Translations under genes and position numbers: made by a program
Shown: one piece after another, positions 1-64,000 of the stretch
Numbering within the stretch: the first letter of the stretch is position 1
How the letters are laid out: the number at the start of each line of letters is the position of its first letter
Notes under the pieces: generated by a model
What the model saw: the letters and a program-made list of their open reading frames with translations, nothing else
Database searches by the model: none
Told to the model about the DNA's origin: nothing
DNA from: an uncultured Maribacter sp.
GTDB taxonomy: Bacteria; Bacteroidota; Bacteroidia; Flavobacteriales; Flavobacteriaceae
Assembly (NCBI GenBank): GCA_947498505.1
Contig: CANMKG010000005.1
Coordinates: 62,001-126,000 of the forward strand
Direction: 5' to 3'
DNA: 64,000 nt

Positions 1-59
1 ATGAAATTCCGCAAAAAGCACGCAAGCTAGTTGAAATTTAATTGTTGAATCACAAGATT

Positions 60-94
60 AAAAAAGCCTTGATTTAAAAATCAAGGCTTTTTTA
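60..94. terminator. Bidirectional rho-independent terminator
   Basis: Inverted repeat AAAAAAGCCTTGAT / ATCAAGGCTTTTTT with a short AT loop and T-runs on both strands. It can end the DoxX-like operon arriving from the right on the minus strand, and any gene entering from the left. Two reading frames close before it (stops at 28-30 and 39-41), so a gene tail may lie at 1-41, but too little is visible to choose one. Confidence 0.85.
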
Positions 95-118
95 ATGGTT
101 AAAACACTGGTATAGTGT

Positions 119-472
119 TTATTTCATGAGTTTGTTCATGTAAATGTTAGATACTACTAAAACCGCCATAAGTATTACAAGTAAAAACAATATAAATATG
201 GAGTCTTTATGTTTTATATGAGCTACTAAGGCAGTAATTAAAAACAGCCCAACACCAGCGTAAGTCCATTCCTTTACCTGTAAAGGCGCAAAAGGCAGTA
301 TTAGTATAACCGCAGCTATAAGTTTTAAAACAGCCAATTCTACTCTAAAAAAGTCTGGAAACCCTAATGCCTTTACACCTTCAATAGTGTTTTTACTGAA
401 TAGATAAGTGTAAGAACTTAACAATAAAAAAGAAGAAATTATAATCGTGGATGACCAATATATTGTTTTCAT
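119..472 (-). CDS. DoxX-like family small membrane protein
   Basis: A 117-residue integral membrane protein with four hydrophobic segments (about residues 6-25, 45-65, 70-86 and 92-110). The segment GFPDFFRVELAVLK followed by a second helix is typical of DoxX-like (PF13564) proteins, whose biochemical role is mostly unknown. It starts 9 bases after the stop of the SDR oxidoreductase gene and ends before a strong terminator, so it is probably the last gene of the tetR-SDR-doxX unit and shares its TetR control. The family is inferred from sequence pattern; the function is unknown. Confidence 0.75.
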   Translation of the reverse strand: MKTIYWSSTIIISSFLLLSSYTYLFSKNTIEGVKALGFPDFFRVELAVLKLIAAVILILPFAPLQVKEWTYAGVGLFLITALVAHIKHKDSIFILFLLVILMAVLVVSNIYMNKLMK

Positions 473-481
473 ATTTTTTAG

Positions 482-1342
482 TTATAAAAAACTTTCCTTA
501 ATCTGATTAACTATTTTTGTACCATCAGGGTCTGCTTGAGTTTTTAAGGTACAAAAATTCTCGGCCCATTTTGAAGTACGAATGCGCAAGGGAGCTTTTT
601 CTGTCTGTGTTACCTTTAAAATTACTTCAGCAACCTCAAGACCTGTTTGGTAAATTTGTTCTGTACTCTCGTTAGCTCTTTTTTGATTTCCTGCCATGTA
701 CCTTTCAAAGATAGGTAAGTATTCGCCAGTTGCAAATTGACCTTCAACGGCAGTTTTTTCAATGGCAGAGGTCATAAATTCTGTAGCTATTCCTCCAGGT
801 TCAACACAAGTAATGTTAATATTAAAAGCATCACTTATATAGGTTGCAAGACCTTCCATATAACCTTCTACGGCAAATTTTGCTCCACAATACAATTCGT
901 TAAAGGGCTGACCAACTAAACCACCAACCGAGGTAATGCTAATGATTTGACCAGACTTTTGTTTTCTCATAAAGGGTATTACAGCTTGGGTACAAAGTAC
1001 AACGCCGTGATAATTAACGTCGGTAACCCATTTAATTTCTTCCTCTGTTGCATGTTCCGTTGTTTTAGCGAAACCCGCTCCAGCATTGTTCACTAAAACG
1101 TCTATGCTGTTATCTTTTGCTATTATGGTATTTACAGCAGATTTTATAGAAGTACTATTGGTTACATCTAGTTGAAGAATTTCAATATCTAGATTTTCTT
1201 CTTCAATTTTTGCTTTCAGATTGTTGGCCTTATCTAAATTTCGCATTGTAGCGTAGACCTTGTAATTGTTTTTGGCAAATAGAATGGCGCTTTCAAATCC
1301 TACGCCAGTTGAAGTTCCAGTAATTAATACATTTTTTTTCAT
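482..1342 (-). CDS. SDR family NAD(P)-dependent oxidoreductase
   Basis: Classical short-chain dehydrogenase/reductase of 286 residues. Visible motifs are the nucleotide-binding TGTSTGVG near residue 8, NNAGAG near 85, the catalytic serine in SITSVGG and the YCGAK (YxxxK) pair. I chose the ATG at 1342, not the upstream TTG of the longer open frame, because the Rossmann fold begins right there (MKKNVLITG) and the extension would run across a palindromic operator and the end of tetR. The substrate cannot be told from sequence. It lies 50 bases downstream of tetR and 9 bases before a DoxX-like gene, and is probably repressed by that TetR. Confidence 0.9.
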   Translation of the reverse strand: MKKNVLITGTSTGVGFESAILFAKNNYKVYATMRNLDKANNLKAKIEEENLDIEILQLDVTNSTSIKSAVNTIIAKDNSIDVLVNNAGAGFAKTTEHATEEEIKWVTDVNYHGVVLCTQAVIPFMRKQKSGQIISITSVGGLVGQPFNELYCGAKFAVEGYMEGLATYISDAFNINITCVEPGGIATEFMTSAIEKTAVEGQFATGEYLPIFERYMAGNQKRANESTEQIYQTGLEVAEVILKVTQTEKAPLRIRTSKWAENFCTLKTQADPDGTKIVNQIKESFL

Positions 1343-1354
1343 CGTAATTATTTT

Positions 1355-1376
1355 TTGGAATGAATGTTCATTCCAA
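1355..1376. promoter_or_regulatory. Palindromic TetR operator between tetR and the SDR gene
   Basis: Perfect inverted repeat with 10-base arms, TTGGAATGAA and TTCATTCCAA, around a TG centre. It sits 13 bases upstream of the SDR start and after the tetR stop. The same half-site TTGGAATGAA recurs upstream of tetR at 1963-1972. This spacing and repetition is typical of TetR-family operators; that this TetR is the ligand is inference. Confidence 0.75.
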
Positions 1377-1392
1377 TTAGTAGTTGTTTTTT

Positions 1393-1944
1393 TTATTCCT
1401 TGATTGCATCCCAAACCATTTGAATTTGATTTTTAAGAGAAGCTTGTTTTTTTTCTGATTGATTAAAGTACCATCGTAAATACGATAAAATGGCTCCGCC
1501 TACAAACATTAATATCTCATTAATATCAATACTTTTAATAATGCGTTCTTGCTTTCCTCTAACCAATAACTCATAAACTGGCAAAACAGCTTTTTCACCA
1601 ACACTTTTACTTTCTTTAGTAATTATAGGAGAAGCCTGTAATTGCTCCATAAATTTAAAATAGTCAGGATTATTGATGAAAAAGTCGATAATTAATGCAA
1701 AATAACCCTCAAATTGTGTTTTAATGGGTTTTTTTAAATCAAAGTCTTTTAGAGTTGATTTTTCCTCTTCCTTTATATTTATGTAAATTTCATTGATTAA
1801 CAATTCTTTGTTAGGAAAGTAGTTGTAAATGGTTCCCATTCCTGTTCCAGCAGCTTTTGCAATGGCGGACATAGGCGTGTTATGAACCCCCTTCTCAGTA
1901 AGAATCTTAAGCGCTGAAGATAATATAGCTTGTTTTTTAGTCAC
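1393..1944 (-). CDS. TetR/AcrR family transcriptional regulator
   Basis: A 183-residue regulator with an N-terminal TetR helix-turn-helix (about residues 5-50; pattern TPMSAIAKAAGTGMGTIYNYFPNKELL) and a helical C-terminal ligand domain. I place the start at a GTG (1942-1944): a longer frame opens with TTG at 1980, but a Bacteroidota -7 box lies inside that extension, 4 bases before the GTG, so the extension would not be transcribed. Operators lie on both sides of the gene, suggesting it represses itself and the SDR/DoxX-like genes downstream. The inducer is unknown. Confidence 0.88.
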   Translation of the reverse strand: MTKKQAILSSALKILTEKGVHNTPMSAIAKAAGTGMGTIYNYFPNKELLINEIYINIKEEEKSTLKDFDLKKPIKTQFEGYFALIIDFFINNPDYFKFMEQLQASPIITKESKSVGEKAVLPVYELLVRGKQERIIKSIDINEILMFVGGAILSYLRWYFNQSEKKQASLKNQIQMVWDAIKE

Positions 1945-1948
1945 ACTG

Positions 1949-1980
1949 CAAATATATGTTTTTTGGAATGAATACTCCAA
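1949..1980 (-). promoter_or_regulatory. tetR promoter with overlapping operator half-site
   Basis: On the minus strand a -7 box TATATTTG (1949-1956) lies 21 bases downstream of a TTG (-33, 1978-1980). The spacer holds TTGGAATGAA followed by TACTCCAA (1963-1980), a variant of the perfect operator at 1355-1376. A repressor bound there would block the promoter, so autoregulation is likely. The -7 box ends 4 bases before the GTG start, predicting a leaderless or nearly leaderless mRNA. Confidence 0.7.
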
Positions 1981-2044
1981 AAAAAGTATTCGTGAGATTT
2001 TTTATTGCAACCAGAAGAGTTTCTTTTCTAGTACTTTATAGGTT

Positions 2045-2782
2045 TCACGGTTTTTCTAATTGAATTATTGTTGCCTTCTGTGTATTAGTATCTACAATGG
2101 CAATTCCTTCGTTTGAATTATCCAATTGCGCAATGAGCTCTCCTTTGTTGTTCCAAACGGAACTTTTTCCAGCACAATCATACCCTCCAGATTTTCCAGC
2201 GAAATTAGCCATGAATGAAGTCATTCTGAATTTTTTAGCGATATCGGAAATCCGACGAATATCTTTGTCAACTCCGCTTACGGAGTTAAGAACACTGGCT
2301 ATATAAATGTTTGAACCTTTTTTGAAAGCGTTTTCTGAATGCTCTGAAACGGAAGTTTCATAACAGATGGCAAATCCAATGGTGTTGTTTTTAACCTCAA
2401 TTGGTGCAAGATTTTCTCCAGAAATAAAATACTTTTCTTCACCAGGGTGCAGGTGTTTTTTTGAATAAGTTTCTCTTGGTTTATGAGGTTGGAAAATCAC
2501 TATACCTATACAGATTCCAATGTTATTTTTGATTGGTAGTCCAACCGCAATTATAATTTCATTTGAGTTGCTAATTTTTTGAAAATCATCAAACCTTTTA
2601 TCAGCTTTCGTAGTTGCTAATTCTTTCGCAAGTTCGGGTTCATATCCTGTCAAAGAAAGTTCTGGGAAAACAATAACATCTGCCTTATTTTCAATAGAAA
2701 GTTCTATTAGGCTTTTATGGTTTTCAATATTTTTTTGGATATCCCCTTTTATTGGGGATGTCTGCGCAATACAAATTTTCAT
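2045..2782 (-). CDS. Carbon-nitrogen hydrolase (nitrilase superfamily)
   Basis: A 245-residue cytoplasmic hydrolase of the nitrilase fold. The Glu-Lys-Cys triad is visible: Glu41 in VFPELSLTGYE, Lys109 in YSKKHLHPGEE and Cys140 in AICYETS. Family members cleave amides or nitriles; the exact substrate (omega-amidase, N-carbamoyl amine or other) cannot be told. The length is a little below the usual 260-280 residues, but the fold appears complete. It is a single gene, separated from tetR by about 100 bases and followed upstream by the longest non-coding gap of the window. Confidence 0.88.
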   Translation of the reverse strand: MKICIAQTSPIKGDIQKNIENHKSLIELSIENKADVIVFPELSLTGYEPELAKELATTKADKRFDDFQKISNSNEIIIAVGLPIKNNIGICIGIVIFQPHKPRETYSKKHLHPGEEKYFISGENLAPIEVKNNTIGFAICYETSVSEHSENAFKKGSNIYIASVLNSVSGVDKDIRRISDIAKKFRMTSFMANFAGKSGGYDCAGKSSVWNNKGELIAQLDNSNEGIAIVDTNTQKATIIQLEKP

Positions 2783-2908
2783 TTACCGAATCTTGTTCTA
2801 AAAAAGATTTATTTATGACAAGTTAATTGATTAAAAGTAATAAAGATACCAATCTTTATCATGGGAAAAATGAAGGTATAATACTCCAAGTACTACAGTA
2901 CTGAAATT

Positions 2909-3088
2909 ATGAATTTGCGAGTGAGATTAATTTGGAACAAGATACCTTGATGACCTTAGTTTTACTTTAGAAAAAGAGGTAGAAATCTTAAAATAAAGCC
3001 TTGTTCTAAATTTAATATTGAAGACGAATCTTTGAAATCTTCTGTTGAATCTACTTTTTTTGAAATTTATGAGTACAGTTGCATATAA
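2909..3088 (+). pseudogene. Possible decayed RelE/ParE-like toxin gene
   Basis: The 345-base gap 2783-3127 holds no intact gene, but three overlapping frame pieces read like one short protein: MNLRVRLIWNKIP (from ATG 2909), then YLDDLSFTLEKEVEILK (2943-2993), then IKPCSKFNIEDESLK... to a stop at 3086-3088. Joined across two frameshifts they resemble the RelE/ParE pattern (a basic start with a W, LDD near residue 15, a helix ending ILK.KP, and a late IYE strand). No antitoxin is seen nearby. This rests on pattern only, with no alignment. Confidence 0.35.
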
Positions 3089-3112
3089 TCACCTAGGTGA
3101 TTATATGCAACT
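3077..3112. repeat. Perfect 36-bp palindrome without loop
   Basis: Both halves match without a mismatch, reading AGTTGCATATAATCACCT and its exact complement, with centre CCTAGG. One mismatch further out it extends to 3073-3116. It covers the end of the possible toxin remnant and lies 16 bases beyond the stop of the isomerase-like gene. There is no T-run on either side, so it is not an ordinary terminator. Confidence 0.9.
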
Positions 3113-3127
3113 ATACCGTTTACAAAG

Positions 3128-3994
3128 CTATACGTCACAAATTAAAAACCCTTGTTTGAGTGAATCAATTTTATCCTCTCTTTCGGGTATAAATTCTTGA
3201 GCTACATAGCCTTTATAGCCTGTTGCCAAAATAGCTTTCATTATGGCAGGGTAGTACAATTCTTGACCTTCATCAATCTCATGTCTGCCAGGAACACCTG
3301 CGGTGTGATAGTGACCAAAGTATTTATGATTGTTTTGAATGGAGCGAATAATATCTCCTTCTTGAATCTGCATATGGTAAATATCGTATAACAACTTAAA
3401 GTTTTCCGAGCCAAGCGCCTCGCATAAAGCAATTCCCCAGGCAGAAGTATCACACATATAATCTGGGTGATTCACTTGATTAAAAAGTTCCATTTGTATT
3501 ACCACACCATGTTTCTCTGCCAAAGGCATAATTTGTTTTAACCCTTTTACACAGTTTTCAAGTCCAACAGTATCATCCATTCCTCTACGGTTACCACTAA
3601 AGCAAATAAGGTTTGTATAACCAGCCTCAGCAACTTTAGGGATCATTTCGGTGTAATTTTTTATAAGAACATCGTGGTACTTAGGGTCATTCCACCCTTC
3701 GGTAAGATTAATTTCAGCTCCATTACACATGGCGCAGTGGATATCGTATTTTTTTAACAAAGGCCATTCTTCAGGACCCATTAAGTCTATAGCTTTAACA
3801 CCTAAAGTATTTAATGTTTTAAGAAAATCTTCGAGAGGAATATCTCCAAAACACCAATGGCAAACACTGTGGTTTAAGTTATTTTTAAGCTTAAATTCCA
3901 TATTTTGTTTTTTATCTTGAGCATTAACATCTTTACAGGCAACCATACCAATAGTTGCAGCCGCAGAAGTGCCAATAAAAGTTCTCCTTTTCAT
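3128..3994 (-). CDS. Exported TIM-barrel protein, hydroxypyruvate isomerase-like
   Basis: A 288-residue protein of the xylose isomerase-like TIM-barrel family (PF01261), closest in pattern to hydroxypyruvate isomerases. It begins with a twin-arginine signal (KRRTFIGTSAAATIG) followed by a cysteine in GMVAC, so it is probably exported folded by Tat, perhaps as a lipoprotein. Barrel motifs visible include GVKAIDLMG, VIQMELFN, LYDIYHMQ and the C-terminal GYVAQEFIPE, which carry the metal-binding Glu/Asp/His residues. The true substrate is uncertain. It stands alone in the minus direction. Confidence 0.82.
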   Translation of the reverse strand: MKRRTFIGTSAAATIGMVACKDVNAQDKKQNMEFKLKNNLNHSVCHWCFGDIPLEDFLKTLNTLGVKAIDLMGPEEWPLLKKYDIHCAMCNGAEINLTEGWNDPKYHDVLIKNYTEMIPKVAEAGYTNLICFSGNRRGMDDTVGLENCVKGLKQIMPLAEKHGVVIQMELFNQVNHPDYMCDTSAWGIALCEALGSENFKLLYDIYHMQIQEGDIIRSIQNNHKYFGHYHTAGVPGRHEIDEGQELYYPAIMKAILATGYKGYVAQEFIPEREDKIDSLKQGFLICDV

Positions 3995-4089
3995 AACCTA
4001 CTTTGATTTAATGATTTGTTTGGATTTACTATGTTTGATTAGATATTGTAATTTGCGCGGTACTAAAGATATATTTTTTAACCATAATA

Positions 4090-4332
4090 ATGAAAATACA
4101 ACCAGATAAAAAGAAATTAGTGGAAATGGCTCATTATAAAATGCCTTTTGGTAAATATAAAGGGCGTTATTTGGTTGATCTACCAGAACCTTACTTTGTT
4201 TGGTTTCAGCAAAAAGGTTTTCCTACAGGTAAATTAGGAGATTTATTAAAATCAATGTTTGAAATTAAAATAAACGGATTAGAACCTTTAATTCGTAGAA
4301 TTCAGAAAGATTTTCCAAAGGAATCCCTGTAA
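4090..4332 (+). CDS. DUF3820 family protein
   Basis: An 80-residue soluble protein with the DUF3820 signature: MPFGKYKGRYLVDLPEPYFVW followed by a basic C-terminal helix. The pattern of a short glycine/lysine start and a W-F pair is common in small Bacteroidota and gammaproteobacterial proteins, with an uncertain link to nucleic-acid handling. It lies 54 bases upstream of pyrG, but a -7 box separates them, so pyrG probably has its own promoter. Confidence 0.8.
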   Translation: MKIQPDKKKLVEMAHYKMPFGKYKGRYLVDLPEPYFVWFQQKGFPTGKLGDLLKSMFEIKINGLEPLIRRIQKDFPKESL

Positions 4333-6000
<1,668 letters not shown>

Positions 6001-6039
6001 TAAAATGTGCCATATTGGCATAAACCACGCAATTGGGCA

Positions 6040-6047
6040 TATATTTG
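6040..6047 (+). promoter_or_regulatory. yidC -7 promoter box
   Basis: TATATTTG between pyrG and yidC, 42 bases before the yidC start. A TTG at 6015-6017 is 22 bases upstream, slightly farther than usual. A small inverted repeat TGCCA/TGGCA lies at 6007-6019. Confidence 0.55.
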
Positions 6048-6089
6048 CTTTTGAAAATTAAACAATACCAGATTAACTAGGTTATCTAT

Positions 6090-7961
6090 ATGGAAGAAAA
6101 GAAATTAGATTTAAATTCTATTATTGGCTTTGTGCTTATTTTTGGGATACTCATTTTTATGTTTTATCAAAATAGGCCTACCCCAGAAGAATTAGAAGCA
6201 GAAAAGGCGAAAAAGGAGTTGGTTGAGCAACAAGCAAAGGCAGAGGAGGCAAAAGCAAGCAATGTTGTATCTAACGAAAAACCCGCAATAAATTTACAAG
6301 ACTCTACAGCAGTAGCAAATTATAAAAGTAACATAGGTGCTTTTGGTTTTACTGCACCTTCTGATAACGTTACCGTTTTAGAGAATAATGTACTTTATTT
6401 AAAAGTCAGCAATAGAGGTGGGCAAATTGTTGAGGCAAAAATGAAAAATTTTGTCACTTATGATTCTGTTCCAATTTATCTTGTTAAAGATGGTAATGCC
6501 TCATTTGGTTTAAATTTTTCTACTTCAGACAATAGAAATTTAAACTCTACGGATTTATATTTTGAACCGTCAATTACAGAAAGTAGCGGTAATAAGGTGC
6601 TTTCCATGAAGGCAAAAGTATCTAACAATCAGTTTTTGGAGTACAGATACGAAATTAAGCCAGATGATTATATGGTTGATTTTGCGGTTCGTTCGCAAGG
6701 TTTAGGTAGCGTAATTAACGGAAATCAATCTATTAATCTAGATTGGAAAATGAAAGGTATTAGACACTCTAAAAGTGTAAAATATGAAAACCGTTATACC
6801 AGATTAACTTATAATCACGAAGAAGGTAAAGTTAGTAAACTATCGGAAAGTAGTGATGATGATGAACAAGAGGTTGATGTAAAATGGTTGTCGTACCGTC
6901 AACATTTTTTTAGCTCTATACTAATTAATAAGTCTGGATTTGAAAGTGCGGAGCTTACTTCTAAAAATTTGGTTGAAGAAGAAAGTAAAGAAACTAAATT
7001 CACGAAAGACTATGCTTCTGTAATGCCAATAAAGATGGAGGGAGGCGAAATTAATGAAAAGCTAAACTTATACTACGGCCCAACAGATGTAAAAGTGCTC
7101 TCTAAATATGAAAATTTAGATTTAGAAGATTCTATTCCTTTTGGATGGGGGATTTTTGGATGGATAAATAGATATGTGTTTACTCCATTTTATTCGCTAC
7201 TAAGCTCATTCTTGCCTTTTGGAATAGCAATTGTTGTAATGACAATTTTGGTGCGATTGGCAATGTCGCCAGTAACCTATAAGTCGTATTTATCTCAAGC
7301 TAAAATGAAGGTGTTAAAACCTGAAATTACAGAGCTTAATGAAAAATACAAGGACAATGCTATGAAAAAGCAACAAGAAACAATGAAGCTCTACGGTAAA
7401 GCAGGAGTCAGCCCCATGAGTGGATGTGTACCAGCTTTGCTGCAAATGCCAATATTTTATGCATTGTTTATGTTTTTTCCAACATCATTTGCGTTAAGAC
7501 AAAAACCATTTTTATGGGCAGATGATCTTTCATCTTTTGATGCTATTTTTGAGTGGTCAACACATATACCGTTTATATCTACTTTCTACGGGAATCATGT
7601 TAGTTTATTCCCGATTTTAGCTTCGATAGCAATTTTCTTTTACATGATGATGACTACAGGGCAAAATATGCCAACGCAACCCGGTATGCCTAACATGAAA
7701 TTTATTATGTACTTAATGCCTTTCATGATGTTATTCTTCTTTAATAACTATGCAAGTGGTTTAAGTTTGTATTATTTTGTTTCTAATTTAATTACTATAG
7801 GTATTATGCTGGTGATTAAGAATTTTATTATTGACAATGATAAGATTCATGCGCAGATACAGGAGAATAAGAAGAAACCTAAAAAGGAAAACAAGTTTCA
7901 GAAAAAAATGAGAGAGATGATGGAGCAAGCTGAAGAACAAAAAAAGACTGGCAAAAGATAA
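6090..7961 (+). CDS. yidC: Membrane protein insertase YidC
   Basis: Inserts and folds inner-membrane proteins, alone or with SecYEG. At 623 residues it has the Gram-negative layout: an N-terminal membrane anchor (about 12-28), a large periplasmic beta domain, then a conserved core of about five membrane helices from residue ~360. Core features include VMTILVRLAMSPVTYKS, the basic loop QAKMKVLKPEITELNEKYKD and PALLQMPIFYALFMFFP. The C-terminus is rich in lysine (KKPKKENKFQKK), as expected for a ribosome-binding tail. It ends before a strong terminator. Confidence 0.97.
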   Translation: MEEKKLDLNSIIGFVLIFGILIFMFYQNRPTPEELEAEKAKKELVEQQAKAEEAKASNVVSNEKPAINLQDSTAVANYKSNIGAFGFTAPSDNVTVLENNVLYLKVSNRGGQIVEAKMKNFVTYDSVPIYLVKDGNASFGLNFSTSDNRNLNSTDLYFEPSITESSGNKVLSMKAKVSNNQFLEYRYEIKPDDYMVDFAVRSQGLGSVINGNQSINLDWKMKGIRHSKSVKYENRYTRLTYNHEEGKVSKLSESSDDDEQEVDVKWLSYRQHFFSSILINKSGFESAELTSKNLVEEESKETKFTKDYASVMPIKMEGGEINEKLNLYYGPTDVKVLSKYENLDLEDSIPFGWGIFGWINRYVFTPFYSLLSSFLPFGIAIVVMTILVRLAMSPVTYKSYLSQAKMKVLKPEITELNEKYKDNAMKKQQETMKLYGKAGVSPMSGCVPALLQMPIFYALFMFFPTSFALRQKPFLWADDLSSFDAIFEWSTHIPFISTFYGNHVSLFPILASIAIFFYMMMTTGQNMPTQPGMPNMKFIMYLMPFMMLFFFNNYASGLSLYYFVSNLITIGIMLVIKNFIIDNDKIHAQIQENKKKPKKENKFQKKMREMMEQAEEQKKTGKR

Positions 7962-7985
7962 AGTAACATTGCATATTGTGTAAAA

Positions 7986-8017
7986 TAAAAACTCCTTCAT
8001 ATTGAAGGAGTTTTTAT
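7986..8017 (+). terminator. yidC terminator
   Basis: Stem AAAACTCCTTCA / TGAAGGAGTTTT followed by T-rich sequence, 25 bases after the yidC stop. Confidence 0.88.
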
Positions 8018-8171
8018 TTTTAGGTTGGTTTATGGTAAGATTTGGAATGTCAAAGATGCATGCAATTGAGTGATTTTAAAATTAAAAGTTGCCAAAGAAT
8101 GTTTTTTGTATGTTAATGATATTAGATATGATGTTTGCCTTTTTTACTTTAAGAAATACAATGAAAAAGGT

Positions 8172-8208
8172 AAAGCTTCTTATCGCCTATTTGCAATAAG
8201 AAGCTTTT
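8172..8208. terminator. Hairpin downstream of the fasciclin gene
   Basis: Inverted repeat AAAGCTTCTTAT / ATAAGAAGCTTT with a 12-base loop, about 25 bases beyond the stop of the minus-strand fasciclin gene. The T-run on the minus strand is interrupted (TACCTTTTT), so termination may be partial. Apart from this hairpin I see nothing in 8018-8232. Confidence 0.6.
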
Positions 8209-8232
8209 ACACAACACAACCAATATTACTTA

Positions 8233-9783
8233 TTACATGTGTGCAATAAGATCTAAAACTTCTTGGGGTAGTAAAACTTTATCAATTACATGTACAACAC
8301 CATTACTGGTTTCAACATTAGGCAAATCTACTGTCGCGTTTTCATCCGTAGCATCTATAATATGTACCATATCATTTTTAATGTTTATTTCAACAGATTC
8401 TTCTTGTACAGTTTCAATCATTTGTCCATCACTTAAATCTGTAGAAAGCGCAGCAACTCCTGAAACTACATGATATGTTAATACTTTGGCAAGTAGTGAT
8501 TTTTCATCTTCCGTGTCAAAATCTGCTAAACTATTGTAATCATTACCAAGGATATCCAATAGTTCGGCAAATGCCGCATTTGTTGGGGCAAAAACAGTAA
8601 AAGGTCCATCTCCACTTAGAACATCTACTAACCCAGCATCTGCCTGAACTAATGCATCAACTAACAAACTCAAGTCTTCAGTTTCTTGCGCGGTTTCAAC
8701 TATATTTTTTGCAGTAAGAGAAGCAACAAAATCTATAGCTGCTTGGGGAAGTAATACTTTATTTATGGTATGCGCTACTCCGTTTGAGGCCATAATATCT
8801 GTACCAGTAATTTCGGCATCAACATCTGATGCATCTCCAATTACATATGTATTTCCAGAAGCAATAACTTCTATTTTGTTATCTGTAAGCGCTGTTGATA
8901 CTTCTCCAGAAGAAAGGTCTGCCTCTAAAACTTTTGCAGGGATAACATGATATAAAAGAATGTCTTTAAGCAGATTCATTTCATCTTCTGTATCAAAATC
9001 ATCCAAGCTATTGTAATCATCACCTAAAGCATCTAATAGAGCAGTAAAAGCATCATCCGTTGGAGCAAAAACTGTAAATGGACCATCACCATTTAAAGTG
9101 TCTACCAAGTTTGCTTTAATAACGGCTGCTTCAAGAACAGATAGGGCTTCTGTTTCAACAACAATTTCAACCAACGATTTTGCCGAAGCAGCGTTGATAG
9201 CGTCAATAACTTCTTGAGGTAATAATACCGCGTCAATAACATGAACTATTCCATTACTTGTTTCAATATTTGGGGTCGAAACAACAGCTGCAGCGATATC
9301 CATGCCTTGTTTATCCTTAATGGTAACGGTAGAGCCATCAATCCCAACTGTTAGTTGCTCTCCTTGAACAGTGGTTAAGTTTTGTCCGTCACTTAAATCT
9401 GATGATAAAGCAGAAGCGGCTACTACATGATATGTTAAAATAGATGCAAGAAGTGCTTTGTCTTCATCGGTGGTAAAATCGTCTAAGGAGTTGTAGGCTT
9501 CTAAACTTCCTAAAAGTGCTGTAAATGCGTCATTGGTTGGGGCAAAAACGGTGAAAGGGCCTGTTCCGCTAAGTGTACCAATAAGGTCTGTTCCGGCTTT
9601 TTCATCAGCCTTGGTTAAAGCGGCAACTAATGAACTAAGTGCACTGGAATTTTGTGCTGTTTGAACAATGTTGAACTGTTGAATAACAATGTCATCCCCA
9701 TCGTCATCATTGTCGCATGAGATTGTAATCATAGAAACAATGGCAAGTAGAAACAATGTTTTAATTCTAAAAATCTTTTTCAT
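8233..9783 (-). CDS. Lipoprotein with three fasciclin (FAS1) domains
   Basis: A 516-residue envelope protein. I use the ATG at 9783, since it gives a signal peptide (KKIFRIKTLFLLAIVSMITISC) with a lipobox-like Cys23, followed by an acidic run DNDDDGDD that in Bacteroidota favours surface display. Three FAS1 repeats follow (about 35-185, 195-340 and 345-515), each with the hallmark GPFTVFAPTNDAF and YHVV or YHVI, and each ending in a HVID/HTIN-KVLLPQE block. FAS1 domains mediate cell adhesion or ligand binding. The repeats are close enough to indicate internal duplication. It has its own promoter and a leader of about 100 bases. Confidence 0.93.
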   Translation of the reverse strand: MKKIFRIKTLFLLAIVSMITISCDNDDDGDDIVIQQFNIVQTAQNSSALSSLVAALTKADEKAGTDLIGTLSGTGPFTVFAPTNDAFTALLGSLEAYNSLDDFTTDEDKALLASILTYHVVAASALSSDLSDGQNLTTVQGEQLTVGIDGSTVTIKDKQGMDIAAAVVSTPNIETSNGIVHVIDAVLLPQEVIDAINAASAKSLVEIVVETEALSVLEAAVIKANLVDTLNGDGPFTVFAPTDDAFTALLDALGDDYNSLDDFDTEDEMNLLKDILLYHVIPAKVLEADLSSGEVSTALTDNKIEVIASGNTYVIGDASDVDAEITGTDIMASNGVAHTINKVLLPQAAIDFVASLTAKNIVETAQETEDLSLLVDALVQADAGLVDVLSGDGPFTVFAPTNAAFAELLDILGNDYNSLADFDTEDEKSLLAKVLTYHVVSGVAALSTDLSDGQMIETVQEESVEINIKNDMVHIIDATDENATVDLPNVETSNGVVHVIDKVLLPQEVLDLIAHM

Positions 9784-9889
9784 AGCAAGTTTTTTTAAAT
9801 AATTAAAATTTGTAATTGTGGTGTAAGCTAACACGTTGTAATGTGTTGAATTGAAGTTAAATAAAGCGCCTAATTTCAATTTTGTTTAA

Positions 9890-9919
9890 CAAATATAAAA
9901 AAAGATTAAACAAAACCAA
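9890..9919 (-). promoter_or_regulatory. Promoter of the fasciclin gene
   Basis: On the minus strand TTG (9917-9919), a 19-base spacer, then TATATTTG (9890-9897): an ideal Bacteroidota housekeeping promoter. It predicts a 5' leader of about 100 bases before the ATG at 9783. Confidence 0.75.
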
Positions 9920-9951
9920 ATTTTCTTTGCCTATTAGATATATTTTAAGAA

Positions 9952-9979
9952 TTGACCATGTAGTTATTTTGTACTTTTG
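9952..9979 (+). promoter_or_regulatory. mnmA promoter
   Basis: TTG (9952-9954), a 17-base spacer, then TACTTTTG (9972-9979), 18 bases before the mnmA ATG. It lies back to back with the fasciclin promoter. Confidence 0.65.
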
Positions 9980-9997
9980 TTGCCTTATAATTATTAG

Positions 9998-11188
9998 ATG
10001 AAAAAAGTAGTAATAGGACTTTCAGGAGGTGTAGATTCTAGTGTAGCAGCTTACCTTTTAAAAGAGCAGGGCTATGAAGTTATTGGGCTTTTTATGAAAA
10101 ATTGGCACGATGATTCTGTTACGATATCTGAGGAATGTCCTTGGTTAGAAGATAGTAATGATGCTTTAATTGTTGCTGAAAAACTAGGAATACCTTTTCA
10201 AACAGTAGATTTAAGTGTTGAATATAAAGAGCGTATAGTAGACTATATGTTCAATGAATATGAAAAGGGTAGAACACCAAACCCTGATGTATTATGTAAT
10301 AGAGAAATAAAGTTTGATGTTTTTTTAAAAATTGCTTTGCAACTCGGGGCTGATTATGTGGCCACAGGACATTATTGCAGAAAAGGAATTATAGAAAATG
10401 AGGATGGTAGTCATACCTATCAATTACTATCTGGAAAGGATAATAACAAAGATCAATCTTATTTCTTATGTCAGTTATCTCAAGAACAATTGTCTAAAAC
10501 GTTGTTTCCAATAGGAGAATTAACAAAACCAGAAGTGCGTAAAATTGCTGCGGAAAACGATTTAGTCACTGCCGATAAAAAAGATTCTCAAGGATTATGT
10601 TTTATTGGAAAAGTTCGTTTGCCTGAGTTTTTACAGCAAAAGCTTAAACCTAAAAAAGGTGTTATTGTTGAAGTGCCTGCAAGTTTAAACCAGTATCAAG
10701 TAATGCTTCCAGATTTTTCTAATAAAGCGGAAGAGTTAGCATTTTATGCTAAAAAACCTGAGTATAACATTAATGATGGAAAAACTGTTGGAGAACATCA
10801 AGGCGCTCATTATTTTACAAAAGGTCAACGTAAAGGTTTGGACGTAGGTGGAACTAAAGAACCTTTGTTTGTTATAGAAACCGATGTTACGGAAAATGTA
10901 ATTTATACAGGTCAAGGAAAAACTCACCCTGGTTTATACAGACGAGCGTTGTTTGTTTCTGATGAAGAATTGCATTGGGTTAGGGCGGATTTGGCTTTAA
11001 ACATAGATGAAACTATGGAGGTTTCAGCACGTATACGATATAGACAAGAGCTCCAAGAAGCAATTTTGTATCGAGTAGAAGGTGGCTTGTACGTTGATTT
11101 TGAGCAAAAACAATCGGCAATAGCAGAAGGACAATTTGTTGCTTGGTATTTAAATGACGAACTTGTAGGCTCAGGTGTAATTTCTTAG
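9998..11188 (+). CDS. mnmA: tRNA-specific 2-thiouridylase MnmA
   Basis: Adds sulfur to U34 of Lys, Glu and Gln tRNAs, using ATP and a relayed persulfide. The 396 residues show the PP-loop [15 protein letters not shown] at the start, the catalytic Cys100 in [12 protein letters not shown] and the second cysteine Cys201 in [10 protein letters not shown]. The central tRNA-binding region and C-terminal beta barrel ([12 protein letters not shown] onward) are complete. The S8 protease gene begins one base after its stop, so the two are probably cotranscribed. Confidence 0.97.
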
Positions 11189-11189
11189 T

Positions 11190-12806
11190 ATGTATAAAAA
11201 GTGTTTTGTTTTTTTACTCTTAATATCCTTTTGGAGTAGAGGACAAGAACATGCATGGGTATATTTTACAGATAAAGAGGATGTTGAAGCAAGCGTCGGT
11301 AATCCTATTTCAATTTTATCGCAAAGAGCTATTACCAAAAGAGCCAGATATAACATTGCTATTGATGAAAGAGATGTTCCAGTTAACGAAAGCTATATAG
11401 CTCAGATAAAATTGGTTCCTAACATATTGGTTTTAGCTAAATCTAAATGGAAAAATTGTATACATGTCATTGGTTCAAGTAATGATATTTTGCAGTTAGA
11501 AAGTTTAAGTTTTGTTTCTCATGTATTGTACGCGGACCAAAGCTTAAATAGTAAAAAACCTATAGATAAGTTTGAACGTAATAATCACGCTAATAAATTA
11601 GTAGCAAGCCAGGAGGACTACAATTATGGTGCTACTTCTAATCAAGTCTCGCAAATAACCGTTGATGCATTACATAGACAAGATTATACTGGAGAGGGTA
11701 TGCTGGTTGCGGTTATGGATTCTGGTTTTCCTCAGGTAAATAATTTAGAAGGTTTTTCTAGACTAAGAGACCAAGGTAAATTACTTGGAGGGTATGATTT
11801 TCCAAATAGAACTGATGATGTTTTTGCATATCAGGGTAACGACCATGGAACAAAAGTTCTATCAACAATGGCTGGGTTTATAGAGGATTCGTTTGTGGGT
11901 ACTGCTCCAGATGCCTCCTATGTATTGTTTAGAACAGAAGTTGCTGAGTCGGAAACACCTGTGGAAGAATCGTATTGGGTTGAAGCGGCTGAACGAGCAG
12001 ATAGCCTTGGGGTGGACGTTATAAATACATCTCTTGGCTATAGTACTTTTGACGAAACTAAATACAACTACTCACCATCTGATATGGATGGTGAAACTAC
12101 CTTTATATCGCAAGGGGCAAATATTGCCACCGAAAAAGGGCTTTTGGTTGTGAATTCTGCGGGTAATTCTGGTGCTTCAGGTTGGGGGATTATTACCGCA
12201 CCGGCTGATGCTAATGTTTTTACTGTAGGTGCTGTAAATGCTCAAGGTCAATACGTAGCATTTAGTTCAAGAGGATATACTGCAGATGGAGTTGTAAAAC
12301 CAGATGGTATGGCAATGGGTAGAAATGCTGCCGTTATTGGTACCGATAACAATGTGGGTCAAAATGACGGAACCTCGTTTTCAAGTCCAATTATGGCTGG
12401 GGCAATTGCAAGTCTTTGGCAAGCATTTCCAGAAAAAACAAATGTAGAAATCATGCAAATGGTGCGTGAGAGTGCTTCTTTTTTTACAAATCCTAACGAA
12501 CAAATGGGTTATGGTATTCCTGATTTTTCTTCGTTAATAGATGATGGTTCCAGTAATGCTAATCAAGAAGACATTAAAATGTTGATTTACCCAAATCCGT
12601 CATCGAGTACTATAATGCTTCAACTTCCTGAAAATTTGGAACAAGCAGAGGTAAGTATTTACGATATTCAAGGTAAATTTATTTCTAAAAGTAATATTAC
12701 GCCAAGCTCAAATGTAATATCCATTGCGCATTTAAGCAGTGCCGTTTATATTTTAGAGGTAAAGGGTAATGATTTTAATGAAAAAATAAAATTGCTCAAG
12801 TATTGA
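11190..12806 (+). CDS. S8 subtilisin-like serine protease with T9SS sorting tail
   Basis: A secreted protease of 538 residues. A short signal peptide (KKCFVFLLLISFWSRG) is followed by a probable pro-region, then the peptidase S8 domain with the full triad: Asp177 in AVMDSGF, His219 in NDHGTKV and Ser396 in DGTSFSSP. The last ~75 residues form a type A T9SS C-terminal domain (MLIYPNPSS, YDIQGK, VYILEVKG, ending IKLLKY), so it is expected to cross the outer membrane by type IX secretion and be cell-attached or released. It starts one base after mnmA, and its TGA overlaps the TTG start of the next gene. Confidence 0.94.
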   Translation: MYKKCFVFLLLISFWSRGQEHAWVYFTDKEDVEASVGNPISILSQRAITKRARYNIAIDERDVPVNESYIAQIKLVPNILVLAKSKWKNCIHVIGSSNDILQLESLSFVSHVLYADQSLNSKKPIDKFERNNHANKLVASQEDYNYGATSNQVSQITVDALHRQDYTGEGMLVAVMDSGFPQVNNLEGFSRLRDQGKLLGGYDFPNRTDDVFAYQGNDHGTKVLSTMAGFIEDSFVGTAPDASYVLFRTEVAESETPVEESYWVEAAERADSLGVDVINTSLGYSTFDETKYNYSPSDMDGETTFISQGANIATEKGLLVVNSAGNSGASGWGIITAPADANVFTVGAVNAQGQYVAFSSRGYTADGVVKPDGMAMGRNAAVIGTDNNVGQNDGTSFSSPIMAGAIASLWQAFPEKTNVEIMQMVRESASFFTNPNEQMGYGIPDFSSLIDDGSSNANQEDIKMLIYPNPSSSTIMLQLPENLEQAEVSIYDIQGKFISKSNITPSSNVISIAHLSSAVYILEVKGNDFNEKIKLLKY

Positions 12807-13750
12807 AAACCAAAAATAGAATTACACAATTATTCAATATAGAATACCCCATCATTCAAGGAGGCATGGTTTGGGCAAGTGGTTGGCGATTGGTTTCTGC
12901 AGTTTCCAATGCTGGTGGTTTGGGATTAATTGGAGCTGGTAGCATGTATCCTGAAGTTTTACAGGAGCATATTCAAAAATGTAAACAAGCAACAACTAAA
13001 CCCTTTGGGGTTAATGTTCCTTTGTTATACCCAGATATTGATAAATTAATGGAAATTATTATCGAGGAAGGAGTAAAAATAGTGTTTACTTCAGCGGGTA
13101 ACCCTAAAACATGGACATCTCATTTGCAAGAAAACGGAATTACTGTTGTTCATGTGGTGAGCAGTTTAAAATTTGCCATTAAGGCTCAAGATGCTGGGGT
13201 GGATGCAATCGTAGCTGAAGGTTTTGAGGCAGGTGGACATAACGGCAGAGATGAAACTACAACATTGGTTTTAATACCTTCAGTAAAAAAGAAAGTAACA
13301 ATTCCAGTTATAGCTGCAGGTGGTATTGCAACAGGCGATGCTATGTTAGCCGCAATGACTTTAGGTGCTGATGGTGTTCAGGTAGGTAGTAGGTTTGTAG
13401 CGAGTAATGAGGCTTCTTCTCATATTTTGTTCAAGCAAAAGGTTATTGAAGCCAGTGAAGGTGATACCATGCTAACGCTAAAAGAATTAACACCCGTAAG
13501 ACTTTTAAAAAATAACTTTTATGAGCAGGTTAAAGAAGCATATGAATGCAATGCAACAAACCAACAGCTTAAAGATTTATTAGGAAGAGGTAGAGCAAAA
13601 CAGGGAATGTTTGAAGGGAATTTAGAAGAAGGAGAGTTAGAAATAGGTCAGGTTTCTGGGTTAATTTCAGAAATTAAACCAGCAGGTCAAATTGTTAGGG
13701 ATATGATGACCGAGTTTGAAAGTGCCAAGAAAAAGGTATTAACTTTTTAA
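12803..13750 (+). CDS. NAD(P)H-dependent flavin oxidoreductase, nitronate monooxygenase-like
   Basis: FMN-dependent TIM-barrel enzyme of 315 residues in the nitronate monooxygenase / 2-nitropropane dioxygenase family. Motifs include PIIQGGMVWASGWRLVSAV and AGGLGLIGAG near the start, AEGFEAGGHNGRD with the active-site His, and the phosphate-binding PVIAAGGIATGDAM and GADGVQVGSRFVAS. The start is a TTG that overlaps the TGA of the protease gene (TTGA). No in-frame ATG near there keeps the conserved N-terminus, so translation is probably coupled. The physiological substrate is unknown. Confidence 0.92.
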   Translation: MKTKNRITQLFNIEYPIIQGGMVWASGWRLVSAVSNAGGLGLIGAGSMYPEVLQEHIQKCKQATTKPFGVNVPLLYPDIDKLMEIIIEEGVKIVFTSAGNPKTWTSHLQENGITVVHVVSSLKFAIKAQDAGVDAIVAEGFEAGGHNGRDETTTLVLIPSVKKKVTIPVIAAGGIATGDAMLAAMTLGADGVQVGSRFVASNEASSHILFKQKVIEASEGDTMLTLKELTPVRLLKNNFYEQVKEAYECNATNQQLKDLLGRGRAKQGMFEGNLEEGELEIGQVSGLISEIKPAGQIVRDMMTEFESAKKKVLTF

Positions 13751-13762
13751 TACATTACACTT

Positions 13763-14374
13763 ATGTTTTATCTGGTAGTTGATATTTTAGGAACCATTGC
13801 TTTTGCAATTTCTGGAGTATTGGTTGCTATGGAAAAAAAACTAGACCTTTTTGGGGTTTTTATGATAGCTTTTGTTACCGCAGTAGGAGGAGGGACATTA
13901 AGAGATTTGCTGATTGGTTATACTCCCGTTGCGTGGATGAAAAATCCAATTTATATTATAGTTATAGCAGTATCTGTGGTACTTGCAATTTTGTTTGTTG
14001 AACAACTGAAATATTTTAGAAAATCTCTTTTTCTGTTTGATACTATAGGTATAGGATTGTATACTATGATTGGAATTGAAAAAGGCATAGCTGTAGGCCT
14101 GCTACCAGTTATGTGTATAGCTTTAGGAACAATAACAGCTTGTTTCGGCGGGGTTATAAGAGATATTTTGTGTAATGAAATTCCAGTTATTTTTAGAAGG
14201 GAAATTTATGCTACAGCATGTATTTTGGGAGGTGTACTTTACTTTTTGTTAAAACCGCTGCCAATAGATGCTGCGTACACCTACGGTGTAACCATTATAG
14301 CTATAATTTTAATGCGATTGTTAGCGGTTAAGTTTAAACTAGCCCTACCCAATATATACAGGTCTGGTAAGTAG
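13763..14374 (+). CDS. TRIC-type (UPF0126) cation channel family protein
   Basis: A 203-residue membrane protein with about seven helices and the two-repeat design of bacterial TRIC channels. Each repeat holds a glycine-rich break followed by RD: VGGGTLRDLLIG near residue 45 and FGGVIRDILCNEIPVIF near 125. Characterised homologues are trimeric potassium-permeable channels; the native role here is unknown. It begins 12 bases after the flavin enzyme gene in the same direction and ends against the convergent cyclophilin gene one base away. Confidence 0.92.
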   Translation: MFYLVVDILGTIAFAISGVLVAMEKKLDLFGVFMIAFVTAVGGGTLRDLLIGYTPVAWMKNPIYIIVIAVSVVLAILFVEQLKYFRKSLFLFDTIGIGLYTMIGIEKGIAVGLLPVMCIALGTITACFGGVIRDILCNEIPVIFRREIYATACILGGVLYFLLKPLPIDAAYTYGVTIIAIILMRLLAVKFKLALPNIYRSGK

Positions 14375-14375
14375 T

Positions 14376-15086
14376 TTATTCTAAAACCTCTGCTTTTTCA
14401 ATATAAATATTTTGAGAAGGCCAATCTCCTTTTCCAACAGCTTGGTTGTTAATTTTGTCAACAATATCCATACCTTGTATCACTTTTCCAAATGGAGTAT
14501 ACCCGCCATCTAAATGGTAAGAACCGGGTTTTTTAACCACGATAAAAAATTCGTAAGGAGAGGCTAACATGTGTGGATTGTTAATCTCGCTACTAGGCAT
14601 AGATAATGTTCCTCTATGGTGCTTATATCCTTTTTTTGTGTCTGGAGGAAGTAAGTAACGACCAATATCTCTTCGTTTTTGCGCGGTTTTTTTATCATCC
14701 GAATTTCCACCCTGAATGATGAAGTTTTTTACGACTCTGTGAAATTGGGTGTAATTAAAATATCCTTTTCTTGCTAGGTATATAAAATTGGCTTTGTGGT
14801 AAGGTACATTATCAAATAACTGTACAGTAAAACTACCATGATTAGTGGTTATTTTCACCCTATTAGCTTTTAGTGTTTTATTGTACTCAAAGAAAAATGG
14901 AATCGCATTTTCGGTAGTTAACTTAAACTCTTCTTCAGGTTCGGATTCAAGTTCTTGCTCCTTTACAATTTCCTTTACTTCTTTTGATTTGGAATTAGCA
15001 GTGGCTTTTTCGACTTTAGTATCTTTACATCCTATTAGAAATACGAATAGTGCTATAGCGCGTAATAAAGTTTTAGAAAAAAGCAT
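14376..15086 (-). CDS. Cyclophilin-type peptidyl-prolyl isomerase lipoprotein
   Basis: A 236-residue proline isomerase that probably helps fold envelope proteins. The N-terminus has a signal peptide with lipobox FLIGC (Cys20), then a charged linker rich in Glu and Lys. The cyclophilin domain (about 75-235) shows TNHGSFTVQLFDNVPYHKANF, FHRVVKNFIIQGG and the FGKVIQGMDIVDKI end motif. The ATG is needed for the signal peptide, and it overlaps the ATG of the divergent NUDIX gene within one CATG at 15084-15087. Confidence 0.93.
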   Translation of the reverse strand: MLFSKTLLRAIALFVFLIGCKDTKVEKATANSKSKEVKEIVKEQELESEPEEEFKLTTENAIPFFFEYNKTLKANRVKITTNHGSFTVQLFDNVPYHKANFIYLARKGYFNYTQFHRVVKNFIIQGGNSDDKKTAQKRRDIGRYLLPPDTKKGYKHHRGTLSMPSSEINNPHMLASPYEFFIVVKKPGSYHLDGGYTPFGKVIQGMDIVDKINNQAVGKGDWPSQNIYIEKAEVLE

Positions 15087-15726
15087 GGACTTTAGTTTTT
15101 TTGAGCAACGAATTTCAAAAATAAAAAATCTGCCGCTTCCGGGCGAAGCTTCTCACGATAAAATGGTTCCTGAATTTCGTTCAAAATTAAAAAAAGAGTT
15201 TGAAGCTCAAAACAAAACAGCTAGACGTGCTGCTGTAATGGCGTTGTTTTATCCAGATGAAAAACAACAAACTAGTCTATTACTTATTCTTAGAAAAACC
15301 TACGAGGGTGTGCACTCTAACCAAATTGGTTTTCCTGGTGGGAAAGAGGAAAAAGCAGATGCTGATTTGTTAGAAACAGCTTTACGTGAAACCCATGAGG
15401 AAGTTGGAGTGTTGCCAAAACACGTTGAGGTAATAAAACCGCTTAGCGAAGTTTACATAGCACCTAGTAATTTTATAGTTTCTCCGTTTATTGGTTTGTA
15501 TAAAAATAAGAATCAATTTATCATTCAAGAAGACGAGGTAGAGGCCGTTGTGGAAGTTTTGTTAACCAATTTTATGGATGATACAAATCTTGTTTCTACT
15601 CAAATAAATACGTCTTATGCTAAAAAAGTACAGGTTCCAGCTTTTAATTTTGATGGTCATATAGTATGGGGAGCTACCGCTATGATGCTAAGTGAGATTA
15701 AAACTTTATTAAAGCAAGTGTTATAA
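15085..15726 (+). CDS. NUDIX hydrolase, CoA pyrophosphatase-like
   Basis: A 213-residue NUDIX enzyme of the CoA diphosphatase type, which splits CoA into 3',5'-ADP and phosphopantetheine. The CoA-type signature GFPGGKEEKADADLLETALRETHEEVG is visible in pieces: GFPGGK, then ETALRETHEEVGV. The N-terminal LPLPGEASHDKMVPE is also typical. A longer frame opens at 14845, but it would run through the divergent cyclophilin gene; the family N-terminus fits the ATG at 15085. That ATG shares two bases with the cyclophilin start. Confidence 0.9.
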   Translation: MDFSFFEQRISKIKNLPLPGEASHDKMVPEFRSKLKKEFEAQNKTARRAAVMALFYPDEKQQTSLLLILRKTYEGVHSNQIGFPGGKEEKADADLLETALRETHEEVGVLPKHVEVIKPLSEVYIAPSNFIVSPFIGLYKNKNQFIIQEDEVEAVVEVLLTNFMDDTNLVSTQINTSYAKKVQVPAFNFDGHIVWGATAMMLSEIKTLLKQVL

Positions 15727-15736
15727 ACCTATTTTG

Positions 15737-15744
15737 TAAATTTG
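15737..15744 (+). promoter_or_regulatory. -7 box close to the acyltransferase start
   Basis: TAAATTTG, matching TAnnTTTG, ends 5 bases before the ATG at 15750. This predicts a very short or absent leader. No TTG lies at the -33 distance. Confidence 0.45.
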
Positions 15745-15749
15745 CCGTT

Positions 15750-16547
15750 ATGGCTTTATTTAAAAGAAACCCTTTTGGTCACATATTATTTCTTAAAAAA
15801 TGGCTCATTCGTATAATGGGTATGCTGACCCATCAACGTTACAAAGGCTTTAATACTTTGGAGATAGAGGGTTCTGATGTGATTAGAAATTTACCAGAAA
15901 AAAATGTGCTTTTTGTTAGTAATCATCAAACCTATTTTGCTGATGTTGTAGCAATGTTTCACGTATTTAACGCAAGTTTAAGCGGAAGAGAAGATTCTAT
16001 TAAAAATTTAGCGTATCTCTGGAATCCAAAGTTGGATGTGTACTACGTTGCAGCTGCAGAGACTATGAAAAAGAACCTACTTACCAAATTATTTGCTTAT
16101 GCTGGTGCAATTAATATTGAGCGTACCTGGCGTTCTGAAGGTAAAGATGTGAAGAGACAGGTAAAAATGAGCGATATTTCTAGTATAGGCTTAGCACTTG
16201 AAAATGGTTGGGTTATTACATTCCCACAAGGAACTACCACTCCATGGAAACCTTTACGAAAAGGAACTGCGCATATCATTAAAAAATATAAACCTGTTGT
16301 TGTTCCCGTTGTTATTGATGGTTTTAGACGTTCTTTTGATAAAAAAGGACTGCGTATCAAGAAAAAAGGAATTTTACAATCAATGGTAATTAAGGAGCCA
16401 CTTGATATTGATTATGAAAACGAATCTTTCGACTCTATAATTGAGAAACTAGAGTACGCCATTGAGCAACACCCATCATTTTTAAAAGTAATTTCTAAAA
16501 AAGATTTACTGGCAATGGAGGAAGAAAACAAGCAAAGAAATTGGTAG
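15750..16547 (+). CDS. 1-acyl-sn-glycerol-3-phosphate acyltransferase family protein
   Basis: A 265-residue membrane-associated acyltransferase of the PlsC family, adding a fatty acyl chain to a lysophospholipid or a related acceptor. The catalytic NHxxxxD motif is seen as SNHQTYFAD near residue 57, and the substrate motif as FPQGTTTPWKP near 153, where many relatives have FPEGTRS. The gap between the motifs is longer than in typical PlsC, so it may act on another lipid such as an aminolipid. It lies 23 bases after the NUDIX gene. Confidence 0.88.
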   Translation: MALFKRNPFGHILFLKKWLIRIMGMLTHQRYKGFNTLEIEGSDVIRNLPEKNVLFVSNHQTYFADVVAMFHVFNASLSGREDSIKNLAYLWNPKLDVYYVAAAETMKKNLLTKLFAYAGAINIERTWRSEGKDVKRQVKMSDISSIGLALENGWVITFPQGTTTPWKPLRKGTAHIIKKYKPVVVPVVIDGFRRSFDKKGLRIKKKGILQSMVIKEPLDIDYENESFDSIIEKLEYAIEQHPSFLKVISKKDLLAMEEENKQRNW

Positions 16548-16554
16548 TTTGGTT

Positions 16555-17205
16555 TTAGACTTCCAACTTTTGAAGTTCCTTATAATTTGCTTTTAACTTT
16601 TTAAGTAACCTACCGTAGAGTAAAAAGTATATTCCGCCCAGAAATAAAGTAAATAGTGTTCCGAAAATTGCAATAGTAGCCATTACTACTTTTTTGAGTT
16701 TAGTTGGCGATAGGTCTATAGGTTCATCTACTAAAGCAGAATAGCTTTCTATTAAATTATCCGAGAAGTAAACTCCAATAACAACTAGTAAAAAGATAAA
16801 CATTATCATAGACAATGAATATATGATATAGTGTTTTACCGTTTTACGGGTTTTGATAATCTTTTGCATTAGATTTTTGGCATCATCTAAAACCGATATT
16901 TCTTTGTAACGTTTATAAAACAAGTAAATAAAATAAATTACAACTGCGTATTGAATAATAGTTAGTGAGAGAAAAATATACTTTAAACCAATATTTTCGT
17001 AGAACTCAAAACCACTTTTCGTGGAAGGAATAAAATATAATAAATGCGGGATTGTAAATTCTAAGATACTTATTATAAGTATCCACTTTACTATAGAAGA
17101 TGATTTTTTCCAAATCATCTTATAAATATCTTGATAGGACAGCTTAGGAAGGTGGTCTTCCTTTTTCTGCCAATCTTTTTTTAATAAATCTAATTCGTCC
17201 ATCAT
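16555..17205 (-). CDS. Membrane protein paired with an ECF sigma factor
   Basis: A 216-residue protein I do not recognise by name. It starts with a charged soluble helix (DELDLLKKDWQKKEDHLPKLS) and then has four hydrophobic segments (about 36-58, 70-95, 115-135 and 165-190). It follows the sigma factor gene by 4 bases in the same direction, and in Bacteroidota such partners often hold the sigma factor at the membrane. An anti-sigma role is inference from position only. Start is MMD or MD. Confidence 0.7.
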   Translation of the reverse strand: MMDELDLLKKDWQKKEDHLPKLSYQDIYKMIWKKSSSIVKWILIISILEFTIPHLLYFIPSTKSGFEFYENIGLKYIFLSLTIIQYAVVIYFIYLFYKRYKEISVLDDAKNLMQKIIKTRKTVKHYIIYSLSMIMFIFLLVVIGVYFSDNLIESYSALVDEPIDLSPTKLKKVVMATIAIFGTLFTLFLGGIYFLLYGRLLKKLKANYKELQKLEV

Positions 17206-17209
17206 ATAT

Positions 17210-17704
17210 TTATGGATTCAATATGGTTCTTAACTTTGTTTTAATCCTGTTCATCTTCACTCTTGCATTCACTTCACTAATACCTAAGGTTTCGGCAATT
17301 TCTCTATAATCTTTGTCTTCCAGATATAAAAAAACTAACGCTTTGTCAATATCTCCCAATTGCTTTACAGCTTTATACATAAGCTTTAGTTGTTGCTCTT
17401 GAGTTTCGTCATATTCATCGGCTTTTATTTTAAAAATAACCGATTCATAATCTTGAGTTTGTATACTTCTTTTAGACTTTCTATATAACGTTATTGCTGT
17501 ATTTAAAGCCACTCTATACATCCATGTGCTAAGTTTAGAATCTCCTCTGAACTTAGGATAAGCTTTCCATAGCTGTATTGTTATTTCTTGAAAAAGATCA
17601 TTATGAGCATCTTGGTCATTTGTATACAGAGTACATACCTTATGAACAATGTTCTGGTTGTTCTGTAATTCGGTTACAAATTGATGTTCTAAATCTTTAT
17701 TCAA
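17210..17704 (-). CDS. ECF-type RNA polymerase sigma factor
   Basis: A 164-residue sigma-70 family factor with only regions 2 and 4. Region 2 (about 20-90) shows the NDLFQEITIQLWKAYPKFRGDSKLSTWMYRVA pattern, split here as DLFQEI and STWMYRVALN. Region 4 (about 105-160) shows LEDKDYREIAETLGISEVNARVKMNR, the DNA-binding helix-turn-helix. It is the first gene of a two-gene unit with a membrane protein. The stimulus and targets are unknown; envelope stress is a common theme. Confidence 0.93.
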   Translation of the reverse strand: MNKDLEHQFVTELQNNQNIVHKVCTLYTNDQDAHNDLFQEITIQLWKAYPKFRGDSKLSTWMYRVALNTAITLYRKSKRSIQTQDYESVIFKIKADEYDETQEQQLKLMYKAVKQLGDIDKALVFLYLEDKDYREIAETLGISEVNARVKMNRIKTKLRTILNP

Positions 17705-17869
17705 TGTTTTAGTTGGAGGTTGTTACCACAATAAGTAGTCTTTAAGATATACTTGTTACAAATAAAATGAAGTTTTTTTATAAAGTTGTTCTAGTAAATA
17801 TAGTAAAAACCCCTTTTTACGCTGTGAAAGAAGATTTTGAATCATTAATTTTGGAGCTTATTATTTTCT

Positions 17870-19162
17870 ATGAACATTCCAAAATCAAATTGTCCACGAA
17901 TTGTCATAATTGGAGGTGGCTTTGGTGGAGTTTCTCTTGCGCATAAATTAAATGGAAAAGATGTGCAGGTAGTACTTTTAGATAAAAACAACTATCATAC
18001 ATTTCAGCCTTTACTTTATCAAGTTTCCACAGGTGGATTGGAGCCTGATTCTATTGCATATCCCATTCGTAAGGTGCTTAAAAATTTCACTAATTTTTAT
18101 TTCAGGTTGGCTAAGGTTGATGAGGTAGATCCCGAGAATAAAATTGTGAAAACAAATATTGGTAATTTAAATTATGATTATTTGGTTATAGCTACGGGGT
18201 CTAAAACAAACTTTTTCGGAAATGCTGAAATAGAAGAGCATGCTATGACAATGAAGACAATTCCGCAAAGTTTAAACTTGCGAAGTCTTATCCTTGAAAA
18301 TTTTGAACAAGCATTACTTACTGATGAGTTGCATGAGCGTGATGCTCTAATGAATTTTGTAATTGTTGGTGGGGGGCCTACCGGAGTAGAATTGGCGGGT
18401 GCATTAGCAGAGATAAAAAAGGGAATTTTACCTAAAGATTACCCAGATTTAGATACCCGAAAAGCGCAAATTAATTTGGTGCAATCAGGTGACAAAATTT
18501 TGGCAGGTATGAGTACCAAGGCATCATTAAAGGCAGAAGAGTTTTTAGAGAAACTGGGAGTGCAAATTTGGAAAAATACAAGAGTTACAGGGTATGATGG
18601 AAAAACGGTTACTACAAAAACCGATTTAACTTTTGAAACAGCTACACTGGTATGGGCGGCAGGTGTTAAGGGAGCTGTTGTTAAGGGCATGGATGCAAAA
18701 GAGTTAATTGCTTCAGGTGGTAGATTGCGTGTTAATGCGTACAATCAAATTGAAGCTTATCCAGATATATTCGCTATTGGTGATATTGCCTGTATAGAAC
18801 ATGAAGATACTCCACGTGGACATCCAATGATGGCGCAACCGGCAATTCAGCAAGGTAAAAATTTAGGAGAAAATTTGGTACGTTTGTTAGATGGTAAACC
18901 TTTAAAACCATTTGTTTATAAAGATAAAGGTAGCATGGCTACCATTGGTAGAAATAAAGCGGTTGCAGATACTAAAAATTTTAAATTCCAAGGTGTATTT
19001 GCTTGGTTTGTTTGGATGTTTGTACATCTTTTTTTCTTAATTGGTTTTAGAAATAGAGTAGTGGTTTTTGTAAACTGGGTATACAATTATATTCGTTTTG
19101 ATAGAGAAGCACGATTAATTATACGTCCCTACCAAAGAGATTACAGTAAGTTTAAAGATTAA
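17870..19162 (+). CDS. Type II NADH dehydrogenase (NDH-2)
   Basis: A 430-residue FAD enzyme that passes electrons from NADH to the quinone pool without pumping protons. It has two dinucleotide-binding motifs: IIGGGFGGVSLAHKL near residue 12 for FAD and IVGGGPTGVELAGALAE near 165 for NADH. Other landmarks are FQPLLYQVSTGGLEP, the quinone-site region QPAIQQGKNLGENL, and FAIGD before the FAD end. The C-terminal stretch FAWFVWMFVHLFFLIGF is a hydrophobic membrane anchor. It is a single gene preceded by 165 non-coding bases. Confidence 0.93.
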   Translation: MNIPKSNCPRIVIIGGGFGGVSLAHKLNGKDVQVVLLDKNNYHTFQPLLYQVSTGGLEPDSIAYPIRKVLKNFTNFYFRLAKVDEVDPENKIVKTNIGNLNYDYLVIATGSKTNFFGNAEIEEHAMTMKTIPQSLNLRSLILENFEQALLTDELHERDALMNFVIVGGGPTGVELAGALAEIKKGILPKDYPDLDTRKAQINLVQSGDKILAGMSTKASLKAEEFLEKLGVQIWKNTRVTGYDGKTVTTKTDLTFETATLVWAAGVKGAVVKGMDAKELIASGGRLRVNAYNQIEAYPDIFAIGDIACIEHEDTPRGHPMMAQPAIQQGKNLGENLVRLLDGKPLKPFVYKDKGSMATIGRNKAVADTKNFKFQGVFAWFVWMFVHLFFLIGFRNRVVVFVNWVYNYIRFDREARLIIRPYQRDYSKFKD

Positions 19163-19255
19163 TTTTAACAAAATTAACAGCGCGTTAAAATAGTTAAAAG
19201 TTTCATTTTGTTATTGAAGTTGAGTTAGTTTTGACATGACTATCAGCCAATTAGA

Positions 19256-19753
19256 ATGAAACAGTTTACTATTATTTTTATGTTGGCCGTTCTGGGTTTT
19301 TCGCACGGACAGCAATATGAAATTGAGAACATAGGTAACGCAAAAAAAACGGATAAGGTAAAGTTAATAAGTGAGGGATATCCGGTTTTTTTGAATGATG
19401 AAATGCATGCTTATTTTGACTTGGATATTAAGTTAGATTCCGATTTCCAGCTTCAGCTACAAGGGTATTATGATACTTACCTTGGTTCAGATGTTTTTAG
19501 AGTACCCGTTTCTACAAAATGGTATGCTACAGATAAATTGTATTTTTTCTCGGGAGTAGAAGCAGAAATTGAGCTTGACAAATATGGAAATAAGCCAGCG
19601 CCTCCCGCATTAAAGTTTATAAACGGGTTTGGTTATGAGGTCAACAAAAGTTTATTTCTGGAAGCTAAACACGATTTACATTTTAATAAAACAAGTTTAG
19701 GAAATTACGCAACTCCAAATTTGTTTTCAGTTAGTGGTAAATATAAATTCTAA
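19256..19753 (+). CDS. Predicted outer-membrane or periplasmic beta protein
   Basis: A 165-residue secreted protein of unknown function. The signal peptide KQFTIIFMLAVLGFSHG is followed by alternating hydrophobic and polar residues that form several short beta strands, and the last residue is Phe (SVSGKYKF), as in many outer-membrane barrels. Length suggests about eight strands. I find no conserved catalytic motif. It lies 93 bases after NDH-2 and converges on xerD. Confidence 0.65.
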   Translation: MKQFTIIFMLAVLGFSHGQQYEIENIGNAKKTDKVKLISEGYPVFLNDEMHAYFDLDIKLDSDFQLQLQGYYDTYLGSDVFRVPVSTKWYATDKLYFFSGVEAEIELDKYGNKPAPPALKFINGFGYEVNKSLFLEAKHDLHFNKTSLGNYATPNLFSVSGKYKF

Positions 19754-19758
19754 AACCT

Positions 19759-20655
19759 TTATTTTCTAGGATGATATTGGTGTAGTACATCAGATAAATG
19801 AGAGCGGTCTACATGCATATAAACTTCTGTAGTGGTAATACTTTCGTGACCAAGCATTTGTTGAATTGCCCTTAAATCTGCTCCATTTTCAAGTAAATGT
19901 GTTGCGAATGAATGTCTAAAGGTATGTGGGCTTATTGTCTTTTTTAGACCTATTTTTTCTGCCAACTGCTTAACAATGGTAAAAATCATAGCTCGAGTTA
20001 GTTGCTTGCCTCTTCGATTTAAAAATAAAGTGTCTTCAAATCCTTTCTGAATATTTAAATGAACCCTAATTTCATTGCTATAGATAGTGATGTATTTTTT
20101 GTTAATACTGCTAATAGGAACAAAACGTTGTTTGTCTCCCTTGCCAGTAACTTTTATAAAATCTTCATCAAAATATAAATCTGATATTTTTAATGTAATA
20201 AGCTCTGAAACTCTTAAGCCGCAACCATACAATGTTTCTATAATAGCTCGGTTACGCTCACCTTCAGGTTTGCTAAGATCTATCGCTTTAATTAGATTGT
20301 TAATTTCCTCTTCAGATAAGGTGTCAGGAAGTTTTCTGCCAATTTTAGGTGACTCTATCAATTCCATGGGATTGTCTTCACGATAATCCTCAAAAACTAA
20401 ATAATTAAAAAAGCTTTTTAATCCAGATATAATTCTTGCTTGCGACCTTGGGTTTACAATTTTAGCAACTTCGTATACAAATTGTTGCACACGGTTTTTA
20501 GAGAGTTGAATAGGGGATTCTTTAATGTTGTGTTGCTCTAAAAACTGAATAAGTTTTTGAATGTCTAAAATGTAATTATGAACCGAATTTTGAGCAAGCC
20601 CTCGCTCTATTTTTAAATAGTGTTCGTAATCTTTCAGTGCTTGTTTCCAATTCAT
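19759..20655 (-). CDS. xerD: Tyrosine recombinase XerD
   Basis: Resolves chromosome dimers at the dif site at division, in many bacteria together with XerC. The 298 residues hold an N-terminal SAM-like DNA-binding domain (about 1-90) and a catalytic domain with every key residue: Arg148 (GCGLRVSEL), Lys172 (GKGDKQR), His244 and Arg247 (PHTFRHSFATHLLENG), His270 (LGHES) and Tyr279. Divergent from a beta-barrel gene, with aroQ nearby, an arrangement common in Flavobacteriaceae. No dif site was recognised in the window. Confidence 0.95.
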   Translation of the reverse strand: MNWKQALKDYEHYLKIERGLAQNSVHNYILDIQKLIQFLEQHNIKESPIQLSKNRVQQFVYEVAKIVNPRSQARIISGLKSFFNYLVFEDYREDNPMELIESPKIGRKLPDTLSEEEINNLIKAIDLSKPEGERNRAIIETLYGCGLRVSELITLKISDLYFDEDFIKVTGKGDKQRFVPISSINKKYITIYSNEIRVHLNIQKGFEDTLFLNRRGKQLTRAMIFTIVKQLAEKIGLKKTISPHTFRHSFATHLLENGADLRAIQQMLGHESITTTEVYMHVDRSHLSDVLHQYHPRK

Positions 20656-20749
20656 TTTCTAAAGGTAGTATATCTATTAGTAAGGTTTGAAAAATAAAAA
20701 CAGGTATTATTAAATTGTTAATTTTCCTGTTATCCTTATGGTGAATATA

Positions 20750-20757
20750 TATATTTG
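20750..20757 (+). promoter_or_regulatory. -7 box upstream of the first beta-barrel gene
   Basis: TATATTTG within an AT-rich stretch, 28 bases before the ATG at 20785. The -33 region shows no clear TTG. Confidence 0.5.
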
Positions 20758-20784
20758 CATGAAATTTTAAACGCTATTACAATT

Positions 20785-21396
20785 ATGAAAATTAAACTTT
20801 TAATAGGAGCTTTTATTTTATTCGGAATGAGTCAAATAAATGCACAAGTTATACAAGGTACATCATCTAGCTCTTCTAATTCGGATATCAGATTTGGAGC
20901 AAAAGCTGGTTTTAATTTAGCAACCTTAGGAGGTTCTACCAATATTGGAAATTATTCTACTAAACCTGGATTTCATATTGGAGGTGTTTTGGATATCCCA
21001 TTTAGCGATATTATTAATATTCAACCAGAAGTACTTATTTCTTTACAAGGTACTGGTGGATACATTACTAACGAAAATTTAAACCTATGGTACGTAAATG
21101 TTCCAGTAGTAGGAAAATACAATGTTTGGGATAATTTATTCATTGAAGCTGGCCCACAAATTGGGTTTTTGTTAGGTGATAATACCGAGGACCAGTATTT
21201 AAATGGCCTTGATATTGTTGTTGTTGATGGTTTTGATACCAATACAATTGATTTTGGATTAGCCGTTGGAGCAGGTTATGAATTGGATGATAATTTTTAT
21301 TTTCAGGCACGATTTAACTTCGGATTTATAAACGCAATTAAAGATGTAAACTCTAAAAACAGAGTTTTTCAAATTTCAGCAGTATACTTCTTATAG
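20785..21396 (+). CDS. Outer membrane beta-barrel protein (porin family)
   Basis: A 203-residue protein of the PF13568-type beta-barrel group. I use the ATG at 20785, which gives a clean signal peptide (KIKLLIGAFILFGMSQINA, cut before Q); a TTG-type start 30 bases earlier lies next to the -7 box and is unlikely. Typical strand motifs are RFGAKAGFNLATLGG, PGFHIGGVLDIPF and FQARFNFGFINAI, with a hydrophobic C-terminus ending FQISAVYFL. Function unknown. Its terminator follows at once. Confidence 0.9.
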   Translation: MKIKLLIGAFILFGMSQINAQVIQGTSSSSSNSDIRFGAKAGFNLATLGGSTNIGNYSTKPGFHIGGVLDIPFSDIINIQPEVLISLQGTGGYITNENLNLWYVNVPVVGKYNVWDNLFIEAGPQIGFLLGDNTEDQYLNGLDIVVVDGFDTNTIDFGLAVGAGYELDDNFYFQARFNFGFINAIKDVNSKNRVFQISAVYFL

Positions 21397-21418
21397 TAAA
21401 AAAGAAATATTACAGATT

Positions 21419-21456
21419 AAAAAAGAGTGAAAGACATTGGTTTTTCACTCTTTTTT
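21419..21456 (+). terminator. Terminator after the first beta-barrel gene
   Basis: Stem AAAAGAGTGAAA / TTTCACTCTTTT with a short loop and a T-run, 23 bases after the stop. Confidence 0.85.
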
Positions 21457-21572
21457 AATGGTTTTTAACGTGTTTTTGGTTCTAAGCAACTCCAAATTCC
21501 TTTTTTACAACAAAAATTATTTCAATGCGGTTACAGCCTTTATTTTCGCTAGCGTTAATTTAATTAGGAGAT

Positions 21573-22091
21573 ATGAGGAATACATTTTTAACACTAGTTT
21601 TTACTTTAGTTGGAGTTGCAACATATGCGCAACATGGTTTTCAAATAGGAGTGCAGGCAGGTTTGCCTTTTAATGATTTTAATGATCAAGCAAGTTTGTT
21701 TGTCGGAGGAGAAGTCGGGCATATGTGGGCTTTAGGTGAGGTTATTGATTTAGGAATTACCGCAGGTTATATACACGGATTTGCAGAAACATTTCATGAT
21801 GAACAGATAACAGTTGATTTACCAGACATACAATTTGCTCCCGTGGCTGCTTCAATTAGAATATGGCCATCTAGAAGTTTTTCTGTAGGAACAGAGTTAG
21901 GGATGGGCTTTGGTTTAACTGACGGCTTAGATGGAGGATTATATTATAGACCAACGCTTGGCTACATGTTTGGAACACAAACCGAAGTTAACTTGTCGTA
22001 TACGGGAATACAGTTAGATGATGATGTTTCTTGGACTACATTAAACTTTGGTATAAAGTATACCTTTAGCAACAAGCGAAATCGATTTTAA
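21573..22091 (+). CDS. Small outer-membrane beta-barrel protein
   Basis: A 172-residue secreted protein with signal peptide RNTFLTLVFTLVGVATYA cut before QHG. The remainder is a run of amphipathic strands with glycine turns (FQIGVQAGLPF, VGTELGMGFGLTDGLDG, LNFGIKYTF), matching eight-stranded barrels. Function unknown. It is separate from the previous barrel gene, having a terminator between them, and is followed by its own terminator. Confidence 0.82.
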   Translation: MRNTFLTLVFTLVGVATYAQHGFQIGVQAGLPFNDFNDQASLFVGGEVGHMWALGEVIDLGITAGYIHGFAETFHDEQITVDLPDIQFAPVAASIRIWPSRSFSVGTELGMGFGLTDGLDGGLYYRPTLGYMFGTQTEVNLSYTGIQLDDDVSWTTLNFGIKYTFSNKRNRF

Positions 22092-22121
22092 AAAATAAAT
22101 AATAAAAGTTTTGAAGAATGG

Positions 22122-22147
22122 AGGCAGCTATTTAGCTGCCTTTTTCT
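22122..22147 (+). terminator. Terminator before aroQ
   Basis: Stem AGGCAGCT / AGCTGCCT with loop ATTT, followed by a T-run. The aroQ -7 box lies only 9 bases beyond it. Confidence 0.88.
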
Positions 22148-22155
22148 TTTTTTGA

Positions 22156-22163
22156 TACTTTTG
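22156..22163 (+). promoter_or_regulatory. aroQ -7 box
   Basis: TACTTTTG ends 4 bases before the aroQ ATG at 22168, so the transcript is probably leaderless. The -33 position falls inside the preceding terminator stem and has no TTG. Confidence 0.5.
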
Positions 22164-22167
22164 AAGT

Positions 22168-22581
22168 ATGAAATTATTAATTATAAACGGCCCAAACCTT
22201 AATCTTTTAGGTAAGAGAGAGCCTGAAGTATACGGAAGCACTACTTTTCAAGATTATTTTGAACAATTACAAAGTAAATTTCCAAAAGTAGAATTGGAAT
22301 ATTATCAATCTAATATTGAAGGAGAGCTTATTGGAAAAATTCAGGAAGTAGGTTTTTCGTATGATGGTATTGTACTTAATGCTGCTGCTTATACTCATAC
22401 TTCTGTAGGTATTGGTGATGCCGTTAAGGCGGTGGAGACTCCGGTTATTGAAGTTCATATTTCTAACACACATAAACGTGAAGATTTTAGACATGTGTCC
22501 TATATTTCTTCTGGAGCAAGAGGTGTTATACTTGGCTTTGGCCTTCAGAGCTATGATTTAGCCATTCAAAGTTTTTTGTAA
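22168..22581 (+). CDS. aroQ: Type II 3-dehydroquinate dehydratase
   Basis: Third step of the shikimate pathway: removes water from 3-dehydroquinate. The 137 residues match the family length (about 140-150). The signature INGPNLNLLGKREPEVYGS opens the protein and includes the catalytic Tyr22; the conserved EVHISNTHKREDFRH block supplies the substrate-binding histidine. The next gene starts right at its stop codon, so they probably form an operon. A separate 3-dehydroquinate synthase-like gene in this window belongs to the ebo cluster, not to this pathway. Confidence 0.96.
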   Translation: MKLLIINGPNLNLLGKREPEVYGSTTFQDYFEQLQSKFPKVELEYYQSNIEGELIGKIQEVGFSYDGIVLNAAAYTHTSVGIGDAVKAVETPVIEVHISNTHKREDFRHVSYISSGARGVILGFGLQSYDLAIQSFL

Positions 22582-23307
22582 TTGAAAAAAGCCTATTTTA
22601 ATTGGAGTAGTGGTAAAGATGCAACATTAGCATTGGATAGAATTATTGCTGAAGGGGAATATGAAATTTCTAAACTTGTTACTACTGTAAACTCCGATTT
22701 TAATAGAGTTTCAATGCACGGTTTGTCTGTTGCATTATTGGAGCAGCAGGCGGAGGCAATCGGAATTCCTCTTCAAAAAATAGAACTATCGGGGAATGTA
22801 AGTCTAAAGAGCTACGACAAAAAAATGCGCTCTTCTATGGAAGAATTGGTTGCGAAAGGTTATGAGTATGCTTTTTTTGGAGACATTTTTTTAGAGGATT
22901 TACGAGCATACAGAGAAGAAAAGTTAGCCGAAGTTGGAGTGAGAGCAATTTTTCCGCTGTGGAAACAAAATACTAAAGATTTATTGATAGAATTTTTAGA
23001 AAAAGGCTATAAGGCAATTACGGTATGTGTAAATGCTAAACTTTTAGATGAGTCCTTTTGTGGTAGAATTTTAGATGAATCATTTATCCAAGATTTGCCA
23101 AATAATGTTGATGTATGCGGTGAAAATGGAGAGTTTCATACTTTTGTTTTTGATGGGCCTATTTTTAAAAAACCAGTTTCATTTAGCATTGGAGAAAAGG
23201 TATTAAAAACCTATACGCCTTCAAAAGATGATGAAGATGACTGTTTTAAAGAAGATACTTCATGGGATACTGCTTTTTGGTATTGCGATTTAATTCCGCG
23301 AGTATAA
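22582..23307 (+). CDS. Diphthine-ammonia ligase-like ATP pyrophosphatase
   Basis: A 241-residue protein of the Dph6 / adenine nucleotide alpha-hydrolase family. The PP-loop appears as FNWSSGKDATLAL at the start, and the family motif GENGEFHTFVFDGPIF lies near residue 180. Eukaryotic Dph6 amidates diphthine; bacteria lack diphthamide, so the bacterial substrate is unknown. The start is TTG, directly after the aroQ TAA; the SGKD loop sits so close to it that no later start is possible. Confidence 0.88.
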   Translation: MKKAYFNWSSGKDATLALDRIIAEGEYEISKLVTTVNSDFNRVSMHGLSVALLEQQAEAIGIPLQKIELSGNVSLKSYDKKMRSSMEELVAKGYEYAFFGDIFLEDLRAYREEKLAEVGVRAIFPLWKQNTKDLLIEFLEKGYKAITVCVNAKLLDESFCGRILDESFIQDLPNNVDVCGENGEFHTFVFDGPIFKKPVSFSIGEKVLKTYTPSKDDEDDCFKEDTSWDTAFWYCDLIPRV

Positions 23308-23337
23308 TTTTTAATATATTTATAAAAATATAGTCAG

Positions 23338-23796
23338 ATGAATTGGAAAAACTTATTTGAAGAAAAAGAGAGTCAAGAAGCAATTGAAAGAGTCAATGCA
23401 TTAACTCCAGAAACGCAACCTCAATGGGGAAAAATGAGCGTTGCTCAAATGCTAGCGCATTGTAATGTTGCCTATGAATTAGTTTATACAGATAAGCACC
23501 CTAAGCCAAAGGGTTTTCAAAAATTTATGATTAAACTTTTTGCTAAAAACATTGTTGTTGGTCCAAAACCTTATAAAAAGAATATACGAACGGCACCAGC
23601 ATTTTTAATTACAGATGAGCGAGAGTTTGAAACAGAAAAGAAAAGACTTATTGACTATGTTCAGAAGACACAAGAACTAGGGGCTTCACATTTTGATGGA
23701 AAAGAATCGCATGCTTTTGGAGCTTTGTCTAAAAAGGAATGGAATACACTTTTTTCAAAGCATTTAGACCATCATTTAAATCAATTTGGAGTATAG
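23338..23796 (+). CDS. DUF1569 domain-containing protein
   Basis: A 152-residue soluble protein of the DUF1569 group, related to the DinB four-helix bundle. The helix with MSVAQMLAHCNVAYEL and the C-terminal WNTLFSKHLDHHLNQFGV supply histidines placed as in metal-binding DinB proteins. Function unknown. It lies 30 bases after the Dph6-like gene in the same direction and converges with a DUF3817 gene 12 bases away. Confidence 0.87.
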   Translation: MNWKNLFEEKESQEAIERVNALTPETQPQWGKMSVAQMLAHCNVAYELVYTDKHPKPKGFQKFMIKLFAKNIVVGPKPYKKNIRTAPAFLITDEREFETEKKRLIDYVQKTQELGASHFDGKESHAFGALSKKEWNTLFSKHLDHHLNQFGV

Positions 23797-23808
23797 TAGA
23801 GACTTGGT

Positions 23809-24087
23809 TTACGCCTTTTTTAGATATTTTTTATCAATATAAAAAGTGCCGAACGGCAATAAGGAAGCTATAAAAAATATTATAAAACGTTTTAGCCCCC
23901 ACTTTTTTTCCCAACAAACCATTGCAGCTAGTATTACGAAAGCAATAAACAAAAAGCCATGAGCGTATCCAATATAAATGTTAGGTTCTGGGATATCGCC
24001 AAGGCGCTTTAGAGGCATACCTATACCAAACAGTAGTAAATAGGAGATTCCTTCTAAAAGAGCAGTAAGTCTAAATGTTTTAAGCAT
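23809..24087 (-). CDS. DUF3817 domain-containing membrane protein
   Basis: A 92-residue membrane protein with three helices. Its start, FRLTALLEGISYLLLFGIGMPLK, and the central GYAHGFLFIAFVILA are hallmark DUF3817 motifs. It ends in a basic KKYLKKA tail. Function unknown. It lies downstream of lpdA, but a strong terminator separates them, so it is probably expressed apart. Confidence 0.88.
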   Translation of the reverse strand: MLKTFRLTALLEGISYLLLFGIGMPLKRLGDIPEPNIYIGYAHGFLFIAFVILAAMVCWEKKWGLKRFIIFFIASLLPFGTFYIDKKYLKKA

Positions 24088-24092
24088 AGTAT

Positions 24093-24122
24093 AAAAAACA
24101 ACACCCTTTTAAAAGGGTGTTG
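24093..24122 (-). terminator. lpdA terminator
   Basis: A perfect 24-base palindrome at 24099-24122 (arms CAACACCCTTTT / AAAAGGGTGTTG) followed on the minus strand by six T. It lies 13 bases beyond the lpdA stop. Confidence 0.9.
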
Positions 24123-24134
24123 AATGTATATTTG

Positions 24135-25526
24135 TTATAGGTGTATTACTTCATCGTAAGCATCGGCCACAGCTTCCATAACAGATTCACTCATTGTTGG
24201 ATGAGGGTGAACCGCTTTAAGTATCTCATGACCTGTTGTTTCTAATTTACGGGCAACAACAGCTTCCGCAATCATATCAGTAACTCCTGCACCAATCATA
24301 TGGCAACCTAACCATTCTCCATATTTCGCATCAAAAATAACTTTTACAAATCCGTCAGGAGTTCCAGCTGCTTTTGCTTTTCCACTAGCAGAGAATGGGA
24401 ACTTACCAACTTTAATATCAAACCCTTTTTCTTTAGCCGCTTTTTCAGTTAAACCTACAGAGGCAATTTCAGGAGTACAATACGTACAACCAGGTATGTT
24501 TCCGTAGTCTAAAGCCTCAACGTGCATTCCAGCTATTTTTTCTACACAAATAATTCCTTCGGCTGAAGCTACATGAGCTAAAGCCTGGCCTGGAGTTACA
24601 TCTCCAATGGCATAGTATCCTGGGATATTTGTCTGGTAGTAATCGTTTACTAAAATTTTATCTCTGTCAGTAGCAATTCCAACATCTTCTAAACCTATGT
24701 TTTCAATATTAGTTTTAATACCTACAGCAGATAATACAAGGTCTGCTTCTAAAACTTGTTCTCCTTTAGCAGTTTTAACAGTTGCTTTTACACCATCGCC
24801 TGAGGTATCAACTGAGGTTACTTCTGCTGAAGTCATTATTTTAATTCCTACCTTTTTAAAGCTACGTTCCAATTGTTTAGAAACATCTTCATCTTCAACA
24901 GGAACAATATTTGGTAAATACTCAACAACCGTAACTTTAGTTCCCATTGAGTTGTAGAAATAAGCAAATTCAATTCCAATTGCTCCACTACCAACCACAA
25001 TCATTTCTTTAGGCTGTTTCTCTAAAGTTAAAGCTTGTCTGTATCCAATTATTTTTTTACCATCTTGAGGTAAACTAGGAAGTTCTCTACTGCGCGCACC
25101 AGTTGCTACAATAATATTTTTGGCACTGTATTCAGTTACTGAACCATCTTCGGCTGTAACAGCTACTTTTTTTCCAGGCTTTAATTTTCCAAAACCATTG
25201 ATTACCTCAATTTTATTTTTTTTCATTAAAAACTGAACACCCTTACTCATGCCATCAGCTACTCCACGACTACGCTTTACAACGGCATCAAAATCTTTTT
25301 CAATATTATCTGCTTTTAAGCCATAGTCACCCGCATGTTTAAGGTATTCAAATACTTGAGCAGACTTTAAAAGTGCTTTAGTTGGAATACAACCCCAATT
25401 AAGACATACACCACCAAGGTTTTCCTTTTCAACAATAGCCGTTTTTAATCCCAACTGAGAAGCTCTAATTGCGGTTACATAACCTCCTGGTCCACTACCA
25501 AGAACAATTACATCAAAAGTGCTCAT
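24135..25526 (-). CDS. lpdA: Dihydrolipoyl dehydrogenase
   Basis: The E3 subunit shared by 2-oxoacid dehydrogenase complexes and often the glycine cleavage system: reoxidises dihydrolipoamide with NAD+. The 463 residues show the FAD motif VLGSGPGGYVTAI, the redox disulfide Cys41/Cys46 in GGVCLNWGCIPTK, the NAD motif VVGSGAIGIEFAYF, and the C-terminal His-Glu base in HPHPTMSE. Single gene with its own promoter box upstream and a strong terminator after it. Confidence 0.96.
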   Translation of the reverse strand: MSTFDVIVLGSGPGGYVTAIRASQLGLKTAIVEKENLGGVCLNWGCIPTKALLKSAQVFEYLKHAGDYGLKADNIEKDFDAVVKRSRGVADGMSKGVQFLMKKNKIEVINGFGKLKPGKKVAVTAEDGSVTEYSAKNIIVATGARSRELPSLPQDGKKIIGYRQALTLEKQPKEMIVVGSGAIGIEFAYFYNSMGTKVTVVEYLPNIVPVEDEDVSKQLERSFKKVGIKIMTSAEVTSVDTSGDGVKATVKTAKGEQVLEADLVLSAVGIKTNIENIGLEDVGIATDRDKILVNDYYQTNIPGYYAIGDVTPGQALAHVASAEGIICVEKIAGMHVEALDYGNIPGCTYCTPEIASVGLTEKAAKEKGFDIKVGKFPFSASGKAKAAGTPDGFVKVIFDAKYGEWLGCHMIGAGVTDMIAEAVVARKLETTGHEILKAVHPHPTMSESVMEAVADAYDEVIHL

Positions 25527-25557
25527 ATATTTAGTTTTTTATATAAAAATTGAGGTG

Positions 25558-25565
25558 CAAAAATA
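25558..25565 (-). promoter_or_regulatory. lpdA -7 box
   Basis: Minus-strand TATTTTTG, 31 bases upstream of the lpdA ATG. The -33 element is unclear. An inverted repeat TGTGC/GCACA at 25607-25622, followed by T-rich DNA on the minus strand, may be a weak terminator of the DUF1572 gene. Confidence 0.45.
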
Positions 25566-25638
25566 CGAAACCAAACTGAAATGATATAGCTCTATTTTAA
25601 ATAAAAATGTGCCAGCTAGCACAAATTGGGAAAGTATA

Positions 25639-26166
25639 TTATGAATTGAATTTTTTGGCGTTAAACGCTTTGGATTCTCCTTTTGGAATAGAAAGCGATT
25701 TCCATTCGCTGCCTTTTTGCATTTTTCCAAGAAGTACTATTTGTCCAACATGACTTGCGTAATGCGCTAATTGTCTGTTAACAGCATCTACAATGGTATG
25801 CGCTTCACCACGGATATAAACTTTAGAAGAAAAGTTTGTTTCATTAATGGTATTCATGGCATCAAAAAGACATTTCCAACCTTTTTCCCATGCAACAATC
25901 ATTTCCTCTTTTGATGTATACGGATTTACAAACTCTTTATCTCTGTTTCGCCAAGATTTTTCTCCATCCTCAGTTAAAAAGTTTGTCCAGCGACTTAACA
26001 TGTTTCCTACAATATGTTTTACAATTTGAGAAATGCTGTTTTCGTTTTCGACGTACGACCACTGAACTTCTTGTTCACTTAATTGTGCAAATGTTTTGTC
26101 CCCTAGTGTTTTATATCTGTTAAATTCGTACAAAGCACTTTTTAAATAGTTGTCCTCGAAGTTCAT
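25639..26166 (-). CDS. DUF1572 family protein (DinB-like)
   Basis: A 175-residue soluble protein of the DUF1572 group, a DinB-type four-helix bundle. Histidines expected to bind a metal are in ISQIVKHIVGNM (about residue 51) and NRQLAHYASHVGQIV (about 135-139). The motif LTEDGEKSWRNRD is typical of the family. Family members resemble DinB/YfiT metal-dependent thiol transferases, but the reaction here is unknown. It lies 36 bases downstream of msrB in the same direction. Confidence 0.88.
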   Translation of the reverse strand: MNFEDNYLKSALYEFNRYKTLGDKTFAQLSEQEVQWSYVENENSISQIVKHIVGNMLSRWTNFLTEDGEKSWRNRDKEFVNPYTSKEEMIVAWEKGWKCLFDAMNTINETNFSSKVYIRGEAHTIVDAVNRQLAHYASHVGQIVLLGKMQKGSEWKSLSIPKGESKAFNAKKFNS

Positions 26167-26202
26167 AATGGTATGAAATAAATGAACTTAAATTTAGAAA
26201 AA

Positions 26203-26697
26203 CTATTCCTTTTTTGGAACAAATTTTAAAGCAGCGCCATTTATACAGTGTCTTTTACCTGTGGTATTGCTTGGGCCATCTTCAAAAACATGACCTAAAT
26301 GACCTCCACAAGTAGCGCAGTGTTCTTCGGTACGTGCATAACCAATTTTGTAATCTACGTCAAAGGCTACATTTCCAATGATTTCTTTGTCAAAACTTGG
26401 CCAACCTGTTCCAGAATTGTATTTGCGGTCACTTTCAAATAAAGGAGTATTGCAACCCGCGCAAACGTATGTGCCTTTTTCTTTGTTATCTAATAATTCG
26501 CTTGTTCCAGCATTTTCTGTCCCTGCTTTTCTAAGTACGTAAAATTGCATATCAGTTAGTTGCGCTCTCCATTCTGCTTCGGTTTTAGATACTTTAAAGT
26601 TTTCTTTTTCAGCATTAGCTGAAATCTCTTTTTCTTGCGAAACACCTTTGCAACTAGTAAGTAATAAAAGAAATATAAAAATGAATTTTGAATACAT
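26203..26697 (-). CDS. msrB: Peptide-methionine (R)-S-oxide reductase, lipoprotein form
   Basis: Repairs methionine-R-sulfoxide in proteins. A signal peptide with lipobox LLTSC (Cys16) sends it to the envelope. The MsrB domain (about 42-160) has the zinc cysteines Cys79/Cys82 (YVCAGC) and Cys127/Cys130 (EHCATCGG), the GTGWPSF motif and the catalytic Cys151 in RHCINGAAL. All key residues are present. The 164 residues fit a secreted MsrB without a fused MsrA. Confidence 0.95.
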   Translation of the reverse strand: MYSKFIFIFLLLLTSCKGVSQEKEISANAEKENFKVSKTEAEWRAQLTDMQFYVLRKAGTENAGTSELLDNKEKGTYVCAGCNTPLFESDRKYNSGTGWPSFDKEIIGNVAFDVDYKIGYARTEEHCATCGGHLGHVFEDGPSNTTGKRHCINGAALKFVPKKE

Positions 26698-26754
26698 TGT
26701 TTAATGTTTTTGTAAATAGTCGATATCCTATAAAATACCTTTCTAAAATAAAAC

Positions 26755-26788
26755 AAAAAGACCTGTTAAATAAATAACAAGTCTTTTT
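26755..26788 (-). terminator. Terminator of the collagen-like lipoprotein gene
   Basis: Stem AAAAAGACNTGTTA / TAACANGTCTTTTT with one mismatch and loop AATAAA, 20 bases beyond the stop on the minus strand. Confidence 0.8.
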
Positions 26789-26807
26789 AAATATATAGTG
26801 GGGTGTT

Positions 26808-27362
26808 CTATTTTAAAGTAAATTTTTGAATTTGCTCCTCTTTTATTCCCATAGCGTCTAGCACATTCTGAACATTAGATTTATCCATTTTGGAACTACT
26901 AAGTACTTCAGCAGGTACGATAACAACTCTGAACCATTGGTCATCGGTTAAATCAGTAGCAATTAGGTTGGCATCAAATTCTGGTTCTAAATAAATGCTA
27001 TAGTCACCTTGTGTAAAGTCAAAATTGAAAAATACAGTTCCATTATCTGTAATAACAGGTTGAGGTAATTGTCTCCAAATATCAACGCCATTATTCACTT
27101 CTTCTAATCGGTATATTAGTACAACATCACTTGCTAAAACTTCAGCACCTCCTTCATATTCAGATGCTAAAAATTCAAAAGTATTTGCATCAGCGTTATA
27201 ATCCATGTCAATGTTAATTTCAAATGCTTGGGCTTCAAAAAGCGCTCCATCTATTCCATCAACACCATCTCTTCCATCAAAACCAGGAGGTCCTTCAGGT
27301 CCTTCGCATGCGATAAAAAATAAACTTAAAAATGCGCTGAATATAAGTAGTGTCTTTTTCAT
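26808..27362 (-). CDS. Lipoprotein with a short collagen-like segment
   Basis: A 184-residue envelope lipoprotein. The signal peptide ends in FIAC (Cys19) and is followed at once by seven collagen-type G-x-y triplets (GPEGPPGFDGRDGVDGIDG). The rest is a beta-rich domain with acidic residues and a charged C-terminal tail (KEEQIQKFTLK). Lipoproteins beginning CEGPxGPPG are widespread in Bacteroidota, but their role is unknown; surface display or a short trimer stalk is possible. It is a single gene with its own terminator. Confidence 0.85.
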   Translation of the reverse strand: MKKTLLIFSAFLSLFFIACEGPEGPPGFDGRDGVDGIDGALFEAQAFEINIDMDYNADANTFEFLASEYEGGAEVLASDVVLIYRLEEVNNGVDIWRQLPQPVITDNGTVFFNFDFTQGDYSIYLEPEFDANLIATDLTDDQWFRVVIVPAEVLSSSKMDKSNVQNVLDAMGIKEEQIQKFTLK

Positions 27363-27515
27363 AATATTTAATTTAATTCGTTCGTAATTTGTTATTATTT
27401 ATTGATTGTATTATCAGGTATTCAAAAAGGGTGCCACTTTTAAAAAGTGCGTTATTTTTTTGTTACCTTCTTGTGTTTAACGTAAATAATAACTAACCTT
27501 AGGGTATAGTTTATA

Positions 27516-27523
27516 TAATTTTG
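27516..27523 (+). promoter_or_regulatory. glgB -7 box
   Basis: TAATTTTG, 17 bases before the glgB ATG. A CACTTTT/AAAAGTG inverted repeat lies farther upstream at 27435-27449. No clear -33 TTG. Confidence 0.45.
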
Positions 27524-27540
27524 CATAAAAACCTTTTTGT

Positions 27541-29436
27541 ATGGCAAAAACAATTCCGCACAGTCTTTTTTCTGAGTTTGATATTAACTTGTTTAAAGGA
27601 GGTAAACACTTTAAACTTTATGAAAAATTAGGAGCTCATATTATGGAGCTTAACGAAGATAAAGGGGTTTATTTTGCGGTTTGGGCACCATCGGCAAAAG
27701 CTGTTTCCGTTATTGGTGATTTTAATGGATGGAACTCTGAAGAAAACCCACTTAACGTGCGTTGGGATGAAAGTGGTATTTGGGAGGGTTTTATACCCCA
27801 TGTTAAAAAAGGAGCTATATACAAGTATAAAATAATATCGAATGTTGATGACATTGTAACCGAAAAAGCAGATCCTTTTGCAAGACGCTGTGAGCAACCA
27901 CCAAAAACAGCATCGGTTATCTGGGAAGGTTCTTATGAGTGGAATGATGCCGATTGGATGGGATATCGAAAAAATAAAAATGGGTTGGACAAACCTTATG
28001 CGGTATACGAAGTACACTTGGGTTCTTGGAAAAGAAATGCGAATAATGAGTTTTTATCGTATACGGATTATAGTAATGATTTAGTAAGCTATGTAAAGGA
28101 AATGGGTTTCACGCATGTAGAATTTATGCCAGTAATGGAATACCCTTATGACCCATCTTGGGGATACCAACTTACGGGATACTTTGCGCCTACATCTAGA
28201 TTTGGAACGCCTGAAGAATTTAAACTATTGGTTGATAAATTTCATCAAAACGATATTGGAGTGATTTTAGATTGGGTTCCGTCTCACTTTCCTGAAGACG
28301 CTCATGGATTGGGCTTTTTTGATGGATCACATTTATATGAACATCCGGACAGAAGGAAGGGTTACCATCCCGATTGGAAGAGTTTGATATTTAATTATGG
28401 TCGGAATGAGGTAAGAGCATTTTTAATAAGTAATGCTATTTTTTGGCTTGACCAATTTCATATAGACGGACTAAGGGTAGATGCTGTTGCCTCTATGTTA
28501 TATCTGGATTATTCTAGAGAAGAAGGGGAATGGGAGCCTAATATGTATGGAAATAATGAAAATCTTGAAGCTATTTCTTTTATAAAAGAACTTAACTCAG
28601 AGGTATATAAAAGTTTTGAAGGTGTGCAGACCATTGCTGAGGAATCTACGGCCTTTTCTGGTGTTTCTAAGCCAATTGATTTAGGAGGTCTTGGTTTTGG
28701 AATGAAATGGATGATGGGATGGATGCATGATACGTTGGAATACTTTAAAAAAGAACCTGTTTATCGTCAGCATCATCAAAACGATATTACATTTAGTTTA
28801 ACGTATGCTTTTACCGAGAACTTTATGTTGCCTTTTTCGCATGATGAAGTGGTTTATGGTAAAAAGTCATTGTTGTATAGAATGCCAGGAGATGAGTGGC
28901 AACGATTTGCAAATTTGAGGTTGCTTTTTGGTTATATGTATACACATCCTGGGGCTAATTTGGTGTTTATGGGTGGAGAATTTGGGCAATCGTCTGAATG
29001 GAATTTTCAACAAAGTTTAGACTGGCATTTGTTACAATATGAGGTGCATTCAGGAATGCAAACCATGGTGAAAGATTTGAATGCGTTGTATAAAACCTAT
29101 CCGGCATTATACGAAAAACAATTTAGTCCAGAGGGCTTTCAGTGGATATCCTATGGTGATCATCAAAACTCAATATTATCATACATAAGAAAAGGACATG
29201 ATGCTGAAAATGATCTTGTTGTTGTATGTAATTTTACACCAATCGTTAGAGATAATTATAGGGTTGGTGTTCACAAAAAAGGAACATTTAAAGAAATATT
29301 TAATAGTGACAATAAAAAGTACAATGGCAGTGGTACAGTTAATGGTTCGGTAAAAAGTGAAATGGTGAGTTGGAATGGTTTTAAACAATCCGTAGAAATT
29401 ACTGTTCCTCCTCTCGGATTTGTTATTTTTCAATAA
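27541..29436 (+). CDS. glgB: 1,4-alpha-glucan branching enzyme
   Basis: Adds alpha-1,6 branches to glycogen. The 631 residues comprise a CBM48 domain (about 25-125, with VYFAVWAPSAKAVSVIGDFNGW), the GH13 barrel and an all-beta C-terminal domain. The four GH13 regions are seen: DWVPSHF, GLRVDAVAS (nucleophile Asp), AEESTAF (acid Glu) and FSHDEV. A GH31 alpha-glucosidase follows in the same direction after about 100 bases. No glgA or glgC is present in the window, so synthesis genes lie elsewhere. Confidence 0.96.
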   Translation: MAKTIPHSLFSEFDINLFKGGKHFKLYEKLGAHIMELNEDKGVYFAVWAPSAKAVSVIGDFNGWNSEENPLNVRWDESGIWEGFIPHVKKGAIYKYKIISNVDDIVTEKADPFARRCEQPPKTASVIWEGSYEWNDADWMGYRKNKNGLDKPYAVYEVHLGSWKRNANNEFLSYTDYSNDLVSYVKEMGFTHVEFMPVMEYPYDPSWGYQLTGYFAPTSRFGTPEEFKLLVDKFHQNDIGVILDWVPSHFPEDAHGLGFFDGSHLYEHPDRRKGYHPDWKSLIFNYGRNEVRAFLISNAIFWLDQFHIDGLRVDAVASMLYLDYSREEGEWEPNMYGNNENLEAISFIKELNSEVYKSFEGVQTIAEESTAFSGVSKPIDLGGLGFGMKWMMGWMHDTLEYFKKEPVYRQHHQNDITFSLTYAFTENFMLPFSHDEVVYGKKSLLYRMPGDEWQRFANLRLLFGYMYTHPGANLVFMGGEFGQSSEWNFQQSLDWHLLQYEVHSGMQTMVKDLNALYKTYPALYEKQFSPEGFQWISYGDHQNSILSYIRKGHDAENDLVVVCNFTPIVRDNYRVGVHKKGTFKEIFNSDNKKYNGSGTVNGSVKSEMVSWNGFKQSVEITVPPLGFVIFQ

Positions 29437-29537
29437 CAAAATTTAACTATATCGTTTTAGTTTAAAAAAGCTTTCTAAATCATTTTAGTATTAGGCTTTT
29501 ATGTGTTTTTTTTGTTTACGTAATAAAATTATTAGTT

Positions 29538-31937
29538 ATGATTACGAATACTGAACTGGAGTATAAAGGGAATTTGTACCCTAGTAATATTGTTAAGTTT
29601 GAACAGGATAAAGACAAACTATATTTTACTTCTGAAAATGGAGTAATTCTTCATATAACGGTACTTCGAAATAGTGTTCTCCGTTTTAGGTATGCAACTA
29701 ACTATGTTTTTCAACCTGATTTTTCATATGCCATAGCGGAAGATGGTAGTAGAGGATATAGCGATTTGGAGGTTGAAGAAACTGCTACAGAGTACATTAT
29801 TAATACCTCGAAACTTAAGGTTTTGGTGGATAAAAAAACGATGCGTACTCAAATTTCGGATTTAGAAGGAAATATTCTTAATGAAGATGAGCTAGGTTTT
29901 CATTGGGAAGAAAACTACGAATATGGAGGTAATACTGTAAAAATGAGTAAAATCACCCAAAGTGGTGAAAGTTTTTATGGTATGGGAGATAAAGCAACTC
30001 ATTTTAACCTAAAAGGGAAAAGAGTTAATAACTGGGTTACCGATCAATACGCTTACGGAAAAGATCAGGATCCGTTGTATAAGGCAATTCCTTTTTATAC
30101 AGGTTTGCATAATGGAAAAGCCTATGGAGTTTTCTTTGATAATTCTTTTAGGTCTTTTTTCGATTTTTCTCATGAGAGAAGAAACACCACAAGTTTTTGG
30201 GCAGATGGTGGAGAAATGAATTATTATTTCTTTTACGGACCAGAAATGTCAAAGGTTGTTAGAGCTTATACCGATTTAACGGGAACGCCAGAATTACCAC
30301 CCCTATGGGCATTAGGTTTTCATCAGTCTAAATGGAGTTATTATCCAGAAGCAAGAGTAAAAGAAGTAGCTCAAAAGTTTAGAGATTTAAAAGTTCCATG
30401 TGATGCTATCTATTTAGATATAGATTATATGGATGGTTTTAGATGTTTTACCTGGGATAAAAATAAGTTCCCAGATCCAAAACGAATGATTGATGAGCTT
30501 AATGAAGACGGTTTTAAAACCGTTGTTATGATTGATCCAGGAATTAAAGTTGATAAAGATTATTGGGTGTATCAAGAGGCAATGGAGAACGATTATTTTT
30601 GTAAACGTGCAGATGGACCTTATATGAGCGGTAAGGTTTGGCCGGGAGAATGTAATTTTCCAGATTTTACAAATCCTAAAGTAAGAGAATGGTGGGCAGA
30701 TTTATATAAAGAATTAATGTCAGATGTGGGAGCACATGCGGTTTGGAACGATATGAATGAACCAGCAATTATGGAGGTGCCCACAAAAACAGCTCCTTTA
30801 GATATGCGACATGACTATGACGGACATCCGTGTAGTCATAGAAAAGCACACAATATTTATGGAATGCAAATGGTGCGAGCAACATATGAAGGGGTTAAAA
30901 AATATGTATATCCAAAACGTCCATTTGTGATTACAAGAGCGGCCTATTCTGGTACACAGCGTTATGCTTCAACTTGGACAGGAGACAATATTGCAACCTG
31001 GGAACACTTATGGATAGCCAACGTGCAAATGCAACGAATGTCAATTAGCGGAATGTCTTTCGTAGGTTCCGATATTGGCGGTTTTGCTGAACAACCCAAT
31101 GGGGAATTATTCGCTCGATGGATTCAGTTGGGTGTTTTTCATCCGTTTTGTAGAGTGCATTCTAGTGGTGATCATGGTGAGCAAGAGCCTTGGTCTTTTG
31201 ATACTGAGGTAACGGATATTGTTCGTAAATTCATAGAATTACGTTATCAATTGCTGCCTTATTTGTACACTATGTTTTGGAAATATTCTAATGAGAATAT
31301 TCCAATGCTAAAGCCTTTGGTGTATTTTGATCAAGAAGATCCACAAACTCATTTTAGAACTGATGAGTTTATTTTTGGAGAGCATATTTTGGTTTGCCCA
31401 GTTCAAGAGCCTAATGCGCAAGGGAGAAGAATGTACATACCTAGAGGTAAATGGTACAATTATTGGAATGATGAGGTTATGGAAGGTGGAAAGGAAAAAT
31501 GGGTAGCTGCAGGTTTGGATGAAATACCGCTATATATAAAAGAAGGAGCAATTATTCCAAAATACCCTGTACAACAGTATGTTGGTGAGTTGGAAGTGGC
31601 AGAATTACTAATAGATGTTTACTTTAAAATAGGGTCGGAATCGTCATCAGTTTATGAAGATGATCAAGACGGATACGACTATACAAAAGGAAGGTATAGC
31701 GTTCGTAATTTTAAATTTACTGGTAAAGAAAATGAGCTGGTAATACAGCAATTTAAAGATGGGTCATTTATCACAGGATATGAAAATATTACAGTTAAAT
31801 TCCATGGCTTACCTTTTGAAATTGAAACTATTGAGGTAGATAATGAACTGGTTTCTAAAACCGATGTTAAATTAAATGGAGGCAATAGGGTTGAAATTCG
31901 AAAAGATTTCACCGTATTACATGTAAAAGGAAAATAA
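29538..31937 (+). CDS. GH31 family alpha-glucosidase
   Basis: A 799-residue glycoside hydrolase of family 31 that probably releases glucose from malto-oligosaccharides or glycogen fragments. The N-terminal beta-sandwich is followed by the barrel (about 260-620), with the nucleophile in VWNDMNEPAIME and the acid/base in FVGSDIGGFAEQ. HSSGDHGEQEPWSF is also typical. There is no signal peptide, so it acts in the cytoplasm, fitting its place after glgB. The substrate is not fixed by sequence; alpha-xylosidase activity also occurs in GH31. Confidence 0.93.
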   Translation: MITNTELEYKGNLYPSNIVKFEQDKDKLYFTSENGVILHITVLRNSVLRFRYATNYVFQPDFSYAIAEDGSRGYSDLEVEETATEYIINTSKLKVLVDKKTMRTQISDLEGNILNEDELGFHWEENYEYGGNTVKMSKITQSGESFYGMGDKATHFNLKGKRVNNWVTDQYAYGKDQDPLYKAIPFYTGLHNGKAYGVFFDNSFRSFFDFSHERRNTTSFWADGGEMNYYFFYGPEMSKVVRAYTDLTGTPELPPLWALGFHQSKWSYYPEARVKEVAQKFRDLKVPCDAIYLDIDYMDGFRCFTWDKNKFPDPKRMIDELNEDGFKTVVMIDPGIKVDKDYWVYQEAMENDYFCKRADGPYMSGKVWPGECNFPDFTNPKVREWWADLYKELMSDVGAHAVWNDMNEPAIMEVPTKTAPLDMRHDYDGHPCSHRKAHNIYGMQMVRATYEGVKKYVYPKRPFVITRAAYSGTQRYASTWTGDNIATWEHLWIANVQMQRMSISGMSFVGSDIGGFAEQPNGELFARWIQLGVFHPFCRVHSSGDHGEQEPWSFDTEVTDIVRKFIELRYQLLPYLYTMFWKYSNENIPMLKPLVYFDQEDPQTHFRTDEFIFGEHILVCPVQEPNAQGRRMYIPRGKWYNYWNDEVMEGGKEKWVAAGLDEIPLYIKEGAIIPKYPVQQYVGELEVAELLIDVYFKIGSESSSVYEDDQDGYDYTKGRYSVRNFKFTGKENELVIQQFKDGSFITGYENITVKFHGLPFEIETIEVDNELVSKTDVKLNGGNRVEIRKDFTVLHVKGK

Positions 31938-31976
31938 TATTTTTTGTAATTTGCCCTATACTAAACACAATAGAAG

Positions 31977-32786
31977 ATGAAAAAAATAATAGCATTAGTT
32001 GTAATTTTTGTTGCCGTTTCGGCATGTAAAACGAACCCTTTTACGGGAAAAAAAGTGCTTAACTTTTACCCGAATAGTCAAATATTCCCCACTGCTTTTG
32101 CACAGTACAATCAGTTTTTAGGAGAAAATAAAGTTGTTAAAGGAACAGCAGAAGCTAATACAATTAGAAAAGTAGGGCAACGCATTTCTTCAGCTGCGGA
32201 GCGTTGGTTATCTGCAAACGGTCACGCAGGTTATTTAAGTGATTATAAATGGGAGTATAATTTAGTTAATGATGAAACTGTTAATGCTTGGTGTATGCCT
32301 GGAGGTAAAATTGTTTTTTATACAGGGATTTTACCTATTACTCAAACAGAAACAGGTATAGCCGTTGTTATGGGTCATGAAGTAGCTCATGCATTGGCGG
32401 ATCACGGAGCGCAACGTATGAGTGCAGGAACATTGCAGCAATTGGGAGCTGTAGCAGGTAACATTGCAATACAAGATGAACAAGCACGAAATACATTTAA
32501 TCAAGCTTACGGTTTAGGCTCTACCGTTGGGGTTATGCTACCATTTAGTAGAAGTCATGAAACTGAAGCTGATAGGATAGGGCTTCAAATTATGGCAATT
32601 GCGGGTTATAACCCAGATGAGGCAGCTGAATTATGGAGGAGAATGAAAGTAAAGAGTGGGGGTCAAGCACCGCCAGAATTTATGAGTACGCACCCTTCTA
32701 ACGATACCAGAATTAATAATTTAACTGCTTGGGCGCCATTGGCAAAACAAGAAGCAGCTAAGTTTGGGGTAACCAGTTTTAAATAA
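31977..32786 (+). CDS. M48 family metallopeptidase lipoprotein
   Basis: A 269-residue zinc protease of the Oma1/LoiP/BepA type that degrades misfolded envelope proteins. The lipobox VSAC (Cys17) follows a short signal peptide. The zinc motif HExxH is in VVMGHEVAHALADHG, and the third ligand is in SRSHETEADRIGL. C-terminal MSTHPSNDTRI is a family landmark. It lies 39 bases after the GH31 gene but is functionally unrelated; a strong terminator follows. Confidence 0.94.
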   Translation: MKKIIALVVIFVAVSACKTNPFTGKKVLNFYPNSQIFPTAFAQYNQFLGENKVVKGTAEANTIRKVGQRISSAAERWLSANGHAGYLSDYKWEYNLVNDETVNAWCMPGGKIVFYTGILPITQTETGIAVVMGHEVAHALADHGAQRMSAGTLQQLGAVAGNIAIQDEQARNTFNQAYGLGSTVGVMLPFSRSHETEADRIGLQIMAIAGYNPDEAAELWRRMKVKSGGQAPPEFMSTHPSNDTRINNLTAWAPLAKQEAAKFGVTSFK

Positions 32787-32814
32787 TTAATGTATATCAT
32801 TTAATTGTATATTT

Positions 32815-32850
32815 AAAGACCGTTCCTAATAAGAACGGTCTTTATTTTTT
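32815..32850 (+). terminator. Terminator of the M48 protease gene
   Basis: Stem AAAGACCGTTC / GAACGGTCTTT with a 7-base loop and a T-run, ending only a few bases before the start of the next gene. Confidence 0.9.
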
Positions 32851-32855
32851 TGATT

Positions 32856-34241
32856 ATGGCAAGAACATTAGCATTGAAAGGAAGTAAGAAGCTTTTAAAC
32901 GCCTGGGCTTTTTATGATTGGGCAAATTCAGTTTATAGTTTAGTAATTTCTTCGGCAATATTTCCCATTTTTTACGGAGCTTTATTTAGAGCTGCAGAAA
33001 TAGAAACTGTTGTAGTATTTGGAAGTGAGATAGAAAGAGCGCCTTTAATAAGTTATACTACTTCTTTAGCCTTTTTGTTCATTGCTATAATCACACCTTT
33101 AATCTCCGGTATTTCTGATTATTTGGGTAACAAAAAAATGTTCATGCAGTTTTTTTGCTATTTAGGAGGAATATCCTGCATTGGATTGTATTGGTTTTCT
33201 TTAGAAAATATTTACTTGGGACTTATCTGTTACTTTTTTGGATTGGTTGGTTTTTGGGTGAGTTTTGCAATTAACAATTCGTATTTACCAGATATTGCCT
33301 TTCCAGAGCAACAAGATAAAGTAAGTGCTAAAGGGTTTTCAATGGGGTATATAGGAAGTGTCATTCTACTACTCATTAATTTAGCGATGGTAATGAAACC
33401 AGAATTTTTTGGATTTGATACCAGTATTTCGGATGCAATAAGGGATAATGGAACGGAAGAAGAAATTAATTCGGCAATTGAGGCGGCTAAGAATGTAGCT
33501 TCTGTTAAAGCAATGAAAGTTTCCTTTGCTACCGTTGGTATTTGGTGGATAATATTTGCACAGTATACATTTTATCATTTGCCAAATGGAAATAGAAAAG
33601 AAGGAGAGAGAAAAAATGTGATTTTAAACGGATTTAAGGAACTAAAATTGGTTTGGAGTCAGCTTGGAGCGCAAATTAAACTTAAAAGGTATTTAGGTGC
33701 TTTTTTCGTTTATAGTATGGCCGTACAAACGGTAATGTTAATTGCTACTTATTTTGGTGAGGAAGAAATAAACTGGGGAAGCGATGGCAACCGAACAGTA
33801 GGATTAATTGTAAGTATACTTGTAATACAAATTGTTGCTGTAATTGGAGCAATGGTAACAGCAAGAGCTTCCAAAGCCTTTGGGAATATAAAAACGTTAA
33901 TAGGTATTAATATCCTTTGGGTGCTAATCTGTGTTTACGCTTTCTTTTTAATAACACCTAATGACTTTTATATAGCCGCGGGTTGTGTTGGATTAGTAAT
34001 GGGTGGAATTCAGGCATTATCTAGGTCAACATATTCTAAATTTCTACCCGAAACCACAGATACAGCTTCATTTTTTAGCTTTTATGATGTGTCTGAAAAA
34101 ATAGGAATTGTAATAGGAACTTTTTTATATGGTTTTATTGCACAATTGACAGGAAGCATGCGAAATGCTACAATTTTTTTGGGGATATTTTTCGTAATAG
34201 GTGTGTTTTTACTTTTACGTGTAAATAAGAAAAAAGCATAA
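32856..34241 (+). CDS. UMF1-type MFS transporter
   Basis: A 461-residue membrane protein with about 12 helices, of the UMF1 / Atg22-like branch of the major facilitator superfamily. The signature NAWAFYDWANSVYSLVISSAIFP is visible in pieces near residue 15 (AFYDWANS), and the PETTDTASFFSFYDVSEKIGI region near 415 is also conserved. The substrate is unknown; yeast Atg22 exports amino acids. I use the ATG at 32856 in place of a TTG two codons earlier, which overlaps the preceding terminator T-run. Confidence 0.9.
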   Translation: MARTLALKGSKKLLNAWAFYDWANSVYSLVISSAIFPIFYGALFRAAEIETVVVFGSEIERAPLISYTTSLAFLFIAIITPLISGISDYLGNKKMFMQFFCYLGGISCIGLYWFSLENIYLGLICYFFGLVGFWVSFAINNSYLPDIAFPEQQDKVSAKGFSMGYIGSVILLLINLAMVMKPEFFGFDTSISDAIRDNGTEEEINSAIEAAKNVASVKAMKVSFATVGIWWIIFAQYTFYHLPNGNRKEGERKNVILNGFKELKLVWSQLGAQIKLKRYLGAFFVYSMAVQTVMLIATYFGEEEINWGSDGNRTVGLIVSILVIQIVAVIGAMVTARASKAFGNIKTLIGINILWVLICVYAFFLITPNDFYIAAGCVGLVMGGIQALSRSTYSKFLPETTDTASFFSFYDVSEKIGIVIGTFLYGFIAQLTGSMRNATIFLGIFFVIGVFLLLRVNKKKA

Positions 34242-34243
34242 AA

Positions 34244-34264
34244 AAACCTCCTATGAGGAGGTTT
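34244..34264. terminator. Terminator shared by convergent genes
   Basis: Stem AAACCTCCT / AGGAGGTTT with a three-base loop. On the minus strand it is followed by six T, ending the GIN-domain gene; on the plus strand the T-run is short, so termination of the transporter mRNA may be weaker. Confidence 0.82.
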
Positions 34265-34291
34265 AATGTATTATTTGTTTCTTGGTTGAAA

Positions 34292-35017
34292 CTACCCTTT
34301 AGAGATATCTCCAGAGCCCGAAACTTTAGTATCAATTTTTTCAGGATTTCCTTTGTAGGTAATGTCCCCGGATCCAGATACTCTTGCTTTGAGCATTTTG
34401 TTTGCGGTAACTACAATATCTGCAGATCCAGATACATTTGCATTTACGTTGTTGGCATTTAGTTTACCAGCCTTTATATCTCCACTACCAGAAACGCTTA
34501 CTTCTAAATTTGATGTGTTCCCTGACAGGTTAATATCACCAGAACCAGACATAACCGCTTCAACAGAGTTGGCTTCAATGTCCAATGTAATATCACCAGA
34601 ACCAGACATCGCCGTTGTAAAGTTGTCAGCTTTTAAAGTTGTTTCACCATTAATATCGCCGGAACCTGAAAGAGAAACCGAACTTACATTTTCTACAGGT
34701 ACCGTAATTCTTATACCAGTATTCCATGAGGAAGGTTTTAGATTCACACCTTTTTCTATTTTAATACGAAGTTTACCCTGTTTTACTTCCGTTTCAATAT
34801 GTTTTAATAGATTTTCTTCTCCTTCCAGGGTAATATTCCCTTCTTTTCCAGAGACAATATCAACATCAAACCAGCCAGATACTGCAATGATATCATATTC
34901 TGGCGTAGACCTTTCTATCGTGGTGTAATTTCCGTTTCCTTTTACTTTTTTCCCCCATTGTGCATTGCAAGAAAAGGTAAACGTAATTGCCAAGCTAAGT
35001 ACTAGTAATTTTTTCAT
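34292..35017 (-). CDS. GIN-domain (DUF2807) repeat protein
   Basis: A 241-residue secreted protein. The ATG at 35017 gives a signal peptide (KKLLVLSLAITFTFSCNA). The rest is a head GIN domain (DUF2807), a right-handed beta-solenoid in which SGSGDI or a close variant recurs at least seven times at about 20-residue steps. Such proteins are common in Bacteroidota envelopes with no proven function. It is the last gene of a four-gene unit led by an ECF sigma factor, 22 bases after the DUF4097-like gene. Confidence 0.9.
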   Translation of the reverse strand: MKKLLVLSLAITFTFSCNAQWGKKVKGNGNYTTIERSTPEYDIIAVSGWFDVDIVSGKEGNITLEGEENLLKHIETEVKQGKLRIKIEKGVNLKPSSWNTGIRITVPVENVSSVSLSGSGDINGETTLKADNFTTAMSGSGDITLDIEANSVEAVMSGSGDINLSGNTSNLEVSVSGSGDIKAGKLNANNVNANVSGSADIVVTANKMLKARVSGSGDITYKGNPEKIDTKVSGSGDISKG

Positions 35018-35039
35018 GATTGTTCTGTTTTGTGATTGA

Positions 35040-36125
35040 TTAATTTTTGATGAAGGAAACACCCCCATATTCGGTATTTATGTAAACACTATTTCCACTA
35101 TTTGGGCTACCGTGATAACCTTTGTAGTATTTAGAAGAAGATTTTTCTTTGCTAATATTTATTTCAAAATTTTCTTTACCACCAATACCAGCGTATTCTG
35201 AAATAATTTCAAAATCAAAATGATAGTTAGCGTTATATCCAATTTTGGAACTAGTGTAGTCTGTATTAATTTCTACATTTTTTGCATCTTCTGATAATTC
35301 TGCAATTCGTATTGAGCCATAGTCAGCATGAATACTAACATTGCCATATACATTACCTAATTTTACAGAAATGTAATCTCCAGAACCCTGGACATTATTT
35401 ACATTTTTAACATCTACATTTCCGTAGTCGCAAGAGTACTGTAGGTTTTTCATTTCTAAAACTGTAGAACTCGTGTAATCTGCACTAATAGTTAAATCTC
35501 CAGCCTTTTCTACAGTAAATCCAGAGTAATCAGCGGTTATCCTTCCACTATTTATATACTCAATATTAGATTTAGAAGTGTAATCAAAATTAAGTTGATT
35601 ATTTCTGCCTCTTAATTCACCAATATCTAACCTTCCGTAGTCACAAGATATTTTGGCATGACCATCAATTCTATCTAGCTTAATGCTACCGTAATCGTTG
35701 TTTAGGTTTACACTGTTTTTTACAGGTAATTTAATAGTATAGTTAATTTGCATGTTAACATTGTTGCCCTTCCAGTTATATCCCCAGCTGTTATTTTTTT
35801 TGAAAATAGTAACAGCAGAAACCATACTTCTACTAGCTTCAAAGTCTACAGAGATATTGTTGAGTTTTTGTTGCACTTTTTCTTCATTATTTCCGCTAGT
35901 TTTAACATGAACTTCTATAACAACTCTGTCCTCATCCCAAGAAGTTAATGTTAGGTTGCCGTAGCTATTTTTAATTTTTAGCAGGGCATCAGTATTTACA
36001 TCAAATTCTTTTTTTATGGTTTTTTCCTTTGAATATTTGCCCTTTAGCTTTCCATCTGTGGCAAAGAGTGCCAATGGAAAAGCAATTAGCATAAAAGTTA
36101 AATATTTAAATAGTGTAATTTTCAT
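35040..36125 (-). CDS. DUF4097-like secreted beta-solenoid protein
   Basis: A 361-residue exported protein with a signal peptide (KITLFKYLTFMLIAFPLALFA). Beyond a linker it is a chain of short beta strands with recurring DYGS, DYGR, DYTSS and DYGN units, the look of a DUF4097 adhesin-like solenoid. Its start overlaps the end of the preceding membrane-protein gene by 20 bases. Together with the GIN protein it forms a pair of solenoids under the same sigma factor. The exact role is unknown; a link to envelope stress is inference from operon context. Confidence 0.8.
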   Translation of the reverse strand: MKITLFKYLTFMLIAFPLALFATDGKLKGKYSKEKTIKKEFDVNTDALLKIKNSYGNLTLTSWDEDRVVIEVHVKTSGNNEEKVQQKLNNISVDFEASRSMVSAVTIFKKNNSWGYNWKGNNVNMQINYTIKLPVKNSVNLNNDYGSIKLDRIDGHAKISCDYGRLDIGELRGRNNQLNFDYTSKSNIEYINSGRITADYSGFTVEKAGDLTISADYTSSTVLEMKNLQYSCDYGNVDVKNVNNVQGSGDYISVKLGNVYGNVSIHADYGSIRIAELSEDAKNVEINTDYTSSKIGYNANYHFDFEIISEYAGIGGKENFEINISKEKSSSKYYKGYHGSPNSGNSVYINTEYGGVSFIKN

Positions 36126-36660
36126 CCTTATAATCTTTTAATTTTTTTATTGCTTCGATTTGATTTTGAACATCTTGTAGCAAATCAATTCTTGTTTGAA
36201 AGTTTCTAATCATTGCACTTAAGATCAGCTTAGTATTTCCGCCATTAATTAAATCTTGCTCTAACTTAGCAGCATTGGCTTCCAGTTTTTTAAGTTGTAA
36301 TAAAGCGTCGTCAATTACTTTTTTAGTTTCAGGAGTGCTTTCTTTTTGTATGCTTTTTACTTGCTCTTGAATAAGGCTGGCAAAATAAACTTGCGTATTT
36401 GAAACTTCAGGAGAAATCTCGGCAACTTGTTCTTGTCTTGTGCTATCATTTTTAAATTGAGTAAGACTCAATGTAACTACAAGTACCACTGATGCTGCAA
36501 TTGATAAATGTTTCCACCAATTAATTCCTTTTTTTACAACAGTATCTTTTGTGTTTAATTTGTCTAAAAACCTTTCTCTGTGGCCAATATGAGGCTCATG
36601 AGTATCTAATTGACCTTGTAGATTATTAAATAAATCTTCTAAATTGTTTTTCTCCATCAT
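36106..36660 (-). CDS. Single-pass membrane protein, candidate anti-sigma factor
   Basis: A 184-residue protein with a soluble N-terminal part (about 1-45), one membrane helix (about 48-65, HLSIAASVVLVVTLSLTQF) and a coiled-coil-like periplasmic part rich in Leu, Lys and Glu. Its ATG overlaps the sigma factor TGA (ATGA), so translation is coupled. Position and topology fit an anti-sigma factor, but I see no classical zinc motif HxxxCxxC. Function is inference. Confidence 0.72.
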   Translation of the reverse strand: MMEKNNLEDLFNNLQGQLDTHEPHIGHRERFLDKLNTKDTVVKKGINWWKHLSIAASVVLVVTLSLTQFKNDSTRQEQVAEISPEVSNTQVYFASLIQEQVKSIQKESTPETKKVIDDALLQLKKLEANAAKLEQDLINGGNTKLILSAMIRNFQTRIDLLQDVQNQIEAIKKLKDYKDENYTI

Positions 36661-37211
36661 GATGTCGCTAGCATTTTTTTTCGTAAACTCTCCTTTGCCC
36701 TTGAAATTGTAGTTCTACAATTGGCATTGCTTATATTCATTATTGTACTTATTTCTTCATAATCATAACCTTCGATTAAATGTAAGGTTAAGGAAATTCT
36801 GTAATTATCCTTTAAACTGTTCATGGTCTCCATCACTTTTTGAGCCTTCCGTTCTGTAAAAACATGATCAGAAACAACTCCATTATTATCCTCAACCTTA
36901 TACAAAACATCATCTATAGCAACTTCATTATTTTTTTGTTGCTTTTTGTAATGATATATACTGTTGTTAACTACAATTCTTTTTAACCAAGATCCAAAAG
37001 TAACTTCGCCTCTAAAAGTATGCAGCTTCGTAAACGCGTTTAAAAACGACTCTTGCATAATGTCTTCGGCTTCGGCTTCGTTTTTTACAATTCGCAAGGC
37101 AGTGTTGTACATAGCCTTGTAATACCTATTGTAAACTTCTAACTGGGCACTCTGTTTTCCTTTTAGACAGTGTTGAATTAACGTATCAGTATGTTCTCTT
37201 TTGTGGCTCAA
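36657..37211 (-). CDS. ECF-type RNA polymerase sigma factor
   Basis: A 184-residue sigma-70 family factor with region 2 (about 20-90: YNRYYKAMYNTALRIV, EAEDIMQESFLNAF, GSWLKRIVVN) and region 4 (about 125-180: LIEGYDYEEISTIMNISNAN then CRTTISRAKESLRKK). It begins a four-gene unit with a membrane protein and two secreted solenoid proteins, so the regulon probably concerns the cell envelope. 224 non-coding bases separate it from the divergent lon gene. Confidence 0.93.
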   Translation of the reverse strand: MSHKREHTDTLIQHCLKGKQSAQLEVYNRYYKAMYNTALRIVKNEAEAEDIMQESFLNAFTKLHTFRGEVTFGSWLKRIVVNNSIYHYKKQQKNNEVAIDDVLYKVEDNNGVVSDHVFTERKAQKVMETMNSLKDNYRISLTLHLIEGYDYEEISTIMNISNANCRTTISRAKESLRKKMLATS

Positions 37212-37435
37212 AAGGTGATTAGTTTGTTTTAAAGATGATTTAATTTAAGCATTGTTACAGTTTTTTTTAGATTTTTTTGTTTTTAATGCAAATGGCACAA
37301 CAATTGTTTTTATGGGGTGAATAATTAGTCTTGATGATGGGTATGTTTGCTTGAATGAGGCTTTTATGTGTAAAAAATATAAATTTTTAAAAGAAATCGG
37401 CGTTATGATAATGACATAATGGCTGATATATAGAT

Positions 37436-39886
37436 ATGGGAGATTCTAAATTTTCAAATTTTGACAATATGTCTTTGCATGGCATTGATGGGGATTCTGA
37501 GTTAATACCGCTATTAACTCCAGAGGATGAGGAAAGCATGAATAGTGAAGGCTTACCTGAAACACTGCCAATATTGCCATTACGCAATACAGTTTTGTTT
37601 CCTGGTGTAGTGATTCCAATTACCGCTGGTAGAGATAAATCCATTCAATTAATAAAAGATGCCAACAATGGTTCAAAGGTAATTGGCGTAGTTTCTCAGA
37701 AAGATGAAGAAACCGAAAACCCTGGAGTTAATGATATTAACACCTTGGGTACGGTAGCAAGAATTCTTAGAGTGCTTCAAATGCCTGATGGGAATACTAC
37801 TGTTATAATTCAGGGAAAAAAACGATTTGAAGTTGCCGAAATTTTAACTGAAAAGCCTTATATGACGGCTACGGTTAGGGAAACTAAAGAAACCAGACCT
37901 GATGAAAGTGGTAAGGAGTTTACGGCTATTATAGAATCTATTAAAGAATTGTCGTTAAAAATAATTAGGGATAATCCTAACATTCCTAGTGAGGCGTCAT
38001 TTGCTATTAAAAATATTCAGAGTAATTCATTTTTAATCAATTTTATATCCTCAAACCTTAACTTAGGTGTTAAAGAAAAGCAAGGGTTATTAGAAATAGG
38101 AGACCTTACTGAGCGCGCTTTAGCTACGTTGAAATATATGAATGTTGAGCTTCAACGCTTAGAGCTGAAAAATGATATTCAGTCTAAAGTTCGGAATGAT
38201 TTAGATCAGCAACAACGGGAGTATTTTCTTCATCAACAAATGAAAACCATTCAAGAAGAACTTGGTGGAGTTTCTTATGATGAGGAAATTCAGGAAATGC
38301 GCGAAAGGGCAAAAAGTAAAAAGTGGGATAAAAAAGTTGGTGAGCATTTTGATAAAGAGTTAGCTAAAATGCAACGAATGAATCCTCAGGTTGCTGAGTA
38401 TTCTATCCAACGAAATTATTTGGATTTATTTTTGGAGTTACCTTGGAATGAGTTTTCTAAGGACAAATTTGACTTAAAAAGAGCGCAGAAAATTTTAGAT
38501 CGTGATCACTATGGTCTAGAAGATGTAAAAAAGCGCATTATAGAATACTTGGCAGTATTAAAACTTCGTAATGACATGAAGTCTCCAATACTGTGTTTAT
38601 ACGGACCTCCAGGCGTGGGTAAAACTTCATTAGGAAAATCTGTGGCAGAAGCTTTAGGGCGAGAGTATGTACGTATTTCTTTGGGTGGCTTACGTGATGA
38701 AGCGGAAATTCGTGGTCATAGAAAAACCTATATAGGAGCAATGCCGGGTAGAATTATTCAGAGTTTAAAAAAGGCAGGTACTTCTAATCCAGTTTTTATA
38801 CTAGATGAAATAGATAAACTTTCTAATAGTCACCAAGGAGATCCATCATCTGCTATGTTAGAGGTGTTGGATCCAGAACAAAATAGCGAGTTCTATGATA
38901 ATTTCTTAGAGATGGGGTACGACCTTTCTAAGGTAATGTTTATTGCTACAGCCAATAGTCTTGGTACTATTCAACCCGCATTGCGTGACCGAATGGAGAT
39001 TATTAATGTAAGTGGTTATACTATTGAAGAAAAGGTAGAAATAGCAAAAAGGCATCTACTACCTAAGCAGCTAGTAGAACATGGTTTAAATAACACACAT
39101 TTAAAAGTTGCCAAACCACAGCTGGAGAAAATTGTTGAAGGATATACTAGAGAGTCTGGTGTTCGTTCTTTGGAAAAGCAAGTGGCTAAAATGGTACGTT
39201 ACGCGGCTAAGTCTATTGCTATTGAGGAAGAGTATGATGTAAAAGTAAATAATGATATTATTGAAAAAGTACTTGGTGTACCACGTTTAGAACGTGATAA
39301 GTATGAAAACAATGATGTTGCAGGCGTGGTAACCGGTTTAGCTTGGACGAGTGTTGGTGGTGATATTTTGTTTATAGAATCTATTTTGTCCAAAGGAAAA
39401 GGAGCAATGAGCATTACCGGTAATTTAGGAAAGGTGATGAAGGAGTCTGCCACCATTGCTATGGAGTATATTAAATCTAATGCTGATAGATTTGGATTAG
39501 ATGCTACTATTTTTGATAAATATAATGTTCATATTCATGTTCCAGAAGGGGCAACACCTAAGGACGGACCAAGTGCAGGTATAACTATGTTAACCTCTTT
39601 AATCTCTTTGTTTACGCAACGTAAAGTAAAAAAGAGTTTGGCAATGACAGGTGAGATAACTCTTCGTGGAAAGGTGCTACCTGTTGGCGGAATAAAGGAA
39701 AAAATTCTTGCAGCTAAACGAGCAAAAATCAAAGAAATAATTTTGTGTAAGGATAACGAAAAGGACATTCTGGAAATTAAGCAAGATTATTTAAAAGGAT
39801 TAAAGTTTTATTATGTTACAGATATGCACGAGGTTGTGGATATTGCAATACTAAATCAGAAGGTTAAAAACGCTAAGAAGTTATAA
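37436..39886 (+). CDS. lon: ATP-dependent protease Lon
   Basis: Degrades damaged and regulatory proteins in the cytoplasm. The 816 residues have the N-terminal substrate domain (about 43-245, starting [19 protein letters not shown]), the AAA+ module with Walker [10 protein letters not shown] (Lys396) and Walker [11 protein letters not shown], and the C-terminal peptidase domain with the Ser713-Lys754 dyad (PKDGPSAG and GGIKEK). An acidic N-terminal extension of about 40 residues is usual in Bacteroidota. Transcribed divergently from an ECF sigma operon. Confidence 0.97.
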
Positions 39887-39905
39887 TTTGTAGTATTTTT
39901 AATTG

Positions 39906-40613
39906 ATGCAAAAAATCACCATAGCTATTGATGGATTTTCCTCTACAGGAAAAAGTACTATTGCAAAGCAATTAGCCAAAGCTTTAGGGTACATTTATGT
40001 AGATACTGGAGCAATGTATAGGGCTGTGACTTTGTATGCTATGCAAAACAAGTTTATTGGAGGGGAACAGGAGAATTTAGTAGGGCTTGTTACTGAGTTA
40101 CCAAAAATCGCTTTAAAATTTGTTTACAATGCTGAATTAGGTTTTTCTGAAATGTATCTTAACGGAGAAAATGTGGAAAAACAAATACGCACCTTAGAAG
40201 TTTCTAGAAACGTCAGTGATATTGCAGCAATAGGAGAGGTTAGAACTAAACTTGTTGAAATGCAACAGCGCATGGGAGCTGAAAAAGGAATTGTCATGGA
40301 TGGTCGTGATATTGGTACAGTGGTTTTTCCAGATGCTGAATTGAAAATATTTATGACTGCATCAGCAGATAAGCGAGCAACCAGAAGGTATAAAGAGCTT
40401 TTAGATAAAGGTGAAGATGTTACTTTTGAGGAAGTGCTTAAAAATGTTGAAAAAAGAGATTATATTGACTCAAATCGAGAAATTTCACCCTTAACTAGAG
40501 CTACAGAAGCCATTGAATTTGATAATAGCGATATGGGGTTAGATGAACAATTTGAACGTATGCATAATTACGCGTTGCGTATAATATCAAAAAAAGAAAA
40601 AGGCACTTTATAA
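39906..40613 (+). CDS. cmk: Cytidylate kinase
   Basis: Phosphorylates CMP and dCMP with ATP. The 235 residues show the P-loop DGFSSTGKST, the CMP-binding VDTGAMYRAVTLY, MDGRDIGTVVFPDA, and the lid region KRATRRYKELLDKGE, with RDYIDSNREISPL near the end. I use the ATG at 39906; the TTG just before it adds one residue and is less likely. It lies 19 bases after lon. The stop codon is inside the stem of its terminator. Confidence 0.96.
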   Translation: MQKITIAIDGFSSTGKSTIAKQLAKALGYIYVDTGAMYRAVTLYAMQNKFIGGEQENLVGLVTELPKIALKFVYNAELGFSEMYLNGENVEKQIRTLEVSRNVSDIAAIGEVRTKLVEMQQRMGAEKGIVMDGRDIGTVVFPDAELKIFMTASADKRATRRYKELLDKGEDVTFEEVLKNVEKRDYIDSNREISPLTRATEAIEFDNSDMGLDEQFERMHNYALRIISKKEKGTL

Positions 40614-40627
40614 AGTGCCTTTTTTAT
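40599..40627. terminator. Bidirectional terminator covering the cmk stop codon
   Basis: A perfect 24-base palindrome (arms AAAGGCACTTTA / TAAAGTGCCTTT, 40599-40622) with T-runs on both strands. The cmk TAA is the first triplet of the right arm, so a ribosome at the stop would cover the hairpin. On the minus strand it serves the LysM gene. Confidence 0.88.
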
Positions 40628-40643
40628 ATTCTAAATTGTAGAA

Positions 40644-41024
40644 TTAAGCGTTTGGAATTACCAAAACTTGGTCTGGATGAATAACATCAGGATTACTTAA
40701 TAAATTTGTATTTGCTTCAAATATTTGCTTGTACTTCATTGCATCACCGTAGTAGTGCTTAGCAATTTTGCTTAAAGATTCTCCTCCTTTTACAGTATGT
40801 CTGTGGTAAACAGAATCGTCCGCCACACTAATGTTCGCTTTAATATCAGCAGGACTTTCTCCCCCTAACTCTTTAATTTTATCCCAGATAAGGTTTTTTT
40901 CGTATGGTGTGTTTGCTTCACCTTTTATTTTTAAAACGCCACCTTCCTCAGTTACGTTACCATCTTTAATTGCTAATTGTTCACCTAAATCAAGTACAGC
41001 TTGGTATTTTGCTTTTACGCTCAT
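40644..41024 (-). CDS. LysM-domain protein, Kbp/YgaU-like
   Basis: A 126-residue protein without a signal peptide. An N-terminal BON-like portion (about 10-70, IKDGNVTEEGGVLKIKGEANTPYEKN) precedes a C-terminal LysM domain (about 76-125, HTVKGGESLSKIAKHYYG ... PDQVLVIP). This layout matches E. coli Kbp (YgaU), a cytoplasmic potassium-binding protein; whether this protein also binds potassium is inference. It converges with cmk. Confidence 0.87.
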   Translation of the reverse strand: MSVKAKYQAVLDLGEQLAIKDGNVTEEGGVLKIKGEANTPYEKNLIWDKIKELGGESPADIKANISVADDSVYHRHTVKGGESLSKIAKHYYGDAMKYKQIFEANTNLLSNPDVIHPDQVLVIPNA

Positions 41025-41060
41025 AATAATCTTTTTTAATGGTTAATATTTCCGAGTTCA

Positions 41061-41083
41061 ATATAACAATATTTATGTTATAT
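41061..41083. repeat. Inverted repeat upstream of the LysM gene
   Basis: Arms ATATAACA / TGTTATAT around a 7-base loop, 37 bases upstream of the LysM start and 55 bases before the rpsA -33 element. No T-run follows. A regulatory site or hairpin is possible. Confidence 0.4.
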
Positions 41084-41137
41084 CACCGTAAAATATGGGT
41101 AATAGTACCATTAAATTGAAACCTTCTAAAAGTTAGG

Positions 41138-41168
41138 TTGGTATACTAATAAATAAATTGTATTTTTG
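41138..41168 (+). promoter_or_regulatory. rpsA promoter
   Basis: TTG (41138-41140), a 20-base spacer, then TATTTTTG (41161-41168). The start codon is at 41289, so the leader is about 115 bases, long for this genome; it contains the purine-rich AAGAGGAAAAGGGG at 41190-41203. Confidence 0.7.
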
Positions 41169-41288
41169 CACACCTTTTTTACAAATATTCAAGAGGAAAA
41201 GGGGATAGAACAAAAATTTATTTATAACTACTTCTATAATAATTGTATAACTCTTGAGATATTATAGAATACAAATTTAAATCAGCAA

Positions 41289-43121
41289 ATGGCTGAAGAA
41301 AAAAAAGAAGCTCAGGTAGAAGAAACTGCTCCTGTAGCACAAGAAGTAAAAGAGCAGGCTCCTGTTCAAGATCCAAAAGAATTTTTAGAAAACTTTAATT
41401 GGGAAAAATACGAGCAAGGTATTGAGCGTGTTGATGATGCTAAATTAGAGGAGTTTGAAAAATTAGTAGCTGAAAATTTTGTCGATACAGCAGATGAAGA
41501 AGTTGTTGAAGGTACTGTAGTATATCTTACAGATCGTGAGGCAATTATCGATATTAACGCAAAATCTGAAGGTGTTATATCACTAAATGAATTTCGTTAC
41601 AATCCTAACTTAGCTGTAGGTGATAAAGTAGAGGTGTTAATTGATATCCGTGAAGATAAAAGTGGTCAGTTAGTTCTTTCGCATAGAAAGGCAAGAACAA
41701 TCATGGCTTGGGATAGAGTTAACGCTGCACACGATAAAGAAGAAATTGTTAGTGGTTTCGTTAAGTGTAGAACTAAAGGAGGTATGATTGTAGATGTTTT
41801 CGGAATTGAAGCATTCTTACCAGGTTCGCAGATTGATGTTAAGCCAATACGTGATTACGATCAGTACGTAAATAAAACAATGGAATTCAAAGTTGTAAAA
41901 ATCAACCACGAATTCAAAAACGTTGTAGTTTCTCATAAAGCTTTAATTGAGGCTGATATTGAAGAACAGAAAAAAGAAATCATTGGCCAATTAGAAAAAG
42001 GACAAGTATTAGAAGGTGTTGTTAAAAACATTACTTCTTACGGTGTGTTTATTGACCTTGGTGGAGTTGATGGTTTAGTACACATTACAGATCTTTCTTG
42101 GAGTAGAATTAATCATCCAAATGAGGTTGTAGAATTAGACCAAAAATTAAACGTTGTAATTTTAGATTTCGATGAAAACAAATCTAGAATTCAGTTAGGT
42201 CTTAAACAATTAGAGAAGCATCCTTGGGAAGCTTTAAGTGAAGAAATTAAGATTGGAGACAAAGTAAAAGGTAAAGTTGTTGTAATTGCGGATTACGGAG
42301 CATTTATCGAAGTTGTTGAAGGTGTTGAAGGATTAATTCACGTTTCTGAAATGTCATGGTCTACACATTTACGTTCTGCTCAAGATTTCGTAAAAGTAGG
42401 AGATGAGGTTGAAGCAGTTGTTTTAACTCTTGATAGAGATGATCGTAAAATGTCATTAGGTATCAAGCAATTAACTCCAGACCCATGGACAGATATTACT
42501 GATAAATACCCAGTTGGTTCAAGACACAATGGTGTTGTACGTAACTTTACAAACTTTGGTGTTTTTGTTGAGTTAGAAGAAGGTATTGACGGATTAATTT
42601 ATATCTCTGATTTATCTTGGACTAAGAAAGTTAAACATCCATCAGAATTTGTTTCTGTTGGTGATGCTTTAGAAGTAGAGGTGTTAGAGTTAGATGTTGA
42701 AGGACGTAAATTAAGTTTAGGTCACAAGCAAACGACTGAAAACCCTTGGGATAAGTATGAGGCAGAATTCGCTTTAGATACTGTTCACAAAGCAAAAATT
42801 ACTGATATTGTAGATAAAGGAGCAACTATCGACTTTAATGAAGACATTACGGCATTTGTACCGCAACGTCACTTAGAAAAAGAAGATGGTAGCAAACTTG
42901 CTAAAGGTGAAGAAGCAGAATTCAAAATCATAGAGTTTAATAAAGACTTTAAGAGAGTTGTTGCTAGTCACACTGCAATATTCAGAGAAGAAGAAAAACG
43001 TAACGTAAAAGCTGCTGTTAAAAGACAAGCTGCTGCTGCTGATGAGGCTAAGCCTACTTTAGGTGATGCTAATGAAGCTTTACAAGCGTTAAAAGATAAA
43101 ATGGAAGCTGGTAAAAAATAA
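41289..43121 (+). CDS. rpsA: 30S ribosomal protein S1
   Basis: Binds mRNA on the 30S subunit and helps translation start, important where Shine-Dalgarno sites are rare, as here. The 610 residues start with an acidic tail, then carry six S1 repeats from about residue 70 to 570. Repeats 3-5 are clearest, with GVVKNITSYGVFIDLGGVDG, GKVVVIADYGAFIEVVEG and GVVRNFTNFGVFVELEEG. The C-terminus is rich in Lys and Ala. It is a single gene with a strong promoter, a long leader and its own terminator. Confidence 0.97.
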   Translation: MAEEKKEAQVEETAPVAQEVKEQAPVQDPKEFLENFNWEKYEQGIERVDDAKLEEFEKLVAENFVDTADEEVVEGTVVYLTDREAIIDINAKSEGVISLNEFRYNPNLAVGDKVEVLIDIREDKSGQLVLSHRKARTIMAWDRVNAAHDKEEIVSGFVKCRTKGGMIVDVFGIEAFLPGSQIDVKPIRDYDQYVNKTMEFKVVKINHEFKNVVVSHKALIEADIEEQKKEIIGQLEKGQVLEGVVKNITSYGVFIDLGGVDGLVHITDLSWSRINHPNEVVELDQKLNVVILDFDENKSRIQLGLKQLEKHPWEALSEEIKIGDKVKGKVVVIADYGAFIEVVEGVEGLIHVSEMSWSTHLRSAQDFVKVGDEVEAVVLTLDRDDRKMSLGIKQLTPDPWTDITDKYPVGSRHNGVVRNFTNFGVFVELEEGIDGLIYISDLSWTKKVKHPSEFVSVGDALEVEVLELDVEGRKLSLGHKQTTENPWDKYEAEFALDTVHKAKITDIVDKGATIDFNEDITAFVPQRHLEKEDGSKLAKGEEAEFKIIEFNKDFKRVVASHTAIFREEEKRNVKAAVKRQAAAADEAKPTLGDANEALQALKDKMEAGKK

Positions 43122-43142
43122 TTAGCTTTTTCAATTTATTAT

Positions 43143-43175
43143 AAAGCCCTAACAATTACGTTAGGGCTTTTTTTA
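43143..43175 (+). terminator. rpsA terminator
   Basis: Stem AAAGCCCTAAC / GTTAGGGCTTT with a 6-base loop and a T-run, 21 bases after the rpsA stop. Confidence 0.92.
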
Positions 43176-43211
43176 TGGACATAGCTAAGTATGTATTTAA
43201 TCATAATTCCC

Positions 43212-43219
43212 TATTTTTG
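43212..43219 (+). promoter_or_regulatory. pyrR -7 box
   Basis: TATTTTTG, 28 bases before the pyrR ATG. The resulting leader is too short for a PyrR-type attenuator. Confidence 0.5.
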
Positions 43220-43247
43220 TCAAACAAAAGAGTTGATGACATAATAC

Positions 43248-43787
43248 ATGAGTCAAAAAGTACTACTTTCCTCAAAAGAAATAAATATTATCCTTCATAG
43301 ATTGGCTTGCCAACTCCTTGAAAACCATTTAGATTTTGCGAATACAGTTTTAATAGGTATTCAGCCGCGAGGCACGTTTGTTGCTGAACGATTAACTAAG
43401 ATTTTAAAGGAAGAATATGGAGTTAAAAATATTCAACTTGGCCTGTTGGATATTACATTCTATAGAGATGACTTTAGGCGAGGAGAAAAACCTTTAGAGG
43501 CAACGGAAACCAAAATGGATTTTTTGGTAGAAGATAAAAAAGTGGTTTTGATTGACGATGTGTTATATACTGGCCGTAGTATTAGAGCCGCATTAACTGC
43601 AATACAATCTTTTGGAAGACCTTCTGAAATAGAGTTACTAACCTTAATAGACAGAAGATTTAGTAGACATTTGCCTATTCAACCCAATTATAGAGGTAGA
43701 CAGGTAGATGCTATTAATGATGAAAAAGTTAAGGTTATGTGGGAAGAAAAAGACGGAAAAGATATTATATACTTGAAAAATAAATAA
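43248..43787 (+). CDS. pyrR: PyrR: pyr regulator / uracil phosphoribosyltransferase
   Basis: A 179-residue type I phosphoribosyltransferase-fold protein. The PRPP loop is VVLIDDVLYTGRSIRAAL near residue 102; IGIQPRGTFVAERL and LTLIDRRFSRHLPIQ are typical of PyrR. In Firmicutes PyrR binds pyr mRNA to cause attenuation and also has weak UPRTase activity. Here it sits just before pyrB (3 bases), but the leader is too short for an attenuator, so regulation by RNA binding is not supported by the sequence. Confidence 0.94.
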   Translation: MSQKVLLSSKEINIILHRLACQLLENHLDFANTVLIGIQPRGTFVAERLTKILKEEYGVKNIQLGLLDITFYRDDFRRGEKPLEATETKMDFLVEDKKVVLIDDVLYTGRSIRAALTAIQSFGRPSEIELLTLIDRRFSRHLPIQPNYRGRQVDAINDEKVKVMWEEKDGKDIIYLKNK

Positions 43788-43790
43788 AAA

Positions 43791-44717
43791 ATGAGCGAAC
43801 TAAGTGTAAACCACTTATTGGGAATAAAGTATCTAAATGAAAAAGATATTCAACTCATTTTTGAAACCGCAGATCATTTTAAAGAAGTAATAAATAGGTC
43901 TATAAAAAAGGTTCCTTCGTTACGAGATATTACTATTGCAAATATATTTTTTGAAAATAGTACCCGTACAAAATTATCTTTTGAACTTGCTGAAAAAAGA
44001 TTGTCTGCTGATGTTATTAATTTTTCCGCAGGGCAATCATCTGTGAAAAAAGGAGAAACACTTATAGATACAGTCAACAATATTTTATCTATGAAAGTAG
44101 ATATGGTTGTTATGAGACATCCTAATCCAGGGGCTGGAATCTTTTTATCTAAGCATGTTAAAGCTGCAATTGTCAATGCTGGTGATGGAGCTCACGAACA
44201 TCCTACTCAGGCACTTTTAGACTCCTTTTCCATTCGAGAAAAACTTGGTGATGTGGCGGGTAAAAATGTGGTTATAGTCGGAGATATATTGCATTCAAGA
44301 GTGGCTCTGTCAAATATTTTTGCGCTAAAACTACAAGGAGCAAACGTTAAAGTGTGTGGACCTAAAACGTTAATTCCTAAATATATAGAATCTTTAGGGG
44401 TTGGGGTGGAAACCGATTTAAAAAAAGCGCTTAATTGGTGTGATGTGGCCAATATGCTCCGAATACAAAATGAACGTTTAGATATCAGCTATTTCCCAAC
44501 TACAAGGGAGTATACCCAACAATTTGGAGTGAATAAAAACCTTTTAGATAATCTGGACAAAGAAATTGTAATTATGCATCCTGGGCCAATCAATAGGGGT
44601 GTTGAAATTACAAGTGATGTGGCAGATTCTAAACAATCCATTATTTTAAATCAAGTTGAAAACGGAGTGGCGATTAGAATGGCAGTTATTTATCTTTTAG
44701 CTTCCAAAATAAAGTAA
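43791..44717 (+). CDS. pyrB: Aspartate carbamoyltransferase catalytic subunit
   Basis: Joins carbamoyl phosphate and aspartate in pyrimidine synthesis. The 308 residues have the carbamoyl phosphate site FFENSTRTKLSFELAEKRL, the central MRHPNPGAG and HPTQALLDSFSIREK, and the C-terminal aspartate-domain motif IMHPGPINRGVEI. No regulatory subunit gene (pyrI) is adjacent. It follows pyrR by 3 bases, and the next gene starts one base after its stop. Confidence 0.97.
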   Translation: MSELSVNHLLGIKYLNEKDIQLIFETADHFKEVINRSIKKVPSLRDITIANIFFENSTRTKLSFELAEKRLSADVINFSAGQSSVKKGETLIDTVNNILSMKVDMVVMRHPNPGAGIFLSKHVKAAIVNAGDGAHEHPTQALLDSFSIREKLGDVAGKNVVIVGDILHSRVALSNIFALKLQGANVKVCGPKTLIPKYIESLGVGVETDLKKALNWCDVANMLRIQNERLDISYFPTTREYTQQFGVNKNLLDNLDKEIVIMHPGPINRGVEITSDVADSKQSIILNQVENGVAIRMAVIYLLASKIK

Positions 44718-44718
44718 T

Positions 44719-45051
44719 ATGGTTTTTGATAAAAAAGGAACAACTACAACAGTTTTTCAAGAAAATATATCACAAGAAGAGTTTAAAACAAATCTCGAAA
44801 AAGCATACCCAAAAATTAAGAATGATAACGTAATTGTGAATCTTTTTTCCTTTGAAAAACTTACGGCTAATGATGTTTTGGAATATTTACAATTATCTAA
44901 TACCCATAGAGCATCCAATAAATCTTTTGTTTTGGTAACAAATAAAGTTTCTTACGACGATGTCCCAGAAGAAATTTGTGTGGTGCCAACACTTCAAGAA
45001 GCCAGAGATATTATTGAAATGGAAGAAATAGAAAGGGATTTAGGAATTTGA
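44719..45051 (+). CDS. Conserved protein of unknown function next to rnz
   Basis: A 110-residue soluble protein with alternating beta strands and helices (VIVNLFSFEKLTANDVLEYL, SFVLVTNKVSYDD, ICVVPTLQEARDIIEMEE), a layout that recalls STAS domains; this is only a resemblance. Its stop overlaps the TTG start of rnz, so the two are probably translated together. In related genomes such a gene may carry the name ribonuclease Z by association, but it has no metallo-beta-lactamase motif. Confidence 0.7.
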   Translation: MVFDKKGTTTTVFQENISQEEFKTNLEKAYPKIKNDNVIVNLFSFEKLTANDVLEYLQLSNTHRASNKSFVLVTNKVSYDDVPEEICVVPTLQEARDIIEMEEIERDLGI

Positions 45052-45953
45052 AATTAACTATTCTTGGCTGTTATGCCGCTACGCCGCGTACTTTAACTAA
45101 CCCTACATCTCAAGTACTTGAGATTAAAAATCATATGTTTTTAATAGATTGTGGAGAGGGTACTCAAGTTCAGCTTCGCAAGCATAAGGTAAAATTCTCA
45201 AGAATAAAACACATCTTTATTTCACATTTGCATGGCGATCATTTTTTTGGATTGCCGGGTTTAGTTTCTACGTTTAGGCTTTTAGGAAGGGAAACACCTC
45301 TTCATATTTATGGACCTAAAGGTATAAAGGAAGCTATTACCATGTTATTGAAGTTAGGGGATTCTTGGACTAATTACCCGCTACATTTTCATGAATTAAT
45401 TTCAAAAGAAAGTCAAGTTGTTTTAGAAGATGATAAGGTTTTAGTAGAAACCATCCCCTTAAATCATAGAGTTTATACCAATGGTTTTTTGTTTACAGAA
45501 AAACCTGCGGACCGTAAACTTAATATTGAAGTTGTTCAAAAGCATAATATTGATACAGCATATTATCAAAATATAAAAAAAGGGAAGAGTATTACATTGG
45601 ATAATGGAGAAGTAATTTCAAATTCTGAACTAACTTTTGACCCTCCAAAACCTAAAAGTTACGCTTTCTGTAGTGATACAGCGTATAAGCCAGATATTGT
45701 CAGTCAAATTGCAAAAAGCAGTGTGTTGTATCACGAGTCTACTTTTTTAGATACCGAATCTAAACTTGCAGTTAAAACCAAACACACGACAGCAAAAGAA
45801 GCAGCTGAAATTGCCAAAGCAGCTGAGGTAGAAAAATTAATTTTAGGACATTATTCTACTCGATATAAATCTATTGAAGCTTTCAAAGAAGAAGCCGAAC
45901 AGGTTTTTCCGAATGTATGCTTGGCTGAAGACGGTAAAGTTTTCGAAATTTAA
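45048..45953 (+). CDS. rnz: Ribonuclease Z
   Basis: A tRNA 3'-end processing endonuclease of the metallo-beta-lactamase fold. The 301 residues hold the zinc motif FISHLHGDHFFGLPG near residue 62, LIDCGEGTQVQLRK near 30, further ligands in FCSDTAY and LILGHYSTRY, and the ribonuclease Z motif HTTAKEAAEIA. The start is a TTG that overlaps the previous gene's TGA (TTGA). MKLTILGCYAATPR fits the family N-terminus, so this start is well supported. Confidence 0.95.
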   Translation: MKLTILGCYAATPRTLTNPTSQVLEIKNHMFLIDCGEGTQVQLRKHKVKFSRIKHIFISHLHGDHFFGLPGLVSTFRLLGRETPLHIYGPKGIKEAITMLLKLGDSWTNYPLHFHELISKESQVVLEDDKVLVETIPLNHRVYTNGFLFTEKPADRKLNIEVVQKHNIDTAYYQNIKKGKSITLDNGEVISNSELTFDPPKPKSYAFCSDTAYKPDIVSQIAKSSVLYHESTFLDTESKLAVKTKHTTAKEAAEIAKAAEVEKLILGHYSTRYKSIEAFKEEAEQVFPNVCLAEDGKVFEI

Positions 45954-46030
45954 TTAAATAGTAACACTCTAGCTTCCCATTTTACTTTCTTTTGCGGAAC
46001 TTTGTTTATCTTGGTTTAGATTCATAAAAA

Positions 46031-46678
46031 ATGCAAAAGGATTTAGGTAATTATAGAAAATCGTACGAAAAAAGCGATTTATTGGAAAGCGGTGTTTCTG
46101 ATAACCCAATGGAGCTTTTCCAAAAATGGTTTTATGAGGTAGAAAATTTTGGTGGCATTGATGAGCCAAATACTATGACAGTTTCCACTATAGGGCTTGA
46201 TGGTTTTCCAAAAAATAGAATAGTGTTATTGAAAAAGTATACACATGAAGGTTTTATTTTTTACACCAATTATAACAGTGAAAAAGGAAAAGCTATTGAC
46301 GAAAATCCGGGCGTTTGTTTATCCTTTTTTTGGCCAAATATGGAACGTCAGTTTATTGTTAAAGGAACGGCAGAAAAGATAGCTCCAAATATGTCAGACG
46401 GGTATTTTGAGTCTAGGCCGGTTGGAAGTCAGCTAGCAGCAATTGCATCAAATCAAAGTAGTGTAGTAGCTTCACGCGAAGAGCTTGAAAAAAGCGTGAA
46501 ATTATTAGAGCAGAAGTATCAAAATAAACCACTTGAACGTCCAAAACATTGGGGAGGTTATCTTGTGAGACCAATATCAATGGAGTTTTGGCAAGGCAGA
46601 CCAAATAGATTGCATGACCGTTTACGATATACGTTAGAAGAAAGTTTTGATTGGAAAATTGAACGCCTTCAACCTTAG
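46031..46678 (+). CDS. pdxH: Pyridoxamine 5'-phosphate oxidase
   Basis: An FMN enzyme that makes pyridoxal 5'-phosphate. The 215 residues show the start helix DLGNYRKSYEKSDLLES, the FMN-binding PKNRIVLLKKY and FYTNYNSEKGK, and the C-terminal signature MEFWQGRPNRLHDRLRY. Length and motifs are standard. It lies about 80 bases after rnz and 26 bases before the sixA-like gene in the same direction. Confidence 0.97.
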   Translation: MQKDLGNYRKSYEKSDLLESGVSDNPMELFQKWFYEVENFGGIDEPNTMTVSTIGLDGFPKNRIVLLKKYTHEGFIFYTNYNSEKGKAIDENPGVCLSFFWPNMERQFIVKGTAEKIAPNMSDGYFESRPVGSQLAAIASNQSSVVASREELEKSVKLLEQKYQNKPLERPKHWGGYLVRPISMEFWQGRPNRLHDRLRYTLEESFDWKIERLQP

Positions 46679-46704
46679 TTTTTAATTAAAATGTACTTAC
46701 GTAA

Positions 46705-47193
46705 ATGAAAACACTTATTCTTGTGCGTCATGCGAAATCTTCTTGGGAATATCCTGTTGATGATAAAGACAGACCTTTAAAGCAACGCGGAATTAATGAT
46801 GCGCATATAGTAAGTAATGCTTTTAAACATGAAGATGTTAAGCCAGATTTTATTTATTCTAGTCCGGCAAATAGAGCGCTCCACACGAGCATGATTTTTA
46901 TCAGAAACTTAGACCTTTCAATGGATTATTTTAGAGTTTCTAATAGTTTGTATGACTTTTCAGGGAGTAGTGTTTATGAGTTTATATCCAAATTAGATGA
47001 TTCGTTCAATATTGTAATGATTTTTGGGCATAATAATGCACTAACCAATATTGTAAATACTATTGGTAATTCATATATTGACAATGTTCCCACGAGCGGT
47101 TTGGTGCAGATTAATTTTAATGATAATAACTGGAATTCCATAAAAAAAGGAGTAACGGTAAAAACAATTTTTCCTAAGCAATTTAAAATATGA
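46705..47193 (+). CDS. SixA-type histidine phosphatase
   Basis: A 162-residue phosphoglycerate mutase-like phosphatase of the short SixA group. The catalytic RHA motif with His9 opens the protein (LILVRHAKSSW), and the second histidine is in MIFGHNNALTNIV. SixA of E. coli dephosphorylates His in a phosphorelay; the target here is unknown. Its stop overlaps the ppk1 start (ATGA), linking it to polyphosphate metabolism. Confidence 0.92.
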   Translation: MKTLILVRHAKSSWEYPVDDKDRPLKQRGINDAHIVSNAFKHEDVKPDFIYSSPANRALHTSMIFIRNLDLSMDYFRVSNSLYDFSGSSVYEFISKLDDSFNIVMIFGHNNALTNIVNTIGNSYIDNVPTSGLVQINFNDNNWNSIKKGVTVKTIFPKQFKI

Positions 47194-49253
47194 TAAAGAC
47201 TAAAAATCAATATATAAATAGAGAAATAAGTTGGCTTTGGTTTAATGAGAGGGTACTTCAAGAAAGTGCGGATAAAAATGTTCCGTTGATAGAAAGGATG
47301 CGTTTTTTAGGCATTTTTTCTAATAATTTAGATGAGTTTTTTAAAGTGCGCTATGCTACGGTAAAACGTATTGTGGAATCTGGTAGAAAAGGAAAAAGTG
47401 TTCTTGGAGGTGAAAAGGCGAAGGATTTGTTAGACGAGATAACTAAAATTGTTATTGAGCAACAAGCAAGGAGTCAAGCAATACTTGGTGATGTTGAAGG
47501 TGAGCTTGAAACCGAAAATATATTTATACTAAGAGATACTGAACTGAATGATGCGCAAAAACTGTTTGTAAAGGATTATTTTTTTCAAAAGGTAAGTCCT
47601 CAGTTAATGACTATCATTCTTAATGATTTAAGACGTTTTCCTACGCTAAAAGATACTGCGGCGTATTTGGCTGTAAAAATGGTAATTAATAATGAGGAGG
47701 AGCAGGAAAATAGATACGCCTTAATTGAAATACCAAAAGGAATAAATCGTTTTGTGGTTTTGCCCAAAGACGGGAACAAAGATTATATAATTATCCTTGA
47801 TGATGTAATCAGGTTTTGTTTGAATCATATTTTTACCATGTTTGATTACAAATCTATTTCTGCACATATGATTAAAATTACAAGAGATGCAGAATTGGAT
47901 ATTGATAATGATTTAAGTAAAAGTTTTATTGAAAAAATTTCGTCAAGTGTTGAGCACCGTAAAATTGGTGATCCAGTACGATTTGTTTACGATAAAAGTA
48001 TCGAAAAAGACACCTTAAGTTTCTTAAAGGAGAAAATGAATATTGAGGACACGGATAGCGTTATTCCTGGTGGACGATATCATAATAGAAGAGATTATAT
48101 GGGGTTTCCGAGTCTTGGTAGAAAAGACTTACAGTATCAAAAAATAACACCGTTGCCTATTAAAGGACTTGGAAAAGAGGGGAGTTTGCTGGAACGCATT
48201 GCGGAAAAGGATTATTTACAATACACTCCCTACCATACGTTTTCATATGTGCTTAAATTTTTAAAAGAAGCAGCTTTAGACCCCAAAGTTAGAACTATAA
48301 AGATAACTGTGTATCGTTTAGCAAATGTATCTCAGGTTGCAACGGCTTTGATTAATGCCGTTAAAAATGGAAAACAAGTTACAGTTCAAATAGAGTTACA
48401 AGCGCGTTTTGATGAGCAAGCAAATATTATGTATGCGGAACAATTGCAAGAAGAAGGCGTGAAGTTAATTTTTGGTGTTCCTGGCTTGAAAGTGCATAGT
48501 AAAATATGTTTAATTGAGCGCGAAGAAGATGAAAATATTAAGAGATATGGGTTTATAAGTACTGGTAACTTTAATGAATCCACAGCAAGAATTTATACTG
48601 ATTATACCTTGTTTACTGCCCATGAAGCTATTTTAAAGGAATTAAATAAGGTGTTTGACTTTTTTGAAACTACATATAAAATTAATAAATACAAGCATTT
48701 AATAGTTTCCCCACATTATACAAAAAGTACATTTATAAAACTTATAGATAAGGAGATTGAAAATGCATTAGAGGGTAAAGAAGCATTCATTAAAATAAAA
48801 ATGAACAGTTTTACTTCTTATAAAATGATTGATAAGCTTTATGAAGCTAGTAATGCAGGGGTGAAGATTCAACTTATTATAAGGGGAGTTTGTTGCTTAA
48901 TACCAGGTATACCGGGGCTAAGTGAAAATATAGAAGCTATTAGTGTGGTAGATAAATTTTTGGAGCATACAAGACTTTTTATTTTTGGGAATAATGGGAA
49001 TTCTAAAATTTATATATCGTCTGCAGATTGGATGACGCGTAATTTGGACCATAGAGTAGAAGTTGGGTGTCCCATTTACGATGAAGATATTAAAGAGGAA
49101 TTAAAAGATACTTTTGAAATTTGTTGGAATGATAATTTAAAGGCGCGTATTTTTTCGGAAAAGCAGGATAACGCTTACCGAAATAATTCAAATACCCCAA
49201 AAAGGTCGCAATTTGAAACGTATAAATATTATCAACAAAAATTAAATTTATAA
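47190..49253 (+). CDS. ppk1: Polyphosphate kinase
   Basis: Builds polyphosphate from ATP. The 687 residues fit PPK1. The N-terminal domain starts NREISWLWFNERVLQE; the catalytic part has the phosphorylated His436 in LKVHSKICLIE and the second histidine His593 in LEHTRLFIFGN. The C-terminal DWMTRNLDHRVEVGCPI is a hallmark. It starts by ATGA overlap with the SixA-like gene and is followed after 10 bases by a Ppx/GppA gene, so synthesis and breakdown are in one unit. Confidence 0.97.
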   Translation: MIKTKNQYINREISWLWFNERVLQESADKNVPLIERMRFLGIFSNNLDEFFKVRYATVKRIVESGRKGKSVLGGEKAKDLLDEITKIVIEQQARSQAILGDVEGELETENIFILRDTELNDAQKLFVKDYFFQKVSPQLMTIILNDLRRFPTLKDTAAYLAVKMVINNEEEQENRYALIEIPKGINRFVVLPKDGNKDYIIILDDVIRFCLNHIFTMFDYKSISAHMIKITRDAELDIDNDLSKSFIEKISSSVEHRKIGDPVRFVYDKSIEKDTLSFLKEKMNIEDTDSVIPGGRYHNRRDYMGFPSLGRKDLQYQKITPLPIKGLGKEGSLLERIAEKDYLQYTPYHTFSYVLKFLKEAALDPKVRTIKITVYRLANVSQVATALINAVKNGKQVTVQIELQARFDEQANIMYAEQLQEEGVKLIFGVPGLKVHSKICLIEREEDENIKRYGFISTGNFNESTARIYTDYTLFTAHEAILKELNKVFDFFETTYKINKYKHLIVSPHYTKSTFIKLIDKEIENALEGKEAFIKIKMNSFTSYKMIDKLYEASNAGVKIQLIIRGVCCLIPGIPGLSENIEAISVVDKFLEHTRLFIFGNNGNSKIYISSADWMTRNLDHRVEVGCPIYDEDIKEELKDTFEICWNDNLKARIFSEKQDNAYRNNSNTPKRSQFETYKYYQQKLNL

Positions 49254-49263
49254 ACGAGTACCC

Positions 49264-50157
49264 TTGAGAGTAAGAAAGTTTGCTGCTATTGACATAGGTT
49301 CTAATGCCATTAGGTTATTAACCCATAATGTTATTGAGGAAGAAGATAAAAAACCACAATTTCGAAAAAGTGAGTTGGTTCGTGTGCCTGTTCGTTTAGG
49401 GGCAGATTCATTTACTGCTGGAGAAATATCAGAGCATAATATAGGTAGAATAATAAAAACCATGAAGGCTTTTAAATTGCTCATGGAAGTTGCTGGAGTT
49501 GTGGAGTATAGAGCTTGTGCAACATCGGCAATGAGGGAAGCTAAAAATGGGGCAGAGGTTATTAAAACCGTTTTCAAAGAATCAGGTATTCAAATTGATT
49601 TAATTGATGGAAAAGAAGAGGCGGCAATTATTGCTTCAACCGATTTAAAACAATTAATTAAGGCGGATCAAACTTATTTATATATTGATGTTGGAGGGGG
49701 TAGCACGGAGTTTACATTATTTACTGGAGGGGATATAAAAGTGTCTAAATCCTTTAAATTAGGTACTGTTCGTTTGTTAAATGATATGGTGGATAATGAA
49801 TTATGGAGTTCATTAGATCAGTGGCTAAAACAACATGTTGTAAATCACGAAAAAATTGCCATAATAGGATCAGGAGGAAATATAAACAAACTACATAAAA
49901 TGTCAGGTAGAAAAGAAGGGCAACCGCTATCTTACATTTGGCTTAATGCGCAATATCATTTTTTAGAAAGCCTAAGTTATGATGATCGTATTTCGGAGTT
50001 AGGGTTAAACCCTGATAGGGCAGATGTTATAATTCCGGCAACAAAAATATTCTTATTCGCAGCGAAGAGATGCGCTGTAAAAAAAATATATGTCCCTAAA
50101 ATTGGACTTTCAGATGGTATTATAAAAACGCTTTATAATAAAACAATGGAAGCTTAA
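49264..50157 (+). CDS. Ppx/GppA family exopolyphosphatase
   Basis: A 297-residue protein of the actin-like ASKHA fold that hydrolyses polyphosphate or pppGpp. Motifs are FAAIDIGSNAIRLL at the start, TSAMREAKNG, the catalytic-Glu region DGKEEAAII, and YIDVGGGSTEFTLF. It lacks the long C-terminal domains of E. coli Ppx, a short form common in this phylum. The start is TTG; there is no ATG that keeps the IDIGSN block. Its stop overlaps the convergent miaE stop by four bases. Confidence 0.92.
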   Translation: MRVRKFAAIDIGSNAIRLLTHNVIEEEDKKPQFRKSELVRVPVRLGADSFTAGEISEHNIGRIIKTMKAFKLLMEVAGVVEYRACATSAMREAKNGAEVIKTVFKESGIQIDLIDGKEEAAIIASTDLKQLIKADQTYLYIDVGGGSTEFTLFTGGDIKVSKSFKLGTVRLLNDMVDNELWSSLDQWLKQHVVNHEKIAIIGSGGNINKLHKMSGRKEGQPLSYIWLNAQYHFLESLSYDDRISELGLNPDRADVIIPATKIFLFAAKRCAVKKIYVPKIGLSDGIIKTLYNKTMEA

Positions 50158-50735
50158 CCATGAATAAGTTCCTTGTCACCAAGGTTTTTCATAATCTCAG
50201 CTTCAAAAGTCAATAAGTCTTGCCATTTTTTATCTACTTCTGATTTTTCGCCATATTGTCTTGCAAATTTTAAAAACATGGTATAGTGAGAAGCTTCGCT
50301 GACCATTAATTTATGGTAGAATTCAGCAAGTTCTTTATCTTCCAATTCTTCAGACAATAACCTAAAGCGTTCGCAACTTCTAGCTTCAATTAATGCTGCA
50401 TATAGCAACCTATGCACTAATTGGGTAGTTCTACTTCCTCCTTTCGGGAAAAAAGTTACCAATTGTAACACATATTCATCTTTGCGGTCTCTACCCAATG
50501 TTTTTCCGCGAGCAAGAATTCTATCATGAACCATTTTAAAGTGTCCCATTTCTTCTCTTGAAAGTGCAATCATTTCCTCAATTAACTCAGGATATTCAGG
50601 AAAAGAAACAATAAGAGATATAGCTGTACTTGCTGCCTTTTGCTCACAATAGGCGTGATCGGTTAAAATTTCATCAATGTTTTTTTCAACGATATTTACC
50701 CAACGCGGGTCTGTTGGTAGTTTTAATCCAAGCAT
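50154..50735 (-). CDS. miaE: tRNA-(ms2io6A)-hydroxylase MiaE
   Basis: A diiron enzyme that hydroxylates the isopentenyl group of ms2i6A at tRNA position 37. The 193-residue four-helix bundle supplies the metal ligands: DHAYCEQKAAS, REEMGHFKMVHDRI, EARSCERFRLLSEEL and SEASHYTMF. This ferritin-like pattern is complete. It is a single gene, convergent with the ppx gene (four-base overlap) and divergent from the ebo cluster. Confidence 0.94.
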   Translation of the reverse strand: MLGLKLPTDPRWVNIVEKNIDEILTDHAYCEQKAASTAISLIVSFPEYPELIEEMIALSREEMGHFKMVHDRILARGKTLGRDRKDEYVLQLVTFFPKGGSRTTQLVHRLLYAALIEARSCERFRLLSEELEDKELAEFYHKLMVSEASHYTMFLKFARQYGEKSEVDKKWQDLLTFEAEIMKNLGDKELIHG

Positions 50736-50756
50736 ATCTCTAAATTATATAATCAT

Positions 50757-50764
50757 CAAAAGTA
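50757..50764 (-). promoter_or_regulatory. miaE -7 box
   Basis: Minus-strand TACTTTTG, 21 bases upstream of the miaE ATG. No clear -33 element. Confidence 0.45.
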
Positions 50765-50812
50765 AAAAACTAGCAGGATTAATAGGCTTAAATGTTTTTA
50801 TAATTGCCCTTT

Positions 50813-50847
50813 TTATTGTTAAAAGACAACAATAACGGTATTGTTAA
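50813..50847. promoter_or_regulatory. Repeat cluster between miaE and the ebo genes
   Basis: Inverted repeat TTATTGTT (50813-50820) / AACAATAA (50828-50835) around a 7-base loop, plus a direct repeat ATTGTTAA at 50816-50823 and 50840-50847. It lies about 85-120 bases upstream of eboA. It may be an operator of the ebo operon; I found no sharp -7 box for eboA. Confidence 0.4.
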
Positions 50848-50932
50848 GTTATTAAAAAAGATATAACAAGCGCAAGCGGTTGAATAGAAAACTTATCGTA
50901 ATTTTAAATATAATTTTTCAGTAGTTAGTTAC

Positions 50933-51793
50933 ATGGATTTTAAAAACAATAAAGGGCAATTGTTTGCAATTATAAATCACCACTTAATCAAAGAAAATAG
51001 TCAGTGGTTGTCAAGTAAAATTGATGTAATTGTAAGAGGTAAGTCTGCAAGAGAACTGTATTTGTGTTATAGTATTTTAGGGGCTAAAATTAATACTGAA
51101 AAAACTGACTTTTTAAATATCATAAAAGATGATTCACTAAAAGCGTATTTAGAAACTAAAAAAGCAAATCTTTTAGAAGTTTCAAGAATTTATCTTTTAA
51201 TAGCTGTATTGGAGGCCGACGAAGATTTTTTTGTGGAAAAGGTTAAAAATATTATACAGGTCGCCGATACAGGTGAAATAGAAACTTTTTTAAAATTCTT
51301 AATTTTGTTACCAAACCCTGAAAACTACAAATTTGCAGCTGTAGAGGCTTTAAGAACAAATATTTCTAACGTTTTTGATGCTATTACCTTAAATAATCCA
51401 TATCCTGCTAAGTATTTTAATACTCAGCAATGGAATCAAATGTATTTGAAGGCGGCATTTATGGAACGCAATTTATTAGATATTCTAGGAGTTGAGGAGC
51501 GAGCAAATAAAGATTTAACCCGAATAATTTCGGATTATGCCCATGAACGTTGGGCAGCCTCAAGAACAATAGACCCTTTTTTTTGGAGACCAGTTTCTAA
51601 ATTTATAGAAGGTGTTTTACTAGATGATATGAAACATTTGTTCCAAAGTGATAATTTAGCAGAAAATAGAGCAGCCGCATTGTGTTGTGCTTTATCAGAT
51701 AAAAAAGAAGCTAAGGATTTGTTAGAACAATATCAAGAACTCAAAAACCAAGTAGAATCTAAAAAAATAACTTGGCTCAATATAAAAAAATAA
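50933..51793 (+). CDS. eboA: EboA domain-containing protein
   Basis: First gene of a complete ebo cluster. The 286 residues are mostly helical and soluble, with no signal peptide. The family is named from conserved ebo operons; motifs such as FKFLILLPNPENYKFAAVEALRTN (seen as LLPNPENYKFAAVEALRTN) and MYLKAAFMERNLLDI fit it. No enzymatic function is established. In the cyanobacterium Nostoc punctiforme ebo genes are needed to move a scytonemin precursor to the periplasm. The next gene begins 2 bases after the stop. Confidence 0.88.
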   Translation: MDFKNNKGQLFAIINHHLIKENSQWLSSKIDVIVRGKSARELYLCYSILGAKINTEKTDFLNIIKDDSLKAYLETKKANLLEVSRIYLLIAVLEADEDFFVEKVKNIIQVADTGEIETFLKFLILLPNPENYKFAAVEALRTNISNVFDAITLNNPYPAKYFNTQQWNQMYLKAAFMERNLLDILGVEERANKDLTRIISDYAHERWAASRTIDPFFWRPVSKFIEGVLLDDMKHLFQSDNLAENRAAALCCALSDKKEAKDLLEQYQELKNQVESKKITWLNIKK

Positions 51794-51795
51794 GA

Positions 51796-52704
51796 ATGGA
51801 AGAAAAATTAATGATAATAGATCCCCATGTGCATATGTCCGCTAGAACAACAGATGATTATGAGGCGATGGCCGCGGCAGGAGTGGTTGCGGTTATAGAA
51901 CCCTCATTCTGGTTAGGACAACCAAGAACTCAGGTGGGCTCTTTTCAAGATTATTTTAGCAGTTTAGTTGGTTGGGAACCTTTTAGAGCTAGTCAATTTG
52001 GAATAAAACATTATTGTACAATTGGTTTAAACTCTAAAGAGGCAAACAATGAAGCTTTAGCTGAGCAAGTTATTGAGTTATTACCATTGTATTTGCATAA
52101 AGAAAATGTAGTTGCTATTGGAGAAATAGGTTATGATGACCAAACTCCAGCAGAAGACAAGTATTTTAGAATGCAATTAGATTTAGCCCGTGAGTTGAAT
52201 ATGACAGTACAAATTCATACCCCTCACAGAGATAAAAAGGCAGGTACTTTAAAAAGCATGGAAGTTTGTTTAGAGCATGGTTTGGATCCATCCAATGTAA
52301 TTATTGATCATAATAATGAAGAAACCGTTAAAGCAGTTTTAGATAAGGGATTCATAGCTGCATTTACAATATATCCCAAAACTAAAATGGGAAATGCCAG
52401 AATGGTTGAAGTAGTTCGCAAGTTTGGTAGCAACAATATTATTGTTGATAGTTCGGCAGATTGGGGAGTTAGTGATCCTTTGGCGGTGCCAAAAACTGCA
52501 TCATTAATGCTTAAAAGTGGTATAGCTAAAGAAGATGTTATTAAAACATGTTATCAAAATGCATTGGACGCCTTTAGTAAAAATGGAAAAATGAAAGAAG
52601 AGCATTGGACAAATAAAGAAGGAATTAATCAATCGCAGCTTTATAATGATAATAGTGTATTGCGTGGACAAGAGCCTCGAATAGACACGGATCAAATTAA
52701 TTAA
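51796..52704 (+). CDS. eboB: TatD family hydrolase EboB
   Basis: A 302-residue TIM-barrel metal hydrolase of the TatD/amidohydrolase type. The metal site is visible as IIDPHVHMSART near the start, the Glu in AIGEIGYDDQTP, QIHTPHR and the Asp in IIVDSSADWG. The ATG at 51796 fits the family start; a TTG 24 bases earlier overlaps the eboA end. The substrate in the ebo pathway is unknown. Confidence 0.9.
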   Translation: MEEKLMIIDPHVHMSARTTDDYEAMAAAGVVAVIEPSFWLGQPRTQVGSFQDYFSSLVGWEPFRASQFGIKHYCTIGLNSKEANNEALAEQVIELLPLYLHKENVVAIGEIGYDDQTPAEDKYFRMQLDLARELNMTVQIHTPHRDKKAGTLKSMEVCLEHGLDPSNVIIDHNNEETVKAVLDKGFIAAFTIYPKTKMGNARMVEVVRKFGSNNIIVDSSADWGVSDPLAVPKTASLMLKSGIAKEDVIKTCYQNALDAFSKNGKMKEEHWTNKEGINQSQLYNDNSVLRGQEPRIDTDQIN

Positions 52705-52708
52705 AAAA

Positions 52709-53608
52709 ATGCGTAAAATTCTGATGGGGTACGCACGTTTGGCTAGACCCGCTAATTTGCCAACAGCCGCTGCAGATATTTTTGCAGGTATCGCCATTGC
52801 TATAGGTGTAAATGATCAAAATTTAGGAACTTTTTTTACCAACAATAGTTTTAATTCTTTGTGCCTGATATTAGCTTCTGTGTTATTATATGCAGGAGGG
52901 GTTGTTCTTAATGATGTTTTTGACGCAAAAATTGATAAAATAGAACGTCCAGAACGGGCAATTCCAAGCGGTTTAGTACCATTGAAATCGGCTGCTATTT
53001 ACGGTACTCTACTGTTATTATTAGGTTTTTTAGCGGCCTTTTATGTAAGCGTTTTAAGTGGTTTAATAGCCGGAGTACTTATGATTGCAATAGTTATGTA
53101 CGACGCTTTTTCTAAAAACCATGAATTTATTGGCCCTTTAAATATGGGTGTCTGCAGGGGGCTTAATTTAGTTTTAGGAATGAGCGTTCTTAATGATGTT
53201 AACTATTGGTGGTACGCCTTAGTTCCAGTTATTTATATCTTTGCAATAACCTTAATAAGCAGGGGAGAAGTACATGGGAATAACAAAAGGCATATAATTT
53301 GGGCAGGTCTTTTGTACGCAGTTGTATTTTTTTTCGTTTTAAGTATAATTGTGTCTAAGACTAATATGGTATTACAAACACTTCCGTTCCTAATGTTATT
53401 TGTGTTTTTAATATATGGGCCTTTAATAAAGGCTTATAAACTAAATTCTCCAAGTAATGTAAAAAAGGCTGTAATTGCTGGAGTACTTTCCATTATTGTT
53501 TTGGATGCTTCTTTGGCGACAAGTTTTACAAATTGGCAAGTAGGTATAGCTGTAGTTATGTTATTTCCACTATCAATATTGTTGTCTAAATTATTTGCAG
53601 TAACGTAA
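52709..53608 (+). CDS. eboC: UbiA-like prenyltransferase EboC
   Basis: A 299-residue membrane protein of the UbiA superfamily with about eight helices. The first aspartate motif is clear (NDVFDAKIDKIERPERAIPSG, seen as NDVFDAKID then ERPERAIPSG); the second is reduced to YDAFSKN, different from the usual DxxxD. GPLNMGVCRGLNLVLG follows. UbiA enzymes attach isoprenoid chains to aromatic compounds; in the ebo system the acceptor is unknown, and a lipid-linked carrier is a plausible product. Confidence 0.9.
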   Translation: MRKILMGYARLARPANLPTAAADIFAGIAIAIGVNDQNLGTFFTNNSFNSLCLILASVLLYAGGVVLNDVFDAKIDKIERPERAIPSGLVPLKSAAIYGTLLLLLGFLAAFYVSVLSGLIAGVLMIAIVMYDAFSKNHEFIGPLNMGVCRGLNLVLGMSVLNDVNYWWYALVPVIYIFAITLISRGEVHGNNKRHIIWAGLLYAVVFFFVLSIIVSKTNMVLQTLPFLMLFVFLIYGPLIKAYKLNSPSNVKKAVIAGVLSIIVLDASLATSFTNWQVGIAVVMLFPLSILLSKLFAVT

Positions 53609-53619
53609 ACCAAACCAAA

Positions 53620-54780
53620 TTGAAATCTATAAAACAATCCTTTTCGGTTCCTTATGAATATCGGTTACATTTTACAGCTGGGCTGTTTAATGAGTCAAAC
53701 ACTTTATTTAATGAAATTTTATGTGAATACAATAAAAGCGAAAAAGTAAAATTGTTTTTTGTGTTAGATGATGGTGTGTTAAAACATCATCCTAATTTGT
53801 TAGATAGCATAACAAATTATTGCCAAGTTAATAGTGCCAGTATGCAGTATACCAATAGTATAATAGTTCCTGGTGGTGAACAAAGTAAAAACAACAGCAA
53901 GTATGTAGATGAAATTATAAAGGGTGTTAGCGTTAACGCAATTTGTCGTCATTCTTTTGTAATCGCAATTGGAGGTGGGGCGGTTATAGACATGGCAGGT
54001 TATGCTGCTGCAATAGCGCATAGAGGTGTTAAATTAATTAGAATTCCAACAACCACACTTTCGCAAAACGATTCAGCTGTAGGAGTAAAGAATAGTGTTA
54101 ATGCTTTAGGGAAGAAAAATTTTCTTGGAACATTTGCACCTCCTTATGCAATTATAAATGATAGTGAATTTCTTAAAACGTTAGAGCAACGAGATTGGAT
54201 AGCTGGTATTGCAGAAGCTGTAAAAGTGTCTTTAATTAAAGATGAAACTTTTTTCAAATATATCGAAGACAATGCTACTAAATTAGAGGAAAGGTTAAAT
54301 AAGCCAATGCAGCACGTTATATATAAATGTGCTGAAATGCATATGGAGCATATAGCTCAAGGAGGAGACCCTTTTGAAAGTGGTTCTTCAAGACCTTTGG
54401 ATTTTGGTCACTGGGCGGCACATAAACTGGAGCAAATGACTAGCTACAGCCTTCGTCATGGTGAAGCTGTTGCTAAAGGAATCGCTTTAGATGTTACATA
54501 CGCTACACAGATGGGTTTAGTATCAGAAGGAGAGCTTAGTAGAATTTTAAATACTATGCAGCGTATTGGTTTTGATCTTGAAATTCCTGTATATACTGAA
54601 AAAGAAATTGATATTCTTTTAGCAGGAATTGAAGAATTTAGAGAACACCTTGGAGGAGAACTAACCATTACTTTAATTTCGGGTATTGGAAAAAAACACG
54701 ACGTACATTATATAGATATTACAGTGATGAAAAAAGCAATAAAAATTTTAAATGAAATGTGCAAAATAAACGCAGCGTAA
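53620..54780 (+). CDS. eboD: 3-dehydroquinate synthase-like EboD
   Basis: A 386-residue sugar-phosphate cyclase of the dehydroquinate synthase family. NAD and metal motifs are visible: FVIAIGGGAVIDMAGYAAAI, IPTTTLSQNDSAVGVKN, and the zinc ligands in the LRHGEAVAKGIALD and DFGHWAAHKLEQ blocks. EboD is a distinct branch that probably cyclises a sugar phosphate other than DAHP. The start is TTG (53620); no ATG keeps the N-terminal domain. It lies 11 bases after eboC. Confidence 0.9.
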   Translation: MKSIKQSFSVPYEYRLHFTAGLFNESNTLFNEILCEYNKSEKVKLFFVLDDGVLKHHPNLLDSITNYCQVNSASMQYTNSIIVPGGEQSKNNSKYVDEIIKGVSVNAICRHSFVIAIGGGAVIDMAGYAAAIAHRGVKLIRIPTTTLSQNDSAVGVKNSVNALGKKNFLGTFAPPYAIINDSEFLKTLEQRDWIAGIAEAVKVSLIKDETFFKYIEDNATKLEERLNKPMQHVIYKCAEMHMEHIAQGGDPFESGSSRPLDFGHWAAHKLEQMTSYSLRHGEAVAKGIALDVTYATQMGLVSEGELSRILNTMQRIGFDLEIPVYTEKEIDILLAGIEEFREHLGGELTITLISGIGKKHDVHYIDITVMKKAIKILNEMCKINAA

Positions 54781-54781
54781 T

Positions 54782-55987
54782 ATGTTAGTAAATAACGCAT
54801 TTCATGTTACCTATTGTACTAATATTCATCCTGGGGCAGATTGGAAACAAACATTTCAAAGCCTAAAGGATAACCTTCCTGAAATAAAAAAAAATGTTGC
54901 TAATAAAGTGGCATTTGGTTTGGGTCTTAGACTCTCAAATAAGGCAAGTGAAGAGTTAAATAATGCTGGTAATTTAGCAGTTTTTAAAAGTTGGCTTGCA
55001 GACAATAATCTTTACGTATTTACCATGAACGGATTTCCATATGGGAATTTTCATGATGAACCAGTTAAAGATTTGGTGCATGCTCCGGATTGGACTACTT
55101 CTGAGAGAATACAATATACTCAACGCCTTTTTGAGCAATTAGAAGCACTGCTTCCAGAAAATATGTCAGGTGGAATATCCACCTCTCCAATAAGTTATAA
55201 ACATTGGTTTAAATCTGATGATTCTAAAAAAGCAGCCTTTACACAAGGGGCAATTAGTTTAATAAAAATTGTAAAACAGCTTTCGGAAATAGAAGAACGT
55301 TCTGGAAAATATTTACACCTGGATATAGAGCCAGAACCTGACGGACTTATTGAAAATAGCGATGAATTTATACAGTTTTTTGAAAACTATTTGATTCCAT
55401 TAGGTGTTGATATTTTAAAGAACGATTTGGATTTCACTTTAACTGAGGCTAAAAATTTAATAAAGAGGTATATAACTATTTGTTATGATATTTGTCATTT
55501 TTCACTTGCGTATGAGGAACCTGAGGATACTTTTAAAAAATTAAAAGCTTCAGGCATTACAGTAGGTAAAATTCAAGTTAGCGCCGCGCTTAAAATAATT
55601 TTCGAAGAAGAGAATAAAGAAGATATTTGGAGAGCACTTTCGGTTTTTAATGAGCCCACATATTTACATCAGGTTACACAAAAAGTGGGAGATGATGTTA
55701 AAACTTATAATGATTTGCCTATTGTTCTAGCCAAGAAGAAGGATTTTAAGGAGCTACGGGCGCATTTTCATGTACCTATTTTTTTAGAACAGTTTGGATT
55801 ACTCCACTCTACTCAAGATCATATTTTAAAGGTAATTTCCATTTTAAAGAAAGACACAATTTCGGAACATTTAGAAATAGAAACTTACACTTGGGATGTG
55901 TTGCCTAAATCGCTCAAAAAAGATTTGTCTGAGTCCATTATTCGAGAAATAGACTGGCTAAATCAAAGATTAAGAAGCCATGAATAA
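54782..55987 (+). CDS. eboE: Metabolite traffic protein EboE
   Basis: A 401-residue TIM-barrel protein of the xylose isomerase-like superfamily. Landmarks are YCTNIHPGADWKQTF near the start, FTMNGFPYGNFH, LHLDIEPEPDGLIEN and CYDICHFSLAYEEP. These acidic and His residues fit a metal-dependent sugar epimerase or isomerase, but its role in ebo is unproven. Starts one base after eboD and overlaps eboF by 8 bases, so the genes are tightly coupled. Confidence 0.9.
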   Translation: MLVNNAFHVTYCTNIHPGADWKQTFQSLKDNLPEIKKNVANKVAFGLGLRLSNKASEELNNAGNLAVFKSWLADNNLYVFTMNGFPYGNFHDEPVKDLVHAPDWTTSERIQYTQRLFEQLEALLPENMSGGISTSPISYKHWFKSDDSKKAAFTQGAISLIKIVKQLSEIEERSGKYLHLDIEPEPDGLIENSDEFIQFFENYLIPLGVDILKNDLDFTLTEAKNLIKRYITICYDICHFSLAYEEPEDTFKKLKASGITVGKIQVSAALKIIFEEENKEDIWRALSVFNEPTYLHQVTQKVGDDVKTYNDLPIVLAKKKDFKELRAHFHVPIFLEQFGLLHSTQDHILKVISILKKDTISEHLEIETYTWDVLPKSLKKDLSESIIREIDWLNQRLRSHE

Positions 55988-57356
55988 AACGGTAGTTATA
56001 AATGTAGTAGGTCTTACCAAACGCCTTATAGGAGAGCATACACCATTTATTAAATCATTTTTAGAAAACGGAAACTATTCATTAATAGATCCTGTTTTAC
56101 CAGCGGTGACCTGTTCCGCACAATCTACATACGTAACGGGTAAGTCGCCGTCAGAACATGGAGTTGTTGGTAACGGTTGGTATTTTAATGAAGAATGTGA
56201 AGTTAAATTTTGGAGGCAATCTAACAAGTTAGTGCAACAACCCAAGTTGTGGGATGAGCTTAAAAATAAGGATTCTGGTTTTACATGTGCTAACCTTTTT
56301 TGGTGGTATAATATGTATTCCACAGTAGATTTTAGTGTTACGCCAAGACCAAATTATTTGGCGGACGGGCGTAAAATACCAGATGTGTATTCATATCCAT
56401 CAGATATAAGAGATAAGCTTCAATCCGAGTTGGGCACTTTTCCTCTATTTAATTTTTGGGGTCCAAAAACTTCAATCAAATCTAGCCAATGGATAGCGGA
56501 TGCCACTATTAAAACTGATGCACTTTATAACCCGACTTTGAGTTTGGTGTATTTACCACATTTGGATTATAACTTACAACGTCACGGTTTAAATTTTGAT
56601 ATTATCTCTAAGGATTTAAACGAGATTGATGGAGTTGTCAAACAACTTGTTGAATACTACCAAAAGCAGAGCGCAAATATTGTGTTGCTTTCTGAATATG
56701 GTATTACTAATGTGAATAATCCAATTCACTTAAATCGTGTGTTGCGAACAAAGGGATATTTAAATATAAGGACGGAAAGAGGTTTGGAGTTGTTGGACTG
56801 TGGTGCTAGTAAGGCTTTTGCAGTAGCAGATCATCAAATTGCTCATGTGTATTTGAATGATAAGTCACTTAAAAGTGAGGTAAAACGGTTGCTTGAAAAT
56901 CAAAAAGGAGTTTCCAAAGTGCTTACTGGTGATGAAATTAAAAATATGCATTTAAATCATGAAAGAAGTGGCGATTTAATAGTTTTAGCAGATGCAACTT
57001 CTTGGTTTACTTACTATTTTTGGAATGACGATAATAAAGCTCCTGATTATGCTAGAATGGTTGATATTCATAAAAAGCCAGGTTATGATCCTGTTGAAAT
57101 GTTAGTTAACCCAAAAGATAAGTTAGTTACGTTGAAAGTAATTTGGAAGCTTTTAAAGAAGAAACTAGGTTTTAGAACCGTATTGGATATAATTCCATTG
57201 AACGCAACATTAATAAAAGGTTCTCATGGTGTGGTTCCTGAAGAGAAAGATGATTATCCTATTTTTATTACTAACAAAAGGGAGATAGCGTTAGCACAAA
57301 ATATATTAGCTACAGATGTGTATTCGTTATTAAAAAAACACGTTTTAGATGATTAA
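55980..57356 (+). CDS. eboF: Nucleotide pyrophosphatase/phosphodiesterase-like EboF
   Basis: A 458-residue member of the alkaline phosphatase superfamily (type I phosphodiesterase, PF01663). Landmarks are INVVGLTKRLIGEHTPF at the start, the nucleophile region PAVTCSAQSTYVTGKSPSEHG, LVYLPHLDYNLQRHG with metal ligands, and GSHGVVP near the end. It lacks an obvious signal peptide, so it may work in the cytoplasm. In ebo clusters it could cleave a nucleotide- or phosphate-linked intermediate; this is inference. Confidence 0.9.
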   Translation: MNKTVVINVVGLTKRLIGEHTPFIKSFLENGNYSLIDPVLPAVTCSAQSTYVTGKSPSEHGVVGNGWYFNEECEVKFWRQSNKLVQQPKLWDELKNKDSGFTCANLFWWYNMYSTVDFSVTPRPNYLADGRKIPDVYSYPSDIRDKLQSELGTFPLFNFWGPKTSIKSSQWIADATIKTDALYNPTLSLVYLPHLDYNLQRHGLNFDIISKDLNEIDGVVKQLVEYYQKQSANIVLLSEYGITNVNNPIHLNRVLRTKGYLNIRTERGLELLDCGASKAFAVADHQIAHVYLNDKSLKSEVKRLLENQKGVSKVLTGDEIKNMHLNHERSGDLIVLADATSWFTYYFWNDDNKAPDYARMVDIHKKPGYDPVEMLVNPKDKLVTLKVIWKLLKKKLGFRTVLDIIPLNATLIKGSHGVVPEEKDDYPIFITNKREIALAQNILATDVYSLLKKHVLDD

Positions 57357-57369
57357 CAAAAAGTAACAT

Positions 57370-57714
57370 ATGAAAAATATACTCAAATTATTAGCAATTG
57401 TATTTACTGGTTATTTTGTATGGGCGGCTTATATGAACAGTAATGACTCGGATGCCACATTGTGGTATTTTATTTATGGTATAGCAGCAATAGCGTCGTT
57501 ATTGTTTATAGCTGAAAAACTGCCTAAAATAGTGTATTTAGTTTTAGCGGTTGGATATGTTGGTGTGGCGTTTTATTTTTGGCCTGAAACCTATGAGGGA
57601 GTAACTATTGGAGAGGGTGATATTAAAAATATAGAAGAGGGAAGAGAGGCTTTGGGATTATTGATTAATGCCGTAGTAATGGCGTTATATGGTTTTGCTT
57701 CAAAATCTAAATAG
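57370..57714 (+). CDS. TMEM220-like small membrane protein at the end of the ebo operon
   Basis: A 114-residue membrane protein with four hydrophobic segments (about 5-20, 30-46, 53-70 and 95-110). The pattern WAAYMNSNDSDATLWYFIYG and a C-terminal membrane helix fit the TMEM220 family (PF15071), whose function is unknown. It begins 14 bases after eboF in the same direction, so it is probably cotranscribed; whether it belongs to the ebo pathway is open. It overlaps the end of convergent dnaX by 8 bases. Confidence 0.82.
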   Translation: MKNILKLLAIVFTGYFVWAAYMNSNDSDATLWYFIYGIAAIASLLFIAEKLPKIVYLVLAVGYVGVAFYFWPETYEGVTIGEGDIKNIEEGREALGLLINAVVMALYGFASKSK

Positions 57715-59515
57715 ATAAATCAAATTCTTTTCTAAGCAAATCTATAACTGCATTTTTTTCTCGAAGCTTTTGGTACTTTTCTTCTGGAGTAAAGGCGAAT
57801 TTCTTTGCTGATTTTTCGTTAACCGTTATATTAAGTTTTATAAAATGATTGTTAAGATTGGTGCGTAAATGCTCCATTAAACCATATTGTTCTCGTTCAA
57901 TTTCCTTTTTCATAGTACTATTTGGTAGTTCAATCCAGATAGTAAAATCATCACGTAAGGAGGGAATATCGGTGTTTAAGTTGGAGGCTAGAATTTTTTG
58001 ACCTTTCTTATCTATTATTTTAACAAAATCAGCCCAATGTTTTTGCATTTCCTCCTCGGCAAAGGACTCCTTGGGTAATTTTTCGGGATCAATTACCACC
58101 TCAATTTTATTAAGCTCGTGTTCTTTTTTAGCTTTAAGACTAGCTATAGATAACCCAGAAACTCTTTTTCTTGGTGAGCTAATGTCAATTTTTATTGCTG
58201 TTTCAGCAGGCTTTTCAATTTCTAAAGTTTCAGGTGTCGCAATTGCAATATCTGATTCTACAGTTTTTGAAGCAATTTCTACCTCTTTTAGTTGAGGTTT
58301 TGGTTCAGCAATTTGTTCTTGGTTATTTTCTTTTGCAGTAACCTCCTGTTGTATTACTTCTTGTTTTTCAGCAACAATATTTTTGAAAAAAGAAGCTGGA
58401 GCAATAAAATTAATCCGGGTGTTATTTAAAGCTAGGGATTCAGGATTTTTTTTTTCTCCATCAAAATTGATAGAGGCTAATTTCATTAAGGTGAGTTCAA
58501 CTAAAAGGCGCTGATTTTTACTGGTTTTGTATTTTAAATCACAGTCGTTGGCAATTTCCAGGGCTCGCAATAAATATGGAGTAGAGGTTTTTCTCGATTG
58601 CTCTAAATAGTTCTTTTTTGCACCCTCACTAACCTCAAGTAAGCTAATGGTATCTTCGTGCTGACAAACCATTAAATCTCTAAAGTGAGAAGACAGTCCA
58701 TTAATAAAATGATGACCATCAAAACCTAATGAGAGGGTTTTGTTGAAAAGAATGAGTAATTGCGGTATTTTGTGTTCAAGTATTAAATCGGTAGCAGAAA
58801 AATAAGTGTCATAATCTAATACATTTAAATTTTCGGTAACAGCTTTACGTGTTAGTTGCTTTCCTGAAAAACTTACTACTCTATCAAAAATGGAAAGCGC
58901 ATCTCGCATGGCTCCATCAGCTTTCTGGGCAATAATGTGTAAAGCATCCTCTTCGGCTTCAATACCTTGACTTTCTGCAATATATTTTAAGTACTCGGCA
59001 GCGTCTTTTACTGTTATCCGCTTAAAATCAAAAATCTGACATCGAGATAATATGGTGGGTATTATTTTGTGCTTTTCGGTAGTTGCAAGAATAAAAATAG
59101 CATGCTTAGGAGGTTCTTCTAAAGTTTTTAGAAAAGCATTAAAAGCAGATTGCGATAACATATGTACCTCATCAATGATGTATACCTTATACTTACCTAC
59201 TTGAGGTGGTATTCTAACCTGGTCGATAAGGCTTCTAATATCATCAACAGAGTTATTAGAGGCTGCATCCAATTCAAAAACATTAAAGGCAAAGTCCTCC
59301 TCTGTTTTTTCAGTACCGTCTTGGTTAATTTGTTTAGCCAAAATACGTGCACATGAGGTTTTCCCAACACCACGAGGTCCACAAAAAAGTAATGCTTGAG
59401 CAAGATGATTATGTTCTATAGCATTAAGCAGAGTTTTAGTAATAGCTTGTTGCCCAACAACATCTTTAAATGTTTTTGGTCTGTACTTTCTAGCTGATAC
59501 TATAAATGGTTCCAA
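57707..59515 (-). CDS. dnaX: DNA polymerase III subunit tau (and possibly gamma)
   Basis: The clamp-loader ATPase and replisome organiser. The 602 residues begin with SARKYRPKTFKDVVGQ; Walker A is GPRGVGKTS (about residues 44-52), then YIIDEVHMLS and the arginine-finger ILSRCQIF. Domain III ends near residue 350. The usual four-cysteine zinc site between Walker A and the ELDAAS motif is absent; the short segment INQDGTEKTEEDFAF stands there. The gene holds a run of ten A (minus strand, 58446-58455) at codons 354-357, discussed separately. The C-terminal part is rich in Glu and Lys. Confidence 0.96.
   Translation of the reverse strand: MEPFIVSARKYRPKTFKDVVGQQAITKTLLNAIEHNHLAQALLFCGPRGVGKTSCARILAKQINQDGTEKTEEDFAFNVFELDAASNNSVDDIRSLIDQVRIPPQVGKYKVYIIDEVHMLSQSAFNAFLKTLEEPPKHAIFILATTEKHKIIPTILSRCQIFDFKRITVKDAAEYLKYIAESQGIEAEEDALHIIAQKADGAMRDALSIFDRVVSFSGKQLTRKAVTENLNVLDYDTYFSATDLILEHKIPQLLILFNKTLSLGFDGHHFINGLSSHFRDLMVCQHEDTISLLEVSEGAKKNYLEQSRKTSTPYLLRALEIANDCDLKYKTSKNQRLLVELTLMKLASINFDGEKKNPESLALNNTRINFIAPASFFKNIVAEKQEVIQQEVTAKENNQEQIAEPKPQLKEVEIASKTVESDIAIATPETLEIEKPAETAIKIDISSPRKRVSGLSIASLKAKKEHELNKIEVVIDPEKLPKESFAEEEMQKHWADFVKIIDKKGQKILASNLNTDIPSLRDDFTIWIELPNSTMKKEIEREQYGLMEHLRTNLNNHFIKLNITVNEKSAKKFAFTPEEKYQKLREKNAVIDLLRKEFDLSI
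58446..58455 (-). promoter_or_regulatory. A10 slippery run in dnaX
   Basis: The coding strand reads GGA GAA AAA AAA AAT CCT GAA: ten A in a row at codons 354-357. One extra A gives GAA AAA AAA AAA TCC TGA (stop 2 codons after the run); one A fewer gives AAA ATC CTG AAT CCC TAG (stop 5 codons on). Either slip would yield a product of about 360 residues covering domains I-III. Confidence 0.6.
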
Positions 59516-59546
59516 ACTTAATGTTTTCGGTTATTACTCCTTAATA

Positions 59547-59554
59547 CAAATATA
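59547..59554 (-). promoter_or_regulatory. dnaX -7 box
   Basis: Minus-strand TATATTTG, 31 bases upstream of the dnaX start; the -33 element is unclear. Confidence 0.5.
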
Positions 59555-59673
59555 AAAATAGCAAAGCATTGATTAGCTTGTTAAATAAGGTTTACCACAT
59601 TTTTTTATCAACAATTGTAGATTAAAAATGCTGTATTGCCGCGGTACAATTTTATTGCTTATGAAGTAAGTAG

Positions 59674-59681
59674 TACATTTG
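59674..59681 (+). promoter_or_regulatory. rnpB -7 box
   Basis: TACATTTG ends about 5 bases before the predicted 5' end of the RNase P RNA, the right distance for its transcription start. A TTG lies 16 bases upstream at 59655-59657. Confidence 0.65.
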
Positions 59682-59685
59682 CGGT

Positions 59686-60002
59686 CAGCAGGTCTCCTTA
59701 TCGCTGTCAATTACTATTGAGAGAGGAAAGTCCGGACACCATAGTGCAGCATAGCGGGTAATACCCGTCCTCGTTTAACGAGCGGACAAGTGCAGCAGAA
59801 AGAATGTACAGGTAATGCTGTAGTGAAATCAGGTAAACTCTATGCGGTGAAACGTCATGTATATCAGCGTCTCGATGTTTATCGGGGAAGGGTTGCGCGC
59901 CCAAGTTGAAGGGTAGGCGGTTAGAACCTTGAGGTAACTTATGGTCTAGATAAATGATAAGGAAGTTTTATACTTTACAGAATCCGGCTTATGGCCTGCT
60001 TT
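59686..60002 (+). ncRNA. rnpB: RNase P RNA
   Basis: Catalytic RNA that trims the 5' ends of tRNA precursors. The conserved core is clear: GAGAGGAAAGTCCGGACACC near 59719 and ACAGAATCCGGCTTATGG near 59977. The ends pair with each other (AGCAGG near 59687 with CCTGCT at 59995-60000) to form helix P1. Class A architecture fits the phylum. The 3' end touches the stop codon of the convergent rsmD gene. Short open frames on the minus strand here are not genes. Confidence 0.96.
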
Positions 60003-60538
60003 TATTTTTCAAAAAAACTAAAAACACTACCTCCGTATTTACGGTCATTTGTAAAATGCTCCAGATGAGACAGATTCGTGTGTTTAGAGTGTTCCACAAT
60101 TAAAACACCTTCTTCTAAAAGCAAATTGTTTTTAAACACCAATTCAGGTATTTTCTCGAAATCTGTTTGGTTAATATCGTAAGGGGGGTCAGCAAAAATA
60201 ATATCTGACTTAAGATTTGTTTTTTCTAAAAAACTAAATACATCGCTTTTTAATGCAGAAATACCAAAATCAAGTATTTCGGATGTTTTAGCTATAAACT
60301 TTACGCACCCGTAGTTACCATCTACAGCAGTTAAATTTTGTGTACCTCTAGACGCAAATTCATAACTAATGTTGCCCGTTCCAGCAAATAGGTCAAGTAC
60401 CGAAAGGTCTTCAAAATAATAAGTATTGTTTAGTATATTAAACAAGGCTTCTTTAGCCATATCTGTTGTAGGTCTAACTGGAAGTTTTTTTGGAGCTTGA
60501 ATAAATCGTCCCTTGTGTTTGCCAGATACAATTCTCAT
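60002..60538 (-). CDS. rsmD: 16S rRNA (guanine966-N2)-methyltransferase RsmD
   Basis: Methylates G966 of 16S rRNA. The 178 residues start with the family signature MRIVSGKHKGRFIQAPK and RPTTDMAKEALFNIL, with the SAM site DLFAGTGNISYEFASRG and the catalytic DPPYDI. Complete. Its ATG shares one base with the stop of the DUF3822 gene (TAATG), so they are translationally coupled, an arrangement common in Bacteroidota. Its stop touches the 3' end of rnpB. Confidence 0.96.
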   Translation of the reverse strand: MRIVSGKHKGRFIQAPKKLPVRPTTDMAKEALFNILNNTYYFEDLSVLDLFAGTGNISYEFASRGTQNLTAVDGNYGCVKFIAKTSEILDFGISALKSDVFSFLEKTNLKSDIIFADPPYDINQTDFEKIPELVFKNNLLLEEGVLIVEHSKHTNLSHLEHFTNDRKYGGSVFSFFEK

Positions 60539-61368
60539 TATAATGCATTTAACAAAGTAAAATCAATAGATTTATCTTCGCTTTTGGTGTGAAAATGATG
60601 TTTATTGGAAGGGATAAAGATGGAAATATTTTTTACGTAATTGTAGCAAAGATTATATATGTCATCACCCTCTTCAATATCTCCAAAAAGTTTTAAAGGA
60701 ACTACTTCTGTATCTAATTGTAACTGTTCAAAAGTAAATAGGAGGTAGTAGACAAAATCTTCTTTTGTTTCAAAATTAAAACTGTTGTATAGCTGCAATT
60801 TTTTTTGATGAACTACCGTTACATCCATCTGATTTTCTAAAACATGAATGTAACAAATGCTGCTTTTATTAAGGGTACTATTTAATAATGATTGAATCAT
60901 TACCGTACCATTATGCTTATAGGTAAACTCACCAAACAAGTCGTAAATGTAGTTATTGATATTTATGAGCGGAATGTACACATTGGTAATCTCAAAATTT
61001 TCTACTTCATCAAAAGCAATTAGATCATTTGCTAAAATTTTCCCATTAAATTTTAGGTAATTTTCTAGCTCATTTGGGTTAAAAAGCGCATTCGGGACTA
61101 AGCTAAAAAGGTTATTCCTGTGAATAACAATAACCTCTTCAAAATTTTGATTCGTAATAGAATGCTTTTCTAAAAGTACTTTAAGAGCATTAAGTGTTTC
61201 AAACGGGTTATTTTCAGATTCAAAAGTAACTGAATCTGATAGTGTTACCGCGTTTTCAGTCGCATCTATAACGCAAAAAGAAAGTCCACTCAAGCTAACC
61301 TGAATGGACAATTTCTTAAAATCTTTGTCAGCTATATTATTGCTGTTATTTGTCACCTTTTTTGTCAT
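60538..61368 (-). CDS. DUF3822 family protein
   Basis: A 276-residue soluble protein of DUF3822, a Bacteroidota family with an ASKHA (actin-like) look: LSIQVSLSGLSFCVID opens one lobe and VMIQSLLNSTLNKSSICYIHVL the second (seen as VMIQSLLN then CYIHVLENQMDVTVVH). Function is unknown. I use the ATG at 61368, which overlaps the end of the upstream gene by 23 bases; a longer frame from 61404 overlaps more. The consistent link to rsmD suggests a role near RNA or translation, but this is inference. Confidence 0.85.
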   Translation of the reverse strand: MTKKVTNNSNNIADKDFKKLSIQVSLSGLSFCVIDATENAVTLSDSVTFESENNPFETLNALKVLLEKHSITNQNFEEVIVIHRNNLFSLVPNALFNPNELENYLKFNGKILANDLIAFDEVENFEITNVYIPLININNYIYDLFGEFTYKHNGTVMIQSLLNSTLNKSSICYIHVLENQMDVTVVHQKKLQLYNSFNFETKEDFVYYLLFTFEQLQLDTEVVPLKLFGDIEEGDDIYNLCYNYVKNISIFIPSNKHHFHTKSEDKSIDFTLLNAL

Positions 61369-61996
61369 ATATCGGTGGCCAGTTTCCACTGGTGCTAACT
61401 TCATCTAGTGAACCTACTTTTATAACATCACCGTTAACCTCTTCCACACTTATCTGAGCATTTTCACGGGCTACTAAATCTTGCGGTTGGTCACCTAGTA
61501 AAACATCCTTTTTAACTTTAGCCTCAAAAACAGAAGCTCTAAATCCACTTTTTTCAATAACAGCAGATTTCATTTCAAATTTTTCACCATTTTTAGCTCC
61601 AGGAACATTCATCATCGTTTTGTAACGTGTATCTTTTTTAAATAAAGAATCTTTTACAGAAACAAAACCTAAGGTGTCAATAATTATAGTGTCCTTTGGC
61701 ATATCAATACCAAAAGCTTTATCAAATCTTGTAAATGAAGAGTCTCTTTGTTGCGTAATTGTGTATTGCGCAGTATCAATAAATGTAACTAAGCTTTTAA
61801 AATTGCTAGCGTACCTTCTATTTACAGTTTTGTAGGCCTCTTGAGAGTTTCTAATATCTTTTAGTTTAGCTACAACTTTAGCATAACGCTCTTGTTTAAC
61901 TTTTTTGAACTCAATAGGTCCGTTAACTGACTGGTAAATAGCGTATCCCAAACCGATACATACAATCCAAAGTACAATTTGTATTATGGTCTTCAT
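61346..61996 (-). CDS. Membrane-anchored protein of unknown function
   Basis: A 216-residue protein I do not recognise. One membrane helix (about 4-20, IIQIVLWIVCIGLGYAIYQ) is followed by a charged helix and then a beta-rich domain that should lie in the periplasm (RRYASNFKSLVTFIDTAQYTI, GDVIKVGSLDEVSTSGNWPPIY). It overlaps the DUF3822 gene and is probably the first gene of the unit with DUF3822 and rsmD. A WPP motif near the C-terminus is notable. Confidence 0.72.
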   Translation of the reverse strand: MKTIIQIVLWIVCIGLGYAIYQSVNGPIEFKKVKQERYAKVVAKLKDIRNSQEAYKTVNRRYASNFKSLVTFIDTAQYTITQQRDSSFTRFDKAFGIDMPKDTIIIDTLGFVSVKDSLFKKDTRYKTMMNVPGAKNGEKFEMKSAVIEKSGFRASVFEAKVKKDVLLGDQPQDLVARENAQISVEEVNGDVIKVGSLDEVSTSGNWPPIYDKKGDK

Positions 61997-62081
61997 TTTC
62001 TAAGTATTAATTAATTTAGACGTTCTCACAAATCTACAATTTTTTTTCAATCGTAAAAGTTTTTCTAGTAAAAATCCTGAT

Positions 62082-62089
62082 TATCTTTG
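62082..62089 (+). promoter_or_regulatory. -7 box at the RecD-like helicase start
   Basis: TATCTTTG ends 6 bases before the ATG at 62096. A TTG inside the box opens a longer frame, but it would lie upstream of the transcription start. A leaderless mRNA is predicted. Confidence 0.5.
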
Positions 62090-62095
62090 AACCCT

Positions 62096-63529
62096 ATGAC
62101 ATTGCTCACTGAATCAGCGTTTTTTACACTTTTAAAGTCAAAGTTTCCTCACGAACCTACCGATAAACAATCTGTAGCGTTACAAAAGCTGGCTAAATAC
62201 ATTTTGTCTAAAGAGAAGGACGAACTGTTTTTGTTAAAAGGATTCGCAGGTACAGGAAAAACAACCTTAATAGGAACTTTAGTTGGTAATCTGTGGAAAA
62301 CCACAAAAAAAGCGGTGCTAATGGCGCCAACAGGCAGAGCAGCAAAGGTGATGTCTAATTACTCTAAAACACAAGCTTTTACAATTCATAGAAAGATTTA
62401 TTTCCCAAAAAAGCAAGGTGCTAGTGGAGTGCAATTTGTGCTAGCCCCAAACAAACATCGAAATACGGTTTTTATAGTAGATGAAGCTTCTATGATACCT
62501 GATACTCCCGCAGATTCCAAGTTGTTTGAGAATGGTTCATTATTGGATGATTTAATAATGTTTGTGTATTCTGGGCATAATTGTAAGCTTATTTTAATAG
62601 GAGATACCGCGCAGCTTCCACCAGTACATTTGAGTTTGAGTCCTGCTTTAGATGAAGATAAATTATCATTAAATTATAATAAAGAGGTTGTTAGACTAGA
62701 GTTAGATGATGTTGTGAGACAGGCAGAAGATTCTGGGATATTGGCTAATGCTACATTACTTAGAGAGGAAATTCAAGGAAATTATTTTGATTCCTTTAAG
62801 TTTGATGTGTTACCGTATAAAGACATTGTTCGATTAATTGATGGCCATGAAATTCAAGAAGCCATTGATAATTCATATAGTGAAAACGGAAAAGAGGAAA
62901 CTACGTTTATAGTGCGCTCTAATAAAAGAGCTAATCTTTATAATGAAAACATAAGGAGCCGAATTCTATACTTAGAAAACGAGCTTGCAGTTGGTGATTA
63001 TATGATGGTGGTTAAGAATAATTATTTTTGGTTAAAACCAAGTTCTGAAGCTGGCTTTATTGCTAATGGAGATATTATTGAAGTTCTTGAAATATTTGCT
63101 TTTAAAGAAATATATGGTTTTAAGTTTGCCGAAGTAAGCGTTAAAATGGTTGATTATCCTAATCAGCGTCCATTTGAGACGGTATTACTTTTAGATACCA
63201 TTAATGCAGAATCTCCTTCATTATCTTATGAGGAGAGTAATAGACTTTACCAAGAGGTAATGAAAGATTTTGAACATGAAACCTCTAAGTACAAAAAGTT
63301 TTTGGGAGTAAAAAACAATAAATATTTTAACGCACTTCAAGTAAAGTTCTCCTATGCCATTACCTGTCATAAATCTCAAGGAGGGCAGTGGAACACAGTA
63401 TTTGTTGAGCAGCCATATTTACCAAATGGAATGGATAAAGAATACTTGCGTTGGTTATATACTGCAGTGACAAGAGCTAAAAAACAACTGTATTTAATAG
63501 GGTTTAAAAACGATTTTTTTCTGGAGTAA
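62096..63529 (+). CDS. RecD-like AAA family helicase
   Basis: A 477-residue superfamily 1B helicase. Motif I is LLKGFAGTGKTTLIGTL, with motif Ia LMAPTGRAAKVM, Walker B VFIVDEASMIPD, and GDTAQLPPVH after it. The C-terminal UvrD_C_2 part has SYAITCHKSQGGQWNTVFVE and LYTAVTRAKKQLYLIGF. It is shorter than RecD2 proteins and has no N-terminal regulatory domain. Likely role is DNA repair or recombination. It is divergent from the rsmD unit. Confidence 0.9.
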   Translation: MTLLTESAFFTLLKSKFPHEPTDKQSVALQKLAKYILSKEKDELFLLKGFAGTGKTTLIGTLVGNLWKTTKKAVLMAPTGRAAKVMSNYSKTQAFTIHRKIYFPKKQGASGVQFVLAPNKHRNTVFIVDEASMIPDTPADSKLFENGSLLDDLIMFVYSGHNCKLILIGDTAQLPPVHLSLSPALDEDKLSLNYNKEVVRLELDDVVRQAEDSGILANATLLREEIQGNYFDSFKFDVLPYKDIVRLIDGHEIQEAIDNSYSENGKEETTFIVRSNKRANLYNENIRSRILYLENELAVGDYMMVVKNNYFWLKPSSEAGFIANGDIIEVLEIFAFKEIYGFKFAEVSVKMVDYPNQRPFETVLLLDTINAESPSLSYEESNRLYQEVMKDFEHETSKYKKFLGVKNNKYFNALQVKFSYAITCHKSQGGQWNTVFVEQPYLPNGMDKEYLRWLYTAVTRAKKQLYLIGFKNDFFLE

Positions 63530-63561
63530 TAAACCGTTATTTTAGTGTTAAATGAGCAAAT

Positions 63562-64000
63562 ATGACATCAGAAACTATTTTAAGTATTTTTTTAGGAGTT
63601 GGTCTTGCAGCTTCTGTAGGCTTTAGGGTTTTTTTACCGTTGTTTGCGTTAAGTCTTGCTTCGTATTTTAACTTTTGGGAACTTAATGAAAGTTGGCAAT
63701 GGATTGGTAGTATGGCAGCCGTGGTTACCCTTGGAGTAGCGACATTTGTAGAAGTATTTGCTTATTTTATTCCTTGGGTAGATAATGTTTTAGATAGTTT
63801 TGCGGTACCTTTGGCCGCTATTGCGGGAACAGCGGTAATGGTATCAACCATAGCGAATTTAGATCCTGTTGTAACCTGGTCTTTGGCAATAATTGCAGGT
63901 GGGGGAACAGCAACAGCAATTAAATCTGCAGGAGCAACCGGTAGAATTGCTTCAACGGCTACAACTGGCGGTTTCGCAAATCCAATTGTTTCAACAGTAG
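63562..64000 (+). CDS. DUF4126 domain-containing membrane protein (partial)
   Basis: The first 146 codons of a gene that runs off the end of the window. TSETILSIFLGVGLAASVGF is followed by several hydrophobic segments with glycine and alanine, and by GGGTATAIKSAGATGRIAST, typical of DUF4126. It starts 32 bases after the helicase gene, in the same direction. Function unknown. The frame stays open to the end of the window. Confidence 0.82.
   Translation, partial: MTSETILSIFLGVGLAASVGFRVFLPLFALSLASYFNFWELNESWQWIGSMAAVVTLGVATFVEVFAYFIPWVDNVLDSFAVPLAAIAGTAVMVSTIANLDPVVTWSLAIIAGGGTATAIKSAGATGRIASTATTGGFANPIVSTV

Follow-up and report, generated by a model that had tools for sequence, protein, structure and literature searches.

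The dnaX gene of the Maribacter window (the whole 64-kb stretch of DNA analyzed here) carries ten consecutive A residues just beyond the region encoding domain III, and programmed transcriptional slippage on this A10 tract very probably gives rise to two proteins, a gamma-like product of 358–361 residues and the 602-residue tau. This interpretation is founded on comparison of dnaX genes, in the absence of RNA or protein data. A hairpin on the 5′ side of the tract, the spread of the tract over the phylum, and a reversed arrangement of the two products go beyond the original prediction that this analysis followed up.

The dnaX gene and its A10 tract

The dnaX gene occupies positions 57707–59515 of the minus strand, where an open reading frame with a TTG start encodes full-length tau (602 residues). 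The NCBIfam model NF011531 (PRK14971, gamma/tau) covers residues 2–602 with a score of 711 bits (cut-off 685) and names the protein DNA polymerase III subunit gamma/tau; the solved structures that best match it are bacterial DNA polymerase III tau/gamma chains. The AAA+ ATPase and lid domains and domain III, common to gamma and tau, span residues 1–348 (58472–59515, minus strand), as delimited by TIGR02397 (residues 6–346) and by the Pfam families PF13177 (22–167), PF22608 (174–218), and PF12169 (222–348), the last of which scores 22.4 bits, under its cut-off of 24.4. Domain III ends at residue 346–348, and the A10 run starts six to eight residues later.

The original prediction of ten A residues at codons 354–357, with prompt stops in both other frames, is borne out. 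The proposed slippage tract (58446–58455, minus strand; T10 on the plus strand) has its first A at position 2 of codon 354 and occupies GAA AAA AAA AAT within the codons GAT GGA GAA AAA AAA AAT CCT GAA TCC CTA GCT. One additional A in the message would bring a TGA (58440–58442, minus strand) into frame, while loss of one A or gain of two would lead to a TAG (58432–58434, minus strand). Computed from the window gene, an A11 message encodes a protein ending in EKKKS (358 residues, 40.5 kDa), an A9 message one ending in EKKILNP (360 residues, 40.7 kDa), and a message with two extra A residues one of 361 residues. The A10 message encodes tau (68.5 kDa), and three extra A residues give tau plus one Lys. 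An Rfam search of positions 58200–58800 returned just two matches, both far under their gathering scores.

The tract is the longest A/T run of eight or more in the window, the next being an A9 (54886–54894) and the others 8. A run of at least nine A residues arises at the boundary in about 32% of synonymous versions of the window gene made with its own codon usage; a single genome is therefore weak evidence, and comparative evidence has to decide.

The A9 run, the only one in the window, lies inside an EboE-like gene close to dnaX (54782–55987, plus strand; NF035939, 487 bits) and has no abutting hairpin. This gene shares 8 bases with the next open reading frame (55980–57356).

Conservation of the tract across the Bacteroidota

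The search for DnaX covered 8 genomes of the genus, 299 of the family, 148 of the order, 198 of the class, and 198 of the phylum. All sets but that of the genus were drawn evenly, and they overlap; matches at the set E-value numbered 8, 292, 138, 193, and 196, respectively. From these, 246 dnaX loci were taken, leaving 239 genes after seven duplicates were dropped. Within the family, the best-scoring loci were followed by about every third listed match and then by Flavobacterium-like ones; outside it, mostly one or two loci were taken per family code among the matches listed. Each group is counted without those closer to the window, which gives 8 genes for the genus, 84 for the family, 35 for the order, 72 for the class, and 40 for the other classes. 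The sample is broad, not random, and relatives are not independent, so no overall P value is given. The end of domain III was mapped in each gene by alignment, and the longest A-run was sought in an interval reaching from 3 codons upstream of this point to 60 codons downstream. One gene whose contig ends just after the run (L120) was left out of the frame, tree, and length counts, and one order gene with N letters was left out of the synonymous null and the Shine–Dalgarno, folding, and stop tests. For the synonymous null, codons were resampled from each gene's own usage; this null is conservative, because the Lys residues may themselves exist owing to the run.

An A-run of nine or more (A9–A13) is present at the domain III boundary in 209 of the 239 distinct genes: 8/8 in the genus, 84/84 in the family, 35/35 in the order, 64/72 in the class, and 18/40 in other classes. 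The synonymous null predicts 3.98/8, 37.5/84, 14.4/34, 24.8/72, and 4.9/40, against 8, 84, 34 (of 34), 64, and 18 observed. All genus runs are A10, as are 79 of 84 in the family. The check originally proposed, whether the run is kept in relatives, comes out in its favor, since all 92 genus and family genes have at least ten A residues in a row; interruption by AAG in close relatives, named beforehand as a refutation, was not found among these 92 genes, whose runs stay at ten or more even where they end in an AAG codon.

Run lengths in 208 genes are A9 in 25, A10 in 169, A11 in 11, A12 in two, and A13 in one. A10 occurs in all three codon phases and in both arrangements described below, and is the commonest length in five of the six phase-by-arrangement classes. 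There is no gene with a longest boundary run of exactly 8; those without the tract (30 of the 239 sampled) have 7 or fewer. By genus code, 168 genera have the run in every sampled gene and 26 have it in none. The boundary windows hold runs of at least nine in 209 genes over 13,139 codons, against five such runs in the remaining 122,046 codons of the 239 reading frames. The tract persists in genomes of 66% GC (L243) and 63% GC (L245), where only 12% and 23%, respectively, of the Lys codons are AAA. In a FastTree phylogeny built from the N-terminal part of DnaX (238 genes), tract presence changes at least 16 times. The run in L133 sits 49 codons off and is possibly a different element.

The genome that contains the window has five further A10 runs in sense within long open reading frames, of which three near the start of the frame (L066, L081, L082) were left out and the two away from it were compared. 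One gene (L076) has an A9 at that place in its closest relative, an A8 nearby in one more, and 7 or fewer over the final 42 codons in the remaining five. The other (L078) had no homolog at E ≤ 1e-100 in seven relatives.

Boundary runs of eight or more are lacking altogether in 22 of 40 other-class and 8 of 72 class genes (for example L146, L225, and L268–L276). In a second set, of 20 order-level dnaX genes from genomes under 2 Mb, 12 carry the run: 8 of 10 from genomes of 1.2–1.7 Mb and 4 of 10 from genomes of 0.3–0.6 Mb, whose small size resembles that of insect endosymbionts. One of these last four has its run 55 codons away. In the smallest genome (L419, positions 1–2301), dnaX is a gamma-length frame of 346 residues with no run at the boundary, and in two other very small genomes (L425, L426) an A11 is followed by a tau-like tail in a shifted frame.

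Reading frames beyond the tract

In 201 of 208 genes, a single frame stays open for more than 60 codons beyond the tract and both others are closed within 12; at random cut points in the same one-ORF genes, both wrong frames were closed within 12 codons in 1118 of 2860 cases. The longer of the two other frames exceeds 20 codons in L248 (86 codons) and L251 (22). With the protein held fixed and codons resampled synonymously, 48 of the 163 one-ORF genes would be expected to close both wrong frames within 8 codons, and 150 do so (observed counts, with expectations in brackets, are 8/8 [4.5] in the genus, 71/74 [16.0] in the family, 15/18 [6.1] in the order, 45/49 [17.1] in the class, and 11/14 [4.3] in other classes). 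Codon choice in one recurrent motif illustrates this: the first Ile of I-[IVL]-P after the run is ATA in 43 of 45 genes, where 10.6 are expected, and ATA with a following A supplies TAA in one shifted frame. As both stops are kept at synonymous sites, selection appears, from the codon usage, to hold the stops in both wrong frames.

The genes fall into two ARRANGEMENTS. Tau occupies the DNA-encoded frame in 164 genes, the window gene included, and a shifted frame in 44. In the latter, the DNA frame meets a stop no more than 9 codons from where the run begins, and the shifted frame is open for about 190–243 codons; a tau-tail profile matches this open frame in 42 of the 44 (no match in L277 and L300). 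These two-ORF genes, of Flavobacterium type, would make gamma directly and tau by slippage, an inference for which there are no RNA or protein data. The shift needed is a gain of one A in 40 and a loss of one A in four (L101, L107, L113, L226). On the same tree, at least 24 switches between one-ORF and two-ORF genes and at least 33 phase changes are counted among tract-bearing genes.

The arrangements were also tallied in named genome contigs among the matches listed. The pattern that found these 118 contigs includes the run, hence they are no evidence for its presence. They comprise 69 one-ORF and 47 two-ORF genes and two that are cut; one gene counted as one-ORF (L376) is open for just 59 codons. 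Among the matches listed, Flavobacterium records are two-ORF in 34 of 35 cases, Flagellimonas has both arrangements, and the Formosa, Lacinutrix, and Psychroserpens records have an A11 and need the loss of one A.

The gamma-like product of about 360 residues, ending just past domain III, that had been predicted for this organism thus receives support, of a comparative kind only, from the synonymous retention of both alternative-frame stops; a second DnaX product is further supported by the 44 genes whose DNA frame ends after the run and whose tau tail is encoded in another frame.

A predicted hairpin abuts the tract

Directly upstream of the tract, the window sequence can fold into a hairpin (58456–58475, minus strand; RNAfold) with arms CTCTATCA (58468–58475) and TGATGGAG (58456–58463) and an ATTT loop (58464–58467). 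It has eight pairs, one of them G-U, a predicted energy of −8.4 kcal/mol, and its last base directly before the run, with zero gap. It is more stable than in synonymous versions of the gene (P = 0.015). The same test gives P ≤ 0.05 in 68 of 92 genus and family genes and 16 of 64 class genes; outside the family, the hairpin is mostly not significant in the order (4/33 at P ≤ 0.05) or in other classes (1/18).

A 26-nt sliding window places the signal at the run. In the 92 genus and family genes, mean energy is −0.8 six bases upstream, −7.2 kcal/mol at the run, and −1.1 just after it; in 64 class genes the values are −2.6, −6.0, and −2.0. At the run, the order (−3.7) and other classes (−3.2) show a weaker dip. 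Against the synonymous control, the 45 nt upstream hardly differ (z of −0.36 vs. −0.21), and the last 26–30 nt carry the signal (−0.83 vs. −0.02). Among 21 of the roughly 26 separate runs of at least ten in the genome that contains the window, the next most stable 5′ hairpin has −4.0. In the class hairpins shown, both sequence and distance from domain III vary.

Covariation was assessed over 63 distinct family sequences. Pairing is retained in 79.4% of cells, compared with 76.8% in shuffles (0/500 reach the observed value) and 44–50% in slid controls; 13 cells are changed on both sides, a number reached by 2/500 shuffles and one slid control. The synonymous-codon folding test is preferred over column covariation because many genes shift register. 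Judged from these folding predictions, the family conserves a hairpin that abuts the run on its 5′ side, and some of the class genes have one too.

RNA polymerase, ribosome, or replication

Whether polymerase or ribosome would be responsible was left open by the original prediction; the comparative evidence favors RNA polymerase. During transcription of the T10 template, the RNA:DNA hybrid, of 9–10 bp according to the available part of PMC5009743, would be entirely rA:dT and could realign by one or more bases. A10, the commonest length, matches that of the hybrid as given in the same source. The nascent hairpin directly behind the tract would probably stimulate slippage, comparably to the effect of a terminator hairpin on the hybrid. 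The resulting mRNA pool would contain tracts of mixed length: A10 and A13 messages would encode tau, and A9, A11, and A12 messages would stop within a few codons to give a gamma-like protein of 358–361 residues that keeps the ATPase and domain III without the tau tail. Slippage by RNA polymerase fits because the homopolymer is of hybrid length, stops lie in both frames, both directions are used, any phase serves, the hairpin is 5′, and there is no 3′ stem-loop signal. The tract, the hairpin potential, the stops, their conservation, and the synonymous selection are read from the genes; that slippage occurs, the level at which it does so, its efficiency, and the part of the hairpin remain inferred. 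Counting against this reading, besides the tRNA-Lys complement and the heptamer considered below, are the 30 of 239 genes without the tract and the lack of a significant hairpin in most order, class, and other-class genes.

The main rival is that gamma is made by −1 frameshifting of the ribosome on the A-run (A_AAA_AAA in frame), a mechanism known from E. coli dnaX, or by ribosome and polymerase acting together; we consider it improbable, though not negligible. An A10 in any phase contains two AAA codons after an A, the window tract holds an in-frame A_AAA_AAA heptamer, and several relatives read GAA AAA AAA AAG, which contains A_AAA_AAG; the latter, E. coli-type site is absent in frame from the window (GAA AAA AAA AAT). 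The −1 frame, equivalent to one added A, is the one needed in 40 of the 44 two-ORF genes. A single tRNA-Lys gene was called, with anticodon UUU, and none with CUU (45 tRNA matches, two uncalled by ARAGORN). E. coli likewise has tRNA-Lys UUU and no CUU gene, and ribosomal shifting is known there. Following the argument in PMC5009743, such a tRNA set is more compatible with ribosomal frameshifting on A-runs than the Thermus case is.

Several observations weigh against this rival. The frame entered on loss of one A is closed within 8 codons in 151 of 163 genes (77 expected), a stop that −1 frameshifting alone does not need, and the opposite shift is required in four genes of the main set and in the three named genera Formosa, Lacinutrix, and Psychroserpens. 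The known −1 frameshift in E. coli dnaX uses A_AAA_AAG with a 5′ Shine–Dalgarno sequence and a 3′ stem-loop. Here, the hairpin lies on the 5′ side of the tract, and the 60 nt downstream show no stem-loop signal in 163 genes (z of −0.23 vs. −0.32 in controls). An extended Shine–Dalgarno-like motif (AGGAG, GGAGG, GAGGT, or AGGGG) occurs within 20 nt upstream in just 10 of 208 genes, although in the window itself a GGAG touches the tract and may yet play such a part. Bacteroidota ribosomes generally make little use of Shine–Dalgarno pairing. Over these gene sets, neither a 3′ stem-loop (163 genes) nor an extended upstream Shine–Dalgarno sequence (208 genes) of the E. coli kind gave a signal.

It is very unlikely that the short product stems from changes of tract length in the DNA itself, through replication slippage or phase variation in a subpopulation of cells. 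Tract lengths of 9–13 do exist, and near-identical contexts carry an A11 in L378 (Formosa sp. isolate CPC323) and an A10 in L389 (an uncultured Flavobacteriaceae bin). However, tau is expected to be essential, so fixed gamma-only cells would not persist; stops in both frames, together with one fixed modal length, are in keeping with something that happens in all cells; and some A11 records come from metagenome assemblies and could reflect errors. L378 and L389 share the same 16 bases after the run and differ in DNA frame, and both look like metagenome assemblies.

Neutral persistence of a Lys-rich linker in AT-rich genomes, for which it can be said that the protein alone gives a run of at least nine in about 45–50% of synonymous versions in genus and family, can be dismissed given the 92/92 observed, the presence of the tract at high GC, its persistence while phases and flanking residues change, the varying length of the L076 run among relatives, and the synonymous stop test.

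Relation to known systems

Transcriptional slippage in dnaX of Thermus thermophilus was reportedly described by Larsen et al. in 2000. The window gene resembles it in having a single tau frame, a sense A-run of at least nine, and stops just after it in both non-zero frames, and the production of gamma from slipped messages, as in Thermus, is what we propose for it. The Thermus run is A9, whereas most in Bacteroidota dnaX are A10; it lies seven-eighths of the way through the coding sequence (PMC1088944, in the part available), in contrast to the window gene, where it sits at the domain III boundary (codon 354 out of 602). Hallmarks of the Thermus type also include an mRNA pool of mixed tract length and nearly 1:1 amounts of gamma and tau. 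The available portions of PMC1088944, PMC3711429, and PMC5009743 mention no 5′ hairpin in Thermus dnaX. Truncating cases of this kind are described as hard to find by comparison (PMC1088944, available text).

The nearest precedent is the GeneTack survey (Antonov et al. 2013, PMC3711429), which, in its accessible sections, lists 17 two-ORF dnaX genes from 12 genera, nine of them with ten A residues, infers slippage, and names three green sulfur species; the nine may well include Bacteroidota. The 44 two-ORF relatives found here, Flavobacterium among them, are of this type, tau requiring a shift; the window gene, being one-ORF, is not. Those sections do not mention one-ORF partners in the same families, switching between arrangements, or a hairpin.

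A nascent hairpin directly 5′ of the slippage site, a feature the window gene shares, is known from the Roseiflexus insertion sequence IS630, where a stem-loop stimulates slippage; the same article also treats Thermus slippage on nine As/Ts (PMC5009743, part available). The Roseiflexus site differs in being a heteropolymeric T5C5 in a transposase gene with one-base deletion only (PMC5009743, same part), whereas here a homopolymer lies in a core replication gene. As in E. coli dnaX, gamma and tau would come from one gene, gamma ending after domain III; unlike E. coli, there are an A10, a 5′ hairpin, and no 3′ stem-loop signal. In Blochmannia, a homopolymer frameshift in dnaX lies downstream of the E. 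coli-type site, according to the accessible part of PMC3017870. Titles and abstracts in the literature searched contained nothing on slippage or a 5′ hairpin in Bacteroidota dnaX, PMC3711429 being the closest; most subscription papers lay outside the search. Slippage in dnaX is known from Thermus; what looks new is the scale, the presence of a hairpin, and the interchangeability of the frames.

Implications

We lean, by a small margin of confidence, toward a broader proposal: in much of the Bacteroidota, a nascent hairpin and an A10 tract equal in length to the RNA:DNA hybrid may form a compact element that yields both DnaX proteins, and on which polymerase slips so freely that the DNA frame after the tract hardly matters. 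For this reason, lineages would have moved by drift between direct encoding of tau and direct encoding of gamma at least two dozen times, selection keeping the tract, one open frame, and two stops. If true, a core chromosomal gene would harbor a slippage element that is homopolymeric and assisted by a hairpin. Knowledge of what stimulates transcriptional realignment is very limited, as the available text of PMC5009743 puts it, and the many natural versions of the element could be used to probe how tract length and hairpin determine polymerase slippage. Whether gamma matters to the cell is a subject of considerable controversy (PMC5009743, in the part available); selection for gamma over much of a phylum, surviving repeated reversals of frame, would be strong evidence that both proteins are wanted. 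The dnaX genes of Flavobacterium and other two-ORF lineages, whose DNA frame ends near residue 360, should be taken to encode tau too.

A further A10 was noticed beside an unrelated gene in three genomes of the same genus (L443, L444, L445), where a likely coding sequence starts with ATG followed directly by the run (ATGAAAAAAAAAATATTACTTGCAGATG). It is possibly a site of slippage or of expression control; two other loci (L446, L447) have an A8 at this position.
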